DNA from: Clostridia bacterium
GTDB lineage: Bacteria > Bacillota > Clostridia > Christensenellales > Aristaeellaceae
NCBI GenBank assembly: GCA_030530315.1
Contig: JAUMVG010000001.1
Coordinates: forward strand, 121,557-185,556
Direction of reading: 5' to 3'
Length of the DNA: 64,000 bases
In this document: positions 1 through 64,000 of the stretch, one piece after another
How positions within the stretch are numbered: position 1 is the first letter of the stretch
How the letters are laid out: every line of letters starts with the position of its first letter
Position numbers and translations under genes: made by a program
Notes under the pieces: model-generated
Databases searched by the model: none
What the model was told of the DNA's origin: nothing
What the model saw: the letters and a program-made list of their open reading frames with translations, nothing else

Positions 1-65
1 AACCGGCGCACCGCCTCCGCCGCCTGGAGGAAATCACCGGCTGGTTTGACAAGTACGCCAAGTGA
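1..65 (+). CDS. C-terminal end of an S9-type (prolyl oligopeptidase-like) peptidase, partial
   Basis: An open frame enters from the left edge (codons from base 3) and ends at TGA 63-65. The last residues read HRLRRLEEITGWFDKYAK. That tail, an R-rich helix followed by EEI..WF.KY, is typical of the end of S9-family acylaminoacyl/dipeptidyl peptidases, where it follows the catalytic His. Only about 20 residues are visible, so the call rests on the tail alone. The next gene starts 20 bases downstream with its own ribosome binding site, so the two may be co-transcribed. Confidence 0.5.
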   Translation, partial: PAHRLRRLEEITGWFDKYAK

Positions 66-84
66 CCGCAAAGGAGCTGACGCC

Positions 85-714
85 ATGACCCTGTTCAGCA
101 TGTATGACGGGAAACTGATCCGCCTCACCGACGATCAAGGCAACACCTTCACCGGCGTGGCCGACGCCTTTCCGGCGGAGTATGCCCTCCATGAATACGG
201 AAGGGAAGAGGAAGGCATCCAGATCGGGGAGTTTGTGATCTACAGAAGCCAGATCGCGAAGGTTGAAATCCTTCCGACTTACGAGGAAGCCGTGGCTGCC
301 ATCCCGCCCGGCCGCTATCGCCACTTCAAGGGTGGGGAATACGAAGTGATCGCCATCGCCCGCCACTCGGAAACCGAGGAGGCGATGGTGGTCTACCGCG
401 CTCTGTACGGCGATCGTGGGGTGTGGGTCCGCCCTGCCGATATGTGGAATGAGGCCGTGGAGCGGGGCGGAAAGACCTACAGGCGGTTCTACCGTCTGGA
501 TCGCATCGAGCGGGTGGAGAAATACGAGCGGCTGTTTGACGAGGCGGCGTCATCCCATGACCCGGAGCAGCTCCGCCTTCTGGACGCCTACTACACCTCC
601 GGGGAATGGCGGGAGGATTATGAAGCGGATGAAAGAGGCGAATTCCCGCCGGACCTGAAGCGCGGCGTGCTGTCTCAGGATGCGCTGTTTGATCTTTTGG
701 AGAGGACAGAGTAG
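85..714 (+). CDS. DUF1653/DUF4298 domain protein
   Basis: A 209-residue soluble protein of unknown function. The middle (about residues 77-130) carries the DUF1653 pattern GRYRHFKGGEYEVI followed by VVYRALYGDRGVWVRP. The C-terminal 65 residues match DUF4298: an ERLFDE helix, LDAYYTSGEWREDYEADE and LKRGVLSQDALFDLL. Fusion of the two domains in one chain is less common than their separate occurrence. The ATG at 85 is chosen because AAAGGAG lies 8 bases upstream; a TTG at 46 would overlap the upstream gene and has no such site. No signal peptide or membrane segment is seen. The domain calls are firm; the function is unknown. Confidence 0.85.
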   Translation: MTLFSMYDGKLIRLTDDQGNTFTGVADAFPAEYALHEYGREEEGIQIGEFVIYRSQIAKVEILPTYEEAVAAIPPGRYRHFKGGEYEVIAIARHSETEEAMVVYRALYGDRGVWVRPADMWNEAVERGGKTYRRFYRLDRIERVEKYERLFDEAASSHDPEQLRLLDAYYTSGEWREDYEADERGEFPPDLKRGVLSQDALFDLLERTE

Positions 715-909
715 GCCGCATGGGGAGGAAAACCCGATCAATGCGCCCTTTTCTGTGCAGATGAATGAACAGACCACCCTGCCGGCGGCTGCTGTTCGGA
801 CGTAAATTATAAATCTGCATCCCACTGAGTGGGTACAGCATGAATATAACACACTTGGATCGAACAGATCGTCACAGCCCTCGGATGGCAGCGAACAGGA
901 GGTTTGCCG

Positions 910-3828
910 ATGAAGATGGATTTTTTGAACGCGATCCCCTACGTCTGTGAGCGCTGGCAGGAGGTTGCGGAGCAGGCCCCCGACGCTCCCTTCCTGACAG
1001 AAGAGGTATCCGACGCCGGCTATACCCGCCGGCAGGTCGACGAACTGTCCGCCCGCGTCTTCGGCTGGCTTTCGGACAGAGGGATCGGGACGGAGGATTT
1101 CGTGCTGATCCGGCTGCCGAGGGACGCCCGGCCCTTCATCGCCATGCTGGGCGTATGGAAGGCCGGCGCGGCCTTCACCGTGGTCGAGGACAGCTATGCC
1201 CCCGAGCGCGTCGAGGCCATCCGTGAGGACTGCGGCTGCCGCTTGGCCATCGACGAAGCCGCCTGGGCGGAGATCCTGGACACGGCCCCCTTGCCGGGTT
1301 TCAGACGGGCGAACGAACACGACGCCTGCTTTGCCATCTATACCTCCGGCAGCACGGGCAGGCCCAAGGGCGTTTTGCAGGAGTACGGCAAGATCAAGCT
1401 GAACCAGGCCTCCTTTGAGCGGCGGCCCGGGGAACTGGTCGACGCGGCCACGTGTACGGCGCTGGGGGCGCCGCTGAACTTCATCGCGGCGGTAAAGATC
1501 TTCCTGAACGCCCTGTATTCCGGCATGCGGCTGATCGTGCTGACGACAGACACGGCGCGCAACCCCGTCCAGCTCAGGGCGCAGTTCGAACGCTATCAGG
1601 TCAGCATGGCGTTCCTCTCGCCGTCCATGCTGCGGGTCATGTCTGCCGGTCTGCCCGCCAGCCTGAAGACGCTGGTCACCGGCAGCGAGTCGGCCAACGG
1701 CGTCTGGTTTGGGGGCGTGCGCCTCATCAACAACTACGGCATGAGCGAGGCCGGCTTCCACGTGGCGCAGTTCGAGATGGACCGGCGATACGACATCACC
1801 CCCATCGGCAAGCCCGTCCTGGACGACATCCGCATCCGTTTGCTGGACGAAGCCGGGCGGGAGGTCCCGGATGGCGAGGCGGGGGAGATCTGCTTCGACA
1901 ATCCCTTCTTCCGGGGCTACGTCCACCTGCCCGAGGAGACGGCCCGGGTGCTGCGGGGTGGGGTGTTCCACTCCGGCGACATGGGCAGGCGGCTGCCGGA
2001 TGGAAACATCGTGGTCACCGGGCGGCTCAGCACGATGGTGAAGATCAACGGCAACCGCGTGGAGCCCGGCGAGATCGAGGCGGCCATGCGCAATATTCCC
2101 GGGATTCAGAACGCTGCCGTCCGGGACTTCGAGGGCGAGCGGCACCAGGCCTTTCTGTGCGCCTATTACGTCGCGGACGACGACCCGGGCGAGGCGGCGA
2201 TCCGCGCCTATCTGCAGAGGACGCTGCCCCACTATATGATTCCCGCCTTTTTTACCCGGATGGAGGCGATTCCGCTGAACAGCAACGGCAAGGTGGACCG
2301 CTTTGCCCTGCCGAAGCCGGACGTCAACGCGAAGGCGCGGGCCTACGACGCGCCCCGGACACCGGAGGAGGCGGCCATCTGCGGGGCCTTTGAAGCGGTG
2401 CTGCGCGTCGATCGGGTCGGCGCGAACGACGACTTCTTCGAGCTGGGCGGGGATTCCCTGTCCACCGCGCTGGCCGCGGCAGAGCTGGAGGCGCTTCAGG
2501 TGGACTACAGAGACATCTACGCCTGGAAGACGCCCAGGGAGATCGCCGCGCGGCTGTCGGACAAGGGCGAGGCGGACCTGGACGCGCTGAGCCGCGCCGC
2601 CCTCGAGCGGGACCAGTACCTGACGCCCTACCAGACCTACTTCTACGACGCCATGCTGTATTCCCCGACGCAGGACGCCACCAGCAACCCCTTCACCCTG
2701 CGCTTCCCCCGGGAAGCGGTGGAGCCGGAGCGCCTGAAGGCGGCGCTGGAGGCGGTGTTTGCCAACTACGCCCTGTTCAGCACCGTCTGCGGCCACGACG
2801 CGGATGGCGTGCCGGTCCTGCGCCATGTGCCGGGCAGGATCGTCCGCCCGGAGATCCGCACAGCCGACGCGCACACCGTGGACATGCTGATGGCGCTGGT
2901 GAAGCCCTATCGCCTGGACGGGGAGCTGCTGTACCGCTGCGCGATCTGGGCGACGCCGACGCATGTGTTCCTGGACATGGACACCTGCCACATGATCACC
3001 GACGGAACGTGCATGGCCAATTTCATGTCCGAGCTGTTCGCGGCCTACCGGGGCGAGCCGCTGAGGCAGGACCACTACTACTGGTATCTTGAGAGCCAGC
3101 ACAGCCGGCGGATGGCGTTGGAGCACGACGCCGACGCCCGGCTGCTGATGGCGCGGTTCAACCGGGAGGATCACCTGTGCAATCCCATACCCGACCTGCA
3201 TTCCCGGCGCACCGGCAACGGACAGTGCACGAGCCGCACGCCCTGCACCCTGGGCGAGCTGCAGAGGGGCTGCGACGCGCTGGGTACGAGCCTGAACAAG
3301 CTGTTTGTGGCCGCCGCGCTGATCGCGCTGTCCAGGCATGGCGACCGGGACAAGGTCACCGTGGAATGGACCTACAACGGGCGGGACGAGAACTGGAAGC
3401 AGGACCTGGTCGGCATGACCATCGCCTCCGTGCCCGTGGCGGTGGACATGGCGGAAATCCGCGGCCCGCGGGATCTGCTTAAGGAGATCGACGCTCAGAA
3501 CGCGCTGGGCATGCGCTACGCGGACCTGTCCCTGGGCAACAACGGCGTGACGCCGGGCGAGCGGGACCGCATGATCGTGGTATACGAATCCGGGTTTGAC
3601 ATAAGCGCGGCCCTGCCCGAGGGCACGGAGATGTCTGCGGCCTACGATCGGCTGAACGGCGCGTTCACACGGTGCCAGATCATACTGTTCAATACCGGCG
3701 ACCGGGACGCGCCGATGCCTTTCTACATCAACTACGATTCCGAGCTGTATTCCCGGGCCCTGGTTGAACGGCTCTGCAACTGCTACAACGAGGCCATAAT
3801 GTGGATGATTTCGGGAGGAGAGCAATGA
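910..3828 (+). CDS. NRPS-like protein: adenylation, carrier and condensation-like domains
   Basis: A 972-residue single-module enzyme expected to activate a carboxylic acid as an adenylate, load it on a phosphopantetheine arm and transfer it in a condensation step. Adenylation motifs are visible: YTSGSTGRPKG (about residue 142), NNYGMSEAG (about 273), HSGDMG (about 354) and NSNGKVDR (about 457). A carrier domain follows, with FFELGGDSLS and the modified Ser near 515. The last 400 residues resemble a condensation domain whose active-site motif reads CHMITDG (about 692), so the catalytic second His is kept and the first His is Cys. The position expected to hold the alpha-amino-binding Asp appears to be Phe, which suggests a substrate other than an ordinary alpha-amino acid (inference). 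ATG 910 is preceded by AGGAGG. The stop overlaps the start of the GH3 gene, so the two are translationally coupled. No thioesterase or reductase domain is present. Confidence 0.88.
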   Translation: MKMDFLNAIPYVCERWQEVAEQAPDAPFLTEEVSDAGYTRRQVDELSARVFGWLSDRGIGTEDFVLIRLPRDARPFIAMLGVWKAGAAFTVVEDSYAPERVEAIREDCGCRLAIDEAAWAEILDTAPLPGFRRANEHDACFAIYTSGSTGRPKGVLQEYGKIKLNQASFERRPGELVDAATCTALGAPLNFIAAVKIFLNALYSGMRLIVLTTDTARNPVQLRAQFERYQVSMAFLSPSMLRVMSAGLPASLKTLVTGSESANGVWFGGVRLINNYGMSEAGFHVAQFEMDRRYDITPIGKPVLDDIRIRLLDEAGREVPDGEAGEICFDNPFFRGYVHLPEETARVLRGGVFHSGDMGRRLPDGNIVVTGRLSTMVKINGNRVEPGEIEAAMRNIPGIQNAAVRDFEGERHQAFLCAYYVADDDPGEAAIRAYLQRTLPHYMIPAFFTRMEAIPLNSNGKVDRFALPKPDVNAKARAYDAPRTPEEAAICGAFEAVLRVDRVGANDDFFELGGDSLSTALAAAELEALQVDYRDIYAWKTPREIAARLSDKGEADLDALSRAALERDQYLTPYQTYFYDAMLYSPTQDATSNPFTLRFPREAVEPERLKAALEAVFANYALFSTVCGHDADGVPVLRHVPGRIVRPEIRTADAHTVDMLMALVKPYRLDGELLYRCAIWATPTHVFLDMDTCHMITDGTCMANFMSELFAAYRGEPLRQDHYYWYLESQHSRRMALEHDADARLLMARFNREDHLCNPIPDLHSRRTGNGQCTSRTPCTLGELQRGCDALGTSLNKLFVAAALIALSRHGDRDKVTVEWTYNGRDENWKQDLVGMTIASVPVAVDMAEIRGPRDLLKEIDAQNALGMRYADLSLGNNGVTPGERDRMIVVYESGFDISAALPEGTEMSAAYDRLNGAFTRCQIILFNTGDRDAPMPFYINYDSELYSRALVERLCNCYNEAIMWMISGGEQ

Positions 3829-5498
3829 GCAGCGATGTCATGGGAAGGTATATCGCCGAGGGCGCCCGGGTGCTGGAGCGGATGGAGCGGGACAGCCTGC
3901 GCGGAAACGCGGTCAGCCAGGAATTGCTGATGCGGCTGGTCCGGGAGAACCAGGACACCGAATACGGCCGGAAGTACGGCTTTCGGGACATTCATTCCTA
4001 TGCCGATTACGCCGCGAGGGTGCCGCTTTCAAGCTATGAGGACTACGAGCCGTACATCGAGCGGATGCTCTGCTTCAACGAGAAGAACCTGCTCACGGCC
4101 GACGAGGTGGCCTATTACGCCCACACCTCCGGCACCACCGGGGCCTCAAAGATGATCCCCTGCACCCGGCGGGCGCTGGACGTATTCTTCACCGCGGGCT
4201 ATGAGCGTGTGTTCGCCCTGTGCGACGCGGTCTGCCGGGAGCGGACCGGCGAGGGCATGCCGGCGTGCAAGGGGATCACGATGATGGAATCGCGCACCGG
4301 CTACACGACCTTCGGGGTGGCCCATGGCGCCATTTCGGAAACCGTGCTCGTTCCGGGGGACACCGGGGGCTATGTCGCCCTGCCGGAGGAGCTGATCTAT
4401 CCCACCTCGGATTTCGACCGGCGCCACCTGAAGATGCTGTTTGCGCTTCGGGAGCGCAGGCTGAGCTTCATCATGTGCAGCTTCGCGCCGTTTTTGTACG
4501 ACATGATCACCTATCTGCGCCGGAACTGGGCCACGCTGTGCGACGATATCGGGACCGGCCGCATCAATCCGGAGATCACCGTGGATCCGGCGCTCAGGAA
4601 GAAGCTGGAGGCGCGCATGGCCCCCGACCCGGAGCGGGCGGCGCAGATCCGGGCCATCATGGCCGCTCATGAGGACGAGGTATTCGTGCCGCTGCTGTGG
4701 CCGGACCTGCGGCTGATCGCCACCATCGGATCGGCGGCCTTCGCCCCGTGCCTCGAGAAGCTGCGCCAGTCCTTCGGGCCGGACATCCCGGTGGATTACC
4801 TGGGCTATGTCTCCTCCGAAGCGACCATCGGGACGGTGCTTCGGGAAAACGAGGGGGAATACATGCTGCTGCCCTGGGGCGGGTTCTACGAATTCATCCC
4901 CATGGAGGAGGGCGCGCCGGATACACCTCTGCTGATGGATCAGCTGGAGGTGGGGAAGGAGTACGAGATCATCGTCACCAACCTGTCCGGCTTCTATCGC
5001 TATCGCCTGGGCGATGTGGTCAGGGTGACCGGCTATCACAACGAATGCCCGATGCTCGTCTGCGCCTACCGAAAGAGCCAGCTGATCAGCATGTACGGCG
5101 AAAAGGTGACGGAGACCGCGCTGCAAACCGCGGTGGAGGCCATGGCGAAGGAGTCCGGCACGGCGGCGCTGGAATACAGCGTCTACGCCGACGCCGAGAC
5201 CGATCCGGGGCACTACATCGTGCTGCTGGAGAGCGACCGGGAGGTCAGGCCGGAGGAATGGCCCCGGTATTCCGAGATCCTCGACCGCAGGCTGTGCGAG
5301 GTCCATGATTCTTATCGGCAGAAGATCCGGCAGAAGATCATGCGCCCCCTGGAGGTCCGATTCGTCCAGCCCCAGACCTATGCCCTGTACCGGGATCTGA
5401 AGATAATGGGCGGCGCGTCCCCGAACCAGATCAAGCCCGTTCACGTCATTGCCAACGCCTGGCTGAAGCGATTTTTCTTTGGGCTGCTGCAGAAATAG
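3825..5498 (+). CDS. GH3 auxin-responsive promoter family protein (acyl-adenylating amido synthetase-like)
   Basis: A 557-residue member of the GH3 superfamily, whose plant members conjugate amino acids to acyl-adenylates such as jasmonate and auxin. Visible hallmarks are the ATP-binding loop HTSGTTGASKMIP (about residues 99-111), the central YLGYVSSEATIG (about 324) and SGFYRYRLGDVVRVTGY (about 388-404). Its length is near that of the family. ATG 3825 overlaps the TGA of the NRPS-like gene (ATGA) and has GGAGGAG upstream; an in-frame ATG at 3801 lies inside the previous gene and is less likely. Coupling to an adenylation-carrier-condensation protein suggests the two act in turn on one small product. 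Bacterial GH3 proteins are mostly uncharacterised, so substrate and product are unknown. Confidence 0.85.
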   Translation: MSSDVMGRYIAEGARVLERMERDSLRGNAVSQELLMRLVRENQDTEYGRKYGFRDIHSYADYAARVPLSSYEDYEPYIERMLCFNEKNLLTADEVAYYAHTSGTTGASKMIPCTRRALDVFFTAGYERVFALCDAVCRERTGEGMPACKGITMMESRTGYTTFGVAHGAISETVLVPGDTGGYVALPEELIYPTSDFDRRHLKMLFALRERRLSFIMCSFAPFLYDMITYLRRNWATLCDDIGTGRINPEITVDPALRKKLEARMAPDPERAAQIRAIMAAHEDEVFVPLLWPDLRLIATIGSAAFAPCLEKLRQSFGPDIPVDYLGYVSSEATIGTVLRENEGEYMLLPWGGFYEFIPMEEGAPDTPLLMDQLEVGKEYEIIVTNLSGFYRYRLGDVVRVTGYHNECPMLVCAYRKSQLISMYGEKVTETALQTAVEAMAKESGTAALEYSVYADAETDPGHYIVLLESDREVRPEEWPRYSEILDRRLCEVHDSYRQKIRQKIMRPLEVRFVQPQTYALYRDLKIMGGASPNQIKPVHVIANAWLKRFFFGLLQK

Positions 5499-5670
5499 CG
5501 CCGCCAAAGTCAAACCGGCCGCCCCGGATCGCGCGCCAGGGGTTTCGACTGGCAGGGAACGGGACGCGGCAGCTGATCGGACAATGGATTCCGCATTTTT
5601 CACCGGATGATCAGATCCCCCACGGGATTTGGACGATCATCCTCAATTGCCAGACAGAGAGGTGCATTTT

Positions 5671-6546
5671 ATGAAGCGGGAAGAATTTGAGGCTCTTTTG
5701 AAGCGGGGCAAGCTGCTGCTGGACGGGGCGACGGGCTCCCAGCTGCGCGCCCGGGGCATGCCGGTGGGCGTCTGCACGGAGCTGTGGGCCTACGAGCACC
5801 CGGAGACGGTGATCGAGCTGCAGCGGGCCTATGTGGACGCCGGCAGCGACGTCCTCATGGCGCCGACCTTCTCGGCCAACCGCATCGGCCTTGAGATGCA
5901 CGGCCTCGCGGACCGACTGGCGGAGCTGAACGCGGGCCTGGTGGCGATTTCCCGCCGGGCGGCGGAGGGCCGCGCGCTGGTGGCGGGGGACTTTGCCACC
6001 ACGGGCAAACCGCTGGAGCCCATTGGTCCGCTGAGCTACCACGCGCTGCTGGACGTGTACCGGGAGCAGATCGAGGCCGTCGTCGCGGCAGGCGTGGACT
6101 ACCTCGCCGCGGAGACGATGCTGGGCATCGACGAGTGCGCCTGCTTCGTGGAGGCGGCCCATTCGGTGTGCGATCTTCCCGTGACGTGCACGCTGACCAT
6201 GGAGGCCGACGGACACCTGCTGTTTGGCGGCAACGTGGTGGAGGCGGTGGAGACGCTCCAGGCCCTCGGCGTCAGCGCCGTGGGGCTGAACTGCTCCGTG
6301 GGGCCGGACCAGCTGGAGAGCGTGGTGCGGTCCATGAAGGCGGTGGCCGAGGTGCCCATCATCGCAAAGCCCAACGCGGGCCTGCCGGTGATGGACGAGA
6401 AGGGCGTGGCCCACTACAGCATGACGCCGGAGGCCTTCGCCGCGTCGATGGTTCGGCTGTCGGAGGCCGGCGCGGACATCCTGGGCGGCTGCTGCGGCAC
6501 CGGCCCGGAGTACATCTCCGCGCTGAAGCGCGCCGTTCGAGTGTGA
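5671..6546 (+). CDS. Homocysteine S-methyltransferase domain protein
   Basis: A 291-residue single-domain homocysteine methyltransferase that would transfer a methyl group to homocysteine to give methionine. The N-terminus LLDGATGSQLRARG is the family's barrel start. The zinc-thiolate ligands are seen as GLNCSVGP (about residue 209) and GGCCGTGPE (about 271). The protein lacks the pterin-binding, cobalamin and reactivation domains of full MetH. It therefore either uses a small methyl donor such as S-methylmethionine or betaine, or works with separately encoded modules; the sequence does not decide. ATG 5671 follows AGAGAGG at 5656-5662. It is read with its neighbours but separated from them by over 100 bases on each side, with no clear operon partner. 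Confidence 0.88.
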   Translation: MKREEFEALLKRGKLLLDGATGSQLRARGMPVGVCTELWAYEHPETVIELQRAYVDAGSDVLMAPTFSANRIGLEMHGLADRLAELNAGLVAISRRAAEGRALVAGDFATTGKPLEPIGPLSYHALLDVYREQIEAVVAAGVDYLAAETMLGIDECACFVEAAHSVCDLPVTCTLTMEADGHLLFGGNVVEAVETLQALGVSAVGLNCSVGPDQLESVVRSMKAVAEVPIIAKPNAGLPVMDEKGVAHYSMTPEAFAASMVRLSEAGADILGGCCGTGPEYISALKRAVRV

Positions 6547-6658
6547 GAGAGCCGTTCCACGCGTCGTGTTGACCTCATACGCCATCCGTCGACAATCGAT
6601 TTGGATTTGCGCATAAGCTGCCTTGCCTTTGGACACACTGAGTTTGGAGGTGAGGAAC

Positions 6659-6832
6659 ATGAGTCCCAAAGAGCTTCAGTATATCGAGGACGCGCTCGGA
6701 CACGAGCAATTCCTGAAGAGCCAGTGCCAGCAGGCGGTGAGCCAGCTGACCGACCCTGAACTGAAAAACTGCGTGAACCAGATGCTGGCCAAGCACAACG
6801 AGCTGTTCGGCCGCTTCTATCGACTGGTGTGA
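6659..6832 (+). CDS. Small spore-coat (CotF-like) protein
   Basis: A 57-residue, mostly helical protein, MSPKELQYIEDALGHEQF onward, with the Gln-rich helix and a conserved NELFGRFYRLV end. Clostridia often encode such short helical coat-associated proteins next to a CotF-family gene, which is the case here: the next gene starts 14 bases downstream. ATG 6659 is preceded by GGAGG at 6646-6650. An in-frame start at 6623 lacks a ribosome binding site. No Cys and no signal peptide are present, which fits assembly from the mother-cell cytoplasm. The coat role is inferred from similarity and pairing. Confidence 0.7.
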   Translation: MSPKELQYIEDALGHEQFLKSQCQQAVSQLTDPELKNCVNQMLAKHNELFGRFYRLV

Positions 6833-6846
6833 GGGGAGTGACGACG

Positions 6847-7095
6847 ATGAACGACCAGATGATCATGGAAAATATCCTGCTGACCACGAAGGGCGTGTGC
6901 GACCTGTATATGCACGGAACCATCGAGTCCGGCACCCAGAACGTGCAGCAGGCCTTCGATTCCGCGCTGAACGACAGCCTGTGCATGCAGAGCGACATCT
7001 ATGCCAAGATGGCCTCGAAGGGCTGGTATCCCACCCAGCAGGCAGAGCAGCAGCAGATCGACCAGGTCCGGCAGAAGTATTCCGGACAGGCTTGA
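6847..7095 (+). CDS. Spore coat protein, CotF family
   Basis: An 82-residue helical protein that carries the CotF-domain pattern: a long N-terminal helix, repeated A/S-rich segments and the family's closing motif MASKGWYPTQQAE. CotF-type proteins are structural components of the spore coat. ATG 6847 has GAGGGGAG 9 bases upstream. The gene follows the small coat protein at 6659-6832 and ends in a terminator at 7118-7144, so the two make a short coat operon. I saw no clear sigma-E or sigma-K promoter upstream of the pair. Confidence 0.82.
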   Translation: MNDQMIMENILLTTKGVCDLYMHGTIESGTQNVQQAFDSALNDSLCMQSDIYAKMASKGWYPTQQAEQQQIDQVRQKYSGQA

Positions 7096-7117
7096 AACTG
7101 CATATTATGCAATTTCA

Positions 7118-7144
7118 GGGCCCCGCGCAGGCGGGGTCCTTTTG
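7118..7144 (+). terminator. Rho-independent terminator after the coat operon
   Basis: Stem GGGCCCCGC / GCGGGGTCC (7118-7126 / 7131-7139, one G-U pair), 4-base loop, followed by a run of five T. It sits 22 bases after the CotF-like stop codon. Confidence 0.85.
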
Positions 7145-7397
7145 TATGGAATGATGCATATTCGAAACGGTCAAAATGCAGCAATTGGGGAAAATGGGCC
7201 GCATGCAAAGGGAGAAATGCTTCATGTAGAGATATAACTTGCATTTTTTTGCCCTTAAATATAGCCTATCCTTCACGCAAAAAACATGGAAAGGGCTTTA
7301 CAATCTGCATATTCTTGTGGTAGATTGTAAATAGAAGAGTCCACCCGCCCGGTGCGGGGCAGACGGCGTCTCCCGCCGGAGGATAGGAGGAAGCGAT

Positions 7398-8690
7398 ATG
7401 AAGCCTTACATTGAAATGACTGCCGGGGAACTGGAGCAGGAGCTCGCGTCCCTCAAGGCGGAATACAAGCGCATGCAGGGACTGGGCATGCACCTGAACA
7501 TGAGCCGCGGCGTGCCCTGCCAGGAGCAGCTGGACCTGTCCATGGGCATGATGGACGTGCTGGATTCCAGCTCCGACCTGACCTGTGAGGACGGCACCGA
7601 CTGCCGCAACTACGGCCAGCTGACGGGCATCGAGGAGGCCCGGGAGCTGCTGGGCGACATGATGGAAAACAATCCCAAGGACATCATCATCTACGGCAAC
7701 TCGTCGCTGAACGTGATGTTCGACACCGTCAGCCGCTGCTGGACCCACGGCGTGATGGGCGGGACGCCCTGGTGCCGCCTGCCGGTGGTCAAGTTCCTGT
7801 GTCCGGTGCCCGGCTATGACCGCCACTTCGCCATCACCGAGTACTTCGGCATCGAGATGATCCCCGTGCCCATGACGCCCACCGGCCCCGACATGGACCT
7901 GGTGGAGAAGCTGGTGCGCGAGGACGAGGCCATCAAGGGCATCTGGTGCGTGCCCAAGTACTCCAACCCCCAGGGCATCTCCTATTCGGATGAGACGGTG
8001 CGCCGCTTCGCCCGGCTGGAGCCCGCGGCCTCCGATTTCCGCATCTTCTGGGACAATGCCTACGGCATGCACCACCTGTACGACGATCGCCAGGACTACC
8101 TGATCGAGATCCTGGCCGAGTGCAAGCGGGCGGGCAACCCGGACCTGGTGTACAAGTTTTCCTCCACCTCGAAGATCACCTTCCCCGGCAGCGGCATCGC
8201 CGCGCTGGCCACCAGCCCCAACAACATGGAGGACATCGTGGGCTACCTGCGCCGCCAGACCATCGGCCACGACAAGGTGAACCAGCTGCGCCACGTGCGC
8301 TTCTTCGGCGACATCCACGGCATGGTGGAGCACATGCGCAAGCACGCGGACATCATTCGCCCGAAGTTCGAGCTGGTGGAGGCCGCGCTGGAGCACGACC
8401 TGGGCGGCCTGGGCGTCGGCACCTGGACCAATCCCCTGGGCGGCTACTTCATCATGTTTGACTCTCTGCCCGGCTGCGCCAAGGACATCGTGGCCCGCTG
8501 CAAGAAGGCGGGCGTGGTGATGACCCCCGCCGGCGCCACCTGGCCCCACGGCAAAGACCCCAACGACTCCAACATCCGCATTGCGCCGACCTATCCCAGC
8601 CTTGCGGACCTCAAAAACGCCATCGACATCTTCACGCTGTGCGTGCGCATCTCCAGCATCAAGAAACTGTTGGCGGAGAAGCAGGCATAG
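7398..8690 (+). CDS. PLP-dependent aminotransferase, class I (aspartate aminotransferase-like, PF12897 type)
   Basis: A 430-residue fold-type I aminotransferase of the divergent subgroup first grouped with MocR-like domains, expected to move an amino group between an amino acid and a 2-oxo acid. The pyridoxal-binding Lys lies in SSTSKITFPGSG (about residue 257-268). The cofactor-facing segments IYGNSSLNVMFD (about 97) and IFWDNAYGMHH (about 215) and the closing SNIRIAPTYPS (about 393) fit the family. ATG 7398 follows AGGAGG at 7387-7392. The gene stands alone between a terminator at 7118-7144 and a 40-bp palindrome at 8711-8750. A weak promoter (TTTACA at 7297, TAGATT at 7321) may drive it. 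The amino donor cannot be told from sequence; aspartate is common in this subgroup. Confidence 0.87.
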   Translation: MKPYIEMTAGELEQELASLKAEYKRMQGLGMHLNMSRGVPCQEQLDLSMGMMDVLDSSSDLTCEDGTDCRNYGQLTGIEEARELLGDMMENNPKDIIIYGNSSLNVMFDTVSRCWTHGVMGGTPWCRLPVVKFLCPVPGYDRHFAITEYFGIEMIPVPMTPTGPDMDLVEKLVREDEAIKGIWCVPKYSNPQGISYSDETVRRFARLEPAASDFRIFWDNAYGMHHLYDDRQDYLIEILAECKRAGNPDLVYKFSSTSKITFPGSGIAALATSPNNMEDIVGYLRRQTIGHDKVNQLRHVRFFGDIHGMVEHMRKHADIIRPKFELVEAALEHDLGGLGVGTWTNPLGGYFIMFDSLPGCAKDIVARCKKAGVVMTPAGATWPHGKDPNDSNIRIAPTYPSLADLKNAIDIFTLCVRISSIKKLLAEKQA

Positions 8691-8710
8691 GATAAACCGA
8701 ACAGGACAAG

Positions 8711-8750
8711 CGAGCCGCCGGGGCGTCGATCGACGCCCCGGCGGCTCGCG
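8711..8750. terminator. Perfect 40-bp palindrome between convergent genes
   Basis: The 20 bases at 8711-8730 are the exact reverse complement of 8731-8750, with no loop bases. It lies 21 bases after the aminotransferase stop and ahead of a convergent minus-strand gene. It probably acts as a strong hairpin terminator or 3'-end stabiliser, although no U-run follows on either strand. Confidence 0.6.
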
Positions 8751-8785
8751 CTATAGAGACAGGTCTGTGTGGCAAAGCAGGGGAT

Positions 8786-8997
8786 GAAGGATTCTTCACT
8801 TTTTCAGAAGGGCATGGCTCGTACCCCGATGCCGTCAATATGGCAGGGCTCGCACCGCGATGGCGTTATCCTGAACGCAGGCGAAGGATTCTTCACTTTT
8901 TCAGAAAGGCAGGGCTCGCGCCCCGATGCCGTCAATATGACAGGGCTCATGTCGCGATGCCGTCATTCTGAGCGTAAGCGAAGAATCTTTCTCTATA
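8786..8997. repeat. Tandem degenerate repeat, period about 97 bp
   Basis: Two near-identical copies start at 8786 and 8883 (GAAGGATTCTTCACTTTTTC, then GGCTCG, CCCCGATGCCGTCAATATG). A third, shorter relative ends the block with GTCATTCTGAGC and AGCGAAGAATC. The ATTCTGAGCGxAxGCGAAGAATC core resembles a short interspersed repeat common in many bacterial genomes. The rest of the 8691-9003 gap holds only the palindrome at 8711-8750; no gene is seen. Confidence 0.75.
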
Positions 8998-9003
8998 CAG
9001 GTG

Positions 9004-9207
9004 TCAGTCCTCCGGCTCCGTCCAGAACAGCTCATCCAGCGTCTTGTCCAGCGCGCGGCAGATGGCGATGCACAGCTTGATGGTGGGGTTGTAGTCGCCC
9101 TTTTCGATGGCGTTGATGGTCTGGCGGGAGACGCCCACCGCGTCCGCCAGCTGCTGCTGGGACAGGTCCTTGGCAGCGCGGGCGCTCTTCAGCTTGAGAT
9201 TTTTCAT
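9004..9207 (-). CDS. XRE-family helix-turn-helix regulator, small
   Basis: A 67-residue protein that is almost entirely one Cro/CI-type HTH: LSQQQLADAVGVSRQTINAIEKGDYNP, followed by ICRALDKTLDELF. This is the compact YozG/YgzD-like type usually found directly after a multi-pass membrane protein gene, as here. The ATG at 9207 is preferred over the one at 9213 because GGGGAGG lies 6-8 bases before it. The upstream membrane gene overlaps the alternative start, so translation is coupled. It probably represses its own operon from the promoter at 9789-9817. Confidence 0.88.
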   Translation of the reverse strand: MKNLKLKSARAAKDLSQQQLADAVGVSRQTINAIEKGDYNPTIKLCIAICRALDKTLDELFWTEPED

Positions 9208-9209
9208 GG

Positions 9210-9728
9210 TCATTCCTCCCCGGCACGCCGATCCATGGCCCGCTTGATCACGATGCAGGCCAGTACGACCACGAGCAGCGCGCCGACGAGCAGATTCGCG
9301 TTGTCGTACAGGCGCTCAACAATCGTCTTGCCCCGAAACAGGCGGCCGATGCCGATGCCCAGGTTCAGCAGTCCGGCGGCGCAGATGATGCCGATCCAGA
9401 CCCGGGGACTCTCCGAGGCCTTGAAGTAGGCGTCATGGAAGATGCTGTAGCCCACGCATACCGCGATGGACAGGAACACCCCCGCCATCACCGATATCCC
9501 TTCCATGAAGAAGGGGATCTCCAGGCTGCGCAGCACCATCCACAGCGCCAGGTAGATCAGCAGCACGGTGTAGGCCCAGGTGAACGCCCTGCCGCGGGCG
9601 ATCTGTTGGCGCTCGTCGTATGTGCCCTTGCCCGCGCCGTTCTTCCTGACCACTCGCGCCGCGATGACGCTGACTGCCGCGACGATCAGTATGCCGACGA
9701 TAAAGCCGATTGCCCAGGATGTATTCAT
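9210..9728 (-). CDS. Four-helix integral membrane protein paired with an XRE regulator
   Basis: A 172-residue protein with four hydrophobic segments, near residues 5-25, 52-70, 80-95 and 112-165 (the last region holds two close helices). A charged loop GKGTYDERQQIARGRAF follows the first helix; this YDERQ-type motif is common in membrane proteins encoded with small XRE regulators in Firmicutes. No enzyme motif is seen. The start follows AGGAGG and the strong promoter at 9789-9817 lies 60 bases upstream. The physiological role is unknown; the pair may respond to membrane stress, but that is only an inference from similar pairs. Confidence 0.82.
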   Translation of the reverse strand: MNTSWAIGFIVGILIVAAVSVIAARVVRKNGAGKGTYDERQQIARGRAFTWAYTVLLIYLALWMVLRSLEIPFFMEGISVMAGVFLSIAVCVGYSIFHDAYFKASESPRVWIGIICAAGLLNLGIGIGRLFRGKTIVERLYDNANLLVGALLVVVLACIVIKRAMDRRAGEE

Positions 9729-9788
9729 GATGATTGCCTCCTTGATTCGTCATGCCCGATTGCGGGTGTGTTTCTCTTGACGGAAACC

Positions 9789-9817
9789 ACTATAGCACAT
9801 GGTGGACAAAATGTCAA
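9789..9817 (-). promoter_or_regulatory. Sigma-A promoter for the membrane protein/XRE operon
   Basis: On the minus strand TTGACA (9812-9817), 17-base spacer, TATAGT (9789-9794). The -35 matches consensus exactly. It lies about 60 bases upstream of the membrane-protein ATG. Confidence 0.85.
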
Positions 9818-9861
9818 GTATAAATGGCATAATATCAAAAATATTTTTGATGTTGTCGGAT

Positions 9862-10194
9862 GTCAGGGGGTGATTCCAAACAAATCGCCCCTGACGACAT
9901 GCGCGTCAGGGACGAAAACAATGAAGGGAGAGCAAGCTCCCCCTTCATACAGACTATTGACAAACCCTGGAAGGGCATGGGGAGGCGTGAGGCCTCCCCA
10001 TCTACAATCAATTCTGGCGGCATGTACGTCAGGATTGCATTTTTCGGGAACAAACGCTTGCGTTTGTGGAGAAAAATGAGCTCTTGCCTGTCAGAAAATT
10101 CGTGTCGTCAGGCGCGAATTTTCGCGTTTTCCTCATTCGTTGAAAAACCGGGTTTTTCAACGAATTGAATGAAGGGGGAGCAAACTCTCCCTTC
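9862..10194. repeat. Array of seven hairpins downstream of guaB
   Basis: The gap 9818-10201 holds no gene but seven inverted repeats in about 330 bp: 9862-9869/9888-9895, 9921-9930/9935-9944, 9975-9984/9990-9999, 10050-10057/10060-10067, 10094-10102/10115-10123, 10135-10149/10151-10165 (15-bp perfect arms, one-base loop) and 10171-10180/10185-10194. The second and last share GAAGGG..GAG arms and are related copies. The hairpins nearest guaB probably end its transcript; the density suggests a composite or repeated element. Confidence 0.75.
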
Positions 10195-10201
10195 ATAACA
10201 G

Positions 10202-11677
<1,476 letters not shown>

Positions 11678-11735
11678 TCACTGCGAAGCGACGCCCTTTT
11701 TGGGGAACCGGCCCGCCGTGTTTTTATTGTTCGAC

Positions 11736-11762
11736 ATTATACCAGCCGATAAGCAAGTTCAA
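11736..11762 (-). promoter_or_regulatory. Sigma-A promoter for guaB
   Basis: On the minus strand a perfect TATAAT (11736-11741) with TTGAAC (11757-11762) 15 bases upstream. The spacer is short, and the base-shifted ATTGAA at 16 is an alternative. The start would lie about 75 bases upstream of the guaB start codon. Confidence 0.7.
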
Positions 11763-11825
11763 TAGAGCGTTCGGGTTAAGTTTATGAAACAGGAGGGATA
11801 TTTTCGCGGAAATACGTCGAAGGGC

Positions 11826-11857
11826 GTCGGACGAGGCCTGCGCGGCCTCCGCCCGAC
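11826..11857 (-). terminator. Hairpin after the sigma-like gene (end of the 15441-11882 operon)
   Basis: Inverted repeat 11826-11838 / 11844-11857 with arms GTCGGACGAGGCC and GGCCTCCGCCCGAC, imperfect by one base, 25 bases past the stop of the minus-strand operon. No strong U-run follows. Confidence 0.5.
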
Positions 11858-11881
11858 GGCAGGAAGGATGTCCTTAAGGGG

Positions 11882-12583
11882 CTAATGGGGCACGGAGAGG
11901 ACGGCGAACAGCCAGAACGCCCCGGCGCAGGCCAGCGCCAGCAGCGCGGCCAGCGCACCGGTGACGACGCGGGAGACGCGGTGCTCGGTCAGCTGCGCGC
12001 CGCCGGCCTCCGCTTCAAAGGCGCGGTAGATCTGCCCCGGCTGAGGATTGCCGGGGGCGGGCCTGCCCAGCATGCGCTTCATCCGCCGGGCGATCAGCGC
12101 CTCCGCCCGGCTGCGATCCTGGCCGGAGAGGCTCCGGCGGCAGCGGGTCTCGAAGCGCTCCAGCTCGCTCCGGACCTTGGCCTGGGAGACGCCGGTCAGC
12201 TGGGTGACGGCCCGCAGGGACAGGCCGCAGCCGTAGCGCAGTACCAGCAGGCGCTGGGTCTCCAGCCGCTCCTGGGCGGCAAGGGAGAGGATAGGCTCCC
12301 CGTCCCGGGGGGAGGGAATGCCCGGCCAGGTGAACTCCGCCTCGTCTGCGCCGGGGCCGAGGGCGGCTTCGAAGGCCTCGCGCCGCAGGGCGCCGCGCAG
12401 GCGCTCCCGAAAGCCCATGCCGCTGCCCGCGTTTTGCAGCCACACGTCCAGTATGGCGCTGCGCAGTGCGTATTCGGCGAGATCGTAGTTGCCGCACATC
12501 GCGTGGGCCGCGTTGAACAGCTCCGCGCAGATGGGCTCGACGTTTCTGAACCAGCTTCGCAGCTGGTCGGAGGTTTGCTGCAT
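11882..12583 (-). CDS. Sigma-70-like protein with C-terminal membrane anchor
   Basis: A 233-residue protein that looks like a divergent ECF-type sigma factor. Residues about 20-50 (AELFNAAHAMCGNYDLAEYALRSAILDVW as a whole) resemble region 2. Residues 105-155 resemble region 4, with the helix-turn-helix LSLRAVTQLTGVSQAKVRSE. Near the end a single hydrophobic stretch, VVTGALAALLALACAGAFW (about 208-226), would anchor it in the membrane. Sigma factors are normally soluble, so this could be a membrane-tethered regulator or a fusion of sigma and anti-sigma functions. The ribosome binding site is weak (GAGG 8 bases upstream). It is the last gene of an apparent operon after the FGGY kinase. Confidence 0.65.
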   Translation of the reverse strand: MQQTSDQLRSWFRNVEPICAELFNAAHAMCGNYDLAEYALRSAILDVWLQNAGSGMGFRERLRGALRREAFEAALGPGADEAEFTWPGIPSPRDGEPILSLAAQERLETQRLLVLRYGCGLSLRAVTQLTGVSQAKVRSELERFETRCRRSLSGQDRSRAEALIARRMKRMLGRPAPGNPQPGQIYRAFEAEAGGAQLTEHRVSRVVTGALAALLALACAGAFWLFAVLSVPH

Positions 12584-12617
12584 GGTGGTGCCTCGCGTTG
12601 GTGGGGGATGGCCGCCG

Positions 12618-14132
12618 TCACAGCTCCGCGATGCGGTTGTTCAGCGGGCGGATGTGGCTGTAGATGTCGGCGTAGATGGCGTAGACCTTGCGATAGGCCT
12701 CCTGCCACTGGGGATTGACGGGGTGGGTGGACCGGGCCGTGACCATCCCGGCGGCGTCGGTGTAGTTGTTGAACAGGCCCACGCCCACGCCCGCGGCGAT
12801 GGCCGCGCCCAGGGAGGTGGTCTCGCCGGGGGTGCGGTGCACCTGGGTGGTGATGCCGAAGATGGAGGCGATCATGTCGGGCCACAGGCCGCTGCGAGCC
12901 CCGCCGCCGGTGAGCATCAGCGAGCGCACCGGCGCGTCGCACTCCGCCATGACCTCGGCGCAGGCGTTCAGCGCGAAGGCGATGCCCTCGTAGACCGCGC
13001 GGGCGATGTGCCGCTGGTCGTGATACAGGGAGAAGCCCATCAGGCAGCCCCGGGTGTTGGGGTCCCAGTAGGGGGTGCGCCAGCCCATCAGCGTGGGCAG
13101 GAACAGCACGCCCTCCGCGCCGGGGGCGATCTGCCGGGCCATGTTTTCGACGATGGAGATGTCCGCGGACTGGCCGCCGCCCCCCAGCAGGTTCTTCAGA
13201 CACCAGTCAAAGGCCGCCGCGCCGCACTGCACCGTGCCGCAGACGTGGTAGTCCTCGCCGTTCATGTCCAGCCAGTTGAAGATGCGGGCCTTGGGGTCCA
13301 ACAGCGGGTGATCCAGCAGCTGGGCCACCCAGGCGCTGGAGCCGATGTAGCAGTAGGCGCTGCCCGGCTCGGACACGCCGGAGCCCCGGGTGGTGCAGGC
13401 GCCGTCGCCGCCGCCGATGGCCACGGGGGTGCCGGGGATCAGGCCGGTCTGGCGGTAGACCTTCCGGGTGATCTTGCCCCGCACGTCGTGGCCCTTCAGG
13501 ATGGTGGGCATGGTGGCGGCGTTCACCTTCAACTCCTTCAGGAGGTCCGTGGCCCACTCCCGCTTGTTGATGTCCAGCGCGATGGTCAGCGAGGCGTCGG
13601 AGTAGTCCGTGTAGCCGAAGCGGCCGGTCATGCAGCCGTACAGGTAGTCCTTGATGTTCAGGAACCACCGGGCGCGGCGGTAGACGTCCGGCTGGTTCTC
13701 CTTCAGCCAGAGGATCTTGGGCAGCGTATAGTGGGTGTCCGCCCGGTTGCCCGTCAGGCGGTAGAAGTCCTCAAAGGAGATGAGGTTCAGGATCTCGGAC
13801 ACCTGGGCCTCGGTGCGGCTGTCGGAATGGATGATATTGGGATACAGCGCCTTGCCGTCCTCGCCCACCGGAATGCAGCCGTTCATGGTGCCGGAGAGGC
13901 CCACGCAGGCGATCCGCTGGGGGCTGAACTGGGCCAGCAGCTCGCGGATGCCGTCGTACATGGCGGCCAGGATCACATCCGGGTCCTGCTCCGCCCAGTT
14001 GGGGTGCGGATACTGGGTCGGATAGCCCCGGCGCACCGAAAACAGCGCCTCGCCCTTGGGGTTGAAGATCGTGCACTTGCAGCCCGTCGTGCCGGTATCA
14101 CAGGTCAGGATCAGGTTTTTCTCCATTTCCAT
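12618..14132 (-). CDS. FGGY-family carbohydrate kinase (xylulokinase-like)
   Basis: A 504-residue cytosolic sugar kinase that would phosphorylate a pentose, pentulose or related polyol using ATP. The N-terminal phosphate-binding loop reads LTCDTGTTGCKCTIF. The substrate segments SGTMNG (about residue 80) and the catalytic-site region SDASLTIALDI (about 178) follow. The C-terminal ATP-binding half shows GGGDGACTTRGSG (about 244), WRTPYWDPNTRGCLMG (about 352) and LTGGGARSGLWPDMIASIFG (about 407). Xylulose, gluconate or other substrates are possible. Start ATG 14132 follows GAGGAGATG, 4 bases after the stop of the small membrane protein, so they are one operon. No sugar transporter adjoins it. 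Confidence 0.87.
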   Translation of the reverse strand: MEMEKNLILTCDTGTTGCKCTIFNPKGEALFSVRRGYPTQYPHPNWAEQDPDVILAAMYDGIRELLAQFSPQRIACVGLSGTMNGCIPVGEDGKALYPNIIHSDSRTEAQVSEILNLISFEDFYRLTGNRADTHYTLPKILWLKENQPDVYRRARWFLNIKDYLYGCMTGRFGYTDYSDASLTIALDINKREWATDLLKELKVNAATMPTILKGHDVRGKITRKVYRQTGLIPGTPVAIGGGDGACTTRGSGVSEPGSAYCYIGSSAWVAQLLDHPLLDPKARIFNWLDMNGEDYHVCGTVQCGAAAFDWCLKNLLGGGGQSADISIVENMARQIAPGAEGVLFLPTLMGWRTPYWDPNTRGCLMGFSLYHDQRHIARAVYEGIAFALNACAEVMAECDAPVRSLMLTGGGARSGLWPDMIASIFGITTQVHRTPGETTSLGAAIAAGVGVGLFNNYTDAAGMVTARSTHPVNPQWQEAYRKVYAIYADIYSHIRPLNNRIAEL

Positions 14133-14136
14133 GTGC

Positions 14137-14499
14137 TCATCTCCTCGTGTTTCTCTTTTTCTCGTCGCGGCCCTCTCTCTGTACGAGCACCTCGCCGGCC
14201 GCCGCGCCCACCAGGGACAAAAATGCCGTCAGCAGCGCCGCGCCCGCCGGGGGCGCGAAGCCCCAGACCAGCATGTTCATGCCGTAGAGGCAGGCCGCAG
14301 GGGCCAGCCAGGCGGCGTAGTTCAGCAGTCCGCGACGCACGGCCTGGCAGGACGTGAACAACCCCGCCAAGGGCACCAGTCCCCAGAGCAGCGCGGCGTG
14401 CACCGCGGCATGGAAGCCAGCGCACAGTGTCTCGACGAGGCACGCCGCCAGCATCTCCGCGATTTGCAGGGCCCAGGCCCAGATCCACCTGCGCTTCAT
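14137..14499 (-). CDS. Small hydrophobic membrane protein
   Basis: A 120-residue protein with four likely transmembrane segments, near residues 8-30, 34-50, 58-77 and 83-105, and a short basic C-terminal tail (QREGRDEKKRNTRR). I recognise no family. It lies between the DUF218 gene and the FGGY kinase on the same strand, with gaps of 51 and 4 bases, so it belongs to the same operon. AGGAGG is present but 12 bases upstream, a long spacing. It could be a membrane accessory of the pathway; nothing more can be said. Confidence 0.65.
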   Translation of the reverse strand: MKRRWIWAWALQIAEMLAACLVETLCAGFHAAVHAALLWGLVPLAGLFTSCQAVRRGLLNYAAWLAPAACLYGMNMLVWGFAPPAGAALLTAFLSLVGAAAGEVLVQREGRDEKKRNTRR

Positions 14500-14550
14500 C
14501 CGCCGGCGCGCCTCCTCAGAGCAATCGGTCGATATTGTTGAATGTTGAAA

Positions 14551-15441
14551 TCAGAATGCGGTCTTGATCCGGTCGGAAATCTCCTTCGGCAGGCCCAGTA
14601 TGCTGGCCAGCTGCCGGACGGCCATGCGGTCGTCCCGCCGGTACATGTCGTGGGCGGGCTCGACCTCGACGCTGAAGTTTTCGACGATCTTCGGCGCGTC
14701 GCCGTAGGTGCGCAGGCAGAAGGCGCCCACCGCGTTGTAGACCGCCTGGCTCCAGCGCTGGTGATAGGCGGAGGTGACGATGGTGTACGTCCCGATGCCG
14801 TGCTCCCGAAGGATGTTGTAGGTGTTCACGGCGTTGTCCACCGTGGTCCGGGCGCGCTCGTCCACGAAGATGCGGTTCGGGTCGATGCCGCACTGTTCCG
14901 TGAGGTAGGCCTGCATCATGCCCGCCTCGGTGTGCAGCTCCGGGTTGTTTTCGCCGGTGGCGCCGCCGGAGCAGACCAGGTAGGCGCTGGGGAAGGTTCG
15001 CGCCGCGGCGGCCGCGGCCTCGCAGCGGCTCTTCAGCTCGTCGGTCATCTCGCCGTTCTCCAGCTCGTAGCCCAGCACCACGAAGGCGTGGGCCGCGCTG
15101 TCGCGGAGGGAGGACTGCTCCAGGGCCTCCGCGCGGTCATCCCCCTGGTACAGGTACATCGGGTAGCCGGCGTCCAGGTACACGGCGCGCCAGTGCGCCG
15201 CGATGGAATCGGCGATGGTGGCGTCCGCCTCGCTGACCGCCCGGATGGCGGCAAGGTCGGCGTCGATGGCAGCGCTGTCCACGGAAGCCGGGGTCTCGTA
15301 GGCCTTCGCCAGGTCGATCAGCAGCGTCACGAAGTTCTCCGCGTTGTCCTCTGCGACCTTGCTCTTTCCGGCGGCCGCCGCGGACGTGGACAGCGCCAGG
15401 ATCGCGGCGAGCAGCAGCAGGAGCGCTTTCTTCATTTTCAT
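14551..15441 (-). CDS. Secreted DUF218 (YdcF/SanA/ElyC-like) protein
   Basis: A 296-residue protein with a clear signal peptide (KMKKALLLLLAAILALS, cleavage likely after ASAAAA-type residues near 24). The C-terminal half carries the DUF218 fold: FVVLGYELENGEM (about 121), AYLVCSGGATGENN (about 154), GIDPNRIFVDERARTTVDNA (about 183) and IVTSAYHQRW (about 216). Family members such as ElyC and SanA act in envelope metabolism, but their reaction is not settled. ATG 15441 follows GGGAGG; an upstream in-frame start at 15486 lacks one. It is first in the operon driven from 15515-15543. Confidence 0.8.
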   Translation of the reverse strand: MKMKKALLLLLAAILALSTSAAAAGKSKVAEDNAENFVTLLIDLAKAYETPASVDSAAIDADLAAIRAVSEADATIADSIAAHWRAVYLDAGYPMYLYQGDDRAEALEQSSLRDSAAHAFVVLGYELENGEMTDELKSRCEAAAAAARTFPSAYLVCSGGATGENNPELHTEAGMMQAYLTEQCGIDPNRIFVDERARTTVDNAVNTYNILREHGIGTYTIVTSAYHQRWSQAVYNAVGAFCLRTYGDAPKIVENFSVEVEPAHDMYRRDDRMAVRQLASILGLPKEISDRIKTAF

Positions 15442-15514
15442 AGGATGACCTCCCGTCGGGAATGGGGTGAACGCGCCGGTCGACACGGATTATGCTTTCA
15501 CTATAGATATTATA

Positions 15515-15543
15515 ATTATACCCTGATTTTCGGGGAAAGACAA
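15515..15543 (-). promoter_or_regulatory. Sigma-A promoter for the DUF218-kinase-sigma operon
   Basis: On the minus strand TTGTCT (15538-15543), 17-base spacer, perfect TATAAT (15515-15520), about 75 bases upstream of the DUF218 start codon. Confidence 0.82.
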
Positions 15544-15707
15544 TAGCCAATCGCCTGAATTCGGAATGTTGCGACTGCGGGTGCACCCGGAAAAATGTGC
15601 GTAAATAATACTTATGGTGTGGTTATTGTAACAATGGCCGGTTCACTTTTTTGGGAAAGATGGGTACACTATAAGTAGCTTTTTTGCATGCGAGGGGAGG
15701 ATGCGGA

Positions 15708-16025
15708 ATGGATTACAAGAAGCTGGGCATGCGCGTTCGCCAGCAGCGGGTGCTTTGCCAGCTGACCCAGGAACAGCTGGCGGAGAAGGCCGGGGTGTCC
15801 AACTCCTTCATCGGCCACATCGAGCGCGGCGAGAAGAAGGCCAGCGTGGAGACGGTGGTGGCGCTGTGCAACGCCATGAGCATTTCTCCGTCGGTGCTGC
15901 TGCAGGATTCGCTGAGTGACGCCGTGATCCAGAGCCAGCTCTCCTTCAACGAGGAGAACCAGCAGCTGATGAGCGGGCTGATGCAGGTGCTGAGGGAGCA
16001 CAGCCAGCGCGGCGGCAGCTACTGA
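15708..16025 (+). CDS. XRE-family helix-turn-helix regulator
   Basis: A 105-residue DNA-binding protein. The Cro/CI HTH lies near residues 10-65: LTQEQLAEKAGVSNSFIGHI with ERGEKKASVETVVALCNAM. The 40-residue C-terminal tail is helical and Gln-rich and may mediate dimerisation. ATG 15708 has GAGGGGAGG 7 bases upstream; an in-frame ATG at 15684 does not. It is divergent from the DUF218 operon, with 266 bases between start codons, so it may regulate that operon (inference). A weak TTCACT/TACACT promoter pair at about 15642-15670 may drive it. Confidence 0.87.
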   Translation: MDYKKLGMRVRQQRVLCQLTQEQLAEKAGVSNSFIGHIERGEKKASVETVVALCNAMSISPSVLLQDSLSDAVIQSQLSFNEENQQLMSGLMQVLREHSQRGGSY

Positions 16026-16127
16026 CGCTTAAAGCACAATATTCAGAAAATGTTATTTTCTTTTGCGCCTGAAGTTGTGAAAATTGCGAAATTGTCACCC
16101 TGTAGGCGCTGAAAAGGTCGGTGTTTC

Positions 16128-16156
16128 TTGACGTTTTAATTAAATTAAGGTATAAT
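16128..16156 (+). promoter_or_regulatory. Sigma-A promoter for yerC-pcrA
   Basis: TTGACG (16128-16133), 17-base AT-rich spacer, perfect TATAAT (16151-16156). The yerC ATG is 60 bases downstream. Confidence 0.88.
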
Positions 16157-16215
16157 GATAGTACACCGACATGATAAAGTAAAAGCGATGAATACCGAAT
16201 ATGGAGGGCTAAGGC

Positions 16216-16521
16216 ATGTTTTCATCCAGACTGCAAAATGAGCAGGCGGACAACCTCGCCCGCGCGTTTTTGACCCTGGAGAGCGTCGAGGACTGTTACC
16301 GCCTGTTTGAAGACCTGTTCACCATCCGGGAGATACAGGACCTGTCCCAGAGGCTGGAGGTCGCGCAGCTGCTCAAGAGCCAGGCGACCTATACCGAAAT
16401 TGTGGAGAAGACCGGCGTTTCCACCGCGACGATCGGCCGGGTGAACCGGGCGCTGAACTACGGCGCCGGAGGCTACCAGCAGGTGCTGGAGCGCATGCGT
16501 GAGAGGGACGCCAAAGAATGA
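16216..16521 (+). CDS. yerC: YerC/YecD-family TrpR-like DNA-binding protein
   Basis: A 101-residue protein of the TrpR-like YerC/YecD family. The helical core reads LFTIREIQDLSQRLEVAQLL (about residues 35-54), and the helix-turn-helix is TYTEIVEKTGVSTATIGRVN (about 60-79), followed by LNYGAGGY. B. subtilis YerC is likewise encoded just before pcrA; its regulatory targets are poorly defined. GGAGGG lies 8 bases before the ATG. The stop overlaps the pcrA start (ATGA), so the two genes are translationally coupled and share the promoter at 16128-16156. Confidence 0.92.
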   Translation: MFSSRLQNEQADNLARAFLTLESVEDCYRLFEDLFTIREIQDLSQRLEVAQLLKSQATYTEIVEKTGVSTATIGRVNRALNYGAGGYQQVLERMRERDAKE

Positions 16522-18878
16522 TTGACCTGAATGCACTGAACCCACAGCAGCGTGCCGCCGTCGAAAAGACGGAAGGGCCGCTGCTTGTTTTGGCTGGAGC
16601 GGGCAGCGGAAAGACCCGCGTACTGACCTATCGCGTGGCCTACCTGATGGAGAAGGGTGTGGCGCCGTGGCACATACTGGCCATCACCTTCACCAACAAG
16701 GCCGCCCGGGAGATGGCCGACCGCGCCAGGGCCCTGGCGGGCGAGGCCGCCGAGGACGCCTGGATCTCCACGTTCCACGCCTGCTGCGCGCGGATCCTGC
16801 GCCGGGACATCGAGAAGCTGGGCTACAAGCGGCAGTTCGTCATCTACGACGAGGACGACCGCACCGGCGTCATCCGCAGCGTCGCCAAGGCGCTGAACCT
16901 GTCGGACAAGGAGTTCCCGCCCAAGCTGATCCGCTCCGTCATCTCCGACGCGAAGAACCGGCTGCTGACGCCCACCGAGTGGCTGAAGGAGTCCGACGGC
17001 GATGCCCGCAGCCGCAAGTTCTACGAGGCCTACCGCCAGTACGAGCTGGCGTTGAAGTCGAACAATGCCCTGGATTTCGACGATCTGCTGATCAAGACGC
17101 TGGAGCTGCTCACCGAGCACCCCCCGGTGCTGGAGTACTACCGGGATAAGTTCCGCTACATACTGGTGGATGAGTACCAGGACACCAACGCCGCCCAGTA
17201 CATGCTGGTGCGCCTGCTGGCGGGGGAGCGGCACAACCTGTGCGTGGTGGGCGACGACGACCAGTCCATCTACGGCTGGCGCGGCGCGGACATGCGCAAC
17301 ATCCTGAACTTCGAGGAGGACTTCCCGGAGTGCGTGACGATCAAGCTGGAGCAGAACTACCGCTCCACCGGCAACATACTGGATGCCGCCAACCAGGTGA
17401 TCGCCCACAACACCGGGCGCAAGGAGAAGTCGCTGTGGACGGAGTCGGAGCAGGGCGAGCGGATCGCGCTGTACCACGCCATGGATGAGCGGGACGAGGC
17501 CGCGTTCATCTCCGCCATGAGCCGCAAGCTGATGGCGGCCGGCGAGGCCCCGGGCAACATCGCGGTGCTGTACCGCACCAATGCCCAGTCCCGCGTGCTT
17601 GAAGAAGCCTTCGTGCGGGGCGGCACGCCCTACCGGGTCTACGGCGGCCAGCGCTTCTACGAGCGCAAGGAGGTCAAGGACCTGATCGCCTACATGCGGG
17701 CGCTGGTGAACCCGGACGACGACGTGTCCACCCGGCGCATCATCAACGAACCCAAGCGGGGCATCGGCGACACCACCATCGACAAGCTGGCGGAGTATGC
17801 CCGGGAGGGCGACATGCCGCTGCTGTCCGCGGTGCTGGACTGCGAGAACGCACCGCTTTCCGCCCGGCCGAAGAAACTGATCGGCGAGTTCGCCGCCCTG
17901 ATGATCGACCTGACCGAGCTGATGTACGAGATGAAGCTGTCCGAGTTCGTGGAGGCGCTGATCGACCGCTCCGGCTATGTGAAGGCGCTGGAGGCCGCGA
18001 AGTCCGAGGAGAACGAATCCCGCATCGAAAACATCCGTGAGCTTCAGGGCGCCGTCAGCGAGTTCGAGAAGCTGAACCCCGAGGGCAGCCTGTCCGACTT
18101 CCTGGAGAATGTGGCGCTGGTCTCCGACCTGGACACCATGAACGAGGGTGGCGGCACGGTGACGCTGATGACGCTGCACTCCGCCAAGGGCCTGGAGTTC
18201 AACGACGTGTTCCTCGCCGGCATGGAGGAGGGCGTGTTTCCCATCACCCGGGCGCTGTTTGACGACGAGCAGATGGAGGAGGAGCGCCGCCTGGCCTACG
18301 TGGGCATCACCCGTGCCAAGCGCCGGCTGTTCCTCAGTCACGCCCGCACCCGCGCCCTGTACAACACCCGCAACGCCAACGAGCTGTCCCGCTTTGTGAC
18401 GGAGATTCCCCAGCGGCTGATCATGGACGGCACGGGGCGCATGGATCCCCGGCGGGTGCCGCCGCCCTCCCGCGCCGGCGGCTGGGCCCAGCCCACCCGC
18501 TCGCCCTACAACAGCCGGTATCAGTCCCAGGGCCGGCAAGGCTTCGGCTCCCGGACGCAGTCCGGTGGAACGAGCGCGCCCTTCGGCAGCCGCCAGACCA
18601 CCGGCAGCGCGGAGCTGGACCGGAAGCTGGGCATCATCGGCGTGCAGAAGGGCGCGGGGAGTTCAGACGGCTTCTCCAGCGGCGCGAATGCCCGGCCTGC
18701 GCAGCCCCAGGCACACTTCCGGGTGGGCGACGCCGTCTACCACCGGGTGTTCGGCAGGGGAGACGTGGTGGAGCTCACCGGCGAGGGCGCCCAGCAGCGG
18801 GTCAGGATCCGCTTTGCCAACGGCAGCGAGCGCACGTTTTCCGCGCACGCCGCGCCGATCGTGAAGGTGGAGAAGTAG
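16518..18878 (+). CDS. pcrA: ATP-dependent DNA helicase PcrA/UvrD
   Basis: A 786-residue superfamily 1A 3'-5' helicase for repair, replication restart and conflict resolution. Motifs in order: Q-motif LNPQQRAAVE; Walker A GAGSGKTRVL (about 26-35); motif Ia ITFTNKAARE; motif II VDEYQDTN (about 217); motif III GDDDQSIYGWRGA (about 246); motif IV LEQNYRST; motif V LMTLHSAKGLEF; motif VI VGITRAKRRL. The last 60 residues (HFRVGDAVYHRVFGRGDVVE) are the Tudor-like C-terminal domain that binds RNA polymerase in PcrA. A Ser/Gly/Arg-rich linker precedes it. Length is slightly above the usual 720-740 because of that linker. It overlaps yerC by four bases. Confidence 0.96.
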   Translation: MIDLNALNPQQRAAVEKTEGPLLVLAGAGSGKTRVLTYRVAYLMEKGVAPWHILAITFTNKAAREMADRARALAGEAAEDAWISTFHACCARILRRDIEKLGYKRQFVIYDEDDRTGVIRSVAKALNLSDKEFPPKLIRSVISDAKNRLLTPTEWLKESDGDARSRKFYEAYRQYELALKSNNALDFDDLLIKTLELLTEHPPVLEYYRDKFRYILVDEYQDTNAAQYMLVRLLAGERHNLCVVGDDDQSIYGWRGADMRNILNFEEDFPECVTIKLEQNYRSTGNILDAANQVIAHNTGRKEKSLWTESEQGERIALYHAMDERDEAAFISAMSRKLMAAGEAPGNIAVLYRTNAQSRVLEEAFVRGGTPYRVYGGQRFYERKEVKDLIAYMRALVNPDDDVSTRRIINEPKRGIGDTTIDKLAEYAREGDMPLLSAVLDCENAPLSARPKKLIGEFAALMIDLTELMYEMKLSEFVEALIDRSGYVKALEAAKSEENESRIENIRELQGAVSEFEKLNPEGSLSDFLENVALVSDLDTMNEGGGTVTLMTLHSAKGLEFNDVFLAGMEEGVFPITRALFDDEQMEEERRLAYVGITRAKRRLFLSHARTRALYNTRNANELSRFVTEIPQRLIMDGTGRMDPRRVPPPSRAGGWAQPTRSPYNSRYQSQGRQGFGSRTQSGGTSAPFGSRQTTGSAELDRKLGIIGVQKGAGSSDGFSSGANARPAQPQAHFRVGDAVYHRVFGRGDVVELTGEGAQQRVRIRFANGSERTFSAHAAPIVKVEK

Positions 18879-18886
18879 GGAACAGG

Positions 18887-18926
18887 GATTAGAAATTAGG
18901 AATTAGAAGTTAGAAATTTGGAATCG
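18887..18926. repeat. AT-rich heptamer-like tract after pcrA
   Basis: Short units of the type AATTAGA / GAATTAG follow the pcrA stop. Closely similar tracts lie before addA (34545-34580) and after addA (38048-38090). They separate pcrA from the convergent minus-strand gene. No hairpin terminator is seen here. Confidence 0.6.
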
Positions 18927-18953
18927 AGAATTGGGAACGGTGGCGCGGAGGGG

Positions 18954-19889
18954 TCAGGCGAAGAAGGCGTAGCTCGTCCGGCCGGTCTGCGGGTCGTATT
19001 CGCCCATCTCAAAGCGCAGGCCGCTGGCATCGGCGATGGCCTGCATGACGGCGGAGGTGGAATGCGCGTACCACCGGGACACCTCGCGGCCCGTTTCCCG
19101 CAGGTGCCTGACGCCGGGGCAGTAGTCGACCTCCACCCTCAGCGCGTTGCCCTCCAGCGTGGTCCGCACCGCGTCCGGAGCGTGCTCCAGCGCGTAGGTG
19201 TTTTCGATGTGCGCCTTCAGCGCGCCCAGGCCCTCGGCCTTGATCGCCTCCGGCAGCCTTCCGTAGACGTGCGAGGTGTAGGTGCGCAGGTACTCGACCA
19301 GCTCCGCCTCGCCGTACTTTTCTCCCACGTAATCCAGGCCCATGTTCAGGCTGCTGTGGAAATCCCGATGGAAGTATTCGTTCTGGGAGGCCCTGCGGTC
19401 CATGATCTCCGTGTTCTCGTCGATGATGACGCGGCCGTCGAACACCTTCGGGTCGTAGATCAGCATGGAACAGGCGGCGTGATCGACGCCGCAAAAATTG
19501 TATATGTACTTCAGCCCTACCTTCTCTGCCGCGGCGCGATAGGAATCGCAGTGCAGGCAGTAGTCATGGTAGGGCTTTATGCCGATGCTCTGCTCCAGCT
19601 CCAGAAGGCGCCCCTTGGAGGGACAGTGGTGCATCACGTTGTAGAACCAGCCGGCCTTCTCGTTCAGGTACATCGTGAAGTCCGCGGCTTCCTCGTTCAG
19701 CGTTCCGGTCCAGTAATCCCAGCAGCCGCGGATGCCCTTCTCCTTGACGAAGTTGATCAGCGGAATGCCCTTGCCGTCCGGCACGAACAGGTACTTCCAG
19801 AAGCGGTCCACTTCCTCCCGGCCGTGTTTCTCCTCCAGAAAGGTGAACAGTTCGCTGTAGGCGGGGATGAATTCTGTGCAGGAAATCAT
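18954..19889 (-). CDS. Conserved protein of unknown function next to a sugar ABC transporter
   Basis: A 311-residue soluble protein I do not recognise. It is rich in aromatic residues and has conserved-looking Cys/His clusters: YNVMHHCPSKGRLL (about 85), HDYCLHCDSY (about 111) and YNFCGVDHAACSMLIYDP (about 130). These could bind a metal or form a catalytic site. The C-terminal third (VDYCPGVRHLRETG) looks like a small alpha/beta domain. ATG 19889 has GGAGGC upstream; a longer in-frame start at 19985 does not. It lies downstream of the sugar ABC operon on the same strand, about 400 bases away, so it may belong to the same pathway, but hairpins in the gap may separate them. Confidence 0.65.
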   Translation of the reverse strand: MISCTEFIPAYSELFTFLEEKHGREEVDRFWKYLFVPDGKGIPLINFVKEKGIRGCWDYWTGTLNEEAADFTMYLNEKAGWFYNVMHHCPSKGRLLELEQSIGIKPYHDYCLHCDSYRAAAEKVGLKYIYNFCGVDHAACSMLIYDPKVFDGRVIIDENTEIMDRRASQNEYFHRDFHSSLNMGLDYVGEKYGEAELVEYLRTYTSHVYGRLPEAIKAEGLGALKAHIENTYALEHAPDAVRTTLEGNALRVEVDYCPGVRHLRETGREVSRWYAHSTSAVMQAIADASGLRFEMGEYDPQTGRTSYAFFA

Positions 19890-19930
19890 ATGCTTATGCC
19901 TCCATTGGGTCAGGTCATGTATACGGGACA

Positions 19931-20181
19931 CGGCCTGCCCGAAACGGGCAGGCCGCCAGACCGCTGATAAAGCCCGCAAACGCAAGAATTCCGGCGAATG
20001 AAAGAGGACGGGCAGGGATCCTTGCTTGCTGTGTTGGCTTCAACCGCAAATATCGGTCACTTACGTTCGGGTAAGCTCCCTCATTTGCGATTTTGCCGCC
20101 TTGCCTTGCGTGATTTTTCAGCGGCCTCCAGTCTGTTGACTATGTCAACACCCTGACGGCCTGCCCGAAACGGGCAGGCCG
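19931..20181. repeat. Structured intergenic element bounded by two identical hairpins
   Basis: The same hairpin, CGGCCTGCCCG-aaa-CGGGCAGGCCG, occurs at 19931-19955 and 20157-20181. Between them lie a two-tier stem-loop (CGCAAAT 20045-20051 with ATTTGCG 20083-20089, enclosing CTTAC 20060-20064 with GTAAG 20071-20075) and GTTGAC-tat-GTCAAC at 20134-20148. The gap 19890-20290 contains no gene. The hairpin at 20157 and the one following it could end the transporter transcript. Confidence 0.65.
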
Positions 20182-20290
20182 CGGAACAGCCCCTGGGACG
20201 GGTTCGCCCCAGGGACTGCTCAAAATGATCGTTCATGGGCAAGGGCTTTCTCCACTGCAGCGCTTGTCAGCCCTTGCCCCATGAACCGGA

Positions 20291-21262
20291 TCAGTTCATG
20301 CGGGCGTCAACGATGGACTTCCAATCGTAGTCGTGGATGTTGGACGCATCCAGCAGCATCGGCATGGACAGCGTCTCCTTCGGCAGCTCTTCGCCGTTGA
20401 ACAGCTTCGTGATGGCGTCGACGGTGTCCTTGGCCTGCACGACGGGAACGTTGGCGCACATGACCTTCAGGATCGGGTCGTCAGCTTCCAGCATCTCAAA
20501 GCCCTCGGAGGCCCAGCCGGCGCAGATAACGATGGCGTTGGAGTTCGCGGCCTGGATGGCGGAAACCGCGCCCATGCCGGTGTCGAAGTTGATGCCATAG
20601 AAGATGTCGATGTCCGGGTTGGCGTTCAGGATGTTCTCCGCCACGGCCATGGAGTCGGTGCGGTTGGCCTTGCCGTCCTGGCGGGCGACGATCTGCACAT
20701 TGGGCAGCGCTTCAACGCAGGCCTGGAAGTTGTCCGCCATGGGCACGCACACCACGGGGGAAGCCGGGAAGTCCAGCAGGGCGACCTTGACGGTCTCCTT
20801 GTCGGCCAGCTCGTTCTGGATGTAGTTGACCGCCCATTCGCCGGTCAGCTGTCCGTTGTAGGCGTAGTCGAAGATAACCTTCGTGGAGACCTTGTCGCTG
20901 TTCGCACCGCCGTCGTAGCACACGACGGGGATGCCGGCATCCACGGCGCTCTCGAGCACCGGCGCCAGCGCGTCGGGGTCGGCCACGGCGATGGCGATGG
21001 CGTCCACGCCCGCGGTGATGAAGTCCTCGACCTGCTGGATCTGCTTGGCGACGTCGCCGTCAGCGTCCTGGATGTTCATGGTGTAGCCCTGCTCGGCGCC
21101 GTAGGTGGTGAAGGTGGATTCCAGATCCACGTAGTACTCGTCACGACGGTAGTACAGATCGACGCCGATGGTCTTCCCGTCTTCCGCCAGGGCGACCGTG
21201 GCGAACAGCAGCATGGAAAGTGCAATGGACAGAATCATCACAACACACAGGAATTTCTTCAT
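20291..21262 (-). CDS. Sugar ABC transporter substrate-binding protein (ribose-type)
   Basis: A 323-residue periplasmic-binding-protein family member, exported and anchored or released outside the membrane. The signal peptide reads MKKFLCVVMILSIALSML with cleavage likely after VALA. The mature protein starts EDGKTIGVDLYYRRDEYYV. The Peripla_BP_4 pattern follows: QVEDFITAGVDAIAIAVADP (about 65), GIPVVCYDGG (about 104), YNGQLTGEWAV (about 129) and PDIDIFYGINFDTGMGA (about 206). No lipobox Cys follows the signal. ATG 21262 follows AAAGGAGGG. It is third after the permease and ATPase on the same strand. The ligand is probably a monosaccharide or polyol, not determinable here. Confidence 0.9.
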   Translation of the reverse strand: MKKFLCVVMILSIALSMLLFATVALAEDGKTIGVDLYYRRDEYYVDLESTFTTYGAEQGYTMNIQDADGDVAKQIQQVEDFITAGVDAIAIAVADPDALAPVLESAVDAGIPVVCYDGGANSDKVSTKVIFDYAYNGQLTGEWAVNYIQNELADKETVKVALLDFPASPVVCVPMADNFQACVEALPNVQIVARQDGKANRTDSMAVAENILNANPDIDIFYGINFDTGMGAVSAIQAANSNAIVICAGWASEGFEMLEADDPILKVMCANVPVVQAKDTVDAITKLFNGEELPKETLSMPMLLDASNIHDYDWKSIVDARMN

Positions 21263-21346
21263 GGAATACCCTCCTTTTTCTATCAAAACCACTGCAGTGG
21301 GTTTGCCCTAAGATACAGAATGGATCCCGCCTGACGCCGCGCCGCG

Positions 21347-22849
21347 TCAGGATACCGCCAGATCCAGTATGGCCTCCTGGGAGAAGTGCTCCCGGTCCAT
21401 ACTGCCCGAAATGGTGCCTTCGCGCATGACGCAGATCCTGTCGCATACGCCGATCAGCTCCGGCATGTCCGAGGAGATCATGATGATCGCCTTTCCCTGC
21501 TGGGCCAGCATGCCGATCAACCGGTAGATTTCAGCCTTGGCGCCCACGTCGATGCCGCGGGTGGGCTCGTCCAGGATGATGATGTCGGAATCCACGGCCA
21601 GCCACTTCGCCAGCACCACCTTCTGCTGGTTGCCGCCGGAGAGCTGGCGCACTTCCTTTTCCTCGCTGGGCGTGGCGATGGACAGCTTATCGATCATTTC
21701 GAGGGAGAGCTGCTGCTCCTTTTTGGCGCTCAGCAGGCCCCTCGAGCACACGTTGTCCAGGTCCACCATGCTGATGTTCTGCTTGATGCTCATGCCCAGG
21801 ACCAGGCCCTGCTCCTTGCGGTCCTCCGGGATCAGGGCGATGCGGTGGCGGATGGCGTCCCCGACGCTGCGGATCTTCACGGGCCTGTCGTTGATGTAGA
21901 GCGCGCCTTCCGTCAGCGAATCCGCGGCGAACACGGCCCGGACGGTCTCGGTGCGCCCCGCGCCTACGAGGCCGGCGAAGCCGAGTATCTCGCCGTGGCG
22001 CACTTCAAAGCTGACATCGTGAATCTTCTTGTTGCTCAGGTGCTCCGCCCTCAGGGCGACCTCGCCGATCTGCGCGGGGAGCTTGGGGTACTCGTTGCCG
22101 ATTTCCCGGCCCACCATCAGGGAGATGAGCTGGCTGCGCTCGACTCCCGCCACCGGCATCGTCTGGATGTGCTTGCCGTCGCGCAGCACCGAAACGCTGT
22201 CCGCCACCTTGAAGATCTCCTCCATGCGGTGGGAGATGTAGATGACGGTGATGCCCTTGCTGCGCAGCCTGGCGATGATGTCGAACAGGCAGTCCAGTTC
22301 GTTCTCCGTCAGCGTGGCGGAGGGCTCGTCCATGATGATCAGCTCGGCGTTGAAGGACAGCGCCTTGCAGATCTCCACGATCTGCTTCTGCGCGATGCTG
22401 AGCCGGGACACCTCCGTGTCAACGTCCAGCTTGATGTTCAGATCCTCCACCATCCGCCGCGCTTCCCGGCGCATCGCGCCCCAGTTGATCAGGCCGGACT
22501 TGCACTGGGGACGGCCCAGGAAGATGTTTTCCGCCACGGACAGCGTCTCCACCAGCTTGATCTCCTGGTGCACCACGCTCAGCCCCAGCCGCTGCGCGTC
22601 CAGGGGCTTTTCAACGTGGACCTTCTGGCCCTTGAACCAGAATTCCCCGGAGGTCGCCTGGTACACGCCGCTGAGGATCTTGATCAGCGTCGACTTGCCG
22701 GCGCCGTTTTCGCCGATCAGCGCGTGGACGCTGCCTCGGCGCACCTGCAGGCTGACGTCGTCCAGGGCCTTGACGCCCGGGAACACCTTCGTAAGGCCGC
22801 GAATATCCAGTATGACCTCCGCAGCCGGAATGCCGCTGTTGTTTGCCAT
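21347..22849 (-). CDS. Sugar ABC transporter ATP-binding protein (RbsA/MglA-type)
   Basis: A 500-residue cytoplasmic ATPase made of two fused nucleotide-binding domains, the standard arrangement for ribose/galactose-class importers. The first half has Walker A IGENGAGKST (about 46), signature LSIAQKQ (about 149) and Walker B ELIIMDEPSATL (about 169). The second half has a degenerate Walker A (GFAGLVGAGRTETV, about 292), signature LSGGNQQKV (about 404) and Walker B DIIILDEPTRGIDVGAK (about 424). It begins 12 bases after the permease on the transcribed strand order permease-ATPase-binding protein, inside one operon. Confidence 0.93.
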   Translation of the reverse strand: MANNSGIPAAEVILDIRGLTKVFPGVKALDDVSLQVRRGSVHALIGENGAGKSTLIKILSGVYQATSGEFWFKGQKVHVEKPLDAQRLGLSVVHQEIKLVETLSVAENIFLGRPQCKSGLINWGAMRREARRMVEDLNIKLDVDTEVSRLSIAQKQIVEICKALSFNAELIIMDEPSATLTENELDCLFDIIARLRSKGITVIYISHRMEEIFKVADSVSVLRDGKHIQTMPVAGVERSQLISLMVGREIGNEYPKLPAQIGEVALRAEHLSNKKIHDVSFEVRHGEILGFAGLVGAGRTETVRAVFAADSLTEGALYINDRPVKIRSVGDAIRHRIALIPEDRKEQGLVLGMSIKQNISMVDLDNVCSRGLLSAKKEQQLSLEMIDKLSIATPSEEKEVRQLSGGNQQKVVLAKWLAVDSDIIILDEPTRGIDVGAKAEIYRLIGMLAQQGKAIIMISSDMPELIGVCDRICVMREGTISGSMDREHFSQEAILDLAVS

Positions 22850-22861
22850 AGCCGCGCCTCC

Positions 22862-23842
22862 TTACCGGGTAGACGCCTGGCGGCGCTGCTTGTAGACGTC
22901 AAAGGTGATGGCGAGGATCAGCACGACGCCCTGGACGACCTGCTGCCAGTTGGAATCCACGTTGATCAGTGTCATGCCGTTGGTCAGAAGGCCCACAAAG
23001 ATGGCGCCGAGGATGACGCCCGGGGCCTTGCCCTTGCCGCCTGCCAGGGAGACGCCGCCCATGACGCAGGCGATGACCGCCTGGAATTCATAGCCCGTGC
23101 CCGCGGAGGGCTGGCCCGAATTCAAGCGGGACACCAGGATGATGGCGGTCAGCGTGGAAAACAGGCCGCCGAGCAGGAACGAGCACTTGGTGATGAGATT
23201 CACGTTGATGCCGGACAGGTGCGCCGCCTCCCGATTGCCGCCGGTGGCGTATACGAACCGCCCGAACTTTGTCTTTTTGGAAACGAATGTGACGATGACA
23301 TAGACCCCGATCATGATGGCCACGGGCCATGGGATCGCGTTGGCGATGTAGCCGCGGCCGATCCAGGCGACGCTGGCCGGAATCTTGCTGATGGGGTAGG
23401 AATTGGTGATGACATAGCACAGGCCGCGGCCGATGTACATCATGCCCAGCGTCGCCACGAAGGCGGGGAGTTGGAAGTTGGTGACCAGGGTGCCGCTGAC
23501 GAGCTCGCACAGCAGGCCGACCATCAGGGCGACCACCGCGGCCAGTCCCGGCGCCAGGCTCCAGTCCACCATCGCCTTGGCGAAGATGATGCCGCACAGG
23601 CCGACCAGTGCGCCCAGGGCGAAGTCGATGTAGCCCGTGCAGATCATGAAGTACTGGCCGGCGGCCAGGATCGCGACCATCGATACCTGCCGCAGAACGT
23701 TCATGAAGTTGTTGTACGTCAGGAAATTCGGTGCGATGATCGTCCAGATGACGATCAACAGCAGGATCGGAAGAATGATAATGTAGTCTGAAAAGAAATG
23801 AAGCAGCGCCTTATGACCGCTTCGCGCTCTGTTCTGAACCAT
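22862..23842 (-). CDS. Sugar ABC transporter permease (RbsC-type)
   Basis: A 326-residue integral membrane permease of the BPD_transp_2 family with 8-10 hydrophobic segments, such as YIIILPILLLIVIWTII (about 20-36) and ILAAGQYFMICTGYIDFALG (about 60). The conserved IDFALGALVGLCG and VAWIGRGYIANAI stretches are typical of RbsC. ATG 23842 is chosen because GAGGAGG lies 7 bases upstream; longer in-frame starts up to 23938 overlap the promoter. It is the first gene of the transporter operon, driven by the promoter at 23897-23925 and probably controlled by the adjacent two-component system. Confidence 0.92.
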   Translation of the reverse strand: MVQNRARSGHKALLHFFSDYIIILPILLLIVIWTIIAPNFLTYNNFMNVLRQVSMVAILAAGQYFMICTGYIDFALGALVGLCGIIFAKAMVDWSLAPGLAAVVALMVGLLCELVSGTLVTNFQLPAFVATLGMMYIGRGLCYVITNSYPISKIPASVAWIGRGYIANAIPWPVAIMIGVYVIVTFVSKKTKFGRFVYATGGNREAAHLSGINVNLITKCSFLLGGLFSTLTAIILVSRLNSGQPSAGTGYEFQAVIACVMGGVSLAGGKGKAPGVILGAIFVGLLTNGMTLINVDSNWQQVVQGVVLILAITFDVYKQRRQASTR

Positions 23843-23896
23843 CACAACGCCTCCTCTGTGCAACCGTCGCGTCCCTGAAGACAATTCCATACTCTC

Positions 23897-23925
23897 ATTA
23901 TAAGGACGCGAGTCCGGATTATCAA
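23897..23925 (-). promoter_or_regulatory. Sigma-A promoter for the sugar ABC operon
   Basis: On the minus strand TTGATA (23920-23925), 17-base spacer, perfect TATAAT (23897-23902), about 55 bases before the permease ATG. Confidence 0.87.
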
Positions 23926-24047
23926 CATGAAATTTCAACTATTGCATTCAAAAATCAACCGAAACATAACATACGAACCTTCCCAAAACAGTGGGAAATT
24001 CGCGCCGGATTTTCCGCCTTCGGGGCCGCTTCGCCCGTGACGTGGGG

Positions 24048-25640
24048 CTACTGGCTTCGGAACTCCGAAGGGGAGAGCCCCGTCTTTTGCCGGAAGACGA
24101 CGCTGAAATACTGGGCGTCGCTGAAGCCGGTTTCCCGGGCGATGTCCACGATCCGCATGGACGTGTGCTGCAGCAGGTCCCGCGCCCGGTTGATGCGGAC
24201 CCCCTTGATGTAGTCGTTCAGGTTCGTCCCCGTCTCGTCATGGAAGATCCGCCCGATATAATTCGGGGAATAGCCGAATTCGTCCGCGATCCTCGCGTTG
24301 TTGAGGGGATTCGCGTAGTGGGAATTGACGTATTGAAGGATGCGCTTGACGAGGTGGGAGCTGTATTGGCGGGTCTGGTTTTCCAGCTGCCGGGCGGCGG
24401 TCTCCAGCAGCTCGTCCAGCCAGCTTTGAACATCCTCCAGCCTGGAGAAGTTGTCCGGCAGGCGAAGCGCCAGGCTTCCCGGCTGGAAGTAGACGCTGAT
24501 GTCCGCGCCGCCCTCATACAGGATCTTGCACAGGGTCAGCAGGATCTCGTTGCATGCCAGCGCCAGGGAGTCGATGTCCCCGGTCTGCTTCCGGGCCGCC
24601 GCCTCCATGAGGGTCTCGCGCATCCTCGCCTTCAGCTTGTCCAGCTCCCCGTTGTGCAGCATCACGTTCACCTGATCGTAGTCGGCGATGTAATAGCTTC
24701 GCCCGGAGCGGCGGTAATCGTGTATGAAGCCGGTCTCCATGCCCGCGAACAGGGTTTTGTATTGGAGCGTTCGCTTGGCCTCGTCGTAGCACACGGCGAC
24801 GTGTTCCAGCGCGTGGCACGGCTCGGCCACCCCCGCCGCGACGCGAAGGCCGTGGGCGTCGCCGGCGCGCTGGATCAGCTCTTCGAGGTCGTTGATCAGC
24901 TTGCCGGGGCGGATGTCGCCCTTTTGGCGGGCGGTGAACAGGATCGCAAAGCGGTCCATATTGGTCTGGAACAGCCAGGCGCCCGGATAATCCGTCAAGA
25001 ACTGCTCCAGGAGCTTTCTGCACCTGAGCGTGTCCATCTGCAGCTCCTCGAAGGAGGCGTCGGACTGGGAGCGGTTCAGCACCCGCACCGCGGCGCACAG
25101 GAATTCCTCCCCGCGCAGATCCACCTGCAGCAGGTCTCCCCGCCGAATGAGTTCGTCCGGATCGTACATGCCGGAGATCACGTCGCCGAACAGCTGCAGG
25201 AGCATCTCGTTCCGGTTCCTGGCCACCAGATCGCGCAGGGTGGCCAGCTCCTGGCTGCGATCCCGGCGCCGGACCAGCTCCTGGTGGACGCGGTCCACCA
25301 TCTCGATGGTCTCCGCGGGGGTGACGGGCTTGAGCATGTAATCCAGCACGTTGTCCTTGATGGCGCTGCGGGCATATTCAAAGTCGTCCATGCCCGAGAC
25401 GATGATGGTGACGATGTCGCCCTGGCCGCGCTGCTTCAGGATCTGCATCAGCTCGAAGCCGTCGCACCCGGGCATGCGGATATCCAGGAACATGCCGTCC
25501 ACCGGCTCCCGCTCCAGCAGGGCGGCGGCCTCCACGCCGTTGCAGGCGGTGAGCACCTTCACCTCCGGCCGGCGGCGGGCGATGACCTCCGCCATGCCCT
25601 CGCGGCAGATGAACTCATCATCCACGATCAAGAGTATCAT
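24048..25640 (-). CDS. AraC-type response regulator (YesN-like)
   Basis: A 530-residue two-component response regulator. The receiver domain (residues 1-120) starts MILLIVDDEFICREG; the phospho-accepting Asp is in MFLDIRMPG (about 54) and the conserved Lys in MLKPVTP (about 104). A 270-residue linker domain follows, typical of YesN proteins. The last 100 residues are an AraC HTH: LVKRILQYVNSHYANP, IADEFGYSPNYIGRIFHDETG and ARETGFSDAQYFSVVFRQKTG. It starts inside the 3' end of the YesM-like kinase gene (23-base overlap), so the two are coupled. In such loci the regulator usually activates the neighbouring carbohydrate importer, here the operon that starts at 23842. Confidence 0.93.
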   Translation of the reverse strand: MILLIVDDEFICREGMAEVIARRRPEVKVLTACNGVEAAALLEREPVDGMFLDIRMPGCDGFELMQILKQRGQGDIVTIIVSGMDDFEYARSAIKDNVLDYMLKPVTPAETIEMVDRVHQELVRRRDRSQELATLRDLVARNRNEMLLQLFGDVISGMYDPDELIRRGDLLQVDLRGEEFLCAAVRVLNRSQSDASFEELQMDTLRCRKLLEQFLTDYPGAWLFQTNMDRFAILFTARQKGDIRPGKLINDLEELIQRAGDAHGLRVAAGVAEPCHALEHVAVCYDEAKRTLQYKTLFAGMETGFIHDYRRSGRSYYIADYDQVNVMLHNGELDKLKARMRETLMEAAARKQTGDIDSLALACNEILLTLCKILYEGGADISVYFQPGSLALRLPDNFSRLEDVQSWLDELLETAARQLENQTRQYSSHLVKRILQYVNSHYANPLNNARIADEFGYSPNYIGRIFHDETGTNLNDYIKGVRINRARDLLQHTSMRIVDIARETGFSDAQYFSVVFRQKTGLSPSEFRSQ

Positions 25641-27426
25641 AAAGGTCCGTTCCTCCCGTTTCAGGAATGCGGATGGCCGCGATCGTCCAGCAGTCCTGCC
25701 TTCTGAAGCGCAGCGTGGCCCTGCCCGGGTAATACAGCTTCAACCGGTTGTTTATGGTGGAGGTGCCGATGCCGATGCTCTCCCCGCCGCGCAGGGCGTC
25801 GTTCAGCTGATCGCACCTTGTCTGGTCAATGTTCCCGTTGTCCCAGACCTCCAGGCGCAGCTCGTGGTCCTCCAGGCGCGCGCAGACGCAAATGACGCCG
25901 TCCTTGTCCCTGCGCTCCTTGACGCCGTGATAGATGGCGTTTTCGACCAGCGGCTGGAGCATGAGCTTGGGCATCAGTATCGACTCGGCCTCCGGCTGGA
26001 TGTCAAAATAACACTTCAGTATATCGCCGTACCGGGTGCTCTGGATGCGGATATAGGAGCGAACATGCCCGATCTCGTCCTTCACGGGGATGAATTCCCT
26101 TCCGTCCGAGAGGCTCTGCCGCAGGTAGCAGGAGAGTTGCTTGGTGATGTCTATGACTTCCTCGTTCTTTTCCTCGCTGGCAAGCCACACGATGGTCGAC
26201 AGGGTGTTGTACAGGAAGTGGGGATTGATCTGCATTTCCAGCGCCCGAAGCTCCGCGCTTCGCTTTTTGCGCTCGCTCTCCCGGAGCTGCTCCATCGATT
26301 CCCTCAGCCGGACCACCATGGAGTCAAACTGATGTCCGATCAAGCCGATCTCGTCGTTGAAGCGGGGCTCGAAGCGGACGTTCATATCGCCGCCGGCGGT
26401 CTGATACATCTTCTCGCCGAGCTTTCTGAGCGGGGCCGTCAGCCTCTGCGACAGATAATAGGACAGCGCGAAGAAGAGCCCCAGGAAGACGATCGCCATC
26501 AGGACGACCAGGACCACGATCCGGCGCGCGCTCTCTATGAATTCGCTCCGCGAGAGCAGCTGGATGCCCGTAAAGCGGGAGCCGGCCTTCCGCTCGTAGA
26601 CCAACAGGTGTCCGCCGGAGGCGGTCTGGTAGTGGTTCTGGCCTTCGAGGGCATTGTGCGCCAGGCCAAAGAGCTGCTGGGTGTCCCGGCCGATCCACTC
26701 CGGCTGGTCGCTGATCAGGATCTTCCCGCCGTCATCCATCACGGCGTAGTTGTTCGGCACGATGCCGTCATAGCGGATCTCGTTCAGGAAATCCGCGTTT
26801 CTTACCAGAATGTACAGCTCCGACGAGGCGTCCGCGCCGGACACCGTGGAGAACCGCCGTCGGTAGACCAGCGAGTTGACGTCGGGGAGCAGCTCGCTCT
26901 CCGGGGCGACATCCAGCAGGTAAGGCGCGGAGCCGTCCGGCAGGGACGACAGCTGGTCCGCCAGGCGCCGCGTCCGGTCGTCCGCCTTCTGGGAGAACAC
27001 ACCCTCGAGGTTGGTGTAGATCCGCCCGTCTCCGCAGGCCAGCATCAGGGTGACCCTGTGGCCCGGATGGATGACAAAGGCGTCTTCGTAGAGCAGCGAG
27101 CGCATCATCAATTCCGTCATGCGCCTGTCCTCGTCGCTCTTTTTCACGAATTCCCGGTCGCAGAGCGCCCGTACCACGCTTGAATTGACCAGCCGTATGC
27201 CGATCAGGTCCACGTTGCGGGCGGTCAGCTCCACGGTATTGTTGGCCAGGGCGATTCGGGAGAGGGCGGACTGCACGCCGTTGATCTGGGCGGCCTGTAT
27301 CTGGGTGCGCACGGCGACGCCCGCGAGGATCACCACCACGATAAACCACGTCGCGGCAAAGACCAGCAGGATGCTCGATCGCAGGCTGTCCTTTGCCCGG
27401 GTATCGCGATTGAAAAGCCTTCTCAT
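25618..27426 (-). CDS. Sensor histidine kinase, YesM/LytS-type (HAMP-His_kinase)
   Basis: A 602-residue membrane sensor. The first membrane segment is ILLVFAATWFIVVVILAGV (about 19-37) and the second lies near 300-325 (IVVLVVLMAIVFLGLFFAL). They bracket a 260-residue extracellular sensing region. A HAMP domain follows (SQRLTAPLRKLGEKMYQ, about 330). The His_kinase domain contains the phospho-accepting His in LEMQINPHFLYNTLSTIVWL (about 400). The ATP-binding part has LQPLVENAIYHG (about 485) and a C-terminal G-box GESIGIGTSTINNRL. ATG 27426 gives this standard length; the ribosome binding site (AGAGG) is weak. It overlaps the response regulator gene. Confidence 0.92.
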   Translation of the reverse strand: MRRLFNRDTRAKDSLRSSILLVFAATWFIVVVILAGVAVRTQIQAAQINGVQSALSRIALANNTVELTARNVDLIGIRLVNSSVVRALCDREFVKKSDEDRRMTELMMRSLLYEDAFVIHPGHRVTLMLACGDGRIYTNLEGVFSQKADDRTRRLADQLSSLPDGSAPYLLDVAPESELLPDVNSLVYRRRFSTVSGADASSELYILVRNADFLNEIRYDGIVPNNYAVMDDGGKILISDQPEWIGRDTQQLFGLAHNALEGQNHYQTASGGHLLVYERKAGSRFTGIQLLSRSEFIESARRIVVLVVLMAIVFLGLFFALSYYLSQRLTAPLRKLGEKMYQTAGGDMNVRFEPRFNDEIGLIGHQFDSMVVRLRESMEQLRESERKKRSAELRALEMQINPHFLYNTLSTIVWLASEEKNEEVIDITKQLSCYLRQSLSDGREFIPVKDEIGHVRSYIRIQSTRYGDILKCYFDIQPEAESILMPKLMLQPLVENAIYHGVKERRDKDGVICVCARLEDHELRLEVWDNGNIDQTRCDQLNDALRGGESIGIGTSTINNRLKLYYPGRATLRFRRQDCWTIAAIRIPETGGTDLYDTLDRG

Positions 27427-27499
27427 GCCGCACGACCTCTTCCTTCCGGCACCTGGTAACCGATCGGCGCTCCTGCTTGGACAATGCAGGAATACATAT

Positions 27500-27528
27500 A
27501 TCTTAACACAGCGGCCGCGGCTTTGCAA
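27500..27528 (-). promoter_or_regulatory. Likely promoter for the two-component operon
   Basis: On the minus strand TTGCAA (27523-27528), 17-base spacer, TAAGAT (27500-27505), about 75 bases before the kinase start. The hexamers are imperfect, so confidence is moderate. Confidence 0.5.
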
Positions 27529-27685
27529 GCCGGTCCGACCTGTCAATCGCAACTGAGACGCCAAATATGGGGAAAAGACCCCGCGGAGGGCTCGGCGATG
27601 AACGGACGCAGCTATCCGCAGCCCCACGACTTGTGCGAGGTATGAGACGTGACTGGAAGGAACCGGTCAATTGAAAAGGGGGGGC

Positions 27686-28681
27686 TCACAACCCGGTCAT
27701 CAGCCGCAAGAAGCGGGGCAGGGGATGGGCGCGGTCGAGGCGGTGCCAGGCGCAGGGCACGGCCAGGCCGAGGACCAGCATCGCTCCGGCGGTGACGAAC
27801 CAGGGCAGGCGGGCGCTGTAGCCGACGGCCTCCGCCAGGTTCTGCGCGCACATCGACAGGATGTAGATCGTGAAGGTCTTGCCCCGGAAGAAGCGGGTCA
27901 GGGGGTCGTTCCCGGCGGAGAGCCCCGCCAGCGCCAGCAGCGCCGCCCCGCCGCCCAGCGCGTACCAGCCGGCGGCCAGGGGGGAGGCAGGGCATAGGAT
28001 CAGGATCAGCGCGAAGGCCGCGAGTCCCGCCGCGCCGACGGCCCGCCCCGCGCGGCCGCGCAGCGGGCAGTCGAGGCCGCGGGTCCGGGCCAGGGCGTGG
28101 CCGGCGGCGTAGAAAACCAGGTAGCGCCTCAGCTCCTCCAGGCAGAACAGCGAGGTCAGCCGCACCGGCATGAGGGACAGCGCCAGCAGCGCGACGAGCA
28201 GCGCGGACCGCGCCGCGCGGCCCCGCCCCATAAGGGCGTCCAGCACCGGCAGCAGCGACGCGCACAGCAGCAGCGTCGGCAGGAACCACAGGTGGGGCGC
28301 GATGCCCTGGCCGTGGGGGTTCAGAAAGGACATCAGCAGCCAGGCGGGGGTGAGCTTCGGCTGGAAGCCCATCAGCCTGGCGGCGACGTAGCGCGGGGCC
28401 AGCATCAGCAGGTTGACGCAGAAATAGGGGGTCATCAGGCGCGTAAAGCGCTTCCTCATGTAGGCCGGCCAGCCCGCCTCGCGGTACTTGCCCGCGAAAA
28501 GGCCGCTGGTCAGGAAGAAGCAGGCCAGCGCCGGGTACTGTATGGCCTCCAGCAGCGCCAACAGCCCCGCGGAGCCGTCGTACCCGTGGGGGATGCAGTG
28601 GTGCAGCACCACCAGCAGCATGGAAAACACCTGGACCCGCTCCACCCATCGGATCCTTTCGCCGTTCGCCGCCTGTTGCAT
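27686..28681 (-). CDS. Acyltransferase family 3 membrane protein (OafA/YrhL-like)
   Basis: A 331-residue integral membrane acyltransferase with about ten hydrophobic segments, expected to acylate a surface sugar or peptidoglycan precursor. The N-terminal RVQVFSMLLVVLHHCIPHG holds the conserved His expected in the first helix. PALACFFLTSGLFAG (about 55) and the Arg-rich MRKRFTRLMTPYFC (about 77) match the family's second and third segments. ATG 28681 has GGAGGG 6 bases upstream. It is divergent from the polysaccharide genes starting at 28887. A role in decorating that polymer is plausible from position but not shown. Confidence 0.85.
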   Translation of the reverse strand: MQQAANGERIRWVERVQVFSMLLVVLHHCIPHGYDGSAGLLALLEAIQYPALACFFLTSGLFAGKYREAGWPAYMRKRFTRLMTPYFCVNLLMLAPRYVAARLMGFQPKLTPAWLLMSFLNPHGQGIAPHLWFLPTLLLCASLLPVLDALMGRGRAARSALLVALLALSLMPVRLTSLFCLEELRRYLVFYAAGHALARTRGLDCPLRGRAGRAVGAAGLAAFALILILCPASPLAAGWYALGGGAALLALAGLSAGNDPLTRFFRGKTFTIYILSMCAQNLAEAVGYSARLPWFVTAGAMLVLGLAVPCAWHRLDRAHPLPRFLRLMTGL

Positions 28682-28756
28682 GGCCGTCCCTCCGTTCCCG
28701 GCGTCTTTGCCGTGGATCATTTTGATAAAAGCTGTGGATCATTCCGATTTAGAAAC

Positions 28757-28785
28757 AGTATAAGCGATTTGCCCGAAAAATGCAA
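28757..28785 (-). promoter_or_regulatory. Sigma-A promoter for the acyltransferase gene
   Basis: On the minus strand TTGCAT (28780-28785), 17-base spacer, TATACT (28757-28762). Confidence 0.75.
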
Positions 28786-28859
28786 CGCGACGCCACAGAA
28801 ACAAACCCGGGGCGTTACGCATTCATAATTGAATCTCAGTGGCGGATATCTGTGAAGTA

Positions 28860-28868
28860 TGCTATAAT
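28860..28868 (+). promoter_or_regulatory. Extended -10 promoter for the polysaccharide operon
   Basis: TGC TATAAT (28860-28868), a perfect extended -10 element, 18 bases before the sugar transferase ATG. No good -35 is visible. The short distance makes the leader very short, with the ribosome binding site GGAGG immediately behind the start site. Confidence 0.65.
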
Positions 28869-28886
28869 ACAATTGGAGGTTAATAT

Positions 28887-29519
28887 ATGTATATCCATGT
28901 CAAGAGATTTCTGGGCCTCACACTGGCCGCGCTGGCGATCGTCGTGCTGTCGCCGGCAATGCTGTTGATCGCCCTTGTGATAAAGTGCACCTCGCCCGGC
29001 CCGGTGCTGTTCAGGCAGAAGCGGGTGGGCAGGGGCAAGTGCTTTTTCACCATCTACAAGTTCCGCACCATGCGCGTGGACGCGCCGAAGGACCAGCCGA
29101 CGCACCTGCTGGCCTCGCCGGAGGCGTTCATCACCCCGGTGGGCCGGTTCCTGCGCAAGTACAGCCTGGATGAGCTGCCCCAGCTGTTCAATATCGTCAA
29201 GGGCGAGATGGCGCTGGTGGGCCCCCGGCCCGCGCTGTGGAACCAGGATGACCTGGTCGCGGCCCGGGACCGTTACGGCGCCAACGGCGTGCGGCCGGGG
29301 CTGACCGGCTGGGCGCAGATCAACGGCCGCGACGAGCTCTCCATCCCGGAGAAGGCGCGGCTGGACGGAGAGTACGTGCGGCGCATGAGCCTGGGCTTTG
29401 ACCTGCGGTGCCTGCTGGGCACCGTGACCAGCGTCGCCCGTGCCGAGGGCGTCGTGGAGGGCAGGCAGCAGCCCGGGAACGGCACGCGTCCCGGGAACGA
29501 CGAAGCGTCCAAGAAGTGA
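28887..29519 (+). CDS. Undecaprenyl-phosphate sugar-1-phosphate transferase
   Basis: A 210-residue membrane-bound initiating transferase that would load a sugar-1-phosphate onto undecaprenyl phosphate to start a surface polymer. A single N-terminal hydrophobic segment (LTLAALAIVVLSPAMLLIAL, about 10-29) is followed by the family block: SPGPVLFRQKRVGRG, FTIYKFRTMRVDA, LRKYSLDELPQLFNIVKG, MALVGPRPAL and RPGLTGWAQINGRDEL. This corresponds to the short catalytic-core type, lacking the extra N-terminal domain of WbaP-like enzymes. GGAGG lies 7 bases before the ATG. It is the first gene of the polysaccharide cluster, 19 bases ahead of the deacetylase gene. Confidence 0.93.
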   Translation: MYIHVKRFLGLTLAALAIVVLSPAMLLIALVIKCTSPGPVLFRQKRVGRGKCFFTIYKFRTMRVDAPKDQPTHLLASPEAFITPVGRFLRKYSLDELPQLFNIVKGEMALVGPRPALWNQDDLVAARDRYGANGVRPGLTGWAQINGRDELSIPEKARLDGEYVRRMSLGFDLRCLLGTVTSVARAEGVVEGRQQPGNGTRPGNDEASKK

Positions 29520-29538
29520 TTTCGGCGAGGAGTACGCT

Positions 29539-30387
29539 ATGAAAAACGCATGGCTGACCGTGGATCTGGAGGAATGGTACCACCTGGACTACCTGAAGCA
29601 CCTGCCCTGCCGGGAGACCGGCGCGCGGGTGATTCCCCGGATTTTCGATTTTCTGGATATGCTGGATGAGGAGGGCGTGAAGGTCACGTTCTTCTGCGTG
29701 GCGGAGATCGCCCGGGAGAACGCGGGCATCCTGCGGGAGATCCTGCGCCGGGGGCACGCCATTGGCTGCCACGGGCTGGACCACGAACTGCTGACCGAAA
29801 AGAGCCTGGAGCAGTTCACCGAGGAGACCCGCAGGGCCAAGGACCTCATCGAGGAGGCGGCGCAGCGCCCGGTGACCGGCTACCGGGCCAGCTGCTTCAC
29901 GATGGAGCGGGACAAGCTGGAGGCGCTGCGCTCGCTGGGCTTCAAGTACGACAGCAGCAAGATCCGCTTTGCCCAGCACCCGCTGTACCGCAACCTGGAC
30001 CTGACGGGCTTTGAGCAGGTGGACGATTTGGTGTACGCCGAGGACGACTTCACCGAATACGAGATCCCGACGCTGGATTTGGCGCGCTGGTCGCTGCCCA
30101 TCTCCGGCGGCGGCTACATGCGCCTGTTCCCGTTCTGGCTGCTGCGCATTTTGCTGGGGATGTACGCGAAGAGGCACGAGAACTTCACGATCTACGTGCA
30201 CCCCTTCGAGCTGACGGGAATGCCGCTGCCGCTGCCGGCGCAGCTGGACGCGAAGAACCGCTTCCGCTGCCTTGTGGGCCGCAGGGGCAACCTGAAGAAG
30301 CTGCGGAAGGTGATCCGCTGGCTGAAGAAGCATGGCGCGCGGTTTACCACCCTGGAGGCCGACAGAAGGGAGCGTGGCCTGTCGTGA
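29539..30387 (+). CDS. Polysaccharide deacetylase family protein
   Basis: A 282-residue NodB-type deacetylase, probably removing an N- or O-acetyl group from a surface sugar or lipid-linked intermediate. The metal and catalytic motifs are visible: TVDLEEWYH at residue 7-15 (Asp-Glu in place of the usual Asp-Asp), TFFCVAEIA (about 50), and GCHGLDHELL (about 75-84) with the two His expected to bind metal. Further on, GYRASCFTMERD and a C-terminal ENFTIYVHPFEL complete the fold. This arrangement resembles the exopolysaccharide XrtA-type deacetylases. No signal peptide is present, so it should act on the cytoplasmic side. GAGGAG precedes ATG 29539; the stop overlaps the GTG of the next gene. Confidence 0.87.
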   Translation: MKNAWLTVDLEEWYHLDYLKHLPCRETGARVIPRIFDFLDMLDEEGVKVTFFCVAEIARENAGILREILRRGHAIGCHGLDHELLTEKSLEQFTEETRRAKDLIEEAAQRPVTGYRASCFTMERDKLEALRSLGFKYDSSKIRFAQHPLYRNLDLTGFEQVDDLVYAEDDFTEYEIPTLDLARWSLPISGGGYMRLFPFWLLRILLGMYAKRHENFTIYVHPFELTGMPLPLPAQLDAKNRFRCLVGRRGNLKKLRKVIRWLKKHGARFTTLEADRRERGLS

Positions 30388-32459
30388 CCCATACCATATT
30401 GCTCACCGGCGCCTCCGGGATGCTGGGCAGCCGGGTGGCGCTGGCGCTGTGCGCGCGGGGCCACCGGGTGGTGGGCGTGGACATCGCCCCCGCGAAGGCG
30501 GCGCACGACAACTACGTCCACGCCGTCTGCGACCTGACCCGGCCGGACGACGTGGCCCGGGTGTTCGCGGCGCACGCGCCGGACCGGGTGGTCCACCTGG
30601 CGGCGCTGGCCCACGTGACCGGCGAGACGGACCTGGGCTGGAACCGATACTTCATGCTGAACGTGCTGGCGAGCCAGCACGTGTTCGAGCAGGCGGCAAT
30701 GGCGAAGTGCCCCGTGTTCTTCGCCAGCACCGTGGACGTCTACGGAAACCAGGGCGGGGACATCGACGAGGCGATGCAGCCCGCGCCGGTGGGCGGCTAC
30801 GCCCGCTCCAAGCGCCTCGCGGAGCTTCGGCTGGCGTCGCTGATGGGCGACACGCCCTTCTTCGTCGCCCGGTTCGCCCCGGTGTACACCGAGGAGGACA
30901 CCCACGACATCCGCAAGCGCTATTATTTGAAATACCCCTCCGTCGCCTTCGTGGTGGGGAAGGGCCTGGAATACGACTTTTTGAACATCGACCGGGTGAC
31001 GGACGTCGTCGCCCGCTGGGCCGACCGGGACCCCGTGCTCCGGGGCCTGGTGAACTTCAGCGACGACGCCCGCTTCAACTCCGCCCGCATGGTGGAGCAG
31101 GAGCGCCGCCAGGGCCGGGCGAAGCACGTGCTGCGCCTGCCGGCGTGGGTCGGCGGCCTGGGCAGGACCGCCGCGCGGCTGTGCCCCGGAACGCTGCGGC
31201 TGAAGGTCAACAAGGTGCTGAAGCCCTATCACCTGGGCTCCGCCGCCCGGGAGCGCTTCTTTGCCGGCGGCGATGGCGAACCGCTGCCGATCGACCCGCC
31301 GGACCTGCGGGGCGTGCGGGTGCTTCTGCTGGAGGGCTTCGCCCGCCAGAACATGGCGCTGATGCCCGCGCTGAAGGCCCTGGGCTGCCACCTGACCACC
31401 TACAACGCCAGCAAGCTGGACGTGGGCTATGCCTCCAGGTATCCGGATGTCAGGCTGGTGCGGTACTGGAACCGGGAGGACGAGGCGGCCTCCTTCGCGG
31501 CGCTGATGGAGGTGCTGGAAGAGGGCCACTACGACATCGTGATCCCGATGACGGACTTTTCCGCCACGCTGCTCGCCAACCACATCGACGCGGTGCGCCC
31601 GCTGGCCTGGCCCGCGGTGAACCCGCCGGAGGTCTTCCGACGCGCGGCGGACAAGCAGGAGACCATGCGCGCCTGCGCCGAGAGCGGCGTGCCCTGCCCC
31701 CATACGCTCTACGACATGGCCAACGCCGACGACATCCTGGCCGCGGGCATGCCCTTCCCGTTCATCATCAAGCCCCGGGTGGGCTACGGCTCCATCGGCT
31801 TCCACGTGATCCGGGACGAGGCGCAGCTGCGCGAGGTGTTCGACGGCGCCGTGAAGCGCTTCGGGCCGATGGTGGTGCAGGACTACATCCCCCAGACGGG
31901 CACCCAGTACAAGTGCGAGGTGTTTCTGGACGCCGACGGCGCGCCGAAGAGCGCCGTGGTGTTTGACAAGACCCGCTGGTATCCCATCGACGGCGGCTCC
32001 ACCTGCTGCAGCTGCAGCGTGCACCGGCCGGACATCGCCGCCGATTCCATCAGGCTGCTCCAGGCCATCGGCTGGCGGGGCTATGGCGACGTGGACCTGA
32101 TCGAGGATCCCCGGGACGGCGTGGCGAAGGTGATGGAGATCAACCCTCGCATCACCGCCAGCGTGAAGGTGTGCTTCGCCGCCGGCGTGGACTTTGCCCG
32201 CCAGATCGTGGAGCTGGGCATGGGCCTGCCGGTGACGCCCTTCGAGAATTACCGGGACGGCGTGCGCCTGCGCTACATGCACACGGACCTGCTGTGGTTC
32301 CTCCAGTCGCCGGACCGCTTCCGGGCGAAGCCCAGCTGGTTCGACTTCCGGCACACCACCGACCAGATCTTCAATCCCCGCGACCCCTGGCCCTGGTTCA
32401 CCTACACGGTGCAGGGACTGCGCAAGCGCAAGAGCGAGATGGAGAAGCGGAAAAGATAA
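30384..32459 (+). CDS. Fusion of NAD-dependent epimerase/dehydratase (SDR) and ATP-grasp ligase
   Basis: A 691-residue two-domain protein. Residues 1-300 form an extended SDR: NAD loop LTGASGMLGSRV (7-18), FASTVDVYG (about 113) and the catalytic YARSK (about 136). Residues 310-690 form an ATP-grasp enzyme of the carbamoyl-phosphate-synthase-like type, with PFPFIIKPRVGYGSIGF (about 460), VVQDYIPQTGTQYKCEVFLD (about 497) and metal-binding VMEINPRITASVK (about 584). The two parts suggest one enzyme modifies a nucleotide sugar and the other ligates an amino acid or similar carboxylate, both serving the same surface polymer (inference). It starts with GTG overlapping the deacetylase stop. Such a fusion is unusual. 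Confidence 0.88.
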   Translation: MTHTILLTGASGMLGSRVALALCARGHRVVGVDIAPAKAAHDNYVHAVCDLTRPDDVARVFAAHAPDRVVHLAALAHVTGETDLGWNRYFMLNVLASQHVFEQAAMAKCPVFFASTVDVYGNQGGDIDEAMQPAPVGGYARSKRLAELRLASLMGDTPFFVARFAPVYTEEDTHDIRKRYYLKYPSVAFVVGKGLEYDFLNIDRVTDVVARWADRDPVLRGLVNFSDDARFNSARMVEQERRQGRAKHVLRLPAWVGGLGRTAARLCPGTLRLKVNKVLKPYHLGSAARERFFAGGDGEPLPIDPPDLRGVRVLLLEGFARQNMALMPALKALGCHLTTYNASKLDVGYASRYPDVRLVRYWNREDEAASFAALMEVLEEGHYDIVIPMTDFSATLLANHIDAVRPLAWPAVNPPEVFRRAADKQETMRACAESGVPCPHTLYDMANADDILAAGMPFPFIIKPRVGYGSIGFHVIRDEAQLREVFDGAVKRFGPMVVQDYIPQTGTQYKCEVFLDADGAPKSAVVFDKTRWYPIDGGSTCCSCSVHRPDIAADSIRLLQAIGWRGYGDVDLIEDPRDGVAKVMEINPRITASVKVCFAAGVDFARQIVELGMGLPVTPFENYRDGVRLRYMHTDLLWFLQSPDRFRAKPSWFDFRHTTDQIFNPRDPWPWFTYTVQGLRKRKSEMEKRKR

Positions 32460-32618
32460 TACTAATCTCAACCTAAATTGTAACCATCTGTGGGCATCTT
32501 TTCCGCCCTACCGTTGTCTCGCTGCGGTCAACGATGCGCTGCATCGCCTTCCTCCGCTCGACTTAGGCAGAGCGAAAAATCTGCTCCGCATCTGGTCACT
32601 TTTAGTTTGATCTTAGTA
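32460..32618. repeat. MITE-like palindromic element with about 48-bp terminal inverted repeats
   Basis: The left end (32460-32507, TACTAATCTCAACCTAAA...) and the reverse complement of the right end (32572-32618, TACTAAGATCAAACTAAA...) align with roughly 70 percent identity by eye, both bounded by TACTAA. The 159-bp element begins at the base directly after the stop codon of the SDR/ATP-grasp gene and encodes nothing evident. Its right end contributes TATAAC at 32616, a possible -10 for the GT2 gene. Confidence 0.65.
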
Positions 32619-32662
32619 TAACCTCTGCGGGGGCCTCCCCGCGCGAAAGGAACGATGGAGCC

Positions 32663-33514
32663 ATGGCTGATGTCACCGCCATTGTGCTGACGAAGAACGA
32701 GGAGAAGAACATCGAGCGCTGCCTGAAGTCCGTTCAGGGGCTGTGCCGGCGGATGGTGGTCGTGGATTGCGGCAGCACCGACCGCACGGTGGCCCTGGCC
32801 GAGGCCTGCGGCGCGGAGGTGTTCTATCATGAATTTGAATACTACGCCCGCCAGTTCAACTGGGGCATCGACAACACCGGCATCGACACCCGGTGGATCA
32901 TCCGCATCGACGCCGACGAGCAGTTCCCGCCGGAGCTGTGCGAGGAGATCGAGCGGAACATCGCCCTGCACGACCATGACAGCGTGAACGGCTTCACGCT
33001 GGAGGCCACCTATTTCTTCCTCGGGCGGGCCCTGACCCACGGCGCGAAAAAGCGCAAGCTGATGGTGTTCAAGCGGGGCATCGGCCGCATCGAGGACCGC
33101 CGCCGGGACGCCCACACGATCCTCTCCGAGGGGGAGAGCGTCTCGCTGAAGCACAACTTCCTGCACTACGACTTCAAGGACCTGGACAACTTCATCGGCC
33201 GCTACAACTGGTACGCCACCCGCGAGGCCATGGATTACATGGACTGGAAGCGGGGACGCGTGGACGCCAGCGTGAACGACGCGCAGATCGAGGCGAAGCG
33301 GAAGAAGAAGTACGGCGTCTATTACCGCTTTCCCAAGTTCCTGCGGGCGTTTCTGTGGTTCATCGTGAACTATCTGTTCCGGGGCGGCTTTCTGGACGGC
33401 AAGGAGGGCTTCATCTACCACGTGCTCTCCTCCTTCTGGTACCGCTTCGTGGTGGACGCGAAGATCTACGAGTACGAGCACGGCAAGGAGTTCGAGCCGC
33501 TGAAGGCCTATTGA
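32663..33514 (+). CDS. Glycosyltransferase family 2 (WaaE/KdtX-like)
   Basis: A 283-residue cytosolic or membrane-associated glycosyltransferase. The GT-A fold starts ADVTAIVLTKNEEKNIERCL; the nucleotide-binding VVVDCGSTDRT (about 36) and the metal-binding IIRIDADEQFPPEL (about 90) follow. The sequence resembles the KdtX/WaaE branch that adds a sugar to a lipid-linked core. A positively charged QIEAKRKKKYG region and the aromatic LRAFLWFIVNYLFRGG near the C-terminus could bind the membrane. ATG 32663 is preceded by GATGGAG. It is separated from the ATP-grasp gene by the MITE-like repeat but keeps the same direction. Confidence 0.88.
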   Translation: MADVTAIVLTKNEEKNIERCLKSVQGLCRRMVVVDCGSTDRTVALAEACGAEVFYHEFEYYARQFNWGIDNTGIDTRWIIRIDADEQFPPELCEEIERNIALHDHDSVNGFTLEATYFFLGRALTHGAKKRKLMVFKRGIGRIEDRRRDAHTILSEGESVSLKHNFLHYDFKDLDNFIGRYNWYATREAMDYMDWKRGRVDASVNDAQIEAKRKKKYGVYYRFPKFLRAFLWFIVNYLFRGGFLDGKEGFIYHVLSSFWYRFVVDAKIYEYEHGKEFEPLKAY

Positions 33515-33606
33515 TTTCAGGCCTCCCGGAGGCGGATAGCGGGCTGTGCCCGGGAATAGAATGACGCAGCGCCGCCCAAAGGGGCGGGGGACGGAGGAAT
33601 GCGGCG

Positions 33607-34467
33607 ATGGGCTTTGTGGAGATTCTCAAGGCGCTCCTGTTTGGCATCGTGGAGGGCGTCACCGAGTGGCTGCCGGTGAGCAGCACCGGCCACATGATCA
33701 TACTCAACGAGCTGATGCCCCTGAAGGTTTCGGACAGCTTCTACGGCCTGTTTGAGGTGGTCATCCAGCTGGGCGCGATCATGGCAGTGCTGGTGATCTT
33801 CTGGGACCAGGTGTGGCCCTTCGGCAGGCGGGACAACCCCGAGCCCGCCGGGGACGGCCTGCTGGCCTGGGTGAAGCTGGACAAGATCATGCTGTGGCTG
33901 AAGATCGCCGTGGCCTGCGTGCCCGCGGCAGTGGTGGGCGTGCTGTTCGGGGACGTGTTCGACCGGCTGTTCCACAACTACGTGTGCGTGTCCATCGCGC
34001 TGATCGCCTTCGGCGTGGCCTTCATCGTGGTGGAGAACCGGCGCAGGGGCCGTCGCCCCGCCATCCGCAGGCTGGACGCCATCGACTGGCGCACCGCGGC
34101 GCTGATCGGCGTGTTCCAGCTGATCGCGGCCGTCTTCCCGGGCACCTCCCGCTCCGGCGCGACCATCGTCGGCGCGCTGATGCTGGGCGTCTCCCGGGCC
34201 GTGGCGGTGGAATTCACCTTCTTCCTGGCCATCCCGGTGATGCTGGGCGCGAGCCTGCTGAAGCTGGTGAAGTACGACGGGGGCATCACCCAGGGGGAGT
34301 TTGTCCTGCTGGCCGTGGGCATGCTGACGGCCTACGTGGTGTCCGTGGCGGTGATCCGCCGCCTGTTGAACTACATCCGCAAGCACGACTTCAAGCCCTT
34401 CGGCTGGTACAGGATCGCGCTGGGCGTCGTGGTGCTGGCGTTCTTCGCGCTTCGCGCCGCGCTGTGA
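33607..34467 (+). CDS. uppP: Undecaprenyl-diphosphatase
   Basis: A 286-residue integral membrane phosphatase that recycles undecaprenyl pyrophosphate to the monophosphate carrier lipid. The two active-site signatures are intact: GIVEGVTEWLPVSSTGH (about 13-29) and FPGTSRSGATIVGA (about 178-191). About seven hydrophobic segments are seen. Family members (BacA) also give some bacitracin tolerance. Its place at the end of a polysaccharide cluster fits, since polymer export releases the same pyrophosphate. A moderate ribosome binding site (GGAGG) lies upstream of ATG 33607. No terminator is visible before the AT-rich heptamers at 34545. Confidence 0.95.
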   Translation: MGFVEILKALLFGIVEGVTEWLPVSSTGHMIILNELMPLKVSDSFYGLFEVVIQLGAIMAVLVIFWDQVWPFGRRDNPEPAGDGLLAWVKLDKIMLWLKIAVACVPAAVVGVLFGDVFDRLFHNYVCVSIALIAFGVAFIVVENRRRGRRPAIRRLDAIDWRTAALIGVFQLIAAVFPGTSRSGATIVGALMLGVSRAVAVEFTFFLAIPVMLGASLLKLVKYDGGITQGEFVLLAVGMLTAYVVSVAVIRRLLNYIRKHDFKPFGWYRIALGVVVLAFFALRAAL

Positions 34468-34544
34468 CCGCATTCGCCGGATTGCCTGCGGATAGAAGAA
34501 GCGCGGAGAATGGCGCTTGAAGATGGCAGGCAGTACTTGTACTC

Positions 34545-34580
34545 TTTAATTCCTGATTTCTAATTTCTAATTCCTAATTT
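34545..34580. repeat. AT-rich heptamer tract before addA
   Basis: Repeated AATTTCTAATTCCTAATT-type units directly upstream of the addA ribosome binding site. They are the reverse complement type of the tract after pcrA (18887-18926) and match the tract after addA (38048-38090). Confidence 0.6.
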
Positions 34581-34594
34581 ACAGAGGTGTTTCC

Positions 34595-37500
34595 ATGCCC
34601 AAATGGACGGACGAACAGCTGCGCGCCATCGAGGCGCGGGGCAGCAGCATACTCCTCAGCGCGGCGGCGGGCTCCGGCAAGACCACCGTGCTGGTGGAGC
34701 GCGTGCTGCGGCTGGTGACCGAGGACGGCGCGGACGTGGACCGCATGCTGGTGGTCACCTTCACCCGCGCGGCGGCCTCGGACATGCGGGCGAAGCTGTC
34801 CCGCCGGCTGAACGAGCGGGCGGCGACGGGAGACGCCCGGTGCAGGGACCAGCTGCTGCGCCTCGAACGGGCCAGCATCTCCACCCTGCACGCCTTTTGC
34901 GCCGATTTCTTGCGCACCAATTTTGAAAGCGCCGGGGTTGACCCGGCCTTTCGCATATTGGACGACGCCGTGGTGGCTCGCCTGCGGGACGAAGCGATGA
35001 CCGCGGCCTTGGAGGAGGCCTATGCCGCCGGGAACGACGAACTGCTGGCGCTGGACTACGGCCGGGGCCCCGTCGGGGTGCGGGCCGCGGCGGAGGCGCT
35101 GTTCGACCGGATGCAGGAGCGCCCCGACCCCGAGGCGTGGCTGGAGCGGGCCGCGCGGGTGGACGAGGAGGCGCTGCAGGCGTGGCAGGATGAGCTGAAG
35201 GCCCAGGCGCGGCGGTCGATCCGGACCGCGCTGGTGCACCTGCGCCACGCGCTGGCGCTGCCGGGTTGTCCGCAAAGTTATGACGGGGCCATCCGAAAGG
35301 ACATGGCGACGCTGGGAGACATGCTGGCGCTGGAGGACTACGACCAGCTCTACCGCGCACTGGAAGAATACAAGCCCGCCCGGGCTGCCGGCGGCAGGAA
35401 GGGCGAGGGCTACGACGAGGAGGCCGCCGAGGCGGTGAAGCGCCTGCGGGACGCCGCGAAGAAGGCACTTGCCGGGGCGAAGCTCACCGAGCTGCCGCTG
35501 ACCGTCGCCCGGCAGGACGCCCGGGCGCTGGGCGGGCAGGTCGCCACGCTGTCGGCTATCGTCCTCAGGGCCATGGCGCTGTTCGAGGAGGGCAAGGCGG
35601 AGCAGTCTGGCCTGACCTACTCGGACCTGGAGCACCGGACCCTGCGTGCACTGTCCAGGCCGGAAACGGCCCGGGCCGTGCGGGAGCGCTACGACTACAT
35701 CTTCGTGGACGAATACCAGGATACCTCGGATCTGCAGGAAGCGCTGGTGCGCGCCATCTGCCGGCCGGACAACCTGTTCATGGTGGGCGACGTGAAGCAG
35801 TCCATCTACCGCTTCCGCCTGGCGGAGCCGAGGCTGTTCCTGGAGAAATACGCGGCCTATGCCCGGGGCGAGGGCGGGCTGCTGCTGCCGCTGACGAGGA
35901 ACTTCCGTTCCCGGCGGGGCATACTGGACTTCGTGAACCTGGTGTTTGAGCGGGTGATGACCGGCGGCGACGCGGAGATCACCTACGACGCGCTGGCCCG
36001 GCTGAACCCCGGCGACCCGGACGCGCCGCTCGCGGAGGCGCCGGACGTGACCCTGCGGCTGATCGACGCCGCCGAAGGCGGCGGAACGGAGGAGGCCGAC
36101 GAGGACGAGGAGAGCCCGTCCCAGCTGCAGGGCATGGAGCGGGAGGGCCTGCTCATCGCGCGGACCATCCGGAGCATGATGGCCGAAGACCCCACGCTGC
36201 GCTACCGGGACTTTGCCATACTGACCCGCAGCAAGGCGTCGGCCTTCGGAGCCATGATGCCGGTGATGCTGGCCCAGGGCATTCCCGCCTATGCCGACGG
36301 GCAGACGGGCTATTTCGAGTCCGTGGAGATCGCGTGGCTGCTGTCGATGCTGCGGCTGATCGACAACGGGCGGCTGGACGTGGAGCTGATCGCCATGCTG
36401 CGCTCGCCGGTGGCGGGGCTGGACGCCAACGCCCTGGCCCGCGTCCGGGCGGCCTATCGGGCCGTGCCCTTTGTGGACGCGGCGGCGGCTTACGCCCGGG
36501 ACGCGGACGACGATACCGCCCGGCGGCTGCAGGGGTTCTTCGAGCTGCTGGGCAGCTGGCGGCTGAAGCGCGGCAGCATTGCCCTGGGGCAGTTCGTGCG
36601 GATGGTGCTGGACGAGAGCGGCTTCTACGTCTATGCCGGGGCGCTGCCGGGCGGCGCGCAGCGGCAGGCGAACCTGGACCAGTTCGTGGTCAGCGCCTGC
36701 GGCTTCGACGACCAGTTTTCCGGCTCGCTGACCCGCTTTTTGCAGTACACCGAGCACCTGAAGCAGAAGGGCGACGGCGACGCGGCCCACCTGCTGGGCG
36801 AGAACGACGACGTGGTGCGGATGATGTCCGTGCACAAGAGCAAGGGCCTGGAGTTCCGGGTGGTGTTCGGGGCCCAGCTCTCCAAGGCCTACCGCATCGA
36901 AAAGACCAGCGCGCCGCTGGTGGCCCACCGGGACCTGGGCGTGGGCATGAGCTACGTGGACCCACAGCTGCGCACCCGTCGGGTGACGCTGCCCCAGGCG
37001 GCCATCATGGCCCGCCAGCGCCGGGAGGACGCCGCCGAGGAGATGCGGATCCTCTACGTGCTGCTGACCCGGGCCCAGGAAAAGCTGGTGCTGGTGGGCA
37101 CGGTGAAGGACGTGGAACGGTCGATGAAGCGCTGGCAGGCGCTGTGCGCCGCGCCGTTTGCCGCCTCCAGCCACCTGGACCTGATCATGGCGGCCCGCTG
37201 TGGCGCGGAGGCCGCGGGGGAGAACCTGCATTCCCGGCTGGAGATCATCCCGGAGGGGGAGATCCGGCCCGGGGAGGGCGAGGCGCAGCAGGCCGCGGGG
37301 GAGCTGTTCGACTGGATCATGGAAAAGCCCGAGGACTTCGAAAGCAAAGAACTGGAGCGGCAGATGACCTGGCAGTACCCCGACCCGCTGGCGTCCCACA
37401 AGCCGCTGAAGCTGACGGCCTCCGGCCTGCTGAGGGAGATCGAGGGCCCCGAGGAGGTGCCCGCGCTGGTGGAGCGCCCCGCCTTCCTCGCCGAGGACGC

Positions 37501-38044
37501 GAAGCGGATGACCGGCGCGGAGCGGGGCACGGCCTACCACCGGGCCATGCAGCTGATGGACCTGGAGGCGCTGAAGGGGCTCTCCGGCGCGGCGCTCATC
37601 CATAATGTGGAGGCGCAGCTGGACGGCTTTGCCAACCGTCGCCTGATGGAGGACGGCCAGCGACAGGTGGTGGAGGCCCGGCGGCTGGTGCGGTTTCTGG
37701 AGAGCGACGTGGGCCTGCGGCTGCGCGCTTCAGAGGAGGTGCGCCGGGAGTGGCCCTTCAACGTGATGCTGCGGGCCCGGGAGGCCCTGACGGCGGAGGA
37801 GGCCGGGCGCTTCGGTGACGAGCCGCTACTGGTGCAGGGCACCATCGACTGCTGCTTCGTCGAGGACGGCCAGTGGGTGCTGCTGGACTACAAGACCGAT
37901 CGCACCGACGACATGGACGCCCTCAGGGCACACTACCAGAAGCAGCTGAACGTCTATGCCCTGGCCCTGGAGCGGATCACCGGCATGCGGGTGAAGCAGC
38001 GCACGCTGTGCCTGCTGCACAGCGGGGGAACGCTGGAAGTGTAA
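34595..38044 (+). CDS. addA: ATP-dependent helicase/nuclease subunit AddA
   Basis: A 1149-residue helicase-nuclease for double-strand-break end resection and recombination. Helicase motifs: Q-motif WTDEQLRAIEARG, Walker A SAAAGSGKTTVLVE (about 21-34), TFTRAAASDMR, VDEYQDTSDLQ (about 371), GDVKQSIYRFR and SVHKSKGLEF (about 745). The C-terminal RecB-type nuclease domain reads RGTAYHRAMQ (about 973), a Cys/Asp segment QGTIDCCFVEDGQW and LLDYKTDRTDDM (about 1096). Length is near that of AddA (about 1200). The usual partner gene addB, normally just upstream, is not in the window: uppP lies there instead. GAGG precedes the ATG. Confidence 0.95.
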   Translation: MPKWTDEQLRAIEARGSSILLSAAAGSGKTTVLVERVLRLVTEDGADVDRMLVVTFTRAAASDMRAKLSRRLNERAATGDARCRDQLLRLERASISTLHAFCADFLRTNFESAGVDPAFRILDDAVVARLRDEAMTAALEEAYAAGNDELLALDYGRGPVGVRAAAEALFDRMQERPDPEAWLERAARVDEEALQAWQDELKAQARRSIRTALVHLRHALALPGCPQSYDGAIRKDMATLGDMLALEDYDQLYRALEEYKPARAAGGRKGEGYDEEAAEAVKRLRDAAKKALAGAKLTELPLTVARQDARALGGQVATLSAIVLRAMALFEEGKAEQSGLTYSDLEHRTLRALSRPETARAVRERYDYIFVDEYQDTSDLQEALVRAICRPDNLFMVGDVKQSIYRFRLAEPRLFLEKYAAYARGEGGLLLPLTRNFRSRRGILDFVNLVFERVMTGGDAEITYDALARLNPGDPDAPLAEAPDVTLRLIDAAEGGGTEEADEDEESPSQLQGMEREGLLIARTIRSMMAEDPTLRYRDFAILTRSKASAFGAMMPVMLAQGIPAYADGQTGYFESVEIAWLLSMLRLIDNGRLDVELIAMLRSPVAGLDANALARVRAAYRAVPFVDAAAAYARDADDDTARRLQGFFELLGSWRLKRGSIALGQFVRMVLDESGFYVYAGALPGGAQRQANLDQFVVSACGFDDQFSGSLTRFLQYTEHLKQKGDGDAAHLLGENDDVVRMMSVHKSKGLEFRVVFGAQLSKAYRIEKTSAPLVAHRDLGVGMSYVDPQLRTRRVTLPQAAIMARQRREDAAEEMRILYVLLTRAQEKLVLVGTVKDVERSMKRWQALCAAPFAASSHLDLIMAARCGAEAAGENLHSRLEIIPEGEIRPGEGEAQQAAGELFDWIMEKPEDFESKELERQMTWQYPDPLASHKPLKLTASGLLREIEGPEEVPALVERPAFLAEDAKRMTGAERGTAYHRAMQLMDLEALKGLSGAALIHNVEAQLDGFANRRLMEDGQRQVVEARRLVRFLESDVGLRLRASEEVRREWPFNVMLRAREALTAEEAGRFGDEPLLVQGTIDCCFVEDGQWVLLDYKTDRTDDMDALRAHYQKQLNVYALALERITGMRVKQRTLCLLHSGGTLEV

Positions 38045-38047
38045 AAG

Positions 38048-38090
38048 AATTGGGAATTGGGAATTAGGAATTGGAATTAATTGAGAACTG
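38048..38090. repeat. AT-rich heptamer tract after addA
   Basis: GAATTGGGAATTGGGAATTAGGAATTG-type repeats (shown in shortened form: units AATTGGG, AATTAGG) immediately after the addA stop, like those at 18887-18926 and 34545-34580. Confidence 0.55.
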
Positions 38091-38130
38091 GGACATCGAG
38101 CGCCCGGAAAACAGCCCGGTGGGCTGGAGG

Positions 38131-38196
38131 CGACAAGCTTCAGCTTGTCGGTTTTGCCAGGGGCAAAACTGTCGACGGCTCAAATCGTAATTTGAG
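38131..38196. repeat. Three tandem hairpins after addA
   Basis: Three small hairpins sit side by side in the 38045-38524 gap: CGACAAGCT/AGCTTGTCG (38131-38150), GTTTTGCC/GGCAAAAC (38151-38169) and CTCAAAT/ATTTGAG (38179-38196). The arrangement resembles the hairpin array at 9862-10194. One of them may end addA transcription, though no T-run follows. Confidence 0.6.
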
Positions 38197-38288
38197 ACGC
38201 GGCACCTTTTCAGCAAGATGGGGCCGGTAGGCCCGAAGAATTGAGAATTAATTCGGAAGCGACGTTTTTTAAGATTGACTGACAGTGC

Positions 38289-38318
38289 TTGATTCTTAAA
38301 ATTCTCAGGTGCTATAAT
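38289..38318 (+). promoter_or_regulatory. Promoter upstream of the MATE gene
   Basis: TTGATT (38289-38294), 18-base spacer, extended -10 TGC TATAAT (38310-38318). The predicted start near 38325 lies only about 14 bases before a terminator hairpin. Confidence 0.75.
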
Positions 38319-38338
38319 GGCGGCACCGTGTGGCGATG

Positions 38339-38375
38339 AGCGCGTTAATCCAGGATATGGATTTGCGCGCTTTTT
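38339..38375 (+). terminator. Early intrinsic terminator in the MATE leader
   Basis: Stem AGCGCG..AATCC (38339-38351) with GGATT..CGCGCT (38359-38371), loop AGGATAT, followed by TTTTT. It would end transcripts from the promoter at 38289-38318 after about 50 bases, so it is either an attenuator or the end of a small RNA. Confidence 0.7.
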
Positions 38376-38453
38376 GATTGGAAGTGTACACGATTAGGGT
38401 GTGTTTTCACGTCGGTGGGTTCGGGAGGGACATGCCGGTAATCGCTGCACACA

Positions 38454-38515
38454 GGGAACAGTGCGTTCCCGCATGGCGGACGGGTGATGCCGCAAGCCGA
38501 TTTCAAAATCGGAGG
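38454..38515 (+). promoter_or_regulatory. Structured 5' leader that masks the MATE ribosome binding site
   Basis: Two hairpins lie between the early terminator and the MATE ATG: GGGAAC/GTTCCC (38454-38470) and CCGATT/AATCGG (38497-38512). The 3' arm of the second overlaps GGAGG (38511-38515), the MATE ribosome binding site. A translational switch is likely. I could not match the region to a known riboswitch class. Confidence 0.5.
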
Positions 38516-38524
38516 AAATCAGAC

Positions 38525-39949
38525 ATGGAACAGAAATCCAACGCCTTTCTGGAGACGGAAAAGGTCGGCAGGCTGATGCGCAAATATGCCATCCCCTGCA
38601 TCATTTCGCTGCTGGTGGCGGCGCTGTACAACATCGTGGACCAGATCTTCATCGCCAACGCCAGCTACCTCGGCTCCTACGGCAACGCGGCGAACACGGT
38701 GGTGTTCCCGCTGACGGTGGTGGCGCTGGCCATCGCGGTGATGATCGGCGACGGCTGCTGCGCCTTCGTGAGCATCAGCCTCGGCGCGAACCGGCCCGAG
38801 GATGCCCACAAGAGCATCGGCAGCGCGGTGATCCTGTGCGTGGCGGCGAGCCTGGCGCTGACCGCCGTGTACCTGCTGGGCATGGACGGCATACTGACGC
38901 TGTTCGGCGGCCGGGTGAACGCGGAGACCTTCCGCCACGCCCGGGAGTATTTCTTCTGGATCGCCCTGGGCGTGCCCTTCTACATGTTCGGCCAGGCCGT
39001 GAATCCCATCATCCGCTCGGACGGCAGTCCGCGCTTCGCCATGGTGACCACGGTGCTGGGCGCGGTGGTGAACGTCATCCTGGACCCGCTGTTCATCTTT
39101 GGCTTCAAGTGGGGCATGATGGGCGCCGCGGTGGCCACGGTGCTGGGCCAGGTGCTGACCGCCGCGCTGGCGGTGTGGTACCTGTGCCACATGAAGGCCG
39201 TGAAGCTGAGCCGGGACAGCTTTCGTGTCCACGGCAGGCTGGTGAAGAGGTACATTCCCCTGGGCGCGTGCAGCTTCCTGGCGCAGATCTCCCTGGTGGC
39301 CGCGATGGCCGCCATCAACAACATGCTCCAGAGGTACGGCGCGCTGGACGCGGTCTTCGGCCAGCCGCAGTACGCCCAGATCCCCATGGCGGTGGTGGGC
39401 ATCGTGATGAAGTTCTTCCAGATCGTCATCTCCATCTCCATCGGCATCGCGGCGGGCTGCATCCCCATCGTGGGCTACAACATCGGCGCGAAGCGCCACG
39501 ACCGCGCCAGGGAGCTGTTTGACCGGCTGCTGGCGACGGAGGCCGCGGTGGGCCTCGCGGCGCTTGTGATCGTGGAAGTGATGCCGCGCCAGCTGATCGC
39601 GGTGTTCGGCGCGGCCAACGAGAGCGCCTACTATACCAGCTTTGCCGTGCGCTCCTTCCGGATTTACCTGTGCATGATGCCGCTGGCGACGGTGAACAAG
39701 GGCACCTTCATCTATCTGCAGGCCATGGGCAAGGCGCTGGAGAGCACGGTGCTGTCGATGGTCCGCGAGGTGGTGTTCGGCGTGGGCTTCGCGCTGCTGC
39801 TGCCCCGGTTCTTTGGGCTGGACGGCGTGCTGTACTCCATGCCGGTGTCCGACGTGCTGACCTTTGTCATCTCCGTGGCGCTGATCCTGGCTACCCGCCG
39901 GAGCCTGGACGCGACCATGGTCGCGGAGGGGCGCGCCGTGACGGCGTGA
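38525..39949 (+). CDS. MATE family efflux transporter
   Basis: A 474-residue multidrug and toxic compound extrusion protein with about twelve hydrophobic segments, exporting small molecules in exchange for Na+ or H+. Typical MATE features: YAIPCIISLLVAALYNIVDQ (about residue 20), ADGCC-like IGDGCCAFVSISLGANRPED (about 75), VNPIIRSDGSPRFAMV (about 159) and the mirrored VVGIVMKFFQIVISISIGIA with CIPIVGYNIGAKRHDRA (about 315). The NIGAKR motif is the second-half counterpart of SLGANR. ATG 38525 has GGAGG 9 bases upstream inside a hairpin. Substrate unknown; the regulated leader may report it. A terminator at 39994-40031 follows. Confidence 0.92.
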   Translation: MEQKSNAFLETEKVGRLMRKYAIPCIISLLVAALYNIVDQIFIANASYLGSYGNAANTVVFPLTVVALAIAVMIGDGCCAFVSISLGANRPEDAHKSIGSAVILCVAASLALTAVYLLGMDGILTLFGGRVNAETFRHAREYFFWIALGVPFYMFGQAVNPIIRSDGSPRFAMVTTVLGAVVNVILDPLFIFGFKWGMMGAAVATVLGQVLTAALAVWYLCHMKAVKLSRDSFRVHGRLVKRYIPLGACSFLAQISLVAAMAAINNMLQRYGALDAVFGQPQYAQIPMAVVGIVMKFFQIVISISIGIAAGCIPIVGYNIGAKRHDRARELFDRLLATEAAVGLAALVIVEVMPRQLIAVFGAANESAYYTSFAVRSFRIYLCMMPLATVNKGTFIYLQAMGKALESTVLSMVREVVFGVGFALLLPRFFGLDGVLYSMPVSDVLTFVISVALILATRRSLDATMVAEGRAVTA

Positions 39950-39993
39950 AGGCACATATTAAAGGCGCTGCAAAAGGCAGCACCGCATAAAAT

Positions 39994-40031
39994 AACAGAG
40001 GCAGCACGTTGTGAACTGCCTCTGTTGTTTT
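39994..40031. terminator. Bidirectional terminator between MATE and phosphoribosyltransferase genes
   Basis: Stem AACAGAGGCAG (39994-40004) / CTGCCTCTGTT (40016-40026), perfect over 11 bp, with a T-rich tail on both strands. It serves two convergent genes. Confidence 0.88.
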
Positions 40032-40073
40032 ATGCTATTCAGAAAAGCCCTGTATCGCCTGACCGGGCCGCGA

Positions 40074-40637
40074 TCAGCCCAGGGGATGGCCCTCGCTGTC
40101 GAACAGGGGCAGCTTCTCCAGGTAGATCAGGTCGTCGCGTTCGGTGGCGTCGCCCTCGGCCAGGATGGCCATGCGGCCCACGATGCTGCCGCCGGCGCGA
40201 TTGACCAACTCCTCCAGGGCGTGCAGGGATTCGCCGGTGGAGATGACGTCGTCCACGATCACCACGCGCTTGCCGTTCATGTAGGCGGCGTCGTTGCCGT
40301 CCAGGCAGAGGGTCTGCTGGTGGTCGGTGGTGATGGAGCGCACCTGCACCGTCAGCACGTCGCGCATGTACAGCTTGGGGGACTTCCGGGCCAGCACGTA
40401 GCGCTCGTTGCCGCTCATGCGGGCCATCTCGCAGATCAGGGGAATGCCCTTGCTCTCGGCGGTGATCAGCACGTCGTGCTCGGGGCAGCGCTCCAGCAGC
40501 TCCCTGGCGCAGGCCGTGGTCAGCTCCGGGTCGCCGAATATGACGAAGGCGCCGATCATCAGCTTGTCGCTGATGGGGCAGAGGGGCAGCTCGCGGTCCA
40601 GGCCCGCGATGTTCATCCTGTAGACCATATCGCTCAT
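40074..40637 (-). CDS. Purine-type phosphoribosyltransferase
   Basis: A 187-residue type I phosphoribosyltransferase. The PRPP-binding signature is VVIVDDVISTGESLHAL (about 126-142), with the flexible hood region ITAESKGIPLICEMARM (about 58) and the dipeptide loop RKSPKLYM. The sequence resembles adenine or xanthine phosphoribosyltransferases more than hypoxanthine enzymes, but a PurR-like regulator without a DNA-binding part is also conceivable. It would salvage a base to its nucleotide using PRPP. GAGGTG precedes ATG 40637. It is single, transcribed from the promoter at 40678-40707, and ends at the shared terminator. Confidence 0.85.
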   Translation of the reverse strand: MSDMVYRMNIAGLDRELPLCPISDKLMIGAFVIFGDPELTTACARELLERCPEHDVLITAESKGIPLICEMARMSGNERYVLARKSPKLYMRDVLTVQVRSITTDHQQTLCLDGNDAAYMNGKRVVIVDDVISTGESLHALEELVNRAGGSIVGRMAILAEGDATERDDLIYLEKLPLFDSEGHPLG

Positions 40638-40677
40638 CTGTATGACACCTCGAATAATCGTATTCTCACCACCAGCT

Positions 40678-40707
40678 ATTGTATCAGCCCGGGGCGGCGT
40701 TTGTCAA
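40678..40707 (-). promoter_or_regulatory. Sigma-A promoter for the phosphoribosyltransferase gene
   Basis: On the minus strand perfect TTGACA (40702-40707), 18-base spacer, TACAAT (40678-40683). Confidence 0.85.
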
Positions 40708-40780
40708 TCGCGGGGAGCGAAAATGTGCGCGGCGAAGGGAAATCCCCAGGCGAAGGCGGCAGAAAAGTGCGCTGGGAGTG

Positions 40781-40810
40781 TTGCATTCCTGAGAGCGTGT
40801 ATGTTATAAT
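40781..40810 (+). promoter_or_regulatory. Promoter for the [FeFe] hydrogenase gene
   Basis: TTGCAT (40781-40786), 18-base spacer, perfect TATAAT (40805-40810) with an extended TG at 40802. The hydrogenase ATG is 36 bases downstream. Confidence 0.8.
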
Positions 40811-40845
40811 TTTTACAGTAATGAATTGTTCCGGGAGGAAAAGAT

Positions 40846-42285
40846 ATGCCTAAATTTGATACCGATGTCCAGGAACTGAAATATAAGGTTCTGAAGGAGG
40901 TCGCCAGGCTCGCGATCAATGACGAGCTGACACCGGAGAATACCCTCGGCATCGCCGAGACGATCATCCCCGACGGCTCCAAGCCCACGATGCGCTGCTG
41001 CATCTACAAGGAGCGCGCCATCATCAACCAGCGGGTGAAGCTGGCCCTGGGCGGCAACCCCCGCAACCCCAACGTGGTGGAGGTGCTTCCCATCGCCTGC
41101 GACGAGTGTCCCGTGGACGGCATTACCGTCACCCAGGCCTGCCGCGGCTGCATCGCCCACAACTGCATGAACGCATGCCCGAAGAACGCCATCACCATCG
41201 TCAACCGCCACGCCACCATCGACAAGACGAAGTGCGTGGAGTGCGGGCGCTGCGCGGCGGCCTGCTCCTACGGCGCGATCCTGAAGCTGGAGCGCCCCTG
41301 CATCAAGGCCTGCAAGATGAAGGCCATCAGCATCGACCCCGACACCCAGAAGGCGGCCATCACGCTGAACAAGTGCGTGTCCTGCGGCGCGTGCGTGTAC
41401 CAGTGCCCCTTCGGCGCGATTTCCGACAAGTCCTTCCTGACCAAGGCCATCTCCATCATTCGCGGCTCCTTTGGCAACAAGGTGTACCACACCTACGCCG
41501 TGGTGGCGCCCTCCATCGGCGCGCAGTACGCCGACATCAGCACCGACCAGGTGTATGAGGCCATCCTGAAGCTGGGCTTCTACCGGGTGGAGGAGGCCGC
41601 CTGGGGCGCGGACGCCGTGGCCTACCACGAGGCGAAGGAGCTGGTGGAGGAGGGCTTCCTCACGTCCTCCTGCTGCCCGGCCTTCGTGAGCCTGGTGGAG
41701 AAGAACTATCCCTCGCTGGCCGGGAACGTGTCCCACAACCCCTCGCCGATGGCGATGATGGCGCTGCAGATCCGCAAGAAGGACCCCACCGCCGAGATCG
41801 TGTTCATCGGGCCCTGCATCGCCAAGAAGTACGAGACCCTGTACACCCGCACCAAGAGCGCCGTGAGCTGCTCCATCACCTTCGAGGAGATGCAGGCCTG
41901 GATCGACGCCGCCGGCATCGACCTGAAGTCGCTGAAGGGCGTGCAGCTGACCAACTCCTCCTCCTTCGGCCGCGGCTTCGCCCGCTGCGGCGGCCTGGCC
42001 GACGCCGTGGCCGAGGCCATCAAGGAGATGGACGGCGCGGAGGGCTTCCAGCTCCAGGCGGTGTCCTGCAACGGCCTGGCGGAGTGCAACGCCGCGCTGC
42101 TCAGAAAGAGCAAGGGCGTGCTTCAGGAGAACTTCATCGAGGGCATGGCCTGCGACGGCGGCTGCATCGGCGGCCCCGCCTGCCTGAGCCACAGCGCCAA
42201 GAACCGCATGCAGTTCACCAAGTACGAAAAGCAGGAAAAGGAGCGCACCATCACCTCTGCGCTGGGCGAGTTCGACAAAAAATAA
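40846..42285 (+). CDS. Monomeric [FeFe] hydrogenase, group B-like
   Basis: A 479-residue cytosolic iron-only hydrogenase that would reduce protons or oxidise hydrogen with ferredoxin. The N-terminal half has a cluster with CDECPVDG and CRGCIAHNCMNACP (about 85-110), then two 4Fe-4S binding sets, CVECGRCAAACS (about 131) and CVSCGACVYQCP (about 184). The H-cluster motifs are the group B variants: TSSCCPAFV (about 269), IGPCIAKKYE (about 323) and MACDGGCIGGPA (about 436). The usual MPCxxKKxE and FMACPGGCxxGGG forms are thus replaced. GGGAGG precedes ATG 40846. No maturase (hydE, F, G) or electron-bifurcation partner adjoins it. A strong terminator follows at 42312. Confidence 0.92.
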   Translation: MPKFDTDVQELKYKVLKEVARLAINDELTPENTLGIAETIIPDGSKPTMRCCIYKERAIINQRVKLALGGNPRNPNVVEVLPIACDECPVDGITVTQACRGCIAHNCMNACPKNAITIVNRHATIDKTKCVECGRCAAACSYGAILKLERPCIKACKMKAISIDPDTQKAAITLNKCVSCGACVYQCPFGAISDKSFLTKAISIIRGSFGNKVYHTYAVVAPSIGAQYADISTDQVYEAILKLGFYRVEEAAWGADAVAYHEAKELVEEGFLTSSCCPAFVSLVEKNYPSLAGNVSHNPSPMAMMALQIRKKDPTAEIVFIGPCIAKKYETLYTRTKSAVSCSITFEEMQAWIDAAGIDLKSLKGVQLTNSSSFGRGFARCGGLADAVAEAIKEMDGAEGFQLQAVSCNGLAECNAALLRKSKGVLQENFIEGMACDGGCIGGPACLSHSAKNRMQFTKYEKQEKERTITSALGEFDKK

Positions 42286-42287
42286 AG

Positions 42288-42354
42288 CAACCGATGTCAT
42301 CGGTTGCCTGGGATCGGGGTCGCGCCGTAAAACGGCGCGGCCCCGATCTGTATT
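42288..42354 (+). terminator. Terminator region after the hydrogenase gene
   Basis: A short perfect palindrome (CAACCGATG-t-CATCGGTTG, 42288-42306) is followed by a strong stem, GATCGGGG..CGCGCCGT (42312-42328) paired with ACGGCGCG..CCCCGATC (42332-42348), and TGTATTTT. The second is a classical terminator. Confidence 0.85.
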
Positions 42355-42451
42355 TTGGCGGCTGCACGCGGGGAAGGCGTCGCCCCGCGAAGCGCATTTT
42401 CCACTATATAAAGATGACGAGGTATGGCCTCATCGGGCCGGAGCCTGTGCG

Positions 42452-43696
42452 TCAGTCCCCGGCGACGGTGACCGCGCAGGCGTCCTCGAACCGGCCGGCG
42501 GAGGCGATGATCGCGCATTCGCCCGGGCCGACGGCGGTGGCGAGGCCGTTCCCGTCCACCGTGGCCACCGTTTCGTCGGTGCTGCGCCAGGAGACCGCCA
42601 GGTCGTCGGCGTAGGACGGGATCACGTCGGCGGTCAGCCGCAGGGTCTCCCCGGGGGAGAGGGTGGCCTCCAGGGGGGTGATCTCCACGTTCACCACGTC
42701 CTGTACGGAGAGGGAGATCATCTCCACCTCGTATTCCATCGGGGCAGGGGAACCGTCCGGGCGCGTGAGGCCGTCCACCCGCACCGTCCAGCGCTGGTTC
42801 TGCTGGTAGTCGGTAAAGCCCGTGCCGGTGAAGTCCGGCCGGAAGATCAGGCAGGGACCCGCGCCGTAGCCCTCCAGGTTCAGGGCGCACCAGCCGTCGC
42901 CGTCGCCCTCGGCGGGGTCGAAGCGGAAGGTCAGGCCGCTGGCCTCGGAAAGGGTCACCTGGGGGCGGAGGTCGGTCATGTCGTAGGCCTCCGGGTTCAG
43001 GACCACGGACCAGGCCAGGTGGTCGTGGATCAGCTCCGCGGGGAAGGCCCCGGCGGCTGGCCAGCGGACGCTGTTCCATTCGGCCCCGGGATTGCCGAGG
43101 TCGTGGGCGTACATCACCACGTAGCTCATGCCGGATTCGGCGTTGGCCAGGCCAAAGCCGGTGGCGGCCATCAGCGGGTTCAGCGCCCAGCGGCGGTGGC
43201 CCAGGTTGGCCAGGTTGGCGTCGCCGTCGTCCCGGAGAAAGTACTCGACGCCCTCCCGGAGGATGGTGTCCCGCATCCAGTTGAAGCGGGCGATGTTGCC
43301 GGAGGTGGTGGCGATGTGGGCGGAGTCGTAGAAATTCCGGTCCATGTCCGCAGGCCGGGGCGCGTTGTGGTCCACGTAGTCCAGCGCCGCCAGCAGCACC
43401 GCGCCGTGCTGGCACTGGTAGTCGTAGATGGTGCTCTCCACCACCGGCGCAAGCCCCGCCAGCCAGCGGGCGAAGTTCAGGTAGCTGAGGGCCGTCGCCG
43501 CCGCGTCCTCCGTCAGCGCGCCGGGAGCGTAGGGCGCGCTGACCACGGGCGCCTCGGCGTAGGGCGACCCCGCCTGCCCGGAGGCGGCTTCGGCGTAGGC
43601 CGCGCGGACCTCCTGCCGGGTGTGGGCACAGGCGGCGGGGGAGAGGGCCAGCAGCAGGGCCGGAAGGGCGCGATTGGGGCGGAAGGCGTGCATCAT
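42452..43696 (-). CDS. Secreted CAP/SCP-domain protein with Ig-like (BIG2) C-terminus
   Basis: A 414-residue exported protein. The signal peptide is RALPALLLALSPAACAH (about 8-24). The next 200 residues are a CAP-like domain: TALSYLNFARWLAGLAPVV (about 68), an YQCQHGAVLLAALDYVDHNA segment, GEGxxx-like NLANLGHRRWALNP (about 160) and a MSYVVMYAHD segment. The GHRRWALNP stretch is characteristic of bacterial CAP proteins. The C-terminal 80 residues match a bacterial Ig-like group 2 domain (VNVEITPLEATLSPGETL with VATVDGNGLATAVGPGECAI). ATG 43696 follows AAGGAG. A cell-surface role is likely; the reaction is not known. It is convergent with the hydrogenase gene. Confidence 0.85.
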   Translation of the reverse strand: MMHAFRPNRALPALLLALSPAACAHTRQEVRAAYAEAASGQAGSPYAEAPVVSAPYAPGALTEDAAATALSYLNFARWLAGLAPVVESTIYDYQCQHGAVLLAALDYVDHNAPRPADMDRNFYDSAHIATTSGNIARFNWMRDTILREGVEYFLRDDGDANLANLGHRRWALNPLMAATGFGLANAESGMSYVVMYAHDLGNPGAEWNSVRWPAAGAFPAELIHDHLAWSVVLNPEAYDMTDLRPQVTLSEASGLTFRFDPAEGDGDGWCALNLEGYGAGPCLIFRPDFTGTGFTDYQQNQRWTVRVDGLTRPDGSPAPMEYEVEMISLSVQDVVNVEITPLEATLSPGETLRLTADVIPSYADDLAVSWRSTDETVATVDGNGLATAVGPGECAIIASAGRFEDACAVTVAGD

Positions 43697-43816
43697 GGAC
43701 GGAACTCCTTGACGTCTGTCGGGACGGCGGCGATCGCGTTTGGCCCACAGACGCAGATTTTTAACGCAATATAAGGTAAATTCACCGCAAATTGAAAAAA
43801 TCCTTCCCAAAGGGGC

Positions 43817-43845
43817 TTTTCAAATCGACGCTTTTCTGTTAAAAT
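43817..43845 (+). promoter_or_regulatory. Possible promoter for the EF-G paralogue
   Basis: TTTTCA (43817-43822), 17-base spacer, extended -10 TGT TAAAAT (43838-43845). The hexamers are imperfect; a TATACT at 43850 is an alternative -10 without a good -35. Confidence 0.4.
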
Positions 43846-43932
43846 GAATATACTATGGCAAATAAGCGCGTATAGGGTCAAACAATCCGTTGCGCTTGTG
43901 CGCGCAGTAAAAATAATACAGGGGGAATTCAC

Positions 43933-46014
43933 ATGAAAGATTATCAGGCCAAGAATATCCGCAACCTGACCATCGTGGGTCATGGCAGCGTGGGCAAGAC
44001 CACGCTGGCCGAGGCGCTGCTGTTCAGCGCCGGAGCGATCGATCGCCAGGGCCGCGTCGAAGACGGCCAGGCCACCATGGACTACGATCCGGAAGAGACC
44101 AAGCGCCACATCTCCATCTCCGCCGCCATGGCGCCGCTGGAGTGGAAGGACAAGAAGGTCAATCTGGTGGATATTCCCGGCTACTTTGATTTCGCGGGCG
44201 AGCAGGTTGGCCCGATGAACGTGTGCGAAGGCGCGCTGATCGTCGTGGGCGCCGTGTCCGGCCTGGATGTCGGCGCGGAGAAGGCCTGGGCCATGTGCGA
44301 CAAGACCCACTCCTCCCGCATGATCGTCATCAACAAGATGGACCAGGAGAACGCCAACTTCACCAAGGCGCTGGGCACCATCACCGATAAGTACGGCAGC
44401 CACATCGCGCCCATCGAGCTGCCCATCATCGAGGGCGGCAAGTTCGCGGGCGTGGTCTGCGTGCTGGAGAACAAGGCGTTCACCGGCGAGGGCAAGACCC
44501 TGAAGGCCATCGACATCCCCGCCAGCATGGCCGACGAGGTGGAGAAGGCCCGCGAAGCCATCATGGAAGCCGCGGCCGGCGCCGAGGACGAGCTGATGGA
44601 GAAGTACTTCGAGGAAGGCGAGCTCTCCCCCGAAGAGATGATGCACGGCCTGCGCCAGGGCATCGTGGACGGCACCGTGGTTCCCGTGGTGTGCTGCTCC
44701 AGCCTGACCCGCATCGGCATGGCCAAGCTGCTGGACAACATCATCGACCTGATGCCCTCCCCGGCCGGCCGGGTGCTCGAGGGCGTGAACCCGAAGAACG
44801 GCGAGACCGTCGAGCGCGTGTGCGCCGACGACCAGCCCTTCTCCGCCCGCGTGTTCAAGACCATGGCTGACCCCTTCGTGGGCAAGCTGAGCCTGCTGAA
44901 GATCACCTCCGGCACGCTGGATAGCAGCACCGCGCTGTACAACGTGAACGCCGAGAAGTCCGAGAAGCCCGGCACCATCTACATCCTGAAGGGCAAGCAG
45001 CAGAGCACCACCCAGAAGGTGTGCGCGGGCGACCTGTGCGCGCTGGCCAAGCTGCAGTCCCTGGCTACCGGCCACACCCTGTGCGACGCCAACAACCCCG
45101 TGCAGTTCCCGGATATGGAGTTCCCGGCCCCCAACATCTCCAAGGCCGTGTACGCCAAGAAGGCCGGTGAGGAAGACAAGATCTTCTCCGGTCTGGCCCG
45201 CCTGATGGAGGAGGATCCCACCATCCGCGTAGAGAAGAACGTTGAGACCGCCGAGTCCGTGCTGAGCGGCATCGGCGAGATGTCCATCGACGTGGTGGCC
45301 GCGAAGCTGGCCTCCAAGTTCAAGGTGGAGTGCGACCTGCGCGATCCCAAGATCCCGTACCGCGAGTCCATCCGCAAGCCCATCGACGTCCAGGGACGCC
45401 ACAAGAAGCAGTCCGGCGGCCACGGCCAGTTCGGCGACGTCAAGATCCGCTTCCGTCCCAACGAGGACCCGAACGACACCGAGTTCCACTTTGTTGACAG
45501 CGTCGTGGGCGGCACCGTCCCGCGCCAGTACATCCCGGCCGTTGAAAAGGGCCTGATCGAGAACATCCGCCACGGCGTGCTGGCCGGCTTCCCCGTTGTG
45601 GGCCTGACCGCTGAGTTGTACGACGGCGGCTACCATCCGGTCGACTCTTCTGAAATGGCGTTCAAGACCGCCGCGCGCCTGGCCTTCAAGCAGCTGACCA
45701 CCGCGTCCCCGGTCCTGCTCGAGCCCATCTACCACGTGGAAGTGGATGTGCCCGACGCCAATGTGGGCGACATCTACGGCGACATCAGCAAGCGCCGCGG
45801 CCGCATCCTCGGCTCCGAGAAGGTGGGCGAGCTCCAGCGCGTCGTCGGCGAAGCCCCGCTGTCCGAGATGTTCAAGTATGCCACTGACCTGCGTTCCATG
45901 ACCCAGGGCCGCGGCTCCTTCACCATGAAGTTTGAGCGCTATGAGGAGGTTCCCGCCAACGAGGCCAAGAAGGTCATCGACGCCTACAAGGCCGAGGAGG
46001 AAGACGACGATTAA
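43933..46014 (+). CDS. Elongation factor G-like protein (EF-G paralogue)
   Basis: A 693-residue translational GTPase of the EF-G family. The nucleotide motifs differ from canonical EF-G: G1 is GHGSVGKTTLAE (about 16-27, rather than GHIDAGKTT), G3 is DIPGYFDF (about 80, rather than DTPGHVDF), and G4 is NKMDQENANF. Domains II-V are all present, with YRESIRKPIDVQGRHKKQSG, GGHGQFGDVKIRF and, near the end, GDISKRRGRILGSE. These changes place it in the EF-G2-like group whose role is less defined than translocation by the main EF-G. The C-terminus is acidic (EEEDDD). GGGGGAATTCAC precedes the ATG. No str operon neighbour is seen, so the main fusA should be elsewhere. Confidence 0.88.
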   Translation: MKDYQAKNIRNLTIVGHGSVGKTTLAEALLFSAGAIDRQGRVEDGQATMDYDPEETKRHISISAAMAPLEWKDKKVNLVDIPGYFDFAGEQVGPMNVCEGALIVVGAVSGLDVGAEKAWAMCDKTHSSRMIVINKMDQENANFTKALGTITDKYGSHIAPIELPIIEGGKFAGVVCVLENKAFTGEGKTLKAIDIPASMADEVEKAREAIMEAAAGAEDELMEKYFEEGELSPEEMMHGLRQGIVDGTVVPVVCCSSLTRIGMAKLLDNIIDLMPSPAGRVLEGVNPKNGETVERVCADDQPFSARVFKTMADPFVGKLSLLKITSGTLDSSTALYNVNAEKSEKPGTIYILKGKQQSTTQKVCAGDLCALAKLQSLATGHTLCDANNPVQFPDMEFPAPNISKAVYAKKAGEEDKIFSGLARLMEEDPTIRVEKNVETAESVLSGIGEMSIDVVAAKLASKFKVECDLRDPKIPYRESIRKPIDVQGRHKKQSGGHGQFGDVKIRFRPNEDPNDTEFHFVDSVVGGTVPRQYIPAVEKGLIENIRHGVLAGFPVVGLTAELYDGGYHPVDSSEMAFKTAARLAFKQLTTASPVLLEPIYHVEVDVPDANVGDIYGDISKRRGRILGSEKVGELQRVVGEAPLSEMFKYATDLRSMTQGRGSFTMKFERYEEVPANEAKKVIDAYKAEEEDDD

Positions 46015-46051
46015 TTCGCCGCTTCCCGTTGAGCAGTATTTGCAAAACCAC

Positions 46052-46088
46052 AGCCCCTTCGATCGTCATTCGGTCGAAGGGGCTTTTC
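46052..46088 (+). terminator. Terminator after the EF-G paralogue
   Basis: Perfect stem AGCCCCTTCGA (46052-46062) / TCGAAGGGGCT (46074-46084), followed by TTTTC. Confidence 0.88.
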
Positions 46089-46136
46089 ATATCTCGCTGC
46101 ACCGCGATTTTAACGCAGTTCGCGCCGCCAGCCGGG

Positions 46137-46165
46137 TTGACGATCCAGCGGCGTGATGCTATAAT
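46137..46165 (+). promoter_or_regulatory. Sigma-A promoter of the marR-ABC exporter operon
   Basis: TTGACG (46137-46142), 17-base spacer, TATAAT (46160-46165) with an extended TGC at 46157. One of the strongest promoters in the window. Confidence 0.9.
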
Positions 46166-46166
46166 T

Positions 46167-46197
46167 GTTGACGTGTTAACGGTGAACGTGTTAACGA
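46167..46197 (+). promoter_or_regulatory. Probable MarR operator: tandem GTTAAC repeats
   Basis: The 10-mer CGTGTTAACG occurs at 46172-46181 and 46187-46196, 15 bases apart, with related GTTGACG and GTGAACG units between and before. The palindromic core GTTAAC suggests binding of a dimer. The array sits directly at the predicted transcription start, where a bound MarR protein would block RNA polymerase. Confidence 0.65.
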
Positions 46198-46227
46198 ATT
46201 TTCGCCGGTGTGCAAGGAGGAAGCGGA

Positions 46228-46716
46228 ATGGATTCTCAGCAGCGCGAACGCGCCGAGAGGATACGGGAGAGTATAGACGCGCTGATCCGCACGATGCGGC
46301 TGCACCACCGCATCGTCGAGCGGCGGGTCGACGGCATGGGGGTGCACCACAGCCAGCACCGCATGCTGATGAAGCTGTCCGCGCTGGGCACCAGCGCCAG
46401 CCAGAAGGACATCGCCGACGCCATGGACGTCAGCCCGGCCTGCGTGGCCCGGACGCTGAAGCACCTGAGCGCGGAGGGGCTGATCGAAAAGACCGAAGGC
46501 ACCGACGGGCGCTGCAACGCCGTCAGCCTGCGGCCCGAGGGGCAGAAGCTGGTGCGGGATTCCATCGAGCTGTTCATCCAGATCGGCACGGACATGTTCG
46601 AAGGCATCTCCGATGAGGAACTCACGGCGCTCTGCGGCACGCTGGGCCGCATTCTGGATAACCTGGGCCGAATGGAGCGGCGCGACGCCGCCCCCGAAAC
46701 GGAAAGGAGGCTGTAA
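46228..46716 (+). CDS. MarR-family transcriptional regulator
   Basis: A 162-residue winged-helix regulator. The pattern is standard: N-terminal dimer helix, LGTSASQKDIADAMDVSPACVARTL as helix-turn-helix (about 53-77), then LSAEGLIEKTEGTDGRCNAVSL as wing (about 80-101). ATG 46228 follows AAGGAGG 9 bases upstream; an in-frame start at 46210 lacks one. It is the first gene before two ABC exporters (gap 6 bases), and the promoter overlaps a tandem GTTAAC operator, so it most likely represses its own operon and is released by a substrate of the exporters. Confidence 0.9.
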   Translation: MDSQQRERAERIRESIDALIRTMRLHHRIVERRVDGMGVHHSQHRMLMKLSALGTSASQKDIADAMDVSPACVARTLKHLSAEGLIEKTEGTDGRCNAVSLRPEGQKLVRDSIELFIQIGTDMFEGISDEELTALCGTLGRILDNLGRMERRDAAPETERRL

Positions 46717-46722
46717 CGGCCG

Positions 46723-48492
46723 ATGAAATGGAGCAAATACGTCAAGCCCTACCTGAAATACTTTATCCTCGGCCCGCTGTGCATGATCGTGGAGGTGCTG
46801 GGCGAGATCGTCATGCCCCGGCTCTATTCCCAGATCCTGAACGTGGGCGTGGAGACCCACAACGTGGGCTATATCGTCGTCACCTGCCTGCTGATGATCC
46901 TCACCGCCGTGCTGATGATGGGCGGCGGCGTGGGCGGGGCCTACTTCGGCGCGAAGGCGGCGGTGAACTTCGCCTCTGACCTGCGCAGGGATGTCTACGG
47001 CAAGGTGCAGCAGTTCTCCTTCGCCAACATCGACAAATACTCCACCGGCTCGCTGGTCACCCGCCTGACCAACGACATCACCCAGCTGCAGAACTTCGTG
47101 AACATGATGCTGCGCATGTTCCTGCGGGCGCCCGGCATGCTGATCGGCGCGCTGATCATGGCCATCGCCATGAATCCGGAGCTGGCGCGGGTGCTCGCGG
47201 TCACGATCCCGGTGCTGCTGGTGGTGGAATTCCTGGTGATCCGCACCGGCTTCCCCCGGTTCACCGCCATGCAGGAGAAGATCGACAAGCTGAACTCCCG
47301 CATCCAGGAGAGCCTGACCAACATCCGCGTGGTGAAGTCCTTCGTGCGGGAGGACTTCGAGGAGGAGAAGTTCCGCGAGTCCAACGCCGACTTGAAGAAC
47401 GCCGCCCTGCGGGCGTTGAACGTGGTCATCTTCATGATGCCCATCATGATGCTGCTGATGAACCTCACCTCCCTGGCGGTGGTGTGGTTCGGCGGCAACC
47501 AGGTGATCGGGGGCAAGATGCTGGTGGGCGATTTCTCCGCCTTCCTGACCTACATCACCCAGATCCTGATGTCCCTGATGATGCTCTCCATGCTGTTCAT
47601 GAACAGCTCCCGCGCCCTGGCCTCCAGCCGCCGCGTGAAGGAGGTCATGCTGGAGAAGGTGGACCTGAACGACGAGAACGCCGCCCGCAGGGAGGCCCGC
47701 GTGGAGCGCGGCGACATCGAGTTCAGAAACGTGTCCTTCCGCTACTACAAGAACTCTGAAAACCGCGTGCTAGCCGACATCAACCTGAAGATCAATGCCG
47801 GCGAGACGGTGGGCATCATCGGCTCCACCGGCTGCGGCAAGAGCACCCTGGTGTCCATGATCCCGCGACTGTACGACGTGGATGAGGGCCAGGTGCTGGT
47901 GGACGGCATCGACGTGCGGGACTACAGCCTCTATCACCTGCGCGAGGGCGTGGGCATGGTGCTGCAGAAGAACGTGCTGTTCTCCGGCTCCATTGCCGAC
48001 AACCTGCGCTGGGGCGACGCGGAGGCCACCGAGGCTGAGATGGCCGAGGCGGCGAGGAGCGCCCAGGCGGACGGCTTCATCCGCAGCTTTGCCGACGGCT
48101 ATGAGACCGAGCTGGAGCAGGGCGGCGTGAACGTGTCCGGCGGCCAGAAGCAGCGCCTGTGCATCGCCCGCGCGCTGCTGAAGCACCCGAAGATACTGAT
48201 CCTGGACGACTCCACCAGCGCCGTGGACACCGCCACCGAGACGTCCATCCGCAGGGCCTTCCGCAACGAGCTGAAGGATTCCACGAAGCTGATCATCGCC
48301 CAGCGCATCTCCTCCGTGCAGGAGGCGGACAAGATCATCGTGATGGACGACGGCGCGATCACCGGCGTGGGCACCCACGACGAGCTGCTGGCGCACAACC
48401 GCGAGTACCAGGAGATCTACCACTCCCAGGTGCGGGGCGACGCGCCTGCCGGGACCGATCCCGCCAAGGCGGGCGGAAAGGAGGCGGAATAA
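46723..48492 (+). CDS. ABC exporter, membrane/ATPase half-transporter (first of a pair)
   Basis: A 589-residue type IV ABC exporter (multidrug type): six membrane helices in residues 1-310, then the nucleotide-binding domain. Motifs: Walker A IIGSTGCGKSTLV (about 364), Q-loop VGMVLQKNVLF, signature NVSGGQKQRL (about 468) and Walker B ILILDDSTSAVD (about 488). The Walker B glutamate is replaced by Asp-Ser (DDSTS), which marks the degenerate half of heterodimeric exporters such as the BmrC/D-type pair. AAGGAGG is 12 bases before the ATG, a long spacing. Stop and start of the next gene overlap (TAATG). Confidence 0.92.
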   Translation: MKWSKYVKPYLKYFILGPLCMIVEVLGEIVMPRLYSQILNVGVETHNVGYIVVTCLLMILTAVLMMGGGVGGAYFGAKAAVNFASDLRRDVYGKVQQFSFANIDKYSTGSLVTRLTNDITQLQNFVNMMLRMFLRAPGMLIGALIMAIAMNPELARVLAVTIPVLLVVEFLVIRTGFPRFTAMQEKIDKLNSRIQESLTNIRVVKSFVREDFEEEKFRESNADLKNAALRALNVVIFMMPIMMLLMNLTSLAVVWFGGNQVIGGKMLVGDFSAFLTYITQILMSLMMLSMLFMNSSRALASSRRVKEVMLEKVDLNDENAARREARVERGDIEFRNVSFRYYKNSENRVLADINLKINAGETVGIIGSTGCGKSTLVSMIPRLYDVDEGQVLVDGIDVRDYSLYHLREGVGMVLQKNVLFSGSIADNLRWGDAEATEAEMAEAARSAQADGFIRSFADGYETELEQGGVNVSGGQKQRLCIARALLKHPKILILDDSTSAVDTATETSIRRAFRNELKDSTKLIIAQRISSVQEADKIIVMDDGAITGVGTHDELLAHNREYQEIYHSQVRGDAPAGTDPAKAGGKEAE

Positions 48493-50342
48493 TGGCACGG
48501 ACACTGGAACAGCTGCAAAAGCAGTACAACAGCGCCGCAGCCCCCTCCGGCCGCGGCCCGATGGCGGCCACCAACAACTTCAAGGGCAAGCCGAAGCATT
48601 CCCGGGAGACGGTTGGCCGCATCCTGGGCTACATCAGCCAGTACAAGTTCCGCCTGGTGCTGGTGTTCCTGTGCATGCTGATGAGCACCGCCGCGAGCCT
48701 CGCGGGCGGCTATGTGCTGCGCCCGGTGATCAACAACATCGCCAACGCGGAAACCCCCGCCGCCGACCGGGTGGCATACCTGGCCATGATGATCGGCGTG
48801 ATGGTGGGCATCTATCTGGTCGCCGTGCTGGGCACATGGCTTCAGAGCAAGCTGATGATCGGGGTTTCCCGCAGCGCCATCCAGAGCATCCGCAACGACC
48901 TGTTCACCAAGGTGGAGCAGCTGCCGCTGCGCTTCCACGACAATGAGACCACCGGCGACCTGATGAGCCGCTTTACCAACGATGTGGACAACATCGGCAT
49001 GATGCTGGACCAGTCGCTGATGAGCATGGTTTCCGGCATCATCAACCTGGTGGGCACGCTGGTGATGATGATCTACACCAACATCTGGCTGACGCTGATC
49101 ACGCTGGTGTTCATACCGATCTTCGCCTTCGGCGGCCGGGTCCTCATCAACAAGAGCCGCAAGTACTATTCCGCCCAGCAGGCCGCCCTCGGCGCGGTGA
49201 ACGGCTACATCGAAGAGACCGTGGCCGGCCAGAAGGTGGTCAAGGTGTTCAACCACGAGGCCGAGTGCGAGGAGGAGTTCGGGGAACTGAACGACGATCT
49301 GCGCGGCAAGCAGCAGAATGCCATGTTCTTCGGCGGCATCATGGGTCCCGTCATGGGCAACACTACCCAGATCAGCTACGCGCTGACCGCCGGCATCGGC
49401 GGCGTGCTGTGCGCCCTGGGGCGGTTCGACGTGGGCGGCCTGGCGATATTCGTCAACTACGCCCGCCAGTTCTCCCGCCCGATCAACGAGATCTCCCAGC
49501 AGATGGCCACGATCTTCTCCGCCCTGGCCGGCGCGGAGCGCGTGTTCAACCTGATGGACCGCGAGCCGGAGGCCGCGGACGCCGACGACGCCGTGATGCC
49601 CGAAAAGCTGGCCGGTCACGTGGTGCTGGACGACGTCACCTTCGGCTACGTGCCGGAGAAGACCGTGCTGAAGCACATCAGCCTGTACGCCAAGCCGGGC
49701 CAGAAGATCGCCTTCGTGGGCTCCACCGGCGCGGGCAAGACCACCATCACCAACCTGCTGAACCGGTTCTACGACATCGACTCCGGCAAAATCACCATCG
49801 ACGGCATCGACATCCAGAAGCTGCCCAGGGACTACCTGCGGCGGAACATCGCCATGGTGCTCCAGGACACCCACCTGTTCACCGGCACCGTGATGGAGAA
49901 CATCCGTTACGGCCGCCTGGACGCCACGGACGAGGAGGTCATCGCCGCGGCCAGGACCGCCAGCGCTGACAGCTTCATCCGCCGCCTGTCCGACGGCTAC
50001 GACACGATGATCGAGGGCGACGGCGCCAACCTGTCCCAGGGACAGCGGCAGCTGCTGAACATCGCTCGCGCGGCCCTGAGCAAGGCGCCGATCCTGGTGC
50101 TGGACGAGGCCACGTCCTCCGTCGATACCCGCACCGAGCGCCACATCGAGCAGGGCATGGATACGCTGATGAAGGATCGGACCACCTTTGTCATCGCCCA
50201 CCGCCTGTCCACCGTCCGCAACGCCGACGCCATCATGGTGCTGGAGAACGGCGAGATCATCGAGCGCGGCGACCACGACGACCTGCTGGCCATGAAGGGC
50301 AGGTATTACGAGCTGTACACCGGAAAGAGCGAGCTGACCTGA
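48492..50342 (+). CDS. ABC exporter, membrane/ATPase half-transporter (second of a pair)
   Basis: A 616-residue type IV exporter that pairs with the preceding gene product. After a 45-residue Gly/Pro-rich leader, six helices fill residues 50-340. The nucleotide-binding domain has Walker A FVGSTGAGKTTIT (about 410), signature NLSQGQRQLL (about 513) and canonical Walker B ILVLDEATSSVDTR (about 534), so it carries the intact catalytic site. The pair should export a drug, lipid or peptide. It begins by TAATG overlap with the first half. A frameshifted methyltransferase gene follows 27 bases later on the same strand. Confidence 0.93.
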   Translation: MARTLEQLQKQYNSAAAPSGRGPMAATNNFKGKPKHSRETVGRILGYISQYKFRLVLVFLCMLMSTAASLAGGYVLRPVINNIANAETPAADRVAYLAMMIGVMVGIYLVAVLGTWLQSKLMIGVSRSAIQSIRNDLFTKVEQLPLRFHDNETTGDLMSRFTNDVDNIGMMLDQSLMSMVSGIINLVGTLVMMIYTNIWLTLITLVFIPIFAFGGRVLINKSRKYYSAQQAALGAVNGYIEETVAGQKVVKVFNHEAECEEEFGELNDDLRGKQQNAMFFGGIMGPVMGNTTQISYALTAGIGGVLCALGRFDVGGLAIFVNYARQFSRPINEISQQMATIFSALAGAERVFNLMDREPEAADADDAVMPEKLAGHVVLDDVTFGYVPEKTVLKHISLYAKPGQKIAFVGSTGAGKTTITNLLNRFYDIDSGKITIDGIDIQKLPRDYLRRNIAMVLQDTHLFTGTVMENIRYGRLDATDEEVIAAARTASADSFIRRLSDGYDTMIEGDGANLSQGQRQLLNIARAALSKAPILVLDEATSSVDTRTERHIEQGMDTLMKDRTTFVIAHRLSTVRNADAIMVLENGEIIERGDHDDLLAMKGRYYELYTGKSELT

Positions 50343-50369
50343 CGGGAGGAATCGGAGAGGAGGCCGGCC

Positions 50370-51160
50370 ATGGACCTGCACGACTACCGGGATGTGGCGG
50401 AGAACTACGACGCCTATCTGGACGCGATGACCAGCGAGCATGACAATTATGAAGGCTTCCAGGACTTCTACCTCGATCTGGCCCGGGCCCATGCCAGGCC
50501 GGAACGCTGGATGTGGCCTGCGGCACCGGCGCGGTGCTGCTGCCCCTCCTGCAGGCGGGCCTTGACGCCGAGGGCACCGACATTTCCGAGGCCATGTGCG
50601 ACGTGACCCGCAGGAAGGCCGAGGCGCTGGGCCTCCATCCCCGCGTCTTTACCGCCAACATGACGGACTTGCGTCCCGGTCGCCGGTATTCCCTCATCGT
50701 CATTGCCAGAAGCGGATTCATGCACCTGTTGACGCCCCAGGACCAGCGAAAGGCGCTGGTGAGCATGCGGGACTGCCTGACAGAGGACAGGCTGCTGACG
50801 CTGAACACCTTTGCGCCGCACCCGGTTTTCCAGGCCCGGCAGATGCGCACCGGCACGGAGGATTACACCTTCCGGCTGGAGTACACCAACCGCGACGGTC
50901 GGCGCGAACGGATCTACAACGCGATCACCTACGACCCCAGGAAACAGCTGATGTACGGCAACTGGAAGTTCGAGACCCTTGACGAAGCGGGCAGGGTGAT
51001 CGCCGAGCGCGTTCGCCCGCTGAAGATGCGCCAGACCTACAGGCAGGAGATGCTGTACCTGATCGAACTCTGCGGCCTGGAGGTGGTCGACCTCTTCGGC
51101 GACTACCACGGCAGCCGGGAGGATACCGGACGGTACGTCTGGGTGCTGCGCAGGAAGTAA
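50370..51160 (+). pseudogene. SAM-dependent methyltransferase, interrupted by a single-base frameshift
   Basis: The frame from ATG 50370 reads DLHDYRDVAENYDAYLDAM up to a RAHARP segment near 50498. The downstream frame, one base behind, takes over with TLDVACGTGAVLLPLLQ (SAM-binding loop) and runs to 51160 with RRYSLIVIARSGFMHLL, FETLDEAGRVI and the C-terminal DTGRYVWVLRRK. Joined with one missing base at about 50496-50503, they form a normal class I methyltransferase of about 264 residues. The lesion lies in AGGCCGGAACG. It may be a true inactivating mutation, a programmed -1 shift (no slippery heptamer seen) or a sequencing error. It follows the exporter pair and would methylate a small molecule. 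Confidence 0.75.
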
Positions 51161-51184
51161 ACAAGAACCCTTATCTACGATTTG

Positions 51185-51214
51185 AGCCCCCGCATCGTGT
51201 ATGCGGGGGCTTTC
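51185..51214. terminator. Bidirectional terminator, methyltransferase/coat-like protein
   Basis: Perfect stem AGCCCCCGCAT (51185-51195) / ATGCGGGGGCT (51201-51211), followed by TTTC on the plus strand; serves convergent genes. Confidence 0.88.
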
Positions 51215-51225
51215 CTGTGCATTCG

Positions 51226-52215
51226 TCAGTTCAGCGTGGTCATGGTTGCGCCGCAGCGGGGGCAGAGGGTGCTGTCTCCGGCGCAGGTGGTGCCACAGTT
51301 GGAACACTGGCGCATCCGGGCGGGCCGCACCGGGTTGACCGGGCCGCAGCTGTAGCAGCCGCCGGTGGCCGCGGTGGCGGTGCCGTCCGTGGAGGCGTCC
51401 GACACCTGCTCGAAGGCGCAGGAGGACTGGGGGAAGAGCGGCAGCGAGAAAAATTCGTCGCAAATCTGCTCGGCGAATTCCTCGCAGGGCGGGACCTGGC
51501 AGAAGCCGTAGGTGGGGATCAGGATGTCCACCTCGGCCAGCACCTTCAGCACGACGGTGACGCACACGGTGATGTCGAAGGCGCAGTTGCCGATGTAAGA
51601 GCCGGAGACGCAAATCGCGCTCACGAGGCTTTCCAGGGTGAAGGGGATGATGGAGTCGTCGGGGATGCAGAGCAGGATGTCCTTGTCCACCTTGACCACG
51701 GTCTGGCCCATCCACTCCTGGCAGCGCTGGTCCAAGAACAGTACGTCCAGCGGCACGTCCACAGTGCAGCGCACCCGGGCAAACTGGGGACGGTCGCTCA
51801 TGCGCTCGATGGACAAGTTGGAGATGCGGCCCGCCGTGGTGGAAGACCGGCAGCTCTCAAACGTCCAGGCGCCATAGGGGCGGGGAAGCGGGCCGGGGGC
51901 GTTTTCGGCGTTCTCCACGGCCTCCTGGTGGGTGATGCCGATGCCGCTGGGCGGGCAGTCGCAATTGCAGCGGTTGCCCTCGCAGTCGCAGGAGCAGGGG
52001 CGGTTGCCGGTGCCCAGGCAGTCGGAGCCGGGGAGAACGGGCACGATGTTTTCGATGACGACGCGCTCGTCGTCCAACTGCTCCTGCTGCATGCAGCTGT
52101 CGTAGATGTTCTTCACCTGCACGCACACGCGCTGGTTCAGGCCGGAGAGGATGTTCCCGTTGACCATGCCGGGACAGGCCTGGGAGTTCGCGTTTTTGTA
52201 GCTGTAGAATGACAT
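51226..52215 (-). CDS. Cysteine-rich, zinc-ribbon-tailed protein, probably of the spore surface
   Basis: A 329-residue protein with no signal peptide and an unusual number of Cys. A motif with eight Cys in about 25 residues, CSCDCEGNRCNCDCPPS, lies near 78-95; further pairs (CQVPPCEEF, CAFDITVC) follow. The last 40 residues hold a zinc ribbon: CYSCGP, CSNCGTTC and CPRCG. The middle (VRCTVDVPLDVLFLDQ, FDITVCVTVVLKVLAEVDI) looks like beta strands, as in SPOCS-type or coat proteins. Cysteine-rich composition fits a disulfide-cross-linked coat layer; the role is inferred. ATG 52215 is preferred because GGAGG lies 7 bases upstream. No SigK consensus was convincing. Confidence 0.6.
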   Translation of the reverse strand: MSFYSYKNANSQACPGMVNGNILSGLNQRVCVQVKNIYDSCMQQEQLDDERVVIENIVPVLPGSDCLGTGNRPCSCDCEGNRCNCDCPPSGIGITHQEAVENAENAPGPLPRPYGAWTFESCRSSTTAGRISNLSIERMSDRPQFARVRCTVDVPLDVLFLDQRCQEWMGQTVVKVDKDILLCIPDDSIIPFTLESLVSAICVSGSYIGNCAFDITVCVTVVLKVLAEVDILIPTYGFCQVPPCEEFAEQICDEFFSLPLFPQSSCAFEQVSDASTDGTATAATGGCYSCGPVNPVRPARMRQCSNCGTTCAGDSTLCPRCGATMTTLN

Positions 52216-52394
52216 GTTCATTCCTCCTCGTCGATCGGGATGCGGGCCCGTCGGGTCCACAGTGCATCCTATGCCGGGGGAGAAAAAGCGTGCGCCGGGA
52301 AAGAACTGAAGGACTTGATATACACCATAAGTGCATATATTACGAAATTATGTTTAATTTCACTTGAATTATGATGATAATATGCAATAAAGAC

Positions 52395-52423
52395 TTGATT
52401 TTGAAATAATATTGTAATATAAT
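52395..52423 (+). promoter_or_regulatory. Sigma-A promoter for the SH3 protein gene
   Basis: TTGATT (52395-52400), 17-base AT-rich spacer, perfect TATAAT (52418-52423), 33 bases before the ATG. Confidence 0.87.
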
Positions 52424-52455
52424 GGAGTCAATTCAAGTTCCTTTGGAGGCACCCC

Positions 52456-53622
52456 ATGAAGCTCACTCGAACGATTCGACGGATTCTGGCAACGATGTTA
52501 CTCTGCGCGCTAGCGATGAACGGCGCGTCGATAGCGGTGGCGGAGACCGCCACGGTATATGCCGCTGTGGACGGCGCGAAGGTCTATGATTCAAAGGGCG
52601 AGGTGGTCGGCACGCTGCCCGTGAACACGGCGGTGACGCTGACCGGCGTGAAGGGCAAGGTGTGCCGGGTCGAGAAGGACGGCAGATCGGCCTATATGCT
52701 CAAGTCCGAGCTGAGCAGGAGCACCGTCGCCCAGCCGGAGGCGCAGCAGGAGAACGACGATGGAAAGAGCGTCACCGCCTACGCCAGGCGGGACGGCGCG
52801 AAGGTCTACAATGCCGACGGCGCAACCCTGGCGACGCTGCCCCTGAACGCCGAGGTGACCGTCACGGCAGTGAAGGGCAAGGCCTGCCGGGTGACCGTGG
52901 ACGGGAAGACCGGCTACATGAAGAAGGGCGACCTCTCCGCCTCCAAGGTGGAACGGCAGGGCAGGAGCGTCGCGGCCTACGTGGCCAGGGAAGGCGCGAA
53001 GCTGTACGGTGAAAGCGGCGAGACGCTGACGACGCTGAGCGTGAACGCCGAGGTGGCCGTGACGGCGGTGAAGGGCAAGGCCTGCCGGGTGACCGTCGGC
53101 GGAAGGACCGGCTACATGAAGAAGTCGGACCTGTCCAAGGACCTGACGGACATCGTGGTGCCGGAGACGGAGAGCGTCTCCTACGGGGATTCCACCGTGA
53201 GGCCCGCCCGGGGCACGGCGACGGAGATGGATTGGTGGACCAGCGACATCCAGCAGATCTTCGCCCGGGGTGTCGTGGCCCAGATCACCGATGTGGAGAC
53301 GGGCATCTCCTGGCGGGAACAGCGCCGGGGCGGCACAAACCACGCCGACTGCCAGCCGCTGACGGCGGCGGACACCGCGGCCATGAAGAAGGCCTGCGGC
53401 AGCTGGTCCTGGAACCGCCGGGCGATCTTCGTGACCATCAACGGGGTGAACTATGCCGCGTCCATGAACTGCATGCCCCACGGCAGCGGCGCCATCGCGG
53501 ACAACAACTTCAACGGGCACCACTGCATCCACTTCACCAACAGCCGCACCCATGGCAGCAACAAGGTCTGTCCCCAGCACCAGGCGGCCATCAAGAAGGC
53601 CGCGGCGGCGACGCTGCGGTGA
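52456..53622 (+). CDS. Secreted protein with three bacterial SH3 repeats and a C-terminal domain of unknown type
   Basis: A 388-residue exported protein. The signal peptide (RRILATMLLCALAMNGASIA) ends near residue 30. Three SH3-like repeats of about 60 residues follow, each with the pattern A..DGAKVY, TLPVNTAVTLTGVKGKVCRV and GYMKKSDLS (about 31-90, 103-160, 168-225). The last 150 residues form another domain, with DWWTSDIQQIFARGVVAQIT, a Cys/His-rich part GGTNHADCQPLT, the invariant-looking MNCMPHGSGAIADNNFNGHH and HFTNSRTHGS, then CPQH. The His/Cys/Asn spacing suggests a hydrolase or transpeptidase-like site, but I recognise no family. It is probably cell-wall directed through the SH3 repeats. 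GGAGG precedes the ATG. Confidence 0.75.
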   Translation: MKLTRTIRRILATMLLCALAMNGASIAVAETATVYAAVDGAKVYDSKGEVVGTLPVNTAVTLTGVKGKVCRVEKDGRSAYMLKSELSRSTVAQPEAQQENDDGKSVTAYARRDGAKVYNADGATLATLPLNAEVTVTAVKGKACRVTVDGKTGYMKKGDLSASKVERQGRSVAAYVAREGAKLYGESGETLTTLSVNAEVAVTAVKGKACRVTVGGRTGYMKKSDLSKDLTDIVVPETESVSYGDSTVRPARGTATEMDWWTSDIQQIFARGVVAQITDVETGISWREQRRGGTNHADCQPLTAADTAAMKKACGSWSWNRRAIFVTINGVNYAASMNCMPHGSGAIADNNFNGHHCIHFTNSRTHGSNKVCPQHQAAIKKAAAATLR

Positions 53623-53659
53623 GAGTTTAGAGTTAAGAGTTTAGAGTTTAGAGTTAAGT
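53623..53659. repeat. AT-rich repeat (units AGAGTTT/AGAGTTA), left arm of an inverted pair
   Basis: Repeated AGAGTTTAGAGTTAAG-type units directly after the SH3 gene stop. The reverse-complement version (CTCTAAACTCTAAACTCT) lies at 53754-53778, so the 95-bp segment between them has AT-rich inverted flanks. Similar but diverged tracts occur after pcrA and around addA. Confidence 0.6.
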
Positions 53660-53785
53660 TGGCGTGGGGCGGGTTCAGACGCGAGGACGATCCTGTGGAA
53701 TTGCAGATGTTTCAAAGCAGGCGGACTGCCTCCATTCTTCGGCATCCTATATCTCAACTCTAAACTCTAAACTCTCCACTCTGCA

Positions 53786-53831
53786 CAGCAAGAGCCGCCT
53801 GCGCATTCGGCGCAGGCGGCTCTTGCTGTTT
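53786..53831. terminator. Strong bidirectional terminator
   Basis: A 19-bp perfect stem (53786-53804 / 53810-53828, arms starting CAGCAAGAGCC) with the loop ATTCG, then TTT. It ends the SH3 gene on the plus strand and the CD1247-like gene on the minus strand. Confidence 0.9.
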
Positions 53832-53834
53832 GGG

Positions 53835-54338
53835 TCATTCCCCGGCCAGCGGCCGCGCGATGGGGGCGTTGTCCGGGGTGAGGGGGACGGGATGGACCCG
53901 TTCGCCGCAGTGGGGGCAGAGGTACTCCGCGTCGTCGGCGTCCTTGAGGGAGGTGAAGAACATCCGCTTGCACTCGGGGCACAGGTTGCCCGCCAGGGAT
54001 TCGTCCTCGGACTTTGCGGCGGGGTGCAGCAGGTGGAGCCGGTCCTCGCCGCCGTCGAACACGTCGTCGAAGTCCTCGTCGTCATCCTCGTCCTCGTCGC
54101 CGAAGAAGTCATCCAGGTCGCCGTGCTCGCTCTCCAGCTGGGTCAGGTCCTCGTCGATGCTCTCCACGTAGTCGTTCAGGTCCTCCAGGAGCTCGTCCGC
54201 GGCCTCCACGCGGTCGCTGAGGTCGCCCAGCAGGTCCACGATGCCCGCCAGCAGCTTGCCGTTGGCGCCGTCCGCCTTGAAATCCATGCCCTCCATCAGG
54301 CCCTTGAGAAAGCCGACCTTCTTGCCGAGATTCTCCAT
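53835..54338 (-). CDS. CD1247 N-terminal domain protein with zinc ribbon
   Basis: A 167-residue Clostridia-specific protein. The N-terminus, MENLGKKVGFLKGLMEGMD, is the CD1247 N-terminal domain, followed by a Leu-rich helical part. The centre is highly acidic (DLDDFFGDEDEDDDEDF, about 90-106). The C-terminus has a zinc ribbon of two CxxC pairs: LCPECKRMFF (about 123) and LCPHCGERV (about 145). The family's function is not known. ATG 54338 is chosen because AGGAGG lies 8 bases upstream; longer in-frame starts reach into the efp 3' region. It lies directly downstream of efp on the same strand. Confidence 0.87.
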   Translation of the reverse strand: MENLGKKVGFLKGLMEGMDFKADGANGKLLAGIVDLLGDLSDRVEAADELLEDLNDYVESIDEDLTQLESEHGDLDDFFGDEDEDDDEDFDDVFDGGEDRLHLLHPAAKSEDESLAGNLCPECKRMFFTSLKDADDAEYLCPHCGERVHPVPLTPDNAPIARPLAGE

Positions 54339-54398
54339 GTCTGCACCTCCTGTTCGTCCGGGCACGGGCCCGGGAATGCTTTCAATAGGATACCACAA

Positions 54399-54423
54399 GG
54401 CCGATGGCGTTGCTCCATCGGCC
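54399..54423 (-). terminator. Hairpin after efp
   Basis: Perfect stem GGCCGATGG (54399-54407) / CCATCGGCC (54415-54423), 24 bases past the efp stop on the minus strand. Only a weak T-rich tail (TTGTGG) follows. Confidence 0.6.
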
Positions 54424-54447
54424 TGCAGTGGCAATTGCGCTTTTGAA

Positions 54448-55008
54448 TTATGCGCGGCCCAGGTATTCGCCGCCGTCGCGGGTGTCGATCTTCAGCACCT
54501 CGCCGTTCTCGATGAACAGCGGCACCTGCAGCACCAGGCCGGTCTCGAAGGTGGCGGGCTTGGTGGTGTTCGCGGCGGTATCGCCCTTGAAGCCGGGCTC
54601 GGTGTTGGTGACCTGCAGCTCCACGAAGTTCGGGGGCAGCACGCTGAAGGGCGCGCCCTTGAAGAAGCGGACGGTCACGTTGGTGTTCTCCTTCACGAAG
54701 GGCATGGCGTCCTCGACCTGCTCATGGGTCAGGGCCAGGTCGTCGAAGGTCTCCAGGTCCATGAAGTGATAGAAGTCGCCGTCGTTGTAGGTGTACTGCA
54801 TCTCCTTGGTCTCGATATAGGCCTTGGGGAACTTTTCGGTGGGGTTAAAGGTGCGCTCGATCACGGAGCCGGTGACGACGTTCTTGATCTTGGTGCGCAC
54901 AAAGGCCGCGCCTTTGCCGGGCTTGACATGCAGGAAGGACACGATGGTCCAAACGCCGTTGTCCATTTCAAAGGTGACGCCGTTTCTGAAATCGCTTGCG
55001 TTGATCAT
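54448..55008 (-). CDS. efp: Elongation factor P
   Basis: A 186-residue translation factor that relieves ribosome stalling at polyproline. The N-terminal domain has the loop [17 protein letters not shown] (about residues 27-43) with the modifiable Lys at the tip. Domains II and III are complete: [36 protein letters not shown], and the closing [17 protein letters not shown] and [21 protein letters not shown]. Length is standard. The modification enzyme is not in the window. GGAGG is 10 bases before the ATG. It sits 42 bases behind the aminopeptidase P-like gene, an arrangement conserved in many Firmicutes. Confidence 0.97.
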
Positions 55009-55050
55009 GGGGAATGTGCCTCCTCAATTAAGTAGTTCTTTGTTGCGCGG

Positions 55051-56106
55051 CTACAGCTCGATCAGATGCTTTGGCGCGGCGATGGTGTTGATCACGCCGT
55101 CCGCAGTCATAATCACCGTATCTTCGATCCGGCATCCGCCCAAACCGGGGATATATACGCCGGGCTCCACCGTGACCACATGGCCGCACTTCAAAACGGC
55201 CGTGTTGCCGGAGCTCACCCGGGGCTGCTCATGGATGAATAGGCCGACGCCGTGGCCCAGGCTGTGCCCGAAGGCGCCGGGATAGCGGGCGTCGATGTAA
55301 TCGCGGGCGACCTTGTCGATCTCGCCGCAGGTCTTGCCCACGGCCAGAGCGTCCAGGCCCATCTGCTGGGCGGTCTGCACCGTCTCGTAGATGGCGCGCA
55401 GTTCGGGGCCGATCTTGCCGAAGCCCACCGTGCGGGTCATGTCCGAGCGATAGCCGTCCACCGTGGCGCCGAAGTCCAGCGTCAGAAGCTCGCCGTTTTC
55501 GATGACGTGGTCGGAGGGAGTGGCGTGGGGAAGCGCGCCGTTCAGGCCCGCCGCCGCGATGGTGTCAAAGGCGACGCCCTCGCTGCCCAGCTCCAGCATC
55601 TCAAACTCCAGCATCCGCTGGACCTGCTTCTCCGTCATGCCCGCGTGGATGCGGGGCAGCAGGTTGACGAAGGCGTCGCTGGCGATGGCCGCCGCCCGCC
55701 GGATGGAGGCGAGTTCCGCTTCGTCCTTGATCTCCCGCAGCGATTCCGGCAGGCCGGCGAGGGGAATCAGTTCCGCCTCGGGCGCCGCTTCCGCCAGGGC
55801 GCGGTAGTCGTCATAGGTGAGGTAGTCGGTCTCCACGGCCACGGTCCTGGCGTTGTGGCCGCGGATCAGGCTCGCCAGCAGGGTCGGATAGCTGCGGCCG
55901 CTCTTGACCTCCACCAGCGACCAGTCCGGGGACTGGCGGCGCATCTGCTCGTAGTAGCGGAAGTCGGTCAGCAGCGCGTGGGCGTCCTTCGTGATGAACA
56001 GGCAGCCCTCGCCGGTATAGCCGGCCAGCCAGCGCAGGTTTTCCGGCCGATGGATGATGGCCGCGTCCGCCTGCAGGGCGTTCAAAAACGCCTCAAGATG
56101 GTTCAA
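55051..56106 (-). CDS. M24 metallopeptidase, Xaa-Pro aminopeptidase-like
   Basis: A 351-residue cytosolic aminopeptidase of the M24B group that removes an N-terminal residue preceding proline. An N-terminal creatinase-like domain precedes the pita-bread fold, whose five metal ligands are visible: ELLTLDFGATVDGYRSDMTR (both Asp), FGHSLGHGVGLFIHE (His), VTVEPGVYIPG (Glu) and CRIEDTVIM (Glu). TTG 56106 is chosen because GGAAGGTG lies 6 bases upstream; GTG 56115 would overlap that site. It precedes efp by 42 bases, and both relate to proline: one cleaves Xaa-Pro, the other assists proline translation. Confidence 0.93.
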   Translation of the reverse strand: MNHLEAFLNALQADAAIIHRPENLRWLAGYTGEGCLFITKDAHALLTDFRYYEQMRRQSPDWSLVEVKSGRSYPTLLASLIRGHNARTVAVETDYLTYDDYRALAEAAPEAELIPLAGLPESLREIKDEAELASIRRAAAIASDAFVNLLPRIHAGMTEKQVQRMLEFEMLELGSEGVAFDTIAAAGLNGALPHATPSDHVIENGELLTLDFGATVDGYRSDMTRTVGFGKIGPELRAIYETVQTAQQMGLDALAVGKTCGEIDKVARDYIDARYPGAFGHSLGHGVGLFIHEQPRVSSGNTAVLKCGHVVTVEPGVYIPGLGGCRIEDTVIMTADGVINTIAAPKHLIEL

Positions 56107-56180
56107 GTCGTTCACCTTCCAAGTGTTTGCTGTCCTCCGCGCGGGTATGCGCGGGGACGAAAAGACTCATTCTCTCCCCA

Positions 56181-56209
56181 TTATAGCACATCCTGAGGCG
56201 AATTGCCAT
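56181..56209 (-). promoter_or_regulatory. Promoter for the aminopeptidase-efp operon
   Basis: On the minus strand TGGCAA (56204-56209), 17-base spacer, perfect TATAAT (56181-56186) with an extended TGC element. The -10 is strong, the -35 weak. Confidence 0.72.
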
Positions 56210-56293
56210 AGGAAAATGTTATTTTATCGGAAGAAACGACCGGTTCGGCGCGATCCGATGGGCGCGATCCGCTGTCCGGCGCGAGGGGATGGC

Positions 56294-56779
56294 CTACCAC
56301 AGCGGCCTGCGGTATTCCTCCTCCAGCGCGGCCCACCTCTCCAGGAAGGCGTCGCCCTCCGGGTCCCGGGCGATGAGGCGCAGGGCGTCCCGGACGGCGC
56401 GGACGAAGTTCGGGTCCAGGCCGCCGATGCCGCTGCGCACCAGCGGACACATGGCCCGAGCCCGGGCATCCATACGCACCGTCCACCGCCCGCTCTTGCC
56501 CCGGACCGGCGTCAGCGGGAATATGCGGCAGGCCAGGGGCCGGAGGTCCCGGTCGCAGGGGCCCTCGCAGGTCAGCATCGGAGCAAAGGGGGCGGGGTCG
56601 ACGCGGCCCCAGCCGCAGCCGGTGAACAGCGCCTCCTCCCCGGGGAAAAGGTACACGCCGCCCTGGCCGTCCTCGTCCGGCTGGCAGCAGGCCGCGCCGC
56701 ACAGCAGGCCGCAGTCGATGAGCATGGGGGTCAGATCGCCCAGCAGGGCCCGGGCGTTCAGCAGGGTTTCCTGGTTCAT
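56294..56779 (-). CDS. Cysteine cluster (YkgJ/DUF-like) protein
   Basis: A 161-residue protein with a pattern of about eight Cys, several paired: IDCGLLCGAACCQPDEDG (about 21-38), FTGCGWG (about 52), MLTCEGPCDRDLRPLACRIFPL (as MLTCEGPCD and RPLACRIFPL, about 68-89) and MCPLV. The final motif, RP.ACR..PL, is the mark of the zinc/iron-chelating YkgJ-type family. The exact function is unknown. GAGGAG lies 6 bases before ATG 56779. The gene is single, transcribed from the promoter at 56808-56837. Confidence 0.72.
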   Translation of the reverse strand: MNQETLLNARALLGDLTPMLIDCGLLCGAACCQPDEDGQGGVYLFPGEEALFTGCGWGRVDPAPFAPMLTCEGPCDRDLRPLACRIFPLTPVRGKSGRWTVRMDARARAMCPLVRSGIGGLDPNFVRAVRDALRLIARDPEGDAFLERWAALEEEYRRPLW

Positions 56780-56807
56780 AAGCGCTCCTCAAGGTTGGGA
56801 TGGATAG

Positions 56808-56837
56808 ATGATACCATGCCCGCCGAAGGGCTGTCAA
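56808..56837 (-). promoter_or_regulatory. Promoter for the cysteine cluster gene
   Basis: On the minus strand perfect TTGACA (56832-56837), 18-base spacer, TATCAT (56808-56813) with an extended TGG. The stretch from here to the cobalamin promoter at 56976 shows no gene or clear structure. Confidence 0.78.
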
Positions 56838-56975
56838 CCTCGGAGCGGGTTGCGCTCAGCCTGCCATGAGCAAATAGCGGGCGGTATCGGAGAGGCGAGC
56901 CCCTCTGATGTAAACCGGCTCCGGCGACAGCCGCGTGTTCGGGACGGAATTATCTTATTGTTAAAGGGCGCGATA

Positions 56976-57004
56976 TTGCATTTGGAGGATGGGTGTGATA
57001 CAAT
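56976..57004 (+). promoter_or_regulatory. Promoter of the cobalamin-riboswitch transcript
   Basis: TTGCAT (56976-56981), 17-base spacer, TACAAT (56999-57004). It lies 35-40 bases before the riboswitch. Confidence 0.8.
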
Positions 57005-57040
57005 ACATTCGTCTGCGAAAAGCGGATAATGACAACTGCA

Positions 57041-57314
57041 CAGGACATGAGGTGCGTCCGGCGCGTGCGCCGGGCGGTAATAGGGAAACAGGTGAAAATC
57101 CTGTACGAACTCGTCACTGTAACGGGTGAGGGCAACGCAACACGTGTCACTGGTGTCAAACCGGGAAGGCCGCGGCGTCCGATGACCCCCGAGTCAGGAA
57201 ACCTGCCTTATGTCGGTACGGGGACAGCCGTCCCGGATCACGAGCAACTGATCGTACCGCGCGTGGGTTCTTTGCCCACGATCGTTCTCTTGCCCGTGGG
57301 CAGGAGCTTTTTAT
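57041..57314 (+). promoter_or_regulatory. Cobalamin (adenosylcobalamin-type) riboswitch with intrinsic terminator
   Basis: Conserved blocks in order: GGTAATAGGGAA (57076-57087), stem CAGGTGAAAATCCTG (57089-57103), CACTG twice (57115-57119 and 57148-57152), GGGAAGGC (57163-57170) and the B12 box, GAGTCAGGAA-ACCTGCC (57191-57207). A terminator stem TGCCCAC (57273-57279) / GTGGGCA (57296-57302) with T5 at 57308-57312 follows, next to an alternative pairing with GTGGG upstream. Cobalamin binding should favour the terminator and lower expression of the downstream secreted CbiK-like gene. Confidence 0.93.
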
Positions 57315-57382
57315 TTGCTCCCGCATGCCGCCGGCTTCCGCGTCGGGTGCGAACAAACCCACGAGTGAGAGGAGCGTTCACA

Positions 57383-58315
57383 ATGAAGAAACTGTTGGCT
57401 ATCCTGGTTGCCCTGGTGCTGGCGCTGAGCTGCTTTGCCGCCTTCGCCGAGGAAGAGGACGAGGAAAACTACGAGACCGGCGACGCCACCCTGGACAACG
57501 TGCTGAACCAGGATGACATCGGCGAGAAGGAACTGCTGGTCGTGTCCTTCGGCACCAGCTTCAACGACAGCCGCAGGCTGACCATCGGCGGCATCGAGTC
57601 CGCCATCGCCGAGGCGATTCCCGACTACAGCGTGCGCCGCGGCTTCACCGCCCAGATCATCATCGACCACGTGGAGCGCCGCGACGGCATCCACATCGAC
57701 AACATGACCGAGGCTCTGGACCGCGCCGTGGCCAATGGCGTGAAGACCCTGGTCGTGCAGCCCACCCACCTGATGCATGGCTTCGAGTACGACGACGTGG
57801 TGGCCGAGCTGGCCGAGCGCGCCGAGGAATTCGAGACCATCGTCGTCGCTGACCCGCTGCTGACCTCCGACGAGGACTTCGACCGCGTGGCCGACATCAT
57901 GATCGACCTCATGAAGGACTATGACGACGGCAACACCGCCATCGTGTACATGGGCCATGGCACCGAGCATGAGTACAACAAGATCTACGCCCAGATGCAG
58001 GAAGTCCTGACCTCCAAGGGCGCCGAGAACTACTATGTGGGCACCGTCGAGGCCGCGCCGTCCGTGGACGACGTCCTCGAGGCCATCAAGGACAAGGGCT
58101 ACACCCGCGTCGTGCTGCGCGACATGATGGTCGTCTGCGGCGACCACGCCAACAACGACATGGCGGGCGACGAGGAGGATTCCTGGAAGAGCATCTTCAC
58201 CGCTGCCGGCTATGAGGTCGAGTGCGTGCTGGAGGGCCTGGGCCAGGTTCCCGAGATCCAGCAGATCTACGTTGAGCACGCCCAGGCGGCCGTGGCTCAG
58301 GTGGAAGCCGAATAA
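57383..58315 (+). CDS. Secreted sirohydrochlorin cobaltochelatase-like protein (CbiK family)
   Basis: A 310-residue chelatase-fold protein of the anaerobic CbiK family, which inserts Co2+ (or Fe2+) into a tetrapyrrole. CbiK is normally cytosolic, but this one has a clear signal peptide: MKKLLAILVALVLALSCF with AFA cleavage near 24, then an acidic linker. The chelatase core shows LLVVSFGTSFNDSRR (about 52), the His/Glu-containing VVQPTHLMHGFEYDDV (about 128) and AIVYMGHGTEHEYNKIY (about 190) with the two expected metal-site His, and VVCGDHANNDMAGDEEDSW (about 253). ATG 57383 has a GAGAGGAG site upstream. It lies immediately behind the cobalamin riboswitch, so expression is repressed by cobalamin. 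No other cobalamin biosynthesis gene adjoins it. Confidence 0.9.
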   Translation: MKKLLAILVALVLALSCFAAFAEEEDEENYETGDATLDNVLNQDDIGEKELLVVSFGTSFNDSRRLTIGGIESAIAEAIPDYSVRRGFTAQIIIDHVERRDGIHIDNMTEALDRAVANGVKTLVVQPTHLMHGFEYDDVVAELAERAEEFETIVVADPLLTSDEDFDRVADIMIDLMKDYDDGNTAIVYMGHGTEHEYNKIYAQMQEVLTSKGAENYYVGTVEAAPSVDDVLEAIKDKGYTRVVLRDMMVVCGDHANNDMAGDEEDSWKSIFTAAGYEVECVLEGLGQVPEIQQIYVEHAQAAVAQVEAE

Positions 58316-58331
58316 TCGAATCGATGCACTG

Positions 58332-58408
58332 CCGGGACGGCTCGCGGGCCGTCCCGGTTCGGCTTTTCGACGCGCGGACAGCGGATGCCGGCGCGCCGAA
58401 AAGCCGAA
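58332..58408 (+). terminator. Two overlapping strong hairpins after the CbiK-like gene
   Basis: Stem CCGGGACGGC / GCCGTCCCGG (58332-58341 / about 58348-58357), then TTCGGCTTTTCG (58358-58369) pairing with CGAAAAGCCGAA (58397-58408). The TTTT between them fits termination of the first stem. Read-through to the next gene may be partial. Confidence 0.7.
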
Positions 58409-58462
58409 GCCGCGTTACAGTGTGGCCGGCAATAGAACGCTCTTGAATTGAGGAGATGCCTT

Positions 58463-59305
58463 ATGAAGAAAATTGCGATCCTTCTGGCCCTTGCCCTGGC
58501 ATTGCTGACAATGGTCTCCGCCCTGGCCGAGGGCGACCACTCCGGCGTCGCGGACGCCTCGGAGATGACGGACGTGGTGGACGTGGTGGAGGAGGGCATG
58601 GAGCCCGTCTACGCCGAGAGCCTGAACGACGGCACCTATGAGGTGGCCGTGGACTGCTCCTCCTCAATGTTCAAGATCGTCGGCTGCGCGCTGACGGTGG
58701 AGAACGGGGAGATGACCGCGCTGCTGACCCTGAAGAGCGATGCCTACCTGTACCTGTTCCCCGGCACCGCCGAGGAGGCCTCCGCGGCCGCGGAGGAGGC
58801 CCTGGTCGTGGTCGATCCCGAAGACCACACCTGCGCCATTCCGGTACCCGCCCTGGACGCCGGCGTGGACTGCGCGGCATACAGCGCCCGCAAGCAGGTC
58901 TGGTATCCCCGCACGCTGCTGTTCCGCGCCGACTCCCTGCCGGAATCTGCCTGGAACGCGGCCAGCCTGGTGACGGCCCAGACCCTGGGCCTGGCCGACG
59001 GCGACTACACCGTGGAAGTAGCCCTGGAGGGCAGCGGCAAGACGACGCTGGAGACCCCCGCGACGCTGCACGTGGCGGACGGCGTCTGCACCGCGGACAT
59101 CGTGTTCAGCACGAAGAAGATCGACTATGTGATCGTGGACGGCGAAAAGTACCTGCCCACCAACACCGAAGGCAACGCCGCCTTCACCGTGCCGGTGAGC
59201 GGCTTCGACCGCAAGCTGGCCATCACCGTGGACAGCACGGCCATCAAGCCCGCCACGGAAGTGGTCTACACGATGACCTTCGATTCCGCCAGCATCGCCC
59301 AGTGA
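58463..59305 (+). CDS. Secreted two-repeat protein, probable tetrapyrrole- or metal-handling partner
   Basis: A 280-residue exported protein with a signal peptide (KKIAILLALALALLTMVSA, cleavage after ALA). The mature part has two related beta-rich repeats. The first is built on LNDGTYEVAVDC, CALTVENGEMTALLTLKS and DAYLYLFPG; the second on ADGDYTVEVALEGSGKT, ATLHVADGVCTADIVFST and DYVIVDGEKYLP. The closing FDRKLAITVDSTAIKPATEV is a third strand set. This DGTYTV..L pattern recalls NEAT-like or iron-complex-associated modules, but I cannot name a family. It follows the secreted CbiK-like gene by 147 bases and may be co-regulated by the cobalamin riboswitch through read-through. GAGGAG precedes ATG 58463. 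Confidence 0.7.
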   Translation: MKKIAILLALALALLTMVSALAEGDHSGVADASEMTDVVDVVEEGMEPVYAESLNDGTYEVAVDCSSSMFKIVGCALTVENGEMTALLTLKSDAYLYLFPGTAEEASAAAEEALVVVDPEDHTCAIPVPALDAGVDCAAYSARKQVWYPRTLLFRADSLPESAWNAASLVTAQTLGLADGDYTVEVALEGSGKTTLETPATLHVADGVCTADIVFSTKKIDYVIVDGEKYLPTNTEGNAAFTVPVSGFDRKLAITVDSTAIKPATEVVYTMTFDSASIAQ

Positions 59306-59352
59306 CGGTTCGCGCCGACGATTGCGGGTCGATAGAAAAATCCAGAGAAACA

Positions 59353-59422
59353 GAGCGCCGCTCGGCTGCCGAGAATGCGATGACGTATCGCGTCCGGGCA
59401 GGCCGAGCGGCGCTCCTGTTTT
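59353..59422 (+). terminator. Terminator after the secreted repeat protein
   Basis: Perfect 14-bp outer arms GAGCGCCGCTCGGC (59353-59366) / GCCGAGCGGCGCTC (59402-59415), an inner stem GCGAT/ATCGC, and CTGTTTT behind it. Confidence 0.82.
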
Positions 59423-59500
59423 GGAGTGATTTGATGTGAACGCGCGGGACGGAAAGCGGGATCCGACGACAGCCGTTCAGGGGCGGGAAGGCCGAAGGCA

Positions 59501-59754
59501 TCACGGCCTGTTCGCGGAATCCTCTGCGCTCTCCTTGCGCTGGGCGTAATACTCGTGTACCAGCGGGCGATACCCCCAGGCCTTCAGCGTGGCGTAGCGC
59601 AGGTTGTAGCGCTTCTTGCCGTGGTTGCCCGCCCCTCGGCTGCCATGTGCTGGAGCAGGGCCAGCGGATAAATCACGCCGCAGCACGGGCAGGCTGCGCC
59701 GCTGGCGTCGAGATTCATCTGAAGCGAACCGCCGCAAATCTTGCATTGAATCAT
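59501..59754 (-). pseudogene. Small zinc-ribbon protein gene with a single-base frameshift
   Basis: From ATG 59754 (GGAGG upstream) the frame reads MIQCKICGGSLQMNLDASG, then CPCCGVIYPLALLQHMAAEG: a zinc ribbon with CKIC and CPCC. Just after, in the run GAGGGGCGGGC near 59628-59639, the frame is lost. The other frame continues with NHGKKRYNLRYATLKAWGY and RPLVHEYYAQRKESAEDS to TGA 59501. One inserted base would restore an 84-residue protein. The total length (254) is two bases over a multiple of three, consistent with one deleted base. Whether this is a mutation, a phase-variable G run or an assembly error is open. Confidence 0.65.
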
Positions 59755-59841
59755 GAGGATACCTCCGGAACGCTTTCATCATGGAATGGATTTATTATGC
59801 AATGGCCGCAAAACCCATTGTCAATGCGGCTGTCCGCGCGT

Positions 59842-59870
59842 TTGCTTTTTTTTCAGGGGTGTGCTATGAT
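59842..59870 (+). promoter_or_regulatory. Promoter for ruvC-ruvA
   Basis: TTGCTT (59842-59847), 17-base spacer, TATGAT (59865-59870), 36 bases before the ruvC ATG. Confidence 0.75.
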
Positions 59871-59906
59871 AGTAGCCGAATCTGACGTACATTGGGAGGC
59901 TGGAGC

Positions 59907-60401
59907 ATGATCATACTGGGCATCGACCCCGGACTGGCGACGCTGGGCTACGGCGTGATCGAGGTGAACAACGACAAGCGGAGGCTGATCCAGTTCGGCA
60001 CGCTGACCACCCCGGCCGGACAGCCCATGCCCCAGCGCTTGCGGGCGATCTTCCAGGGCATGAACCAGCTGATGGACATCTACCAGCCGGACGACGTGGC
60101 CTTCGAGGAGCTGTTCTTCTCCAAGAACATCACCACCGGCATGGCGGTCAGCGCAGCCCGGGGCGTGGCGCTGGTGGCCGTGGTGCAGCGCACCGACAAC
60201 CTGTACGAGTACACCCCGATGCAGATCAAGCAGGCGGTGACGGGCTACGGCGGCGCGGACAAGCACCAGGTGCAGATGATGGTGAAGATGCTGCTGAACA
60301 TGAAGGACATCGCCCGCCCGGACGACGCCGCCGACGCGCTGGCCGTGGCGCTGACCCATGCCAACAGCATGAATATGAAGAAGATGTTCAAGATCAAGTG
60401 A
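59907..60401 (+). CDS. ruvC: Crossover junction endodeoxyribonuclease RuvC
   Basis: A 164-residue Holliday-junction resolvase. The four acidic catalytic residues are in place: Asp in LGIDPGLATLGYGV (about residue 7), Glu in VAFEELFFSKN (about 67) and two Asp in RPDDAADALAVALTH (about 141). Length is standard. ATG 59907 follows GGGAGGC 6 bases upstream. ruvA follows 52 bases later on the same strand. ruvB, the usual third member, does not follow: a histidine kinase gene lies there instead. Confidence 0.96.
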   Translation: MIILGIDPGLATLGYGVIEVNNDKRRLIQFGTLTTPAGQPMPQRLRAIFQGMNQLMDIYQPDDVAFEELFFSKNITTGMAVSAARGVALVAVVQRTDNLYEYTPMQIKQAVTGYGGADKHQVQMMVKMLLNMKDIARPDDAADALAVALTHANSMNMKKMFKIK

Positions 60402-60453
60402 GTTTTGCGAGGAATTCTGCGCTACATACTGTGTTCTGGAGGGAGAATGACCG

Positions 60454-61047
60454 ATGTTTGCCCATTTTGACGGCATTGTGGCCGAAAAGACCGCCGATTC
60501 CATCGTGCTGGACGTGAATGGCGTGGGATACCTGCTGATGGTCAGCGGAGCGACGCTTTCCATGGCGCCGCAGGTCGGGGAGCGGATGAAGCTGTACAGC
60601 TCGCTGAACGTGCGGGAGGATGCCATGGAGCTCTTCGGCTTCTACAGTCGGGAGGAGAAGTCGATGTACGAGCGCCTGAAGGGCGTCAGCGGCATCGGCA
60701 GCCGCACGGCGCTGCAGATCCTGTCCTCGATGAGCGTGCGGGACCTGTCGCTGGCGCTGGTTTCCGGCGACGCCAACGCGCTGACCCGGGTGCCCGGCAT
60801 CGGCAAGAAGACTGCCCAGCGCCTGGTGCTGGAGCTGAAGGACAAGGTGGAGGACAGCCAGCTGACCGGCGCAGGGGCGGGTGTCTCCCCGAAGACCGCC
60901 TCCGCGGGGCCGGAAGCCGAGGCCGTGGCGGCGCTGGTGGCCCTGGGCTACAGCGCGTCCGAGGCCGCGAAGGCCGTCTCCCGGGTCGTCGATCAGTCGG
61001 ACAAGGTGGACGAGTTGATCTTCCTGGCCCTGAAGGGAATGGGTTGA
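60454..61047 (+). CDS. ruvA: Holliday junction branch migration protein RuvA
   Basis: A 197-residue DNA-binding subunit of the RuvAB motor. The N-terminal OB domain starts MFAHFDGIVAEKTADSIVLD; domain II has the paired helix-hairpin-helix motifs VSGIGSRTALQILSS (about 78) and VPGIGKKTAQRLVLELKD (about 111). Domain III, AVAALVALGYSASEAAKAVS (about 155), is the RuvB-contacting part. Length is typical. GGAGGG lies before the ATG. It is second in the ruvC-ruvA operon. The missing ruvB neighbour must lie elsewhere. Confidence 0.96.
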   Translation: MFAHFDGIVAEKTADSIVLDVNGVGYLLMVSGATLSMAPQVGERMKLYSSLNVREDAMELFGFYSREEKSMYERLKGVSGIGSRTALQILSSMSVRDLSLALVSGDANALTRVPGIGKKTAQRLVLELKDKVEDSQLTGAGAGVSPKTASAGPEAEAVAALVALGYSASEAAKAVSRVVDQSDKVDELIFLALKGMG

Positions 61048-61136
61048 GCGTAAAGGACCTGTTTTTTTGCCGGATCGACATAAATAACGCCCTGCCGCAT
61101 ATATAATGCCATACACACGCGGAAGGGATGGTTGAA

Positions 61137-61787
61137 ATGACGGCGGATGTCGAATGGAGCCACGACCTGCGATTGCCCCTGCAGCAGGTCACCAGCTGTG
61201 CGCAACTGCTGCGGCTGGAATTGGACGGAAGGGACGGCGCTGCGGCGGAATACGTCGAACTGCTGATGGATGGTGTCGGCCAGCTGCGCCGACTGCTGGA
61301 CAGGGCCCTTGAGCGGGAGGACCGGGACGCGCCCCGCTGGGTCGAAGGCGACCTGCCCGCCTGCGTTCGGGAGCTGTGCCGCCGATGCCGGCCCTGGGCC
61401 GCGGAGGCCGGGGTGGCGCTGCGGTGCTCCGGCAACGTGGCCGACCTGCGCATGGCGTTGGACGAGGACAAGCTGTCCCGCGTGCTGCTGAACCTGATCG
61501 CCAACGCGCTGCGCTTTACACCCAGGGGCGGCAGGATCCGCGTCACCTGGCGAGCGCTGGGAGACTTCGCCGAGGTCTGTGTGGCCGACGACGGCCCGGG
61601 CATTCCGCCGGAGCGCCTGCCGTGGGTGTTCCTGGACGGGGAGACCGAAGGGGGTCACGGCCACGGCCTGTCCATTGCCCGAACGCTGGCGAGAACGATG
61701 GGCGGAGAGCTCACGGCGCGCTCGACCCGCGGAGCGGGCAGCGCCTTCACGCTGCGCCTGCCGGTGCGCGCCGTCCGCGCGGGCTGA
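61137..61787 (+). CDS. Soluble histidine kinase-like ATPase without membrane sensor
   Basis: A 216-residue protein that contains only the transmitter part of a histidine kinase. The phospho-accepting His is in WSHDLRLPLQQV (about residue 9), one residue pattern from the canonical SHELRTPL. The HATPase boxes follow: N-box LLNLIANALRFTPRGG (about 120), G1 VADDGPGIPPE (about 150) and G2 EGGHGHGLSIARTLA (about 172). There is no input domain and no membrane segment. No response regulator adjoins it, so it is an orphan. ATG 61137 is preferred since GAAGGG lies 9 bases upstream; ATG 61128 overlaps that site. Confidence 0.82.
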   Translation: MTADVEWSHDLRLPLQQVTSCAQLLRLELDGRDGAAAEYVELLMDGVGQLRRLLDRALEREDRDAPRWVEGDLPACVRELCRRCRPWAAEAGVALRCSGNVADLRMALDEDKLSRVLLNLIANALRFTPRGGRIRVTWRALGDFAEVCVADDGPGIPPERLPWVFLDGETEGGHGHGLSIARTLARTMGGELTARSTRGAGSAFTLRLPVRAVRAG

Positions 61788-61878
61788 AGGCACGACATGT
61801 TTTGGACGCAGAGCGCCCGGAAAGGCCGAGTTACTCGGCGGGCCCGGGCGCCCGAACTGTCTATGGGGTTTTATCGGA

Positions 61879-62263
61879 TCAGGAGCGATGATCAGACTGG
61901 CCGTAATACGCGTTCAGGATGTCCATCACCGTGTCCTCTCCGCCGGAGAGGATCACCCGGGTGTGCCCGGGAGAGTTCCTTTGCCTCCCGGTCGTCCGTC
62001 ACGTAGTCCAGGATCACGCAGGCGCGGTTTGCGCGCTTAAAGTTGTCCGCCAGGAAGTCGAATACCGGCGCGTTCCGACGGGCCTCGACGCTCTGCCGGA
62101 TGGCGGGCAGGGCCAGAAAGTCTTGGATATCCTCGTCGGTGAAGGTCCAAATCCCGTCGATCTTCTCACCGGAAAGGGTGCCCTGACGCAGGTGGTTGCG
62201 CAGGGTGCGGGTGGTGAGGCTGGTGATCATCGCCAGATCGTTCAACGTGTAGAATTCCTTCAT
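61879..62263 (-). pseudogene. Helix-turn-helix protein gene with a single-base frameshift
   Basis: The frame from ATG 62263 (GGAGGG upstream) reads MKEFYTLNDLAMITSLTTRTL and onward: a MerR/excisionase-like HTH followed by NFKRANRACVILDYVTDD. After EAKELSR near 61965-61980, it turns low-complexity and ends at 61892. The frame one base over instead reads RVILSGGEDTVMDILNAYYG and ends at TGA 61879, clearly protein-like. Removing one base from TCCCGGG near 61970 joins them into a 127-residue protein. The small MerR-type fold suggests a regulator of its neighbours. This is the third single-base lesion in the window (50.5, 59.6, 61.97 kb). Confidence 0.72.
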
Positions 62264-62310
62264 GGTTTGTTCCCTCCTGAGTGTTGTGGGTTCGGGCCTG
62301 AACTGGTTTT

Positions 62311-62339
62311 ATTATAATTTGCCCGCGGCTGTATTTCAA
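62311..62339 (-). promoter_or_regulatory. Sigma-A promoter for the HTH gene
   Basis: On the minus strand TTGAAA (62334-62339), 17-base spacer, perfect TATAAT (62311-62316). Confidence 0.85.
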
Positions 62340-62347
62340 TTTGAAAT
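62333..62347. promoter_or_regulatory. Perfect 15-bp inverted repeat over the HTH promoter
   Basis: ATTTCAA-T-TTGAAAT lies exactly on the -35 element of the promoter at 62311-62339. It is a plausible operator for the HTH protein or for a repressor of the divergent spoVF genes. Confidence 0.5.
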
Positions 62348-62367
62348 GCGGCCGCGTTTTCATGCCG

Positions 62368-62396
62368 CACCCTTTTCGCGCAGCCGCCATAGGATG
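62368..62396 (+). promoter_or_regulatory. Sigma-K-like promoter for spoVFA-spoVFB
   Basis: A -35 CACC (62368-62371), 16-base spacer and -10 CATAGGATG (62388-62396) match the sigma-K pattern (AC / CATAnnnTA, last base off). spoVF is sigma-K-dependent in B. subtilis. The spoVFA ATG is 27 bases downstream. Confidence 0.6.
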
Positions 62397-62422
62397 GGGT
62401 GTGCTCGAAAGGAGGATGTGCC

Positions 62423-63220
62423 ATGGATTATGTTGTCGTCGGCGGCGACGAGCGCTACGCGCAGCTGGCACGGCTGCTGAAAAAGAGGGGGAAGCGCGTC
62501 GGGCTCTGGGGGCGGGAGCCCGTGCCGGGTGTCCCCACGGTGGAGAAAGCAGAGCTCAAAACGGCCAAATGCCTGATCGCCGGATGCCCGGCAAAGGTGA
62601 AGGACGGCATATTGCCGCCGGAGGCGCTGCTGAAGCGCATGGGCGACGGCGCGAAGCTGACGCTCTGCGGGCCGAAGCACCCGACGATGGGAGACGATCG
62701 GGTGATCGACCTTTGGGCGGATGAGGCGTTGATTCGTGAAAATGCCGCGCTGACCGCCGAGGGCGCCGTTTCGGCGGCCATGCGGGCTTCGACCCGCGCC
62801 CTGTGCGATATGCGCTGCCTGATCATCGGCTGGGGGAGGATCGGCCGGGCGCTGACGGAGCGTCTGTCGGCTCTGGGCACGGCGGTGACCGTGGCATCCC
62901 GGAGGAGCCAGGGCAGAAACAGCGCCGTGGAGCGCGGAGCGGAAGCCGTGGATACCCATGCCATTGCCGATGTCGTTTCGGGGTTTGACCTGATCTGCAA
63001 CACCGCGCCGGAGATGGTTCTGGATGAGGCGGCCCTGGGCAAGGTCGACCGGGACGCGATGATCATCGACCTGGCGAGCCCACCCTACGGGGTCGACCTG
63101 CACGCCGCCTGGAAGCTAGGGCTGCGCGCCTGGCGGGAACCGGCGCTGCCGGGGCGATACTGTCCGGAGAGCGCCGCGATGGCGCTGCTGCGGTCGATGG
63201 CGCGGCAGGGCATCCTGTGA
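62423..63220 (+). CDS. spoVFA: Dipicolinate synthase subunit A
   Basis: A 265-residue subunit of dipicolinate synthase, the mother-cell enzyme that makes the dipicolinic acid of the spore core from dihydrodipicolinate. The N-terminus DYVVVGGDERYAQLARLLKK is diagnostic. The centre holds a Rossmann dehydrogenase loop, CLIIGWGRIGRALTERLSA (about 134). The C-terminus has DLICNTAPEMVLDEA and LASPPYGVDLHAAW. ATG 62423 has AGGAGG 8 bases upstream; an earlier in-frame start lies before that site. It is a little shorter than the B. subtilis subunit (about 297). spoVFB follows 19 bases later, under the sigma-K-like promoter. Confidence 0.95.
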   Translation: MDYVVVGGDERYAQLARLLKKRGKRVGLWGREPVPGVPTVEKAELKTAKCLIAGCPAKVKDGILPPEALLKRMGDGAKLTLCGPKHPTMGDDRVIDLWADEALIRENAALTAEGAVSAAMRASTRALCDMRCLIIGWGRIGRALTERLSALGTAVTVASRRSQGRNSAVERGAEAVDTHAIADVVSGFDLICNTAPEMVLDEAALGKVDRDAMIIDLASPPYGVDLHAAWKLGLRAWREPALPGRYCPESAAMALLRSMARQGIL

Positions 63221-63239
63221 CATGATGGGAGGAATCAGC

Positions 63240-63821
63240 ATGATCGATATGACGGGAACGCGCGTAGGCTGCGCGATGACGGGGTCTTTCTGTACCTTCA
63301 AGGGTGTCTTTGAGGCGTGGGAGGCGCTGGCCGCCACCGGGGCGGAGCTGACGCCCATACTCTCCTTCAACGCGGCAGCGACGGATACGCGATTCGGCCT
63401 TGCGGAGCAGACGCGGGAGCGCCTGCGGGAAATCACCGGCAGGGAGCCGCTGCGCACCCTTGCCCAGGTGGAGCCGATCGGGCCGAAGAAGCTGCTGGAC
63501 GCGCTGGTCATCGCGCCGTGTACGGGCAACACCCTGGCGAAGCTGGCGGCGGGCATCGCGGATACGCCGGTGACGCTGGCGGCGAAATCCCATCTGCGCA
63601 ACGGACGGCCGGTGGTGATTGCGGTCTCCAGCAATGACGCGCTGGGACAGAACGCCCAGAACCTGGGACGGCTGCTGACGACGCGGAACATGTTCTTTGT
63701 GCCCTTCCGGCAGGATGATCCCCAGGGAAAGCCGAATTCCCTGGTGGCACGGTTCGAAAAGCTGCCGGAAACGCTGGCAATGGCGCTGGAAGGGCGGCAG
63801 ATCCAGCCTTTGATAGGGTGA
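63240..63821 (+). CDS. spoVFB: Dipicolinate synthase subunit B
   Basis: A 193-residue flavoprotein-fold subunit that forms dipicolinate synthase with SpoVFA. The phosphate-binding start is GCAMTGSFCTFKG (about residues 9-21). The conserved LVIAPCTGNTLAKLAAGIAD lies near 90, followed by VTLAAKSHLRNGRPVVIAVS and MFFVPFRQDDPQGKPNSLVA, typical of the family. Length is standard. ATG 63240 follows GGGAGG. Its stop is 58 bases ahead of the rRNA-like promoter. The pair marks the organism as an endospore former. Confidence 0.95.
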   Translation: MIDMTGTRVGCAMTGSFCTFKGVFEAWEALAATGAELTPILSFNAAATDTRFGLAEQTRERLREITGREPLRTLAQVEPIGPKKLLDALVIAPCTGNTLAKLAAGIADTPVTLAAKSHLRNGRPVVIAVSSNDALGQNAQNLGRLLTTRNMFFVPFRQDDPQGKPNSLVARFEKLPETLAMALEGRQIQPLIG

Positions 63822-63878
63822 TTTGTGACGCAAAACTGTCGATTGATGTTATAATGCGGTAATTTACAAATATTGCTA

Positions 63879-63907
63879 TTGACATTATAAATGGGCTTTG
63901 ATATACT
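63879..63907 (+). promoter_or_regulatory. Strong sigma-A promoter, probably of an rRNA operon
   Basis: Perfect TTGACA (63879-63884), 17-base spacer, TATACT (63902-63907). An AT-rich stretch upstream (63855-63878) resembles an UP element, and TTATAAT at 63848 may be part of a second promoter. Confidence 0.8.
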
Positions 63908-64000
63908 AATCAAGCTGTCGCGAGAACAGAGCGTTTGAGAGACAGCAGCGAACCTTGAAAACGATACAGAGAAGAGAGAGAAACGAACCTTGAGATGCGA
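63908..64000 (+). other. Probable 16S rRNA operon leader, truncated by the window edge
   Basis: No start codon or protein frame is evident. The sequence contains GAACCTTGAAAACGATACAG (63952-63971) and a related GAACCTTGAGATG (63986-63998), resembling the ACCTTGAAAAC-type box A antitermination sites in Firmicute rRNA leaders. The 16S gene would begin beyond 64000. Confidence 0.55.

What the first reader, a model, noticed from the sequence alone, without database searches (positions are those of the whole stretch)
56976..59305. Cobalamin-riboswitch locus encoding a secreted CbiK chelatase and a secreted partner
A textbook cobalamin riboswitch with its own promoter and terminator controls a CbiK-family cobaltochelatase with a strong signal peptide. 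CbiK acts on sirohydrochlorin in the cytosol in known anaerobic cobalamin synthesis; exported forms are known mainly as periplasmic CbiK in Desulfovibrio. This organism appears Gram-positive. The next gene encodes a second exported protein of two DGTY/DGDY-type beta repeats. Together they could capture, metallate or strip cobalt tetrapyrroles outside the cell when cobalamin is scarce. That function is inference; riboswitch, chelatase fold and signal peptides are seen directly.
Basis: partly seen in the sequence, partly recalled or inferred. Interest (0 to 1): 0.85.

Follow-up and report, generated by a model that had tools for sequence, protein, structure and literature searches.

The report
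Exported cobalt-inserting system for B12 synthesis
In this gut-type bacterium a vitamin-B12-sensing RNA switch controls an exported cobalt-inserting enzyme and an exported partner protein; across related bacteria the pair goes with the ability to build B12, and it may bring in an early B12 building block from outside the cell.

Summary
A full cobalamin riboswitch (57033-57224) precedes an exported CbiK (57383-58315) and an exported two-domain protein (58463-59305). The partner is NEAT-like: the window copy is below Pfam's cut-off, three orthologs are above it. Of 79 loci seeded by the partner, 70 hold CbiK, all with an export signal; 10 have both in one ORF; 57 hold a FecCD-type permease; 60 of 66 testable loci have the riboswitch directly upstream. 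In the window's family the partner occurs in 25 of 25 genomes with CbiD and 0 of 11 without. Of 29 corrin-making genomes lacking HemC, 24 have only exported CbiK.

Best reading: a B12-repressed system that loads a scavenged tetrapyrrole with cobalt at the surface and imports it for corrin synthesis, a testable route for 'tetrapyrrole precursor salvagers'. Export, linkage and co-occurrence are shown; substrate and chemistry are inferred. Against it: CbiL is below cut-off in 16 of 25 HemC-lacking genomes tested, and the window's own genome has the early pathway and cytosolic CbiKs.

The parts
56976..57004 (+). promoter-like TTGCAT-17-TACAAT (extended -10 TGA TACAAT)
   Evidence: read by eye; below the threshold of the scan
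57033..57224 (+). cobalamin riboswitch aptamer RF00174
   Evidence: 107.7 bits, full model; present in 24 of 24 relatives' loci that fetched for an exported CbiK
57262..57316 (+). expression platform: two hairpins, the second (57287-57306) followed by TTTTTATTT, an intrinsic-terminator-like site
57383..58315 (+). exported CbiK (P0001, 310 aa); signal peptide 57383-57448; CbiK domain residues 49-304; active-site codons E135 57785-57787, H192 57956-57958, H255 58145-58147
58331..58358 (+). 12-bp hairpin between the two genes, possible attenuator or processing site
58463..59305 (+). exported two-domain NEAT-like protein (P0002, 280 aa); signal peptide 58463-58528
58610..58942 (+). NEAT-like domain 1 (residues about 50-160)
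   Evidence: strands E57-E155; ortholog L123 matches PF05031 here above the cut-off
58985..59296 (+). NEAT-like domain 2 (residues about 175-278)
   Evidence: strands E180-E273; window copy E 0.0019; orthologs L119 and L140 above the cut-off

Best explanation
This is the secreted front end of a B12-repressed acquisition system for corrin-ring synthesis. When cobalamin is scarce the riboswitch lets the transcript run on. The cell then exports (i) a CbiK that keeps its metal-binding and catalytic residues and (ii) a two-domain NEAT-like protein. I infer that the NEAT-like domains hold a tetrapyrrole at the cell surface, most likely sirohydrochlorin or a close relative of it; that the exported CbiK loads it with cobalt there; and that a substrate-binding protein of the PF01497 fold, often with its own NEAT-like domain, passes it to a FecCD-type ABC importer to enter the cytosolic cbi pathway. 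SHOWN by sequence: export signals, riboswitch, active-site residues, pairing and fusion of CbiK with NEAT-like domains, linkage to SBP-FecCD and cbi genes in relatives, co-occurrence with corrin synthesis. INFERRED: the riboswitch's response, the ligand, cobalt insertion outside the membrane, the importer's cargo, the direction of flow. Sub-claims: a supply system for corrin synthesis, about 0.85; cobalt inserted outside, about 0.5; cargo at the sirohydrochlorin level, about 0.4.
For: (1) Within the window's family (36 genomes, G000-G035) the NEAT-like family is in 25 of 25 CbiD+ and 0 of 11 CbiD- genomes. Exported CbiK is in 23 of 25 CbiD+ genomes (not G016, G021), and no CbiK of any kind is in the 11. 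Fisher p 1.7e-9 and 1.3e-7, not corrected for kinship. (2) Of 79 loci seeded by the partner, 70 hold CbiK, 10 in one ORF with NEAT-like domains, 57 with FecC in the same run, 27 with two or more other corrin/cobamide genes. (3) Export signal in 70 of 70 of these CbiK loci (hydrophobicity and inspection) and in 24 of 24 from relatives; 82 exported and 23 cytosolic CbiKs separate on a quick tree with 3 changes against a shuffled mean of 21.1. (4) E135/H192/H255, aligned with E89/H145/H207 of Salmonella CbiK (numbering counted; their catalytic role recalled), are invariant in 87 of 87 exported and 23 of 23 cytosolic rows. (5) In 57 CbiD+ genomes HemC is missing from 29; none of the 29 has HemB. 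Of the 29, 24 have only exported CbiK, 3 also one without export signal, 2 none. (6) CbiX was looked for in 31 of the 57 (19 of the 29): every match falls on a CbiK place. (7) In the window's family cytosolic CbiK follows HemC: 15 of 15 HemC+ and 0 of 10 HemC-. (8) Riboswitch directly upstream in 60 of 66 loci with more than 700 bp of upstream sequence.
Against: The window's own genome has hemA, hemB, hemL, hemC, cobA/hemD and cbiL and two CbiKs without signal peptide, so there the system is an addition, not a necessity. CbiL (TIGR01467) reaches its cut-off in only 9 of 25 HemC- genomes tested, against 13 of 16 HemC+ (one of the 16 misses, G084, is a fragment at 147.1 of 163.25 bits), so a Co-sirohydrochlorin cargo would be a dead end in the others unless CbiL is replaced or the cargo is already C20-methylated; no replacement was seen by eye in the four loci read. 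Three HemC- genomes also keep a CbiK without export signal. G016 has CbiD but no CbiK; G084 has NEAT-SBP but no CbiK. Outside the family (24 genomes of the order) the rule is looser: G040, 51% complete, has NEAT-like and exported CbiK but no CbiD match; G055 and G057 are CbiD+ without a NEAT-like match. NCBIfam's equivalog cut-off for sirohydrochlorin cobaltochelatase is not met (227.3 of 400 bits). The closest solved structure is called heme-binding. No ligand pocket was tested and the fold was not compared.
Confidence: 0.5

Rival explanations
1. Surface corrinoid (B12, cobinamide) capture: CbiK and NEAT-like domains have become binding proteins that hand corrinoids to a BtuFCD-like importer.
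For: Cobalamin riboswitch; SBP of PF01497 and FecCD permease are the BtuF/BtuC families; adjacency to cobamide assembly genes cobT/cobU/cbiB/cobQ in some loci.
Against: In the window's family the system is absent from all 11 CbiD- genomes, which cannot make the ring and would gain most from B12 uptake; whether those 11 use B12 was not tested. The own genome has other riboswitch-led sets that look like BtuFCD by eye. Catalytic residues are invariant, which a pure binding role need not keep.
Confidence: 0.15
2. Cobalt acquisition: exported CbiK and NEAT-like proteins trap Co(II), or a cobalt complex, and the importer delivers cobalt for cytosolic insertion.
For: Tracks corrin synthesis, a main user of cobalt; an own-genome cytosolic CbiK sits behind a riboswitch with an Opp/Nik-type ABC transporter, which suggests that metal supply is under this control here.
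Against: 24 of 29 HemC- genomes have no CbiK without export signal, and in the 19 of these 29 searched for CbiX none was found apart from CbiK, so bare cobalt in the cytosol could not be inserted by a known class II enzyme there. It does not explain NEAT-like domains.
Confidence: 0.15
3. Heme or other porphyrin acquisition, like FetB/IhtB of Porphyromonas gingivalis: exported chelatase and NEAT proteins take iron or porphyrin from heme.
For: Closest solved structure by sequence is FetB, 168.6 bits; NEAT domains are best known from heme uptake (recalled); a 2026 review (passages) says FetB exchanges metals in porphyrins.
Against: Cobalamin riboswitch upstream in 60 of 66 testable loci, linkage to cbi genes, and 0 of 11 in CbiD- relatives. 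Whether these genomes use heme was not tested.
Confidence: 0.1
4. Signal-peptided CbiK is a plain biosynthetic CbiK; the leader is a gene-calling artefact or has no consequence.
For: Domain and active site are ordinary CbiK; in 24 of the 31 genomes only one CbiK place, or two in one ORF, was found.
Against: Leader or lipobox in 70 of 70 and 24 of 24 loci, lipoprotein-type signals in many of them, fusion to NEAT-like domains, and a tree position apart from most cytosolic CbiKs.
Confidence: 0.05

Closest known systems
FetB (IhtB) of Porphyromonas gingivalis, PDB 9b86
   Same: CbiK-family protein and nearest solved sequence; exported by recall. The species is reported to lack the steps to precorrin-2 (Shelton et al., PMC6461909, passages).
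   Different: Gram-negative, studied for heme and Mn-porphyrin (PMC13402209 passages; PMC13227078 passages). The passages read name no NEAT partner and no cobalamin riboswitch; its locus was not examined here. That FetB and IhtB are one protein is recalled.
Periplasmic CbiK of Desulfovibrio vulgaris, PDB 2xvx
   Same: CbiK fold; 115.2 bits to the window protein (that 2xvx is the periplasmic form is recalled; PMC4063343, one passage, speaks of a periplasmic cobaltochelatase of that species). In Desulfovibrio one B12-element is reported to control cbiK-cbiL and btuCDF (PMC545781 passages).
   Different: Lower similarity; no NEAT-like partner named in the passages read. Its role is recalled as heme or iron related and was not read here.
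NEAT-domain proteins (PF05031; Isd-type heme relays, recalled)
   Same: Exported beta-domains repeated in one chain; three orthologs pass the Pfam cut-off; one-, two- and SBP-fused forms occur.
   Different: Under cobalamin riboswitches and tied to CbiK and cbi genes; the window copy is below the Pfam cut-off; heme ligands not tested.
BtuFCD cobalamin importers
   Same: SBP of PF01497 and FecCD permease in the linked operons.
   Different: Some SBPs carry an extra NEAT-like domain, and the set is encoded with exported CbiK and often corrin-ring genes.
Tetrapyrrole precursor salvagers (Shelton et al., ISME J 2019, PMC6461909)
   Same: Corrin pathway kept, early tetrapyrrole steps lost: 29 of 57 CbiD+ genomes here lack HemC and HemB. 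A rumen OTU with 8 of 10 corrin enzymes and 0 of 5 tetrapyrrole enzymes was reported in PMC12654859 (passages; there classed as a cobinamide salvager).
   Different: That work defines the phenotype; the passages read name no uptake route. The window's own genome is not a salvager.

Membership tests
Cobalamin riboswitch RF00174 | full-length covariance-model match over the gathering score | tested here: met
   107.7 bits against 31.5
CbiK family PF06180 | match over the curated cut-off | tested here: met
   270.5 bits against 26.2
CbiK family PF06180 | Glu/His/His metal and catalytic residues (roles recalled) | tested here: met
   E135, H192, H255 aligned with E89, H145, H207 of 1qgo
Sirohydrochlorin cobaltochelatase equivalog NF047852 | score over NCBI's curated cut-off | tested here: not met
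   227.3 bits against 400; not filed as this equivalog
Sirohydrochlorin cobaltochelatase equivalog NF047852 | cobalt insertion into sirohydrochlorin | not testable with these tools
   needs an enzyme assay
NEAT PF05031 | score over Pfam's gathering score, window protein | tested here: not met
   19.1 bits against 32.8
NEAT PF05031 | score over the gathering score in orthologs | tested here: met
   3 of 17 proteins scanned singly pass: L119 34.0, L123 44.2, L140 35.8 bits; 8 more have a NEAT match below it; 6 have none at the thresholds used (L116, L136, L174 at E 0.001; L114, L149, L151 at E 0.0001). 20 of 31 A3 members match at E 0.1 or better
NEAT PF05031 | NEAT fold by structure comparison | not tested
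NEAT PF05031 | heme or tetrapyrrole binding | not testable with these tools
   needs purified protein
FetB/Iht type uptake system | exported CbiK-like protein with an ABC importer | tested here: inconclusive
   importer linked in relatives, not beside the window pair; the make-up of the Iht system is recalled; a TonB receptor was not searched
Tetrapyrrole precursor salvager | corrin pathway present, early tetrapyrrole genes absent, window's own genome | tested here: not met
   G000 has HemB, HemC, CobA, CbiL
Tetrapyrrole precursor salvager | same, genomes of relatives and of the seeded loci | tested here: met
   29 of 57 CbiD+ genomes lack HemC and HemB; 27 of these 29 carry an exported CbiK

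The most novel reading that the evidence does not exclude
A tetrapyrrole 'cobaltophore' cycle. Cells that make sirohydrochlorin export it, load cobalt onto it outside with exported CbiK, and re-import Co-sirohydrochlorin through NEAT-SBP/FecCD, so that the cobalt-insertion step of B12 synthesis is extracytoplasmic; neighbours without HemC and CobA take the same molecule as cheaters or cross-fed partners. Not excluded: 10 of 12 HemC+ genomes in the 31-genome set have only exported CbiK and no separate CbiX, and an ABC-2 ATPase-permease pair lies with a NEAT-like gene and often sirC in the hem/cob operons of the window's genus and beside CbiK in G055 and G083. Open escape: SirC-type enzymes in those genomes might insert cobalt in the cytosol, as siroheme synthases can (recalled).
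Probability: 0.15. Interest if true: 0.95.

Novelty: new variant of a known kind. Interest (0 to 1): 0.8.

Why it matters
Bacteria that keep the corrin pathway but lack the steps to precorrin-2 have been described for years, with P. gingivalis the cited early case; the passages of PMC6461909 that I read leave open how they take up the precursor. This locus points to a specific gene set behind cobalamin riboswitches (exported CbiK, NEAT-like protein, NEAT-SBP, FecCD) found in many rumen and gut Clostridia. It makes the question testable with a few purified proteins and one feeding experiment. If cobalt is inserted outside the cell, a core step of B12 synthesis would be a surface reaction and its product a shareable good.

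Tried and rejected
Chance association of riboswitch and CbiK: rejected, 24 of 24 relatives' loci and 60 of 66 testable named loci. Partner as a generic Ig-like repeat: weak Big_13 hits in 8 of 31 members (best 0.0023), but NEAT in 20 of 31, best 3.1e-11. Partner in solved structures by sequence: none at E 1 or with the A3 profile at E 10. Partner in viral contigs: three pattern matches, no relative. A separate CbiX to rescue cytosolic cobalt insertion: none in 31 genomes; the window's family was not searched for CbiX. A CbiL substitute in the operons of CbiL-less genomes: the unlabelled ORFs in L109, L106, L112 and L135 read as BtuR-, CbiC-, CobD-, CobS- and CobC-like by eye, plus one short unnamed ORF and shadow ORFs; no family scan was made of them.

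Literature: searches on cobalamin riboswitch + CbiK + signal peptide (0 papers), sirohydrochlorin + lipoprotein + cobalt + Lachnospiraceae (unrelated by title), sirohydrochlorin + metallophore, NEAT domain + cobalamin riboswitch, cobaltochelatase + riboswitch + lipoprotein + uptake (judged unrelated from listing), tetrapyrrole precursor + salvag + transporter + cobamide (passages of 3 read), and wider ones (listings, few opened). This library holds open-licence papers only, so absence from it is weak.

Dropped before counts: 13 of 79 loci with 700 bp or less upstream were left out of the riboswitch denominator (4 of the 13 have it). Of the 6 testable loci without it, L115, L124 and L130 have cbiJ just upstream, and L128, L149 and L172 have no clear reason. 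The CbiK of L142 is split into two ORFs; the second piece was not counted apart. A broken CbiK at a contig end in G040 (L020) was not among the 24 relatives' loci. G070's second CbiK (C54) was not checked for an export signal. For the tree 120 CbiK domains gave 110 distinct ones, thinned to 105; the CbiK-like protein of G007:C66 is not among its rows. Eight rows, domains of tandem ORFs or of proteins with long leaders, were reset by hand from 'cytosolic' to 'exported' after reading their N-termini. G090's second CbiK, without export signal, groups inside the exported clade. The riboswitch model R1 has only 19 base pairs, so it is mostly a sequence profile.
Full report
WHAT IS THERE. The window holds a complete cobalamin riboswitch at 57033-57224 (RF00174, 107.7 bits) followed by a terminator-like hairpin at 57287-57306 with a T-run. 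Then come an ORF of 310 aa at 57383-58315 and an ORF of 280 aa at 58463-59305. The first is a CbiK (PF06180, 1.7e-80) with a leader peptide. The second also has a leader and two beta-domains. No promoter upstream of the riboswitch reached the scan's threshold; TTGCAT-17-TACAAT at 56976-57004 is read by eye. A 12-bp hairpin lies between the genes, so their co-transcription is likely but not shown. In the window's genome this riboswitch is one of 10. Others lead sets that look like BtuFCD, a hem/cob operon, a cytosolic CbiK with an Opp/Nik-type ABC transporter, and corrinoid methyltransferase genes (gene names mine, by eye unless a family call is cited).

THE CbiK. Its nearest solved relatives are FetB (9b86, 168.6 bits), Salmonella CbiK (1qgo, 166 bits) and a Desulfovibrio chelatase (2xvx, 115.2 bits) (species recalled). 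E135, H192 and H255 align with E89, H145 and H207 of Salmonella CbiK and are invariant in 87 of 87 exported and 23 of 23 cytosolic sequences. It does not reach NCBI's equivalog cut-off (227.3 of 400 bits), so I do not call it a proven sirohydrochlorin cobaltochelatase.

THE PARTNER. The window copy matches NEAT (PF05031) below cut-off. Of 31 family members, 20 match NEAT at E 0.1 or better. Of 17 proteins scanned singly, three pass the gathering score, one in domain 1 and two in domain 2, and six show no NEAT match at the thresholds used. A model from a 31-sequence alignment has mean pLDDT 87.5 and pTM 0.79, with two beta-domains. The structure comparison could not be run. I therefore call it NEAT-like: a member of the superfamily by its orthologs, with binding untested.

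A CONSERVED SYSTEM. In 60 genomes, the window's own and its nearest kin, the partner family is found in 26 and CbiK in 27. One search fetched 24 relatives' loci with an exported CbiK; 24 of 24 have the riboswitch and a signal peptide or lipobox. A scan of one genome for each of 84,980 species with the partner's alignment gave 79 loci (at most 80 are returned, so there may be more), by their titles mostly Clostridia and many from rumen or gut samples (Lachnospiraceae, Oscillospiraceae, Ruminococcus, Blautia and others). CbiK lies in 70 of 79; in 10 of these it shares one ORF with NEAT-like domains, and G040 adds another fused lipoprotein, with a broken frame near its end. All 70 have an export signal by hydrophobicity and inspection. 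FecC is in the same gene run in 57 of 79, and 27 of 79 hold two or more further corrin or cobamide genes. Three SBPs scanned belong to PF01497, with room for a NEAT-like domain in front; one of the three has a weak Pfam NEAT match, and their front parts match the partner. A riboswitch model built from 28 sequences (A4) places the riboswitch directly upstream on the same strand in 60 of 66 loci with more than 700 bp of upstream sequence. On a quick tree of 105 CbiK domains the 82 exported ones are nearly one clade: 3 changes of state, shuffled mean 21.1, 0 of 500 as low.

WHAT IT GOES WITH. In the window's family (36 genomes) the NEAT-like family is in 25 of 25 CbiD+ genomes and 0 of 11 CbiD- ones. 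Exported CbiK is in 23 of 25 (not G016 or G021), and no CbiK occurs in the 11. Among the 24 further genomes of the order the picture is thinner: G040 (51% complete) has CbiK and NEAT-like but no CbiD; G055 is CbiD+ with an exported CbiK and one without leader but no NEAT-like match; G057 is CbiD+ with a CbiK without leader and no NEAT-like match; the other 21 have none of the three. In the family, then, the system follows corrin-ring making. The 11 CbiD- relatives cannot make the ring and, if they use B12 (not tested), would be the ones to need uptake, which argues against a pure B12 receptor. Cytosolic CbiK follows HemC: 15 of 15 HemC+ and 0 of 10 HemC-.

THE KEY PATTERN. I tested 57 CbiD+ genomes: 31 reached through named loci, chosen by me from the 79 (31 of 31 CbiD+), 25 of the window's family and G055. 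HemC is missing from 29 of 57; none of these 29 has HemB, while 21 of 28 HemC+ have it, one of them as a fragment. In the 31, HemC and CobA agree in 29 (11 both, 18 neither). Of the 29 HemC- genomes, 24 have only exported CbiK; 3 (G060, G083, G090) have in addition one without an export signal; 2 (G016, G084) have none. In the 31, no CbiX separate from CbiK was found; the family was not searched for it. So many genomes keep corrin-ring enzymes, lack HemC and HemB, and have their only CbiK outside the membrane, often beside an importer. The plainest reading is that a tetrapyrrole is loaded with cobalt outside and then imported.

RESULTS AGAINST. CbiL reaches its cut-off in 22 of 41 genomes: 9 of 25 HemC- and 13 of 16 HemC+ (G084 just misses as a fragment). 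In the other HemC- genomes Co-sirohydrochlorin alone would not be enough. Either the cargo is further along (Co-factor III), CbiL is replaced, or the model is wrong there. The L109 operon (G065) shows the case: SBP-FecCD-CbiK-NEAT-SBP and then cbiH, cbiET, cbiF, cbiG, cbiD, BtuR-like, CbiC-like, cbiA, CobD-like, cbiJ, without CbiL. The window's own genome has the early pathway and two cytosolic CbiKs, so here the exported pair is a supplement, and no importer lies beside it. Ten of 12 HemC+ genomes of the 31 also have only exported CbiK. This either points to an export-and-reimport cycle (novel case) or means that another enzyme inserts cobalt inside. MAG gaps, kinship and seeding by the partner limit all counts; the p-values ignore kinship.

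COMPARISON WITH WHAT IS KNOWN. Papers were seen as passages only. Shelton et al. (PMC6461909) define tetrapyrrole precursor salvagers, mostly Firmicutes, and cite P. gingivalis as lacking the steps to precorrin-2; the passages name no uptake route. A review (PMC8123684) repeats the class sizes, precorrin-2 salvagers 0.6%. A rumen study (PMC12654859) reports an OTU with 8 of 10 corrin and 0 of 5 tetrapyrrole enzymes. A 2026 review (PMC13402209) says FetB exchanges metals in porphyrins; the FetB paper itself is not held. In Desulfovibrio one B12-element controls cbiK-cbiL and btuCDF (PMC545781). The system works like a heme-uptake relay moved to corrin precursors; it is not filed as a member of Isd, Iht or BtuFCD. 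No paper describing it was found in the searches.

VERDICT. It is a new variant of known tetrapyrrole-acquisition kinds. Interest is high because it gives an old open question a named and testable gene set.

Noticed in passing
L126, L147, L154, L156, L174: Exported proteins with two CbiK domains in tandem; four of the five (not L126) are also fused to NEAT-like domains.
   Followed up: partly
L154 7069-7599 and L156 402-932: Two cobalamin riboswitches on opposite strands close together; in L154 one faces NEATL-SBP-FecCD and the other a double CbiK with NEAT-like fusion.
   Followed up: no
L071 4729-15497 (own genome C60): Riboswitch-led operon hemA-hemB-hemL-hemC-cobA/hemD-cbiL-ABC-2 ATPase-ABC-2 permease-cytosolic cbiK-NEAT-like with C-terminal membrane anchor-sirC; the ABC-2 pair recurs beside NEAT-like and often sirC genes in the genus.
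   Followed up: partly
L090 to L094, L098, L231: A second type of exported CbiK (about 370-410 aa) with a long spacer after the leader and a one-domain NEAT-like partner; also in [Ruminococcus] faecis.
   Followed up: partly
16 HemC- genomes, e.g. G018, G024, G026, G065: Corrin-ring genes present but CbiL below cut-off; what starts the pathway there is unexplained.
   Followed up: partly
L074 8352-11089 (own genome C87): Riboswitch upstream of a methyltetrahydrofolate-corrinoid methyltransferase-like gene and a corrinoid activation-like gene (names by eye).
   Followed up: no
window 62399-63821: Two genes that look like dipicolinate synthase subunits by eye, suggesting a spore former.
   Followed up: no
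G016, G021, G084: Exceptions: G016 has CbiD but no CbiK; G021 has only cytosolic CbiK; G084 has NEAT-SBP but no CbiK.
   Followed up: no
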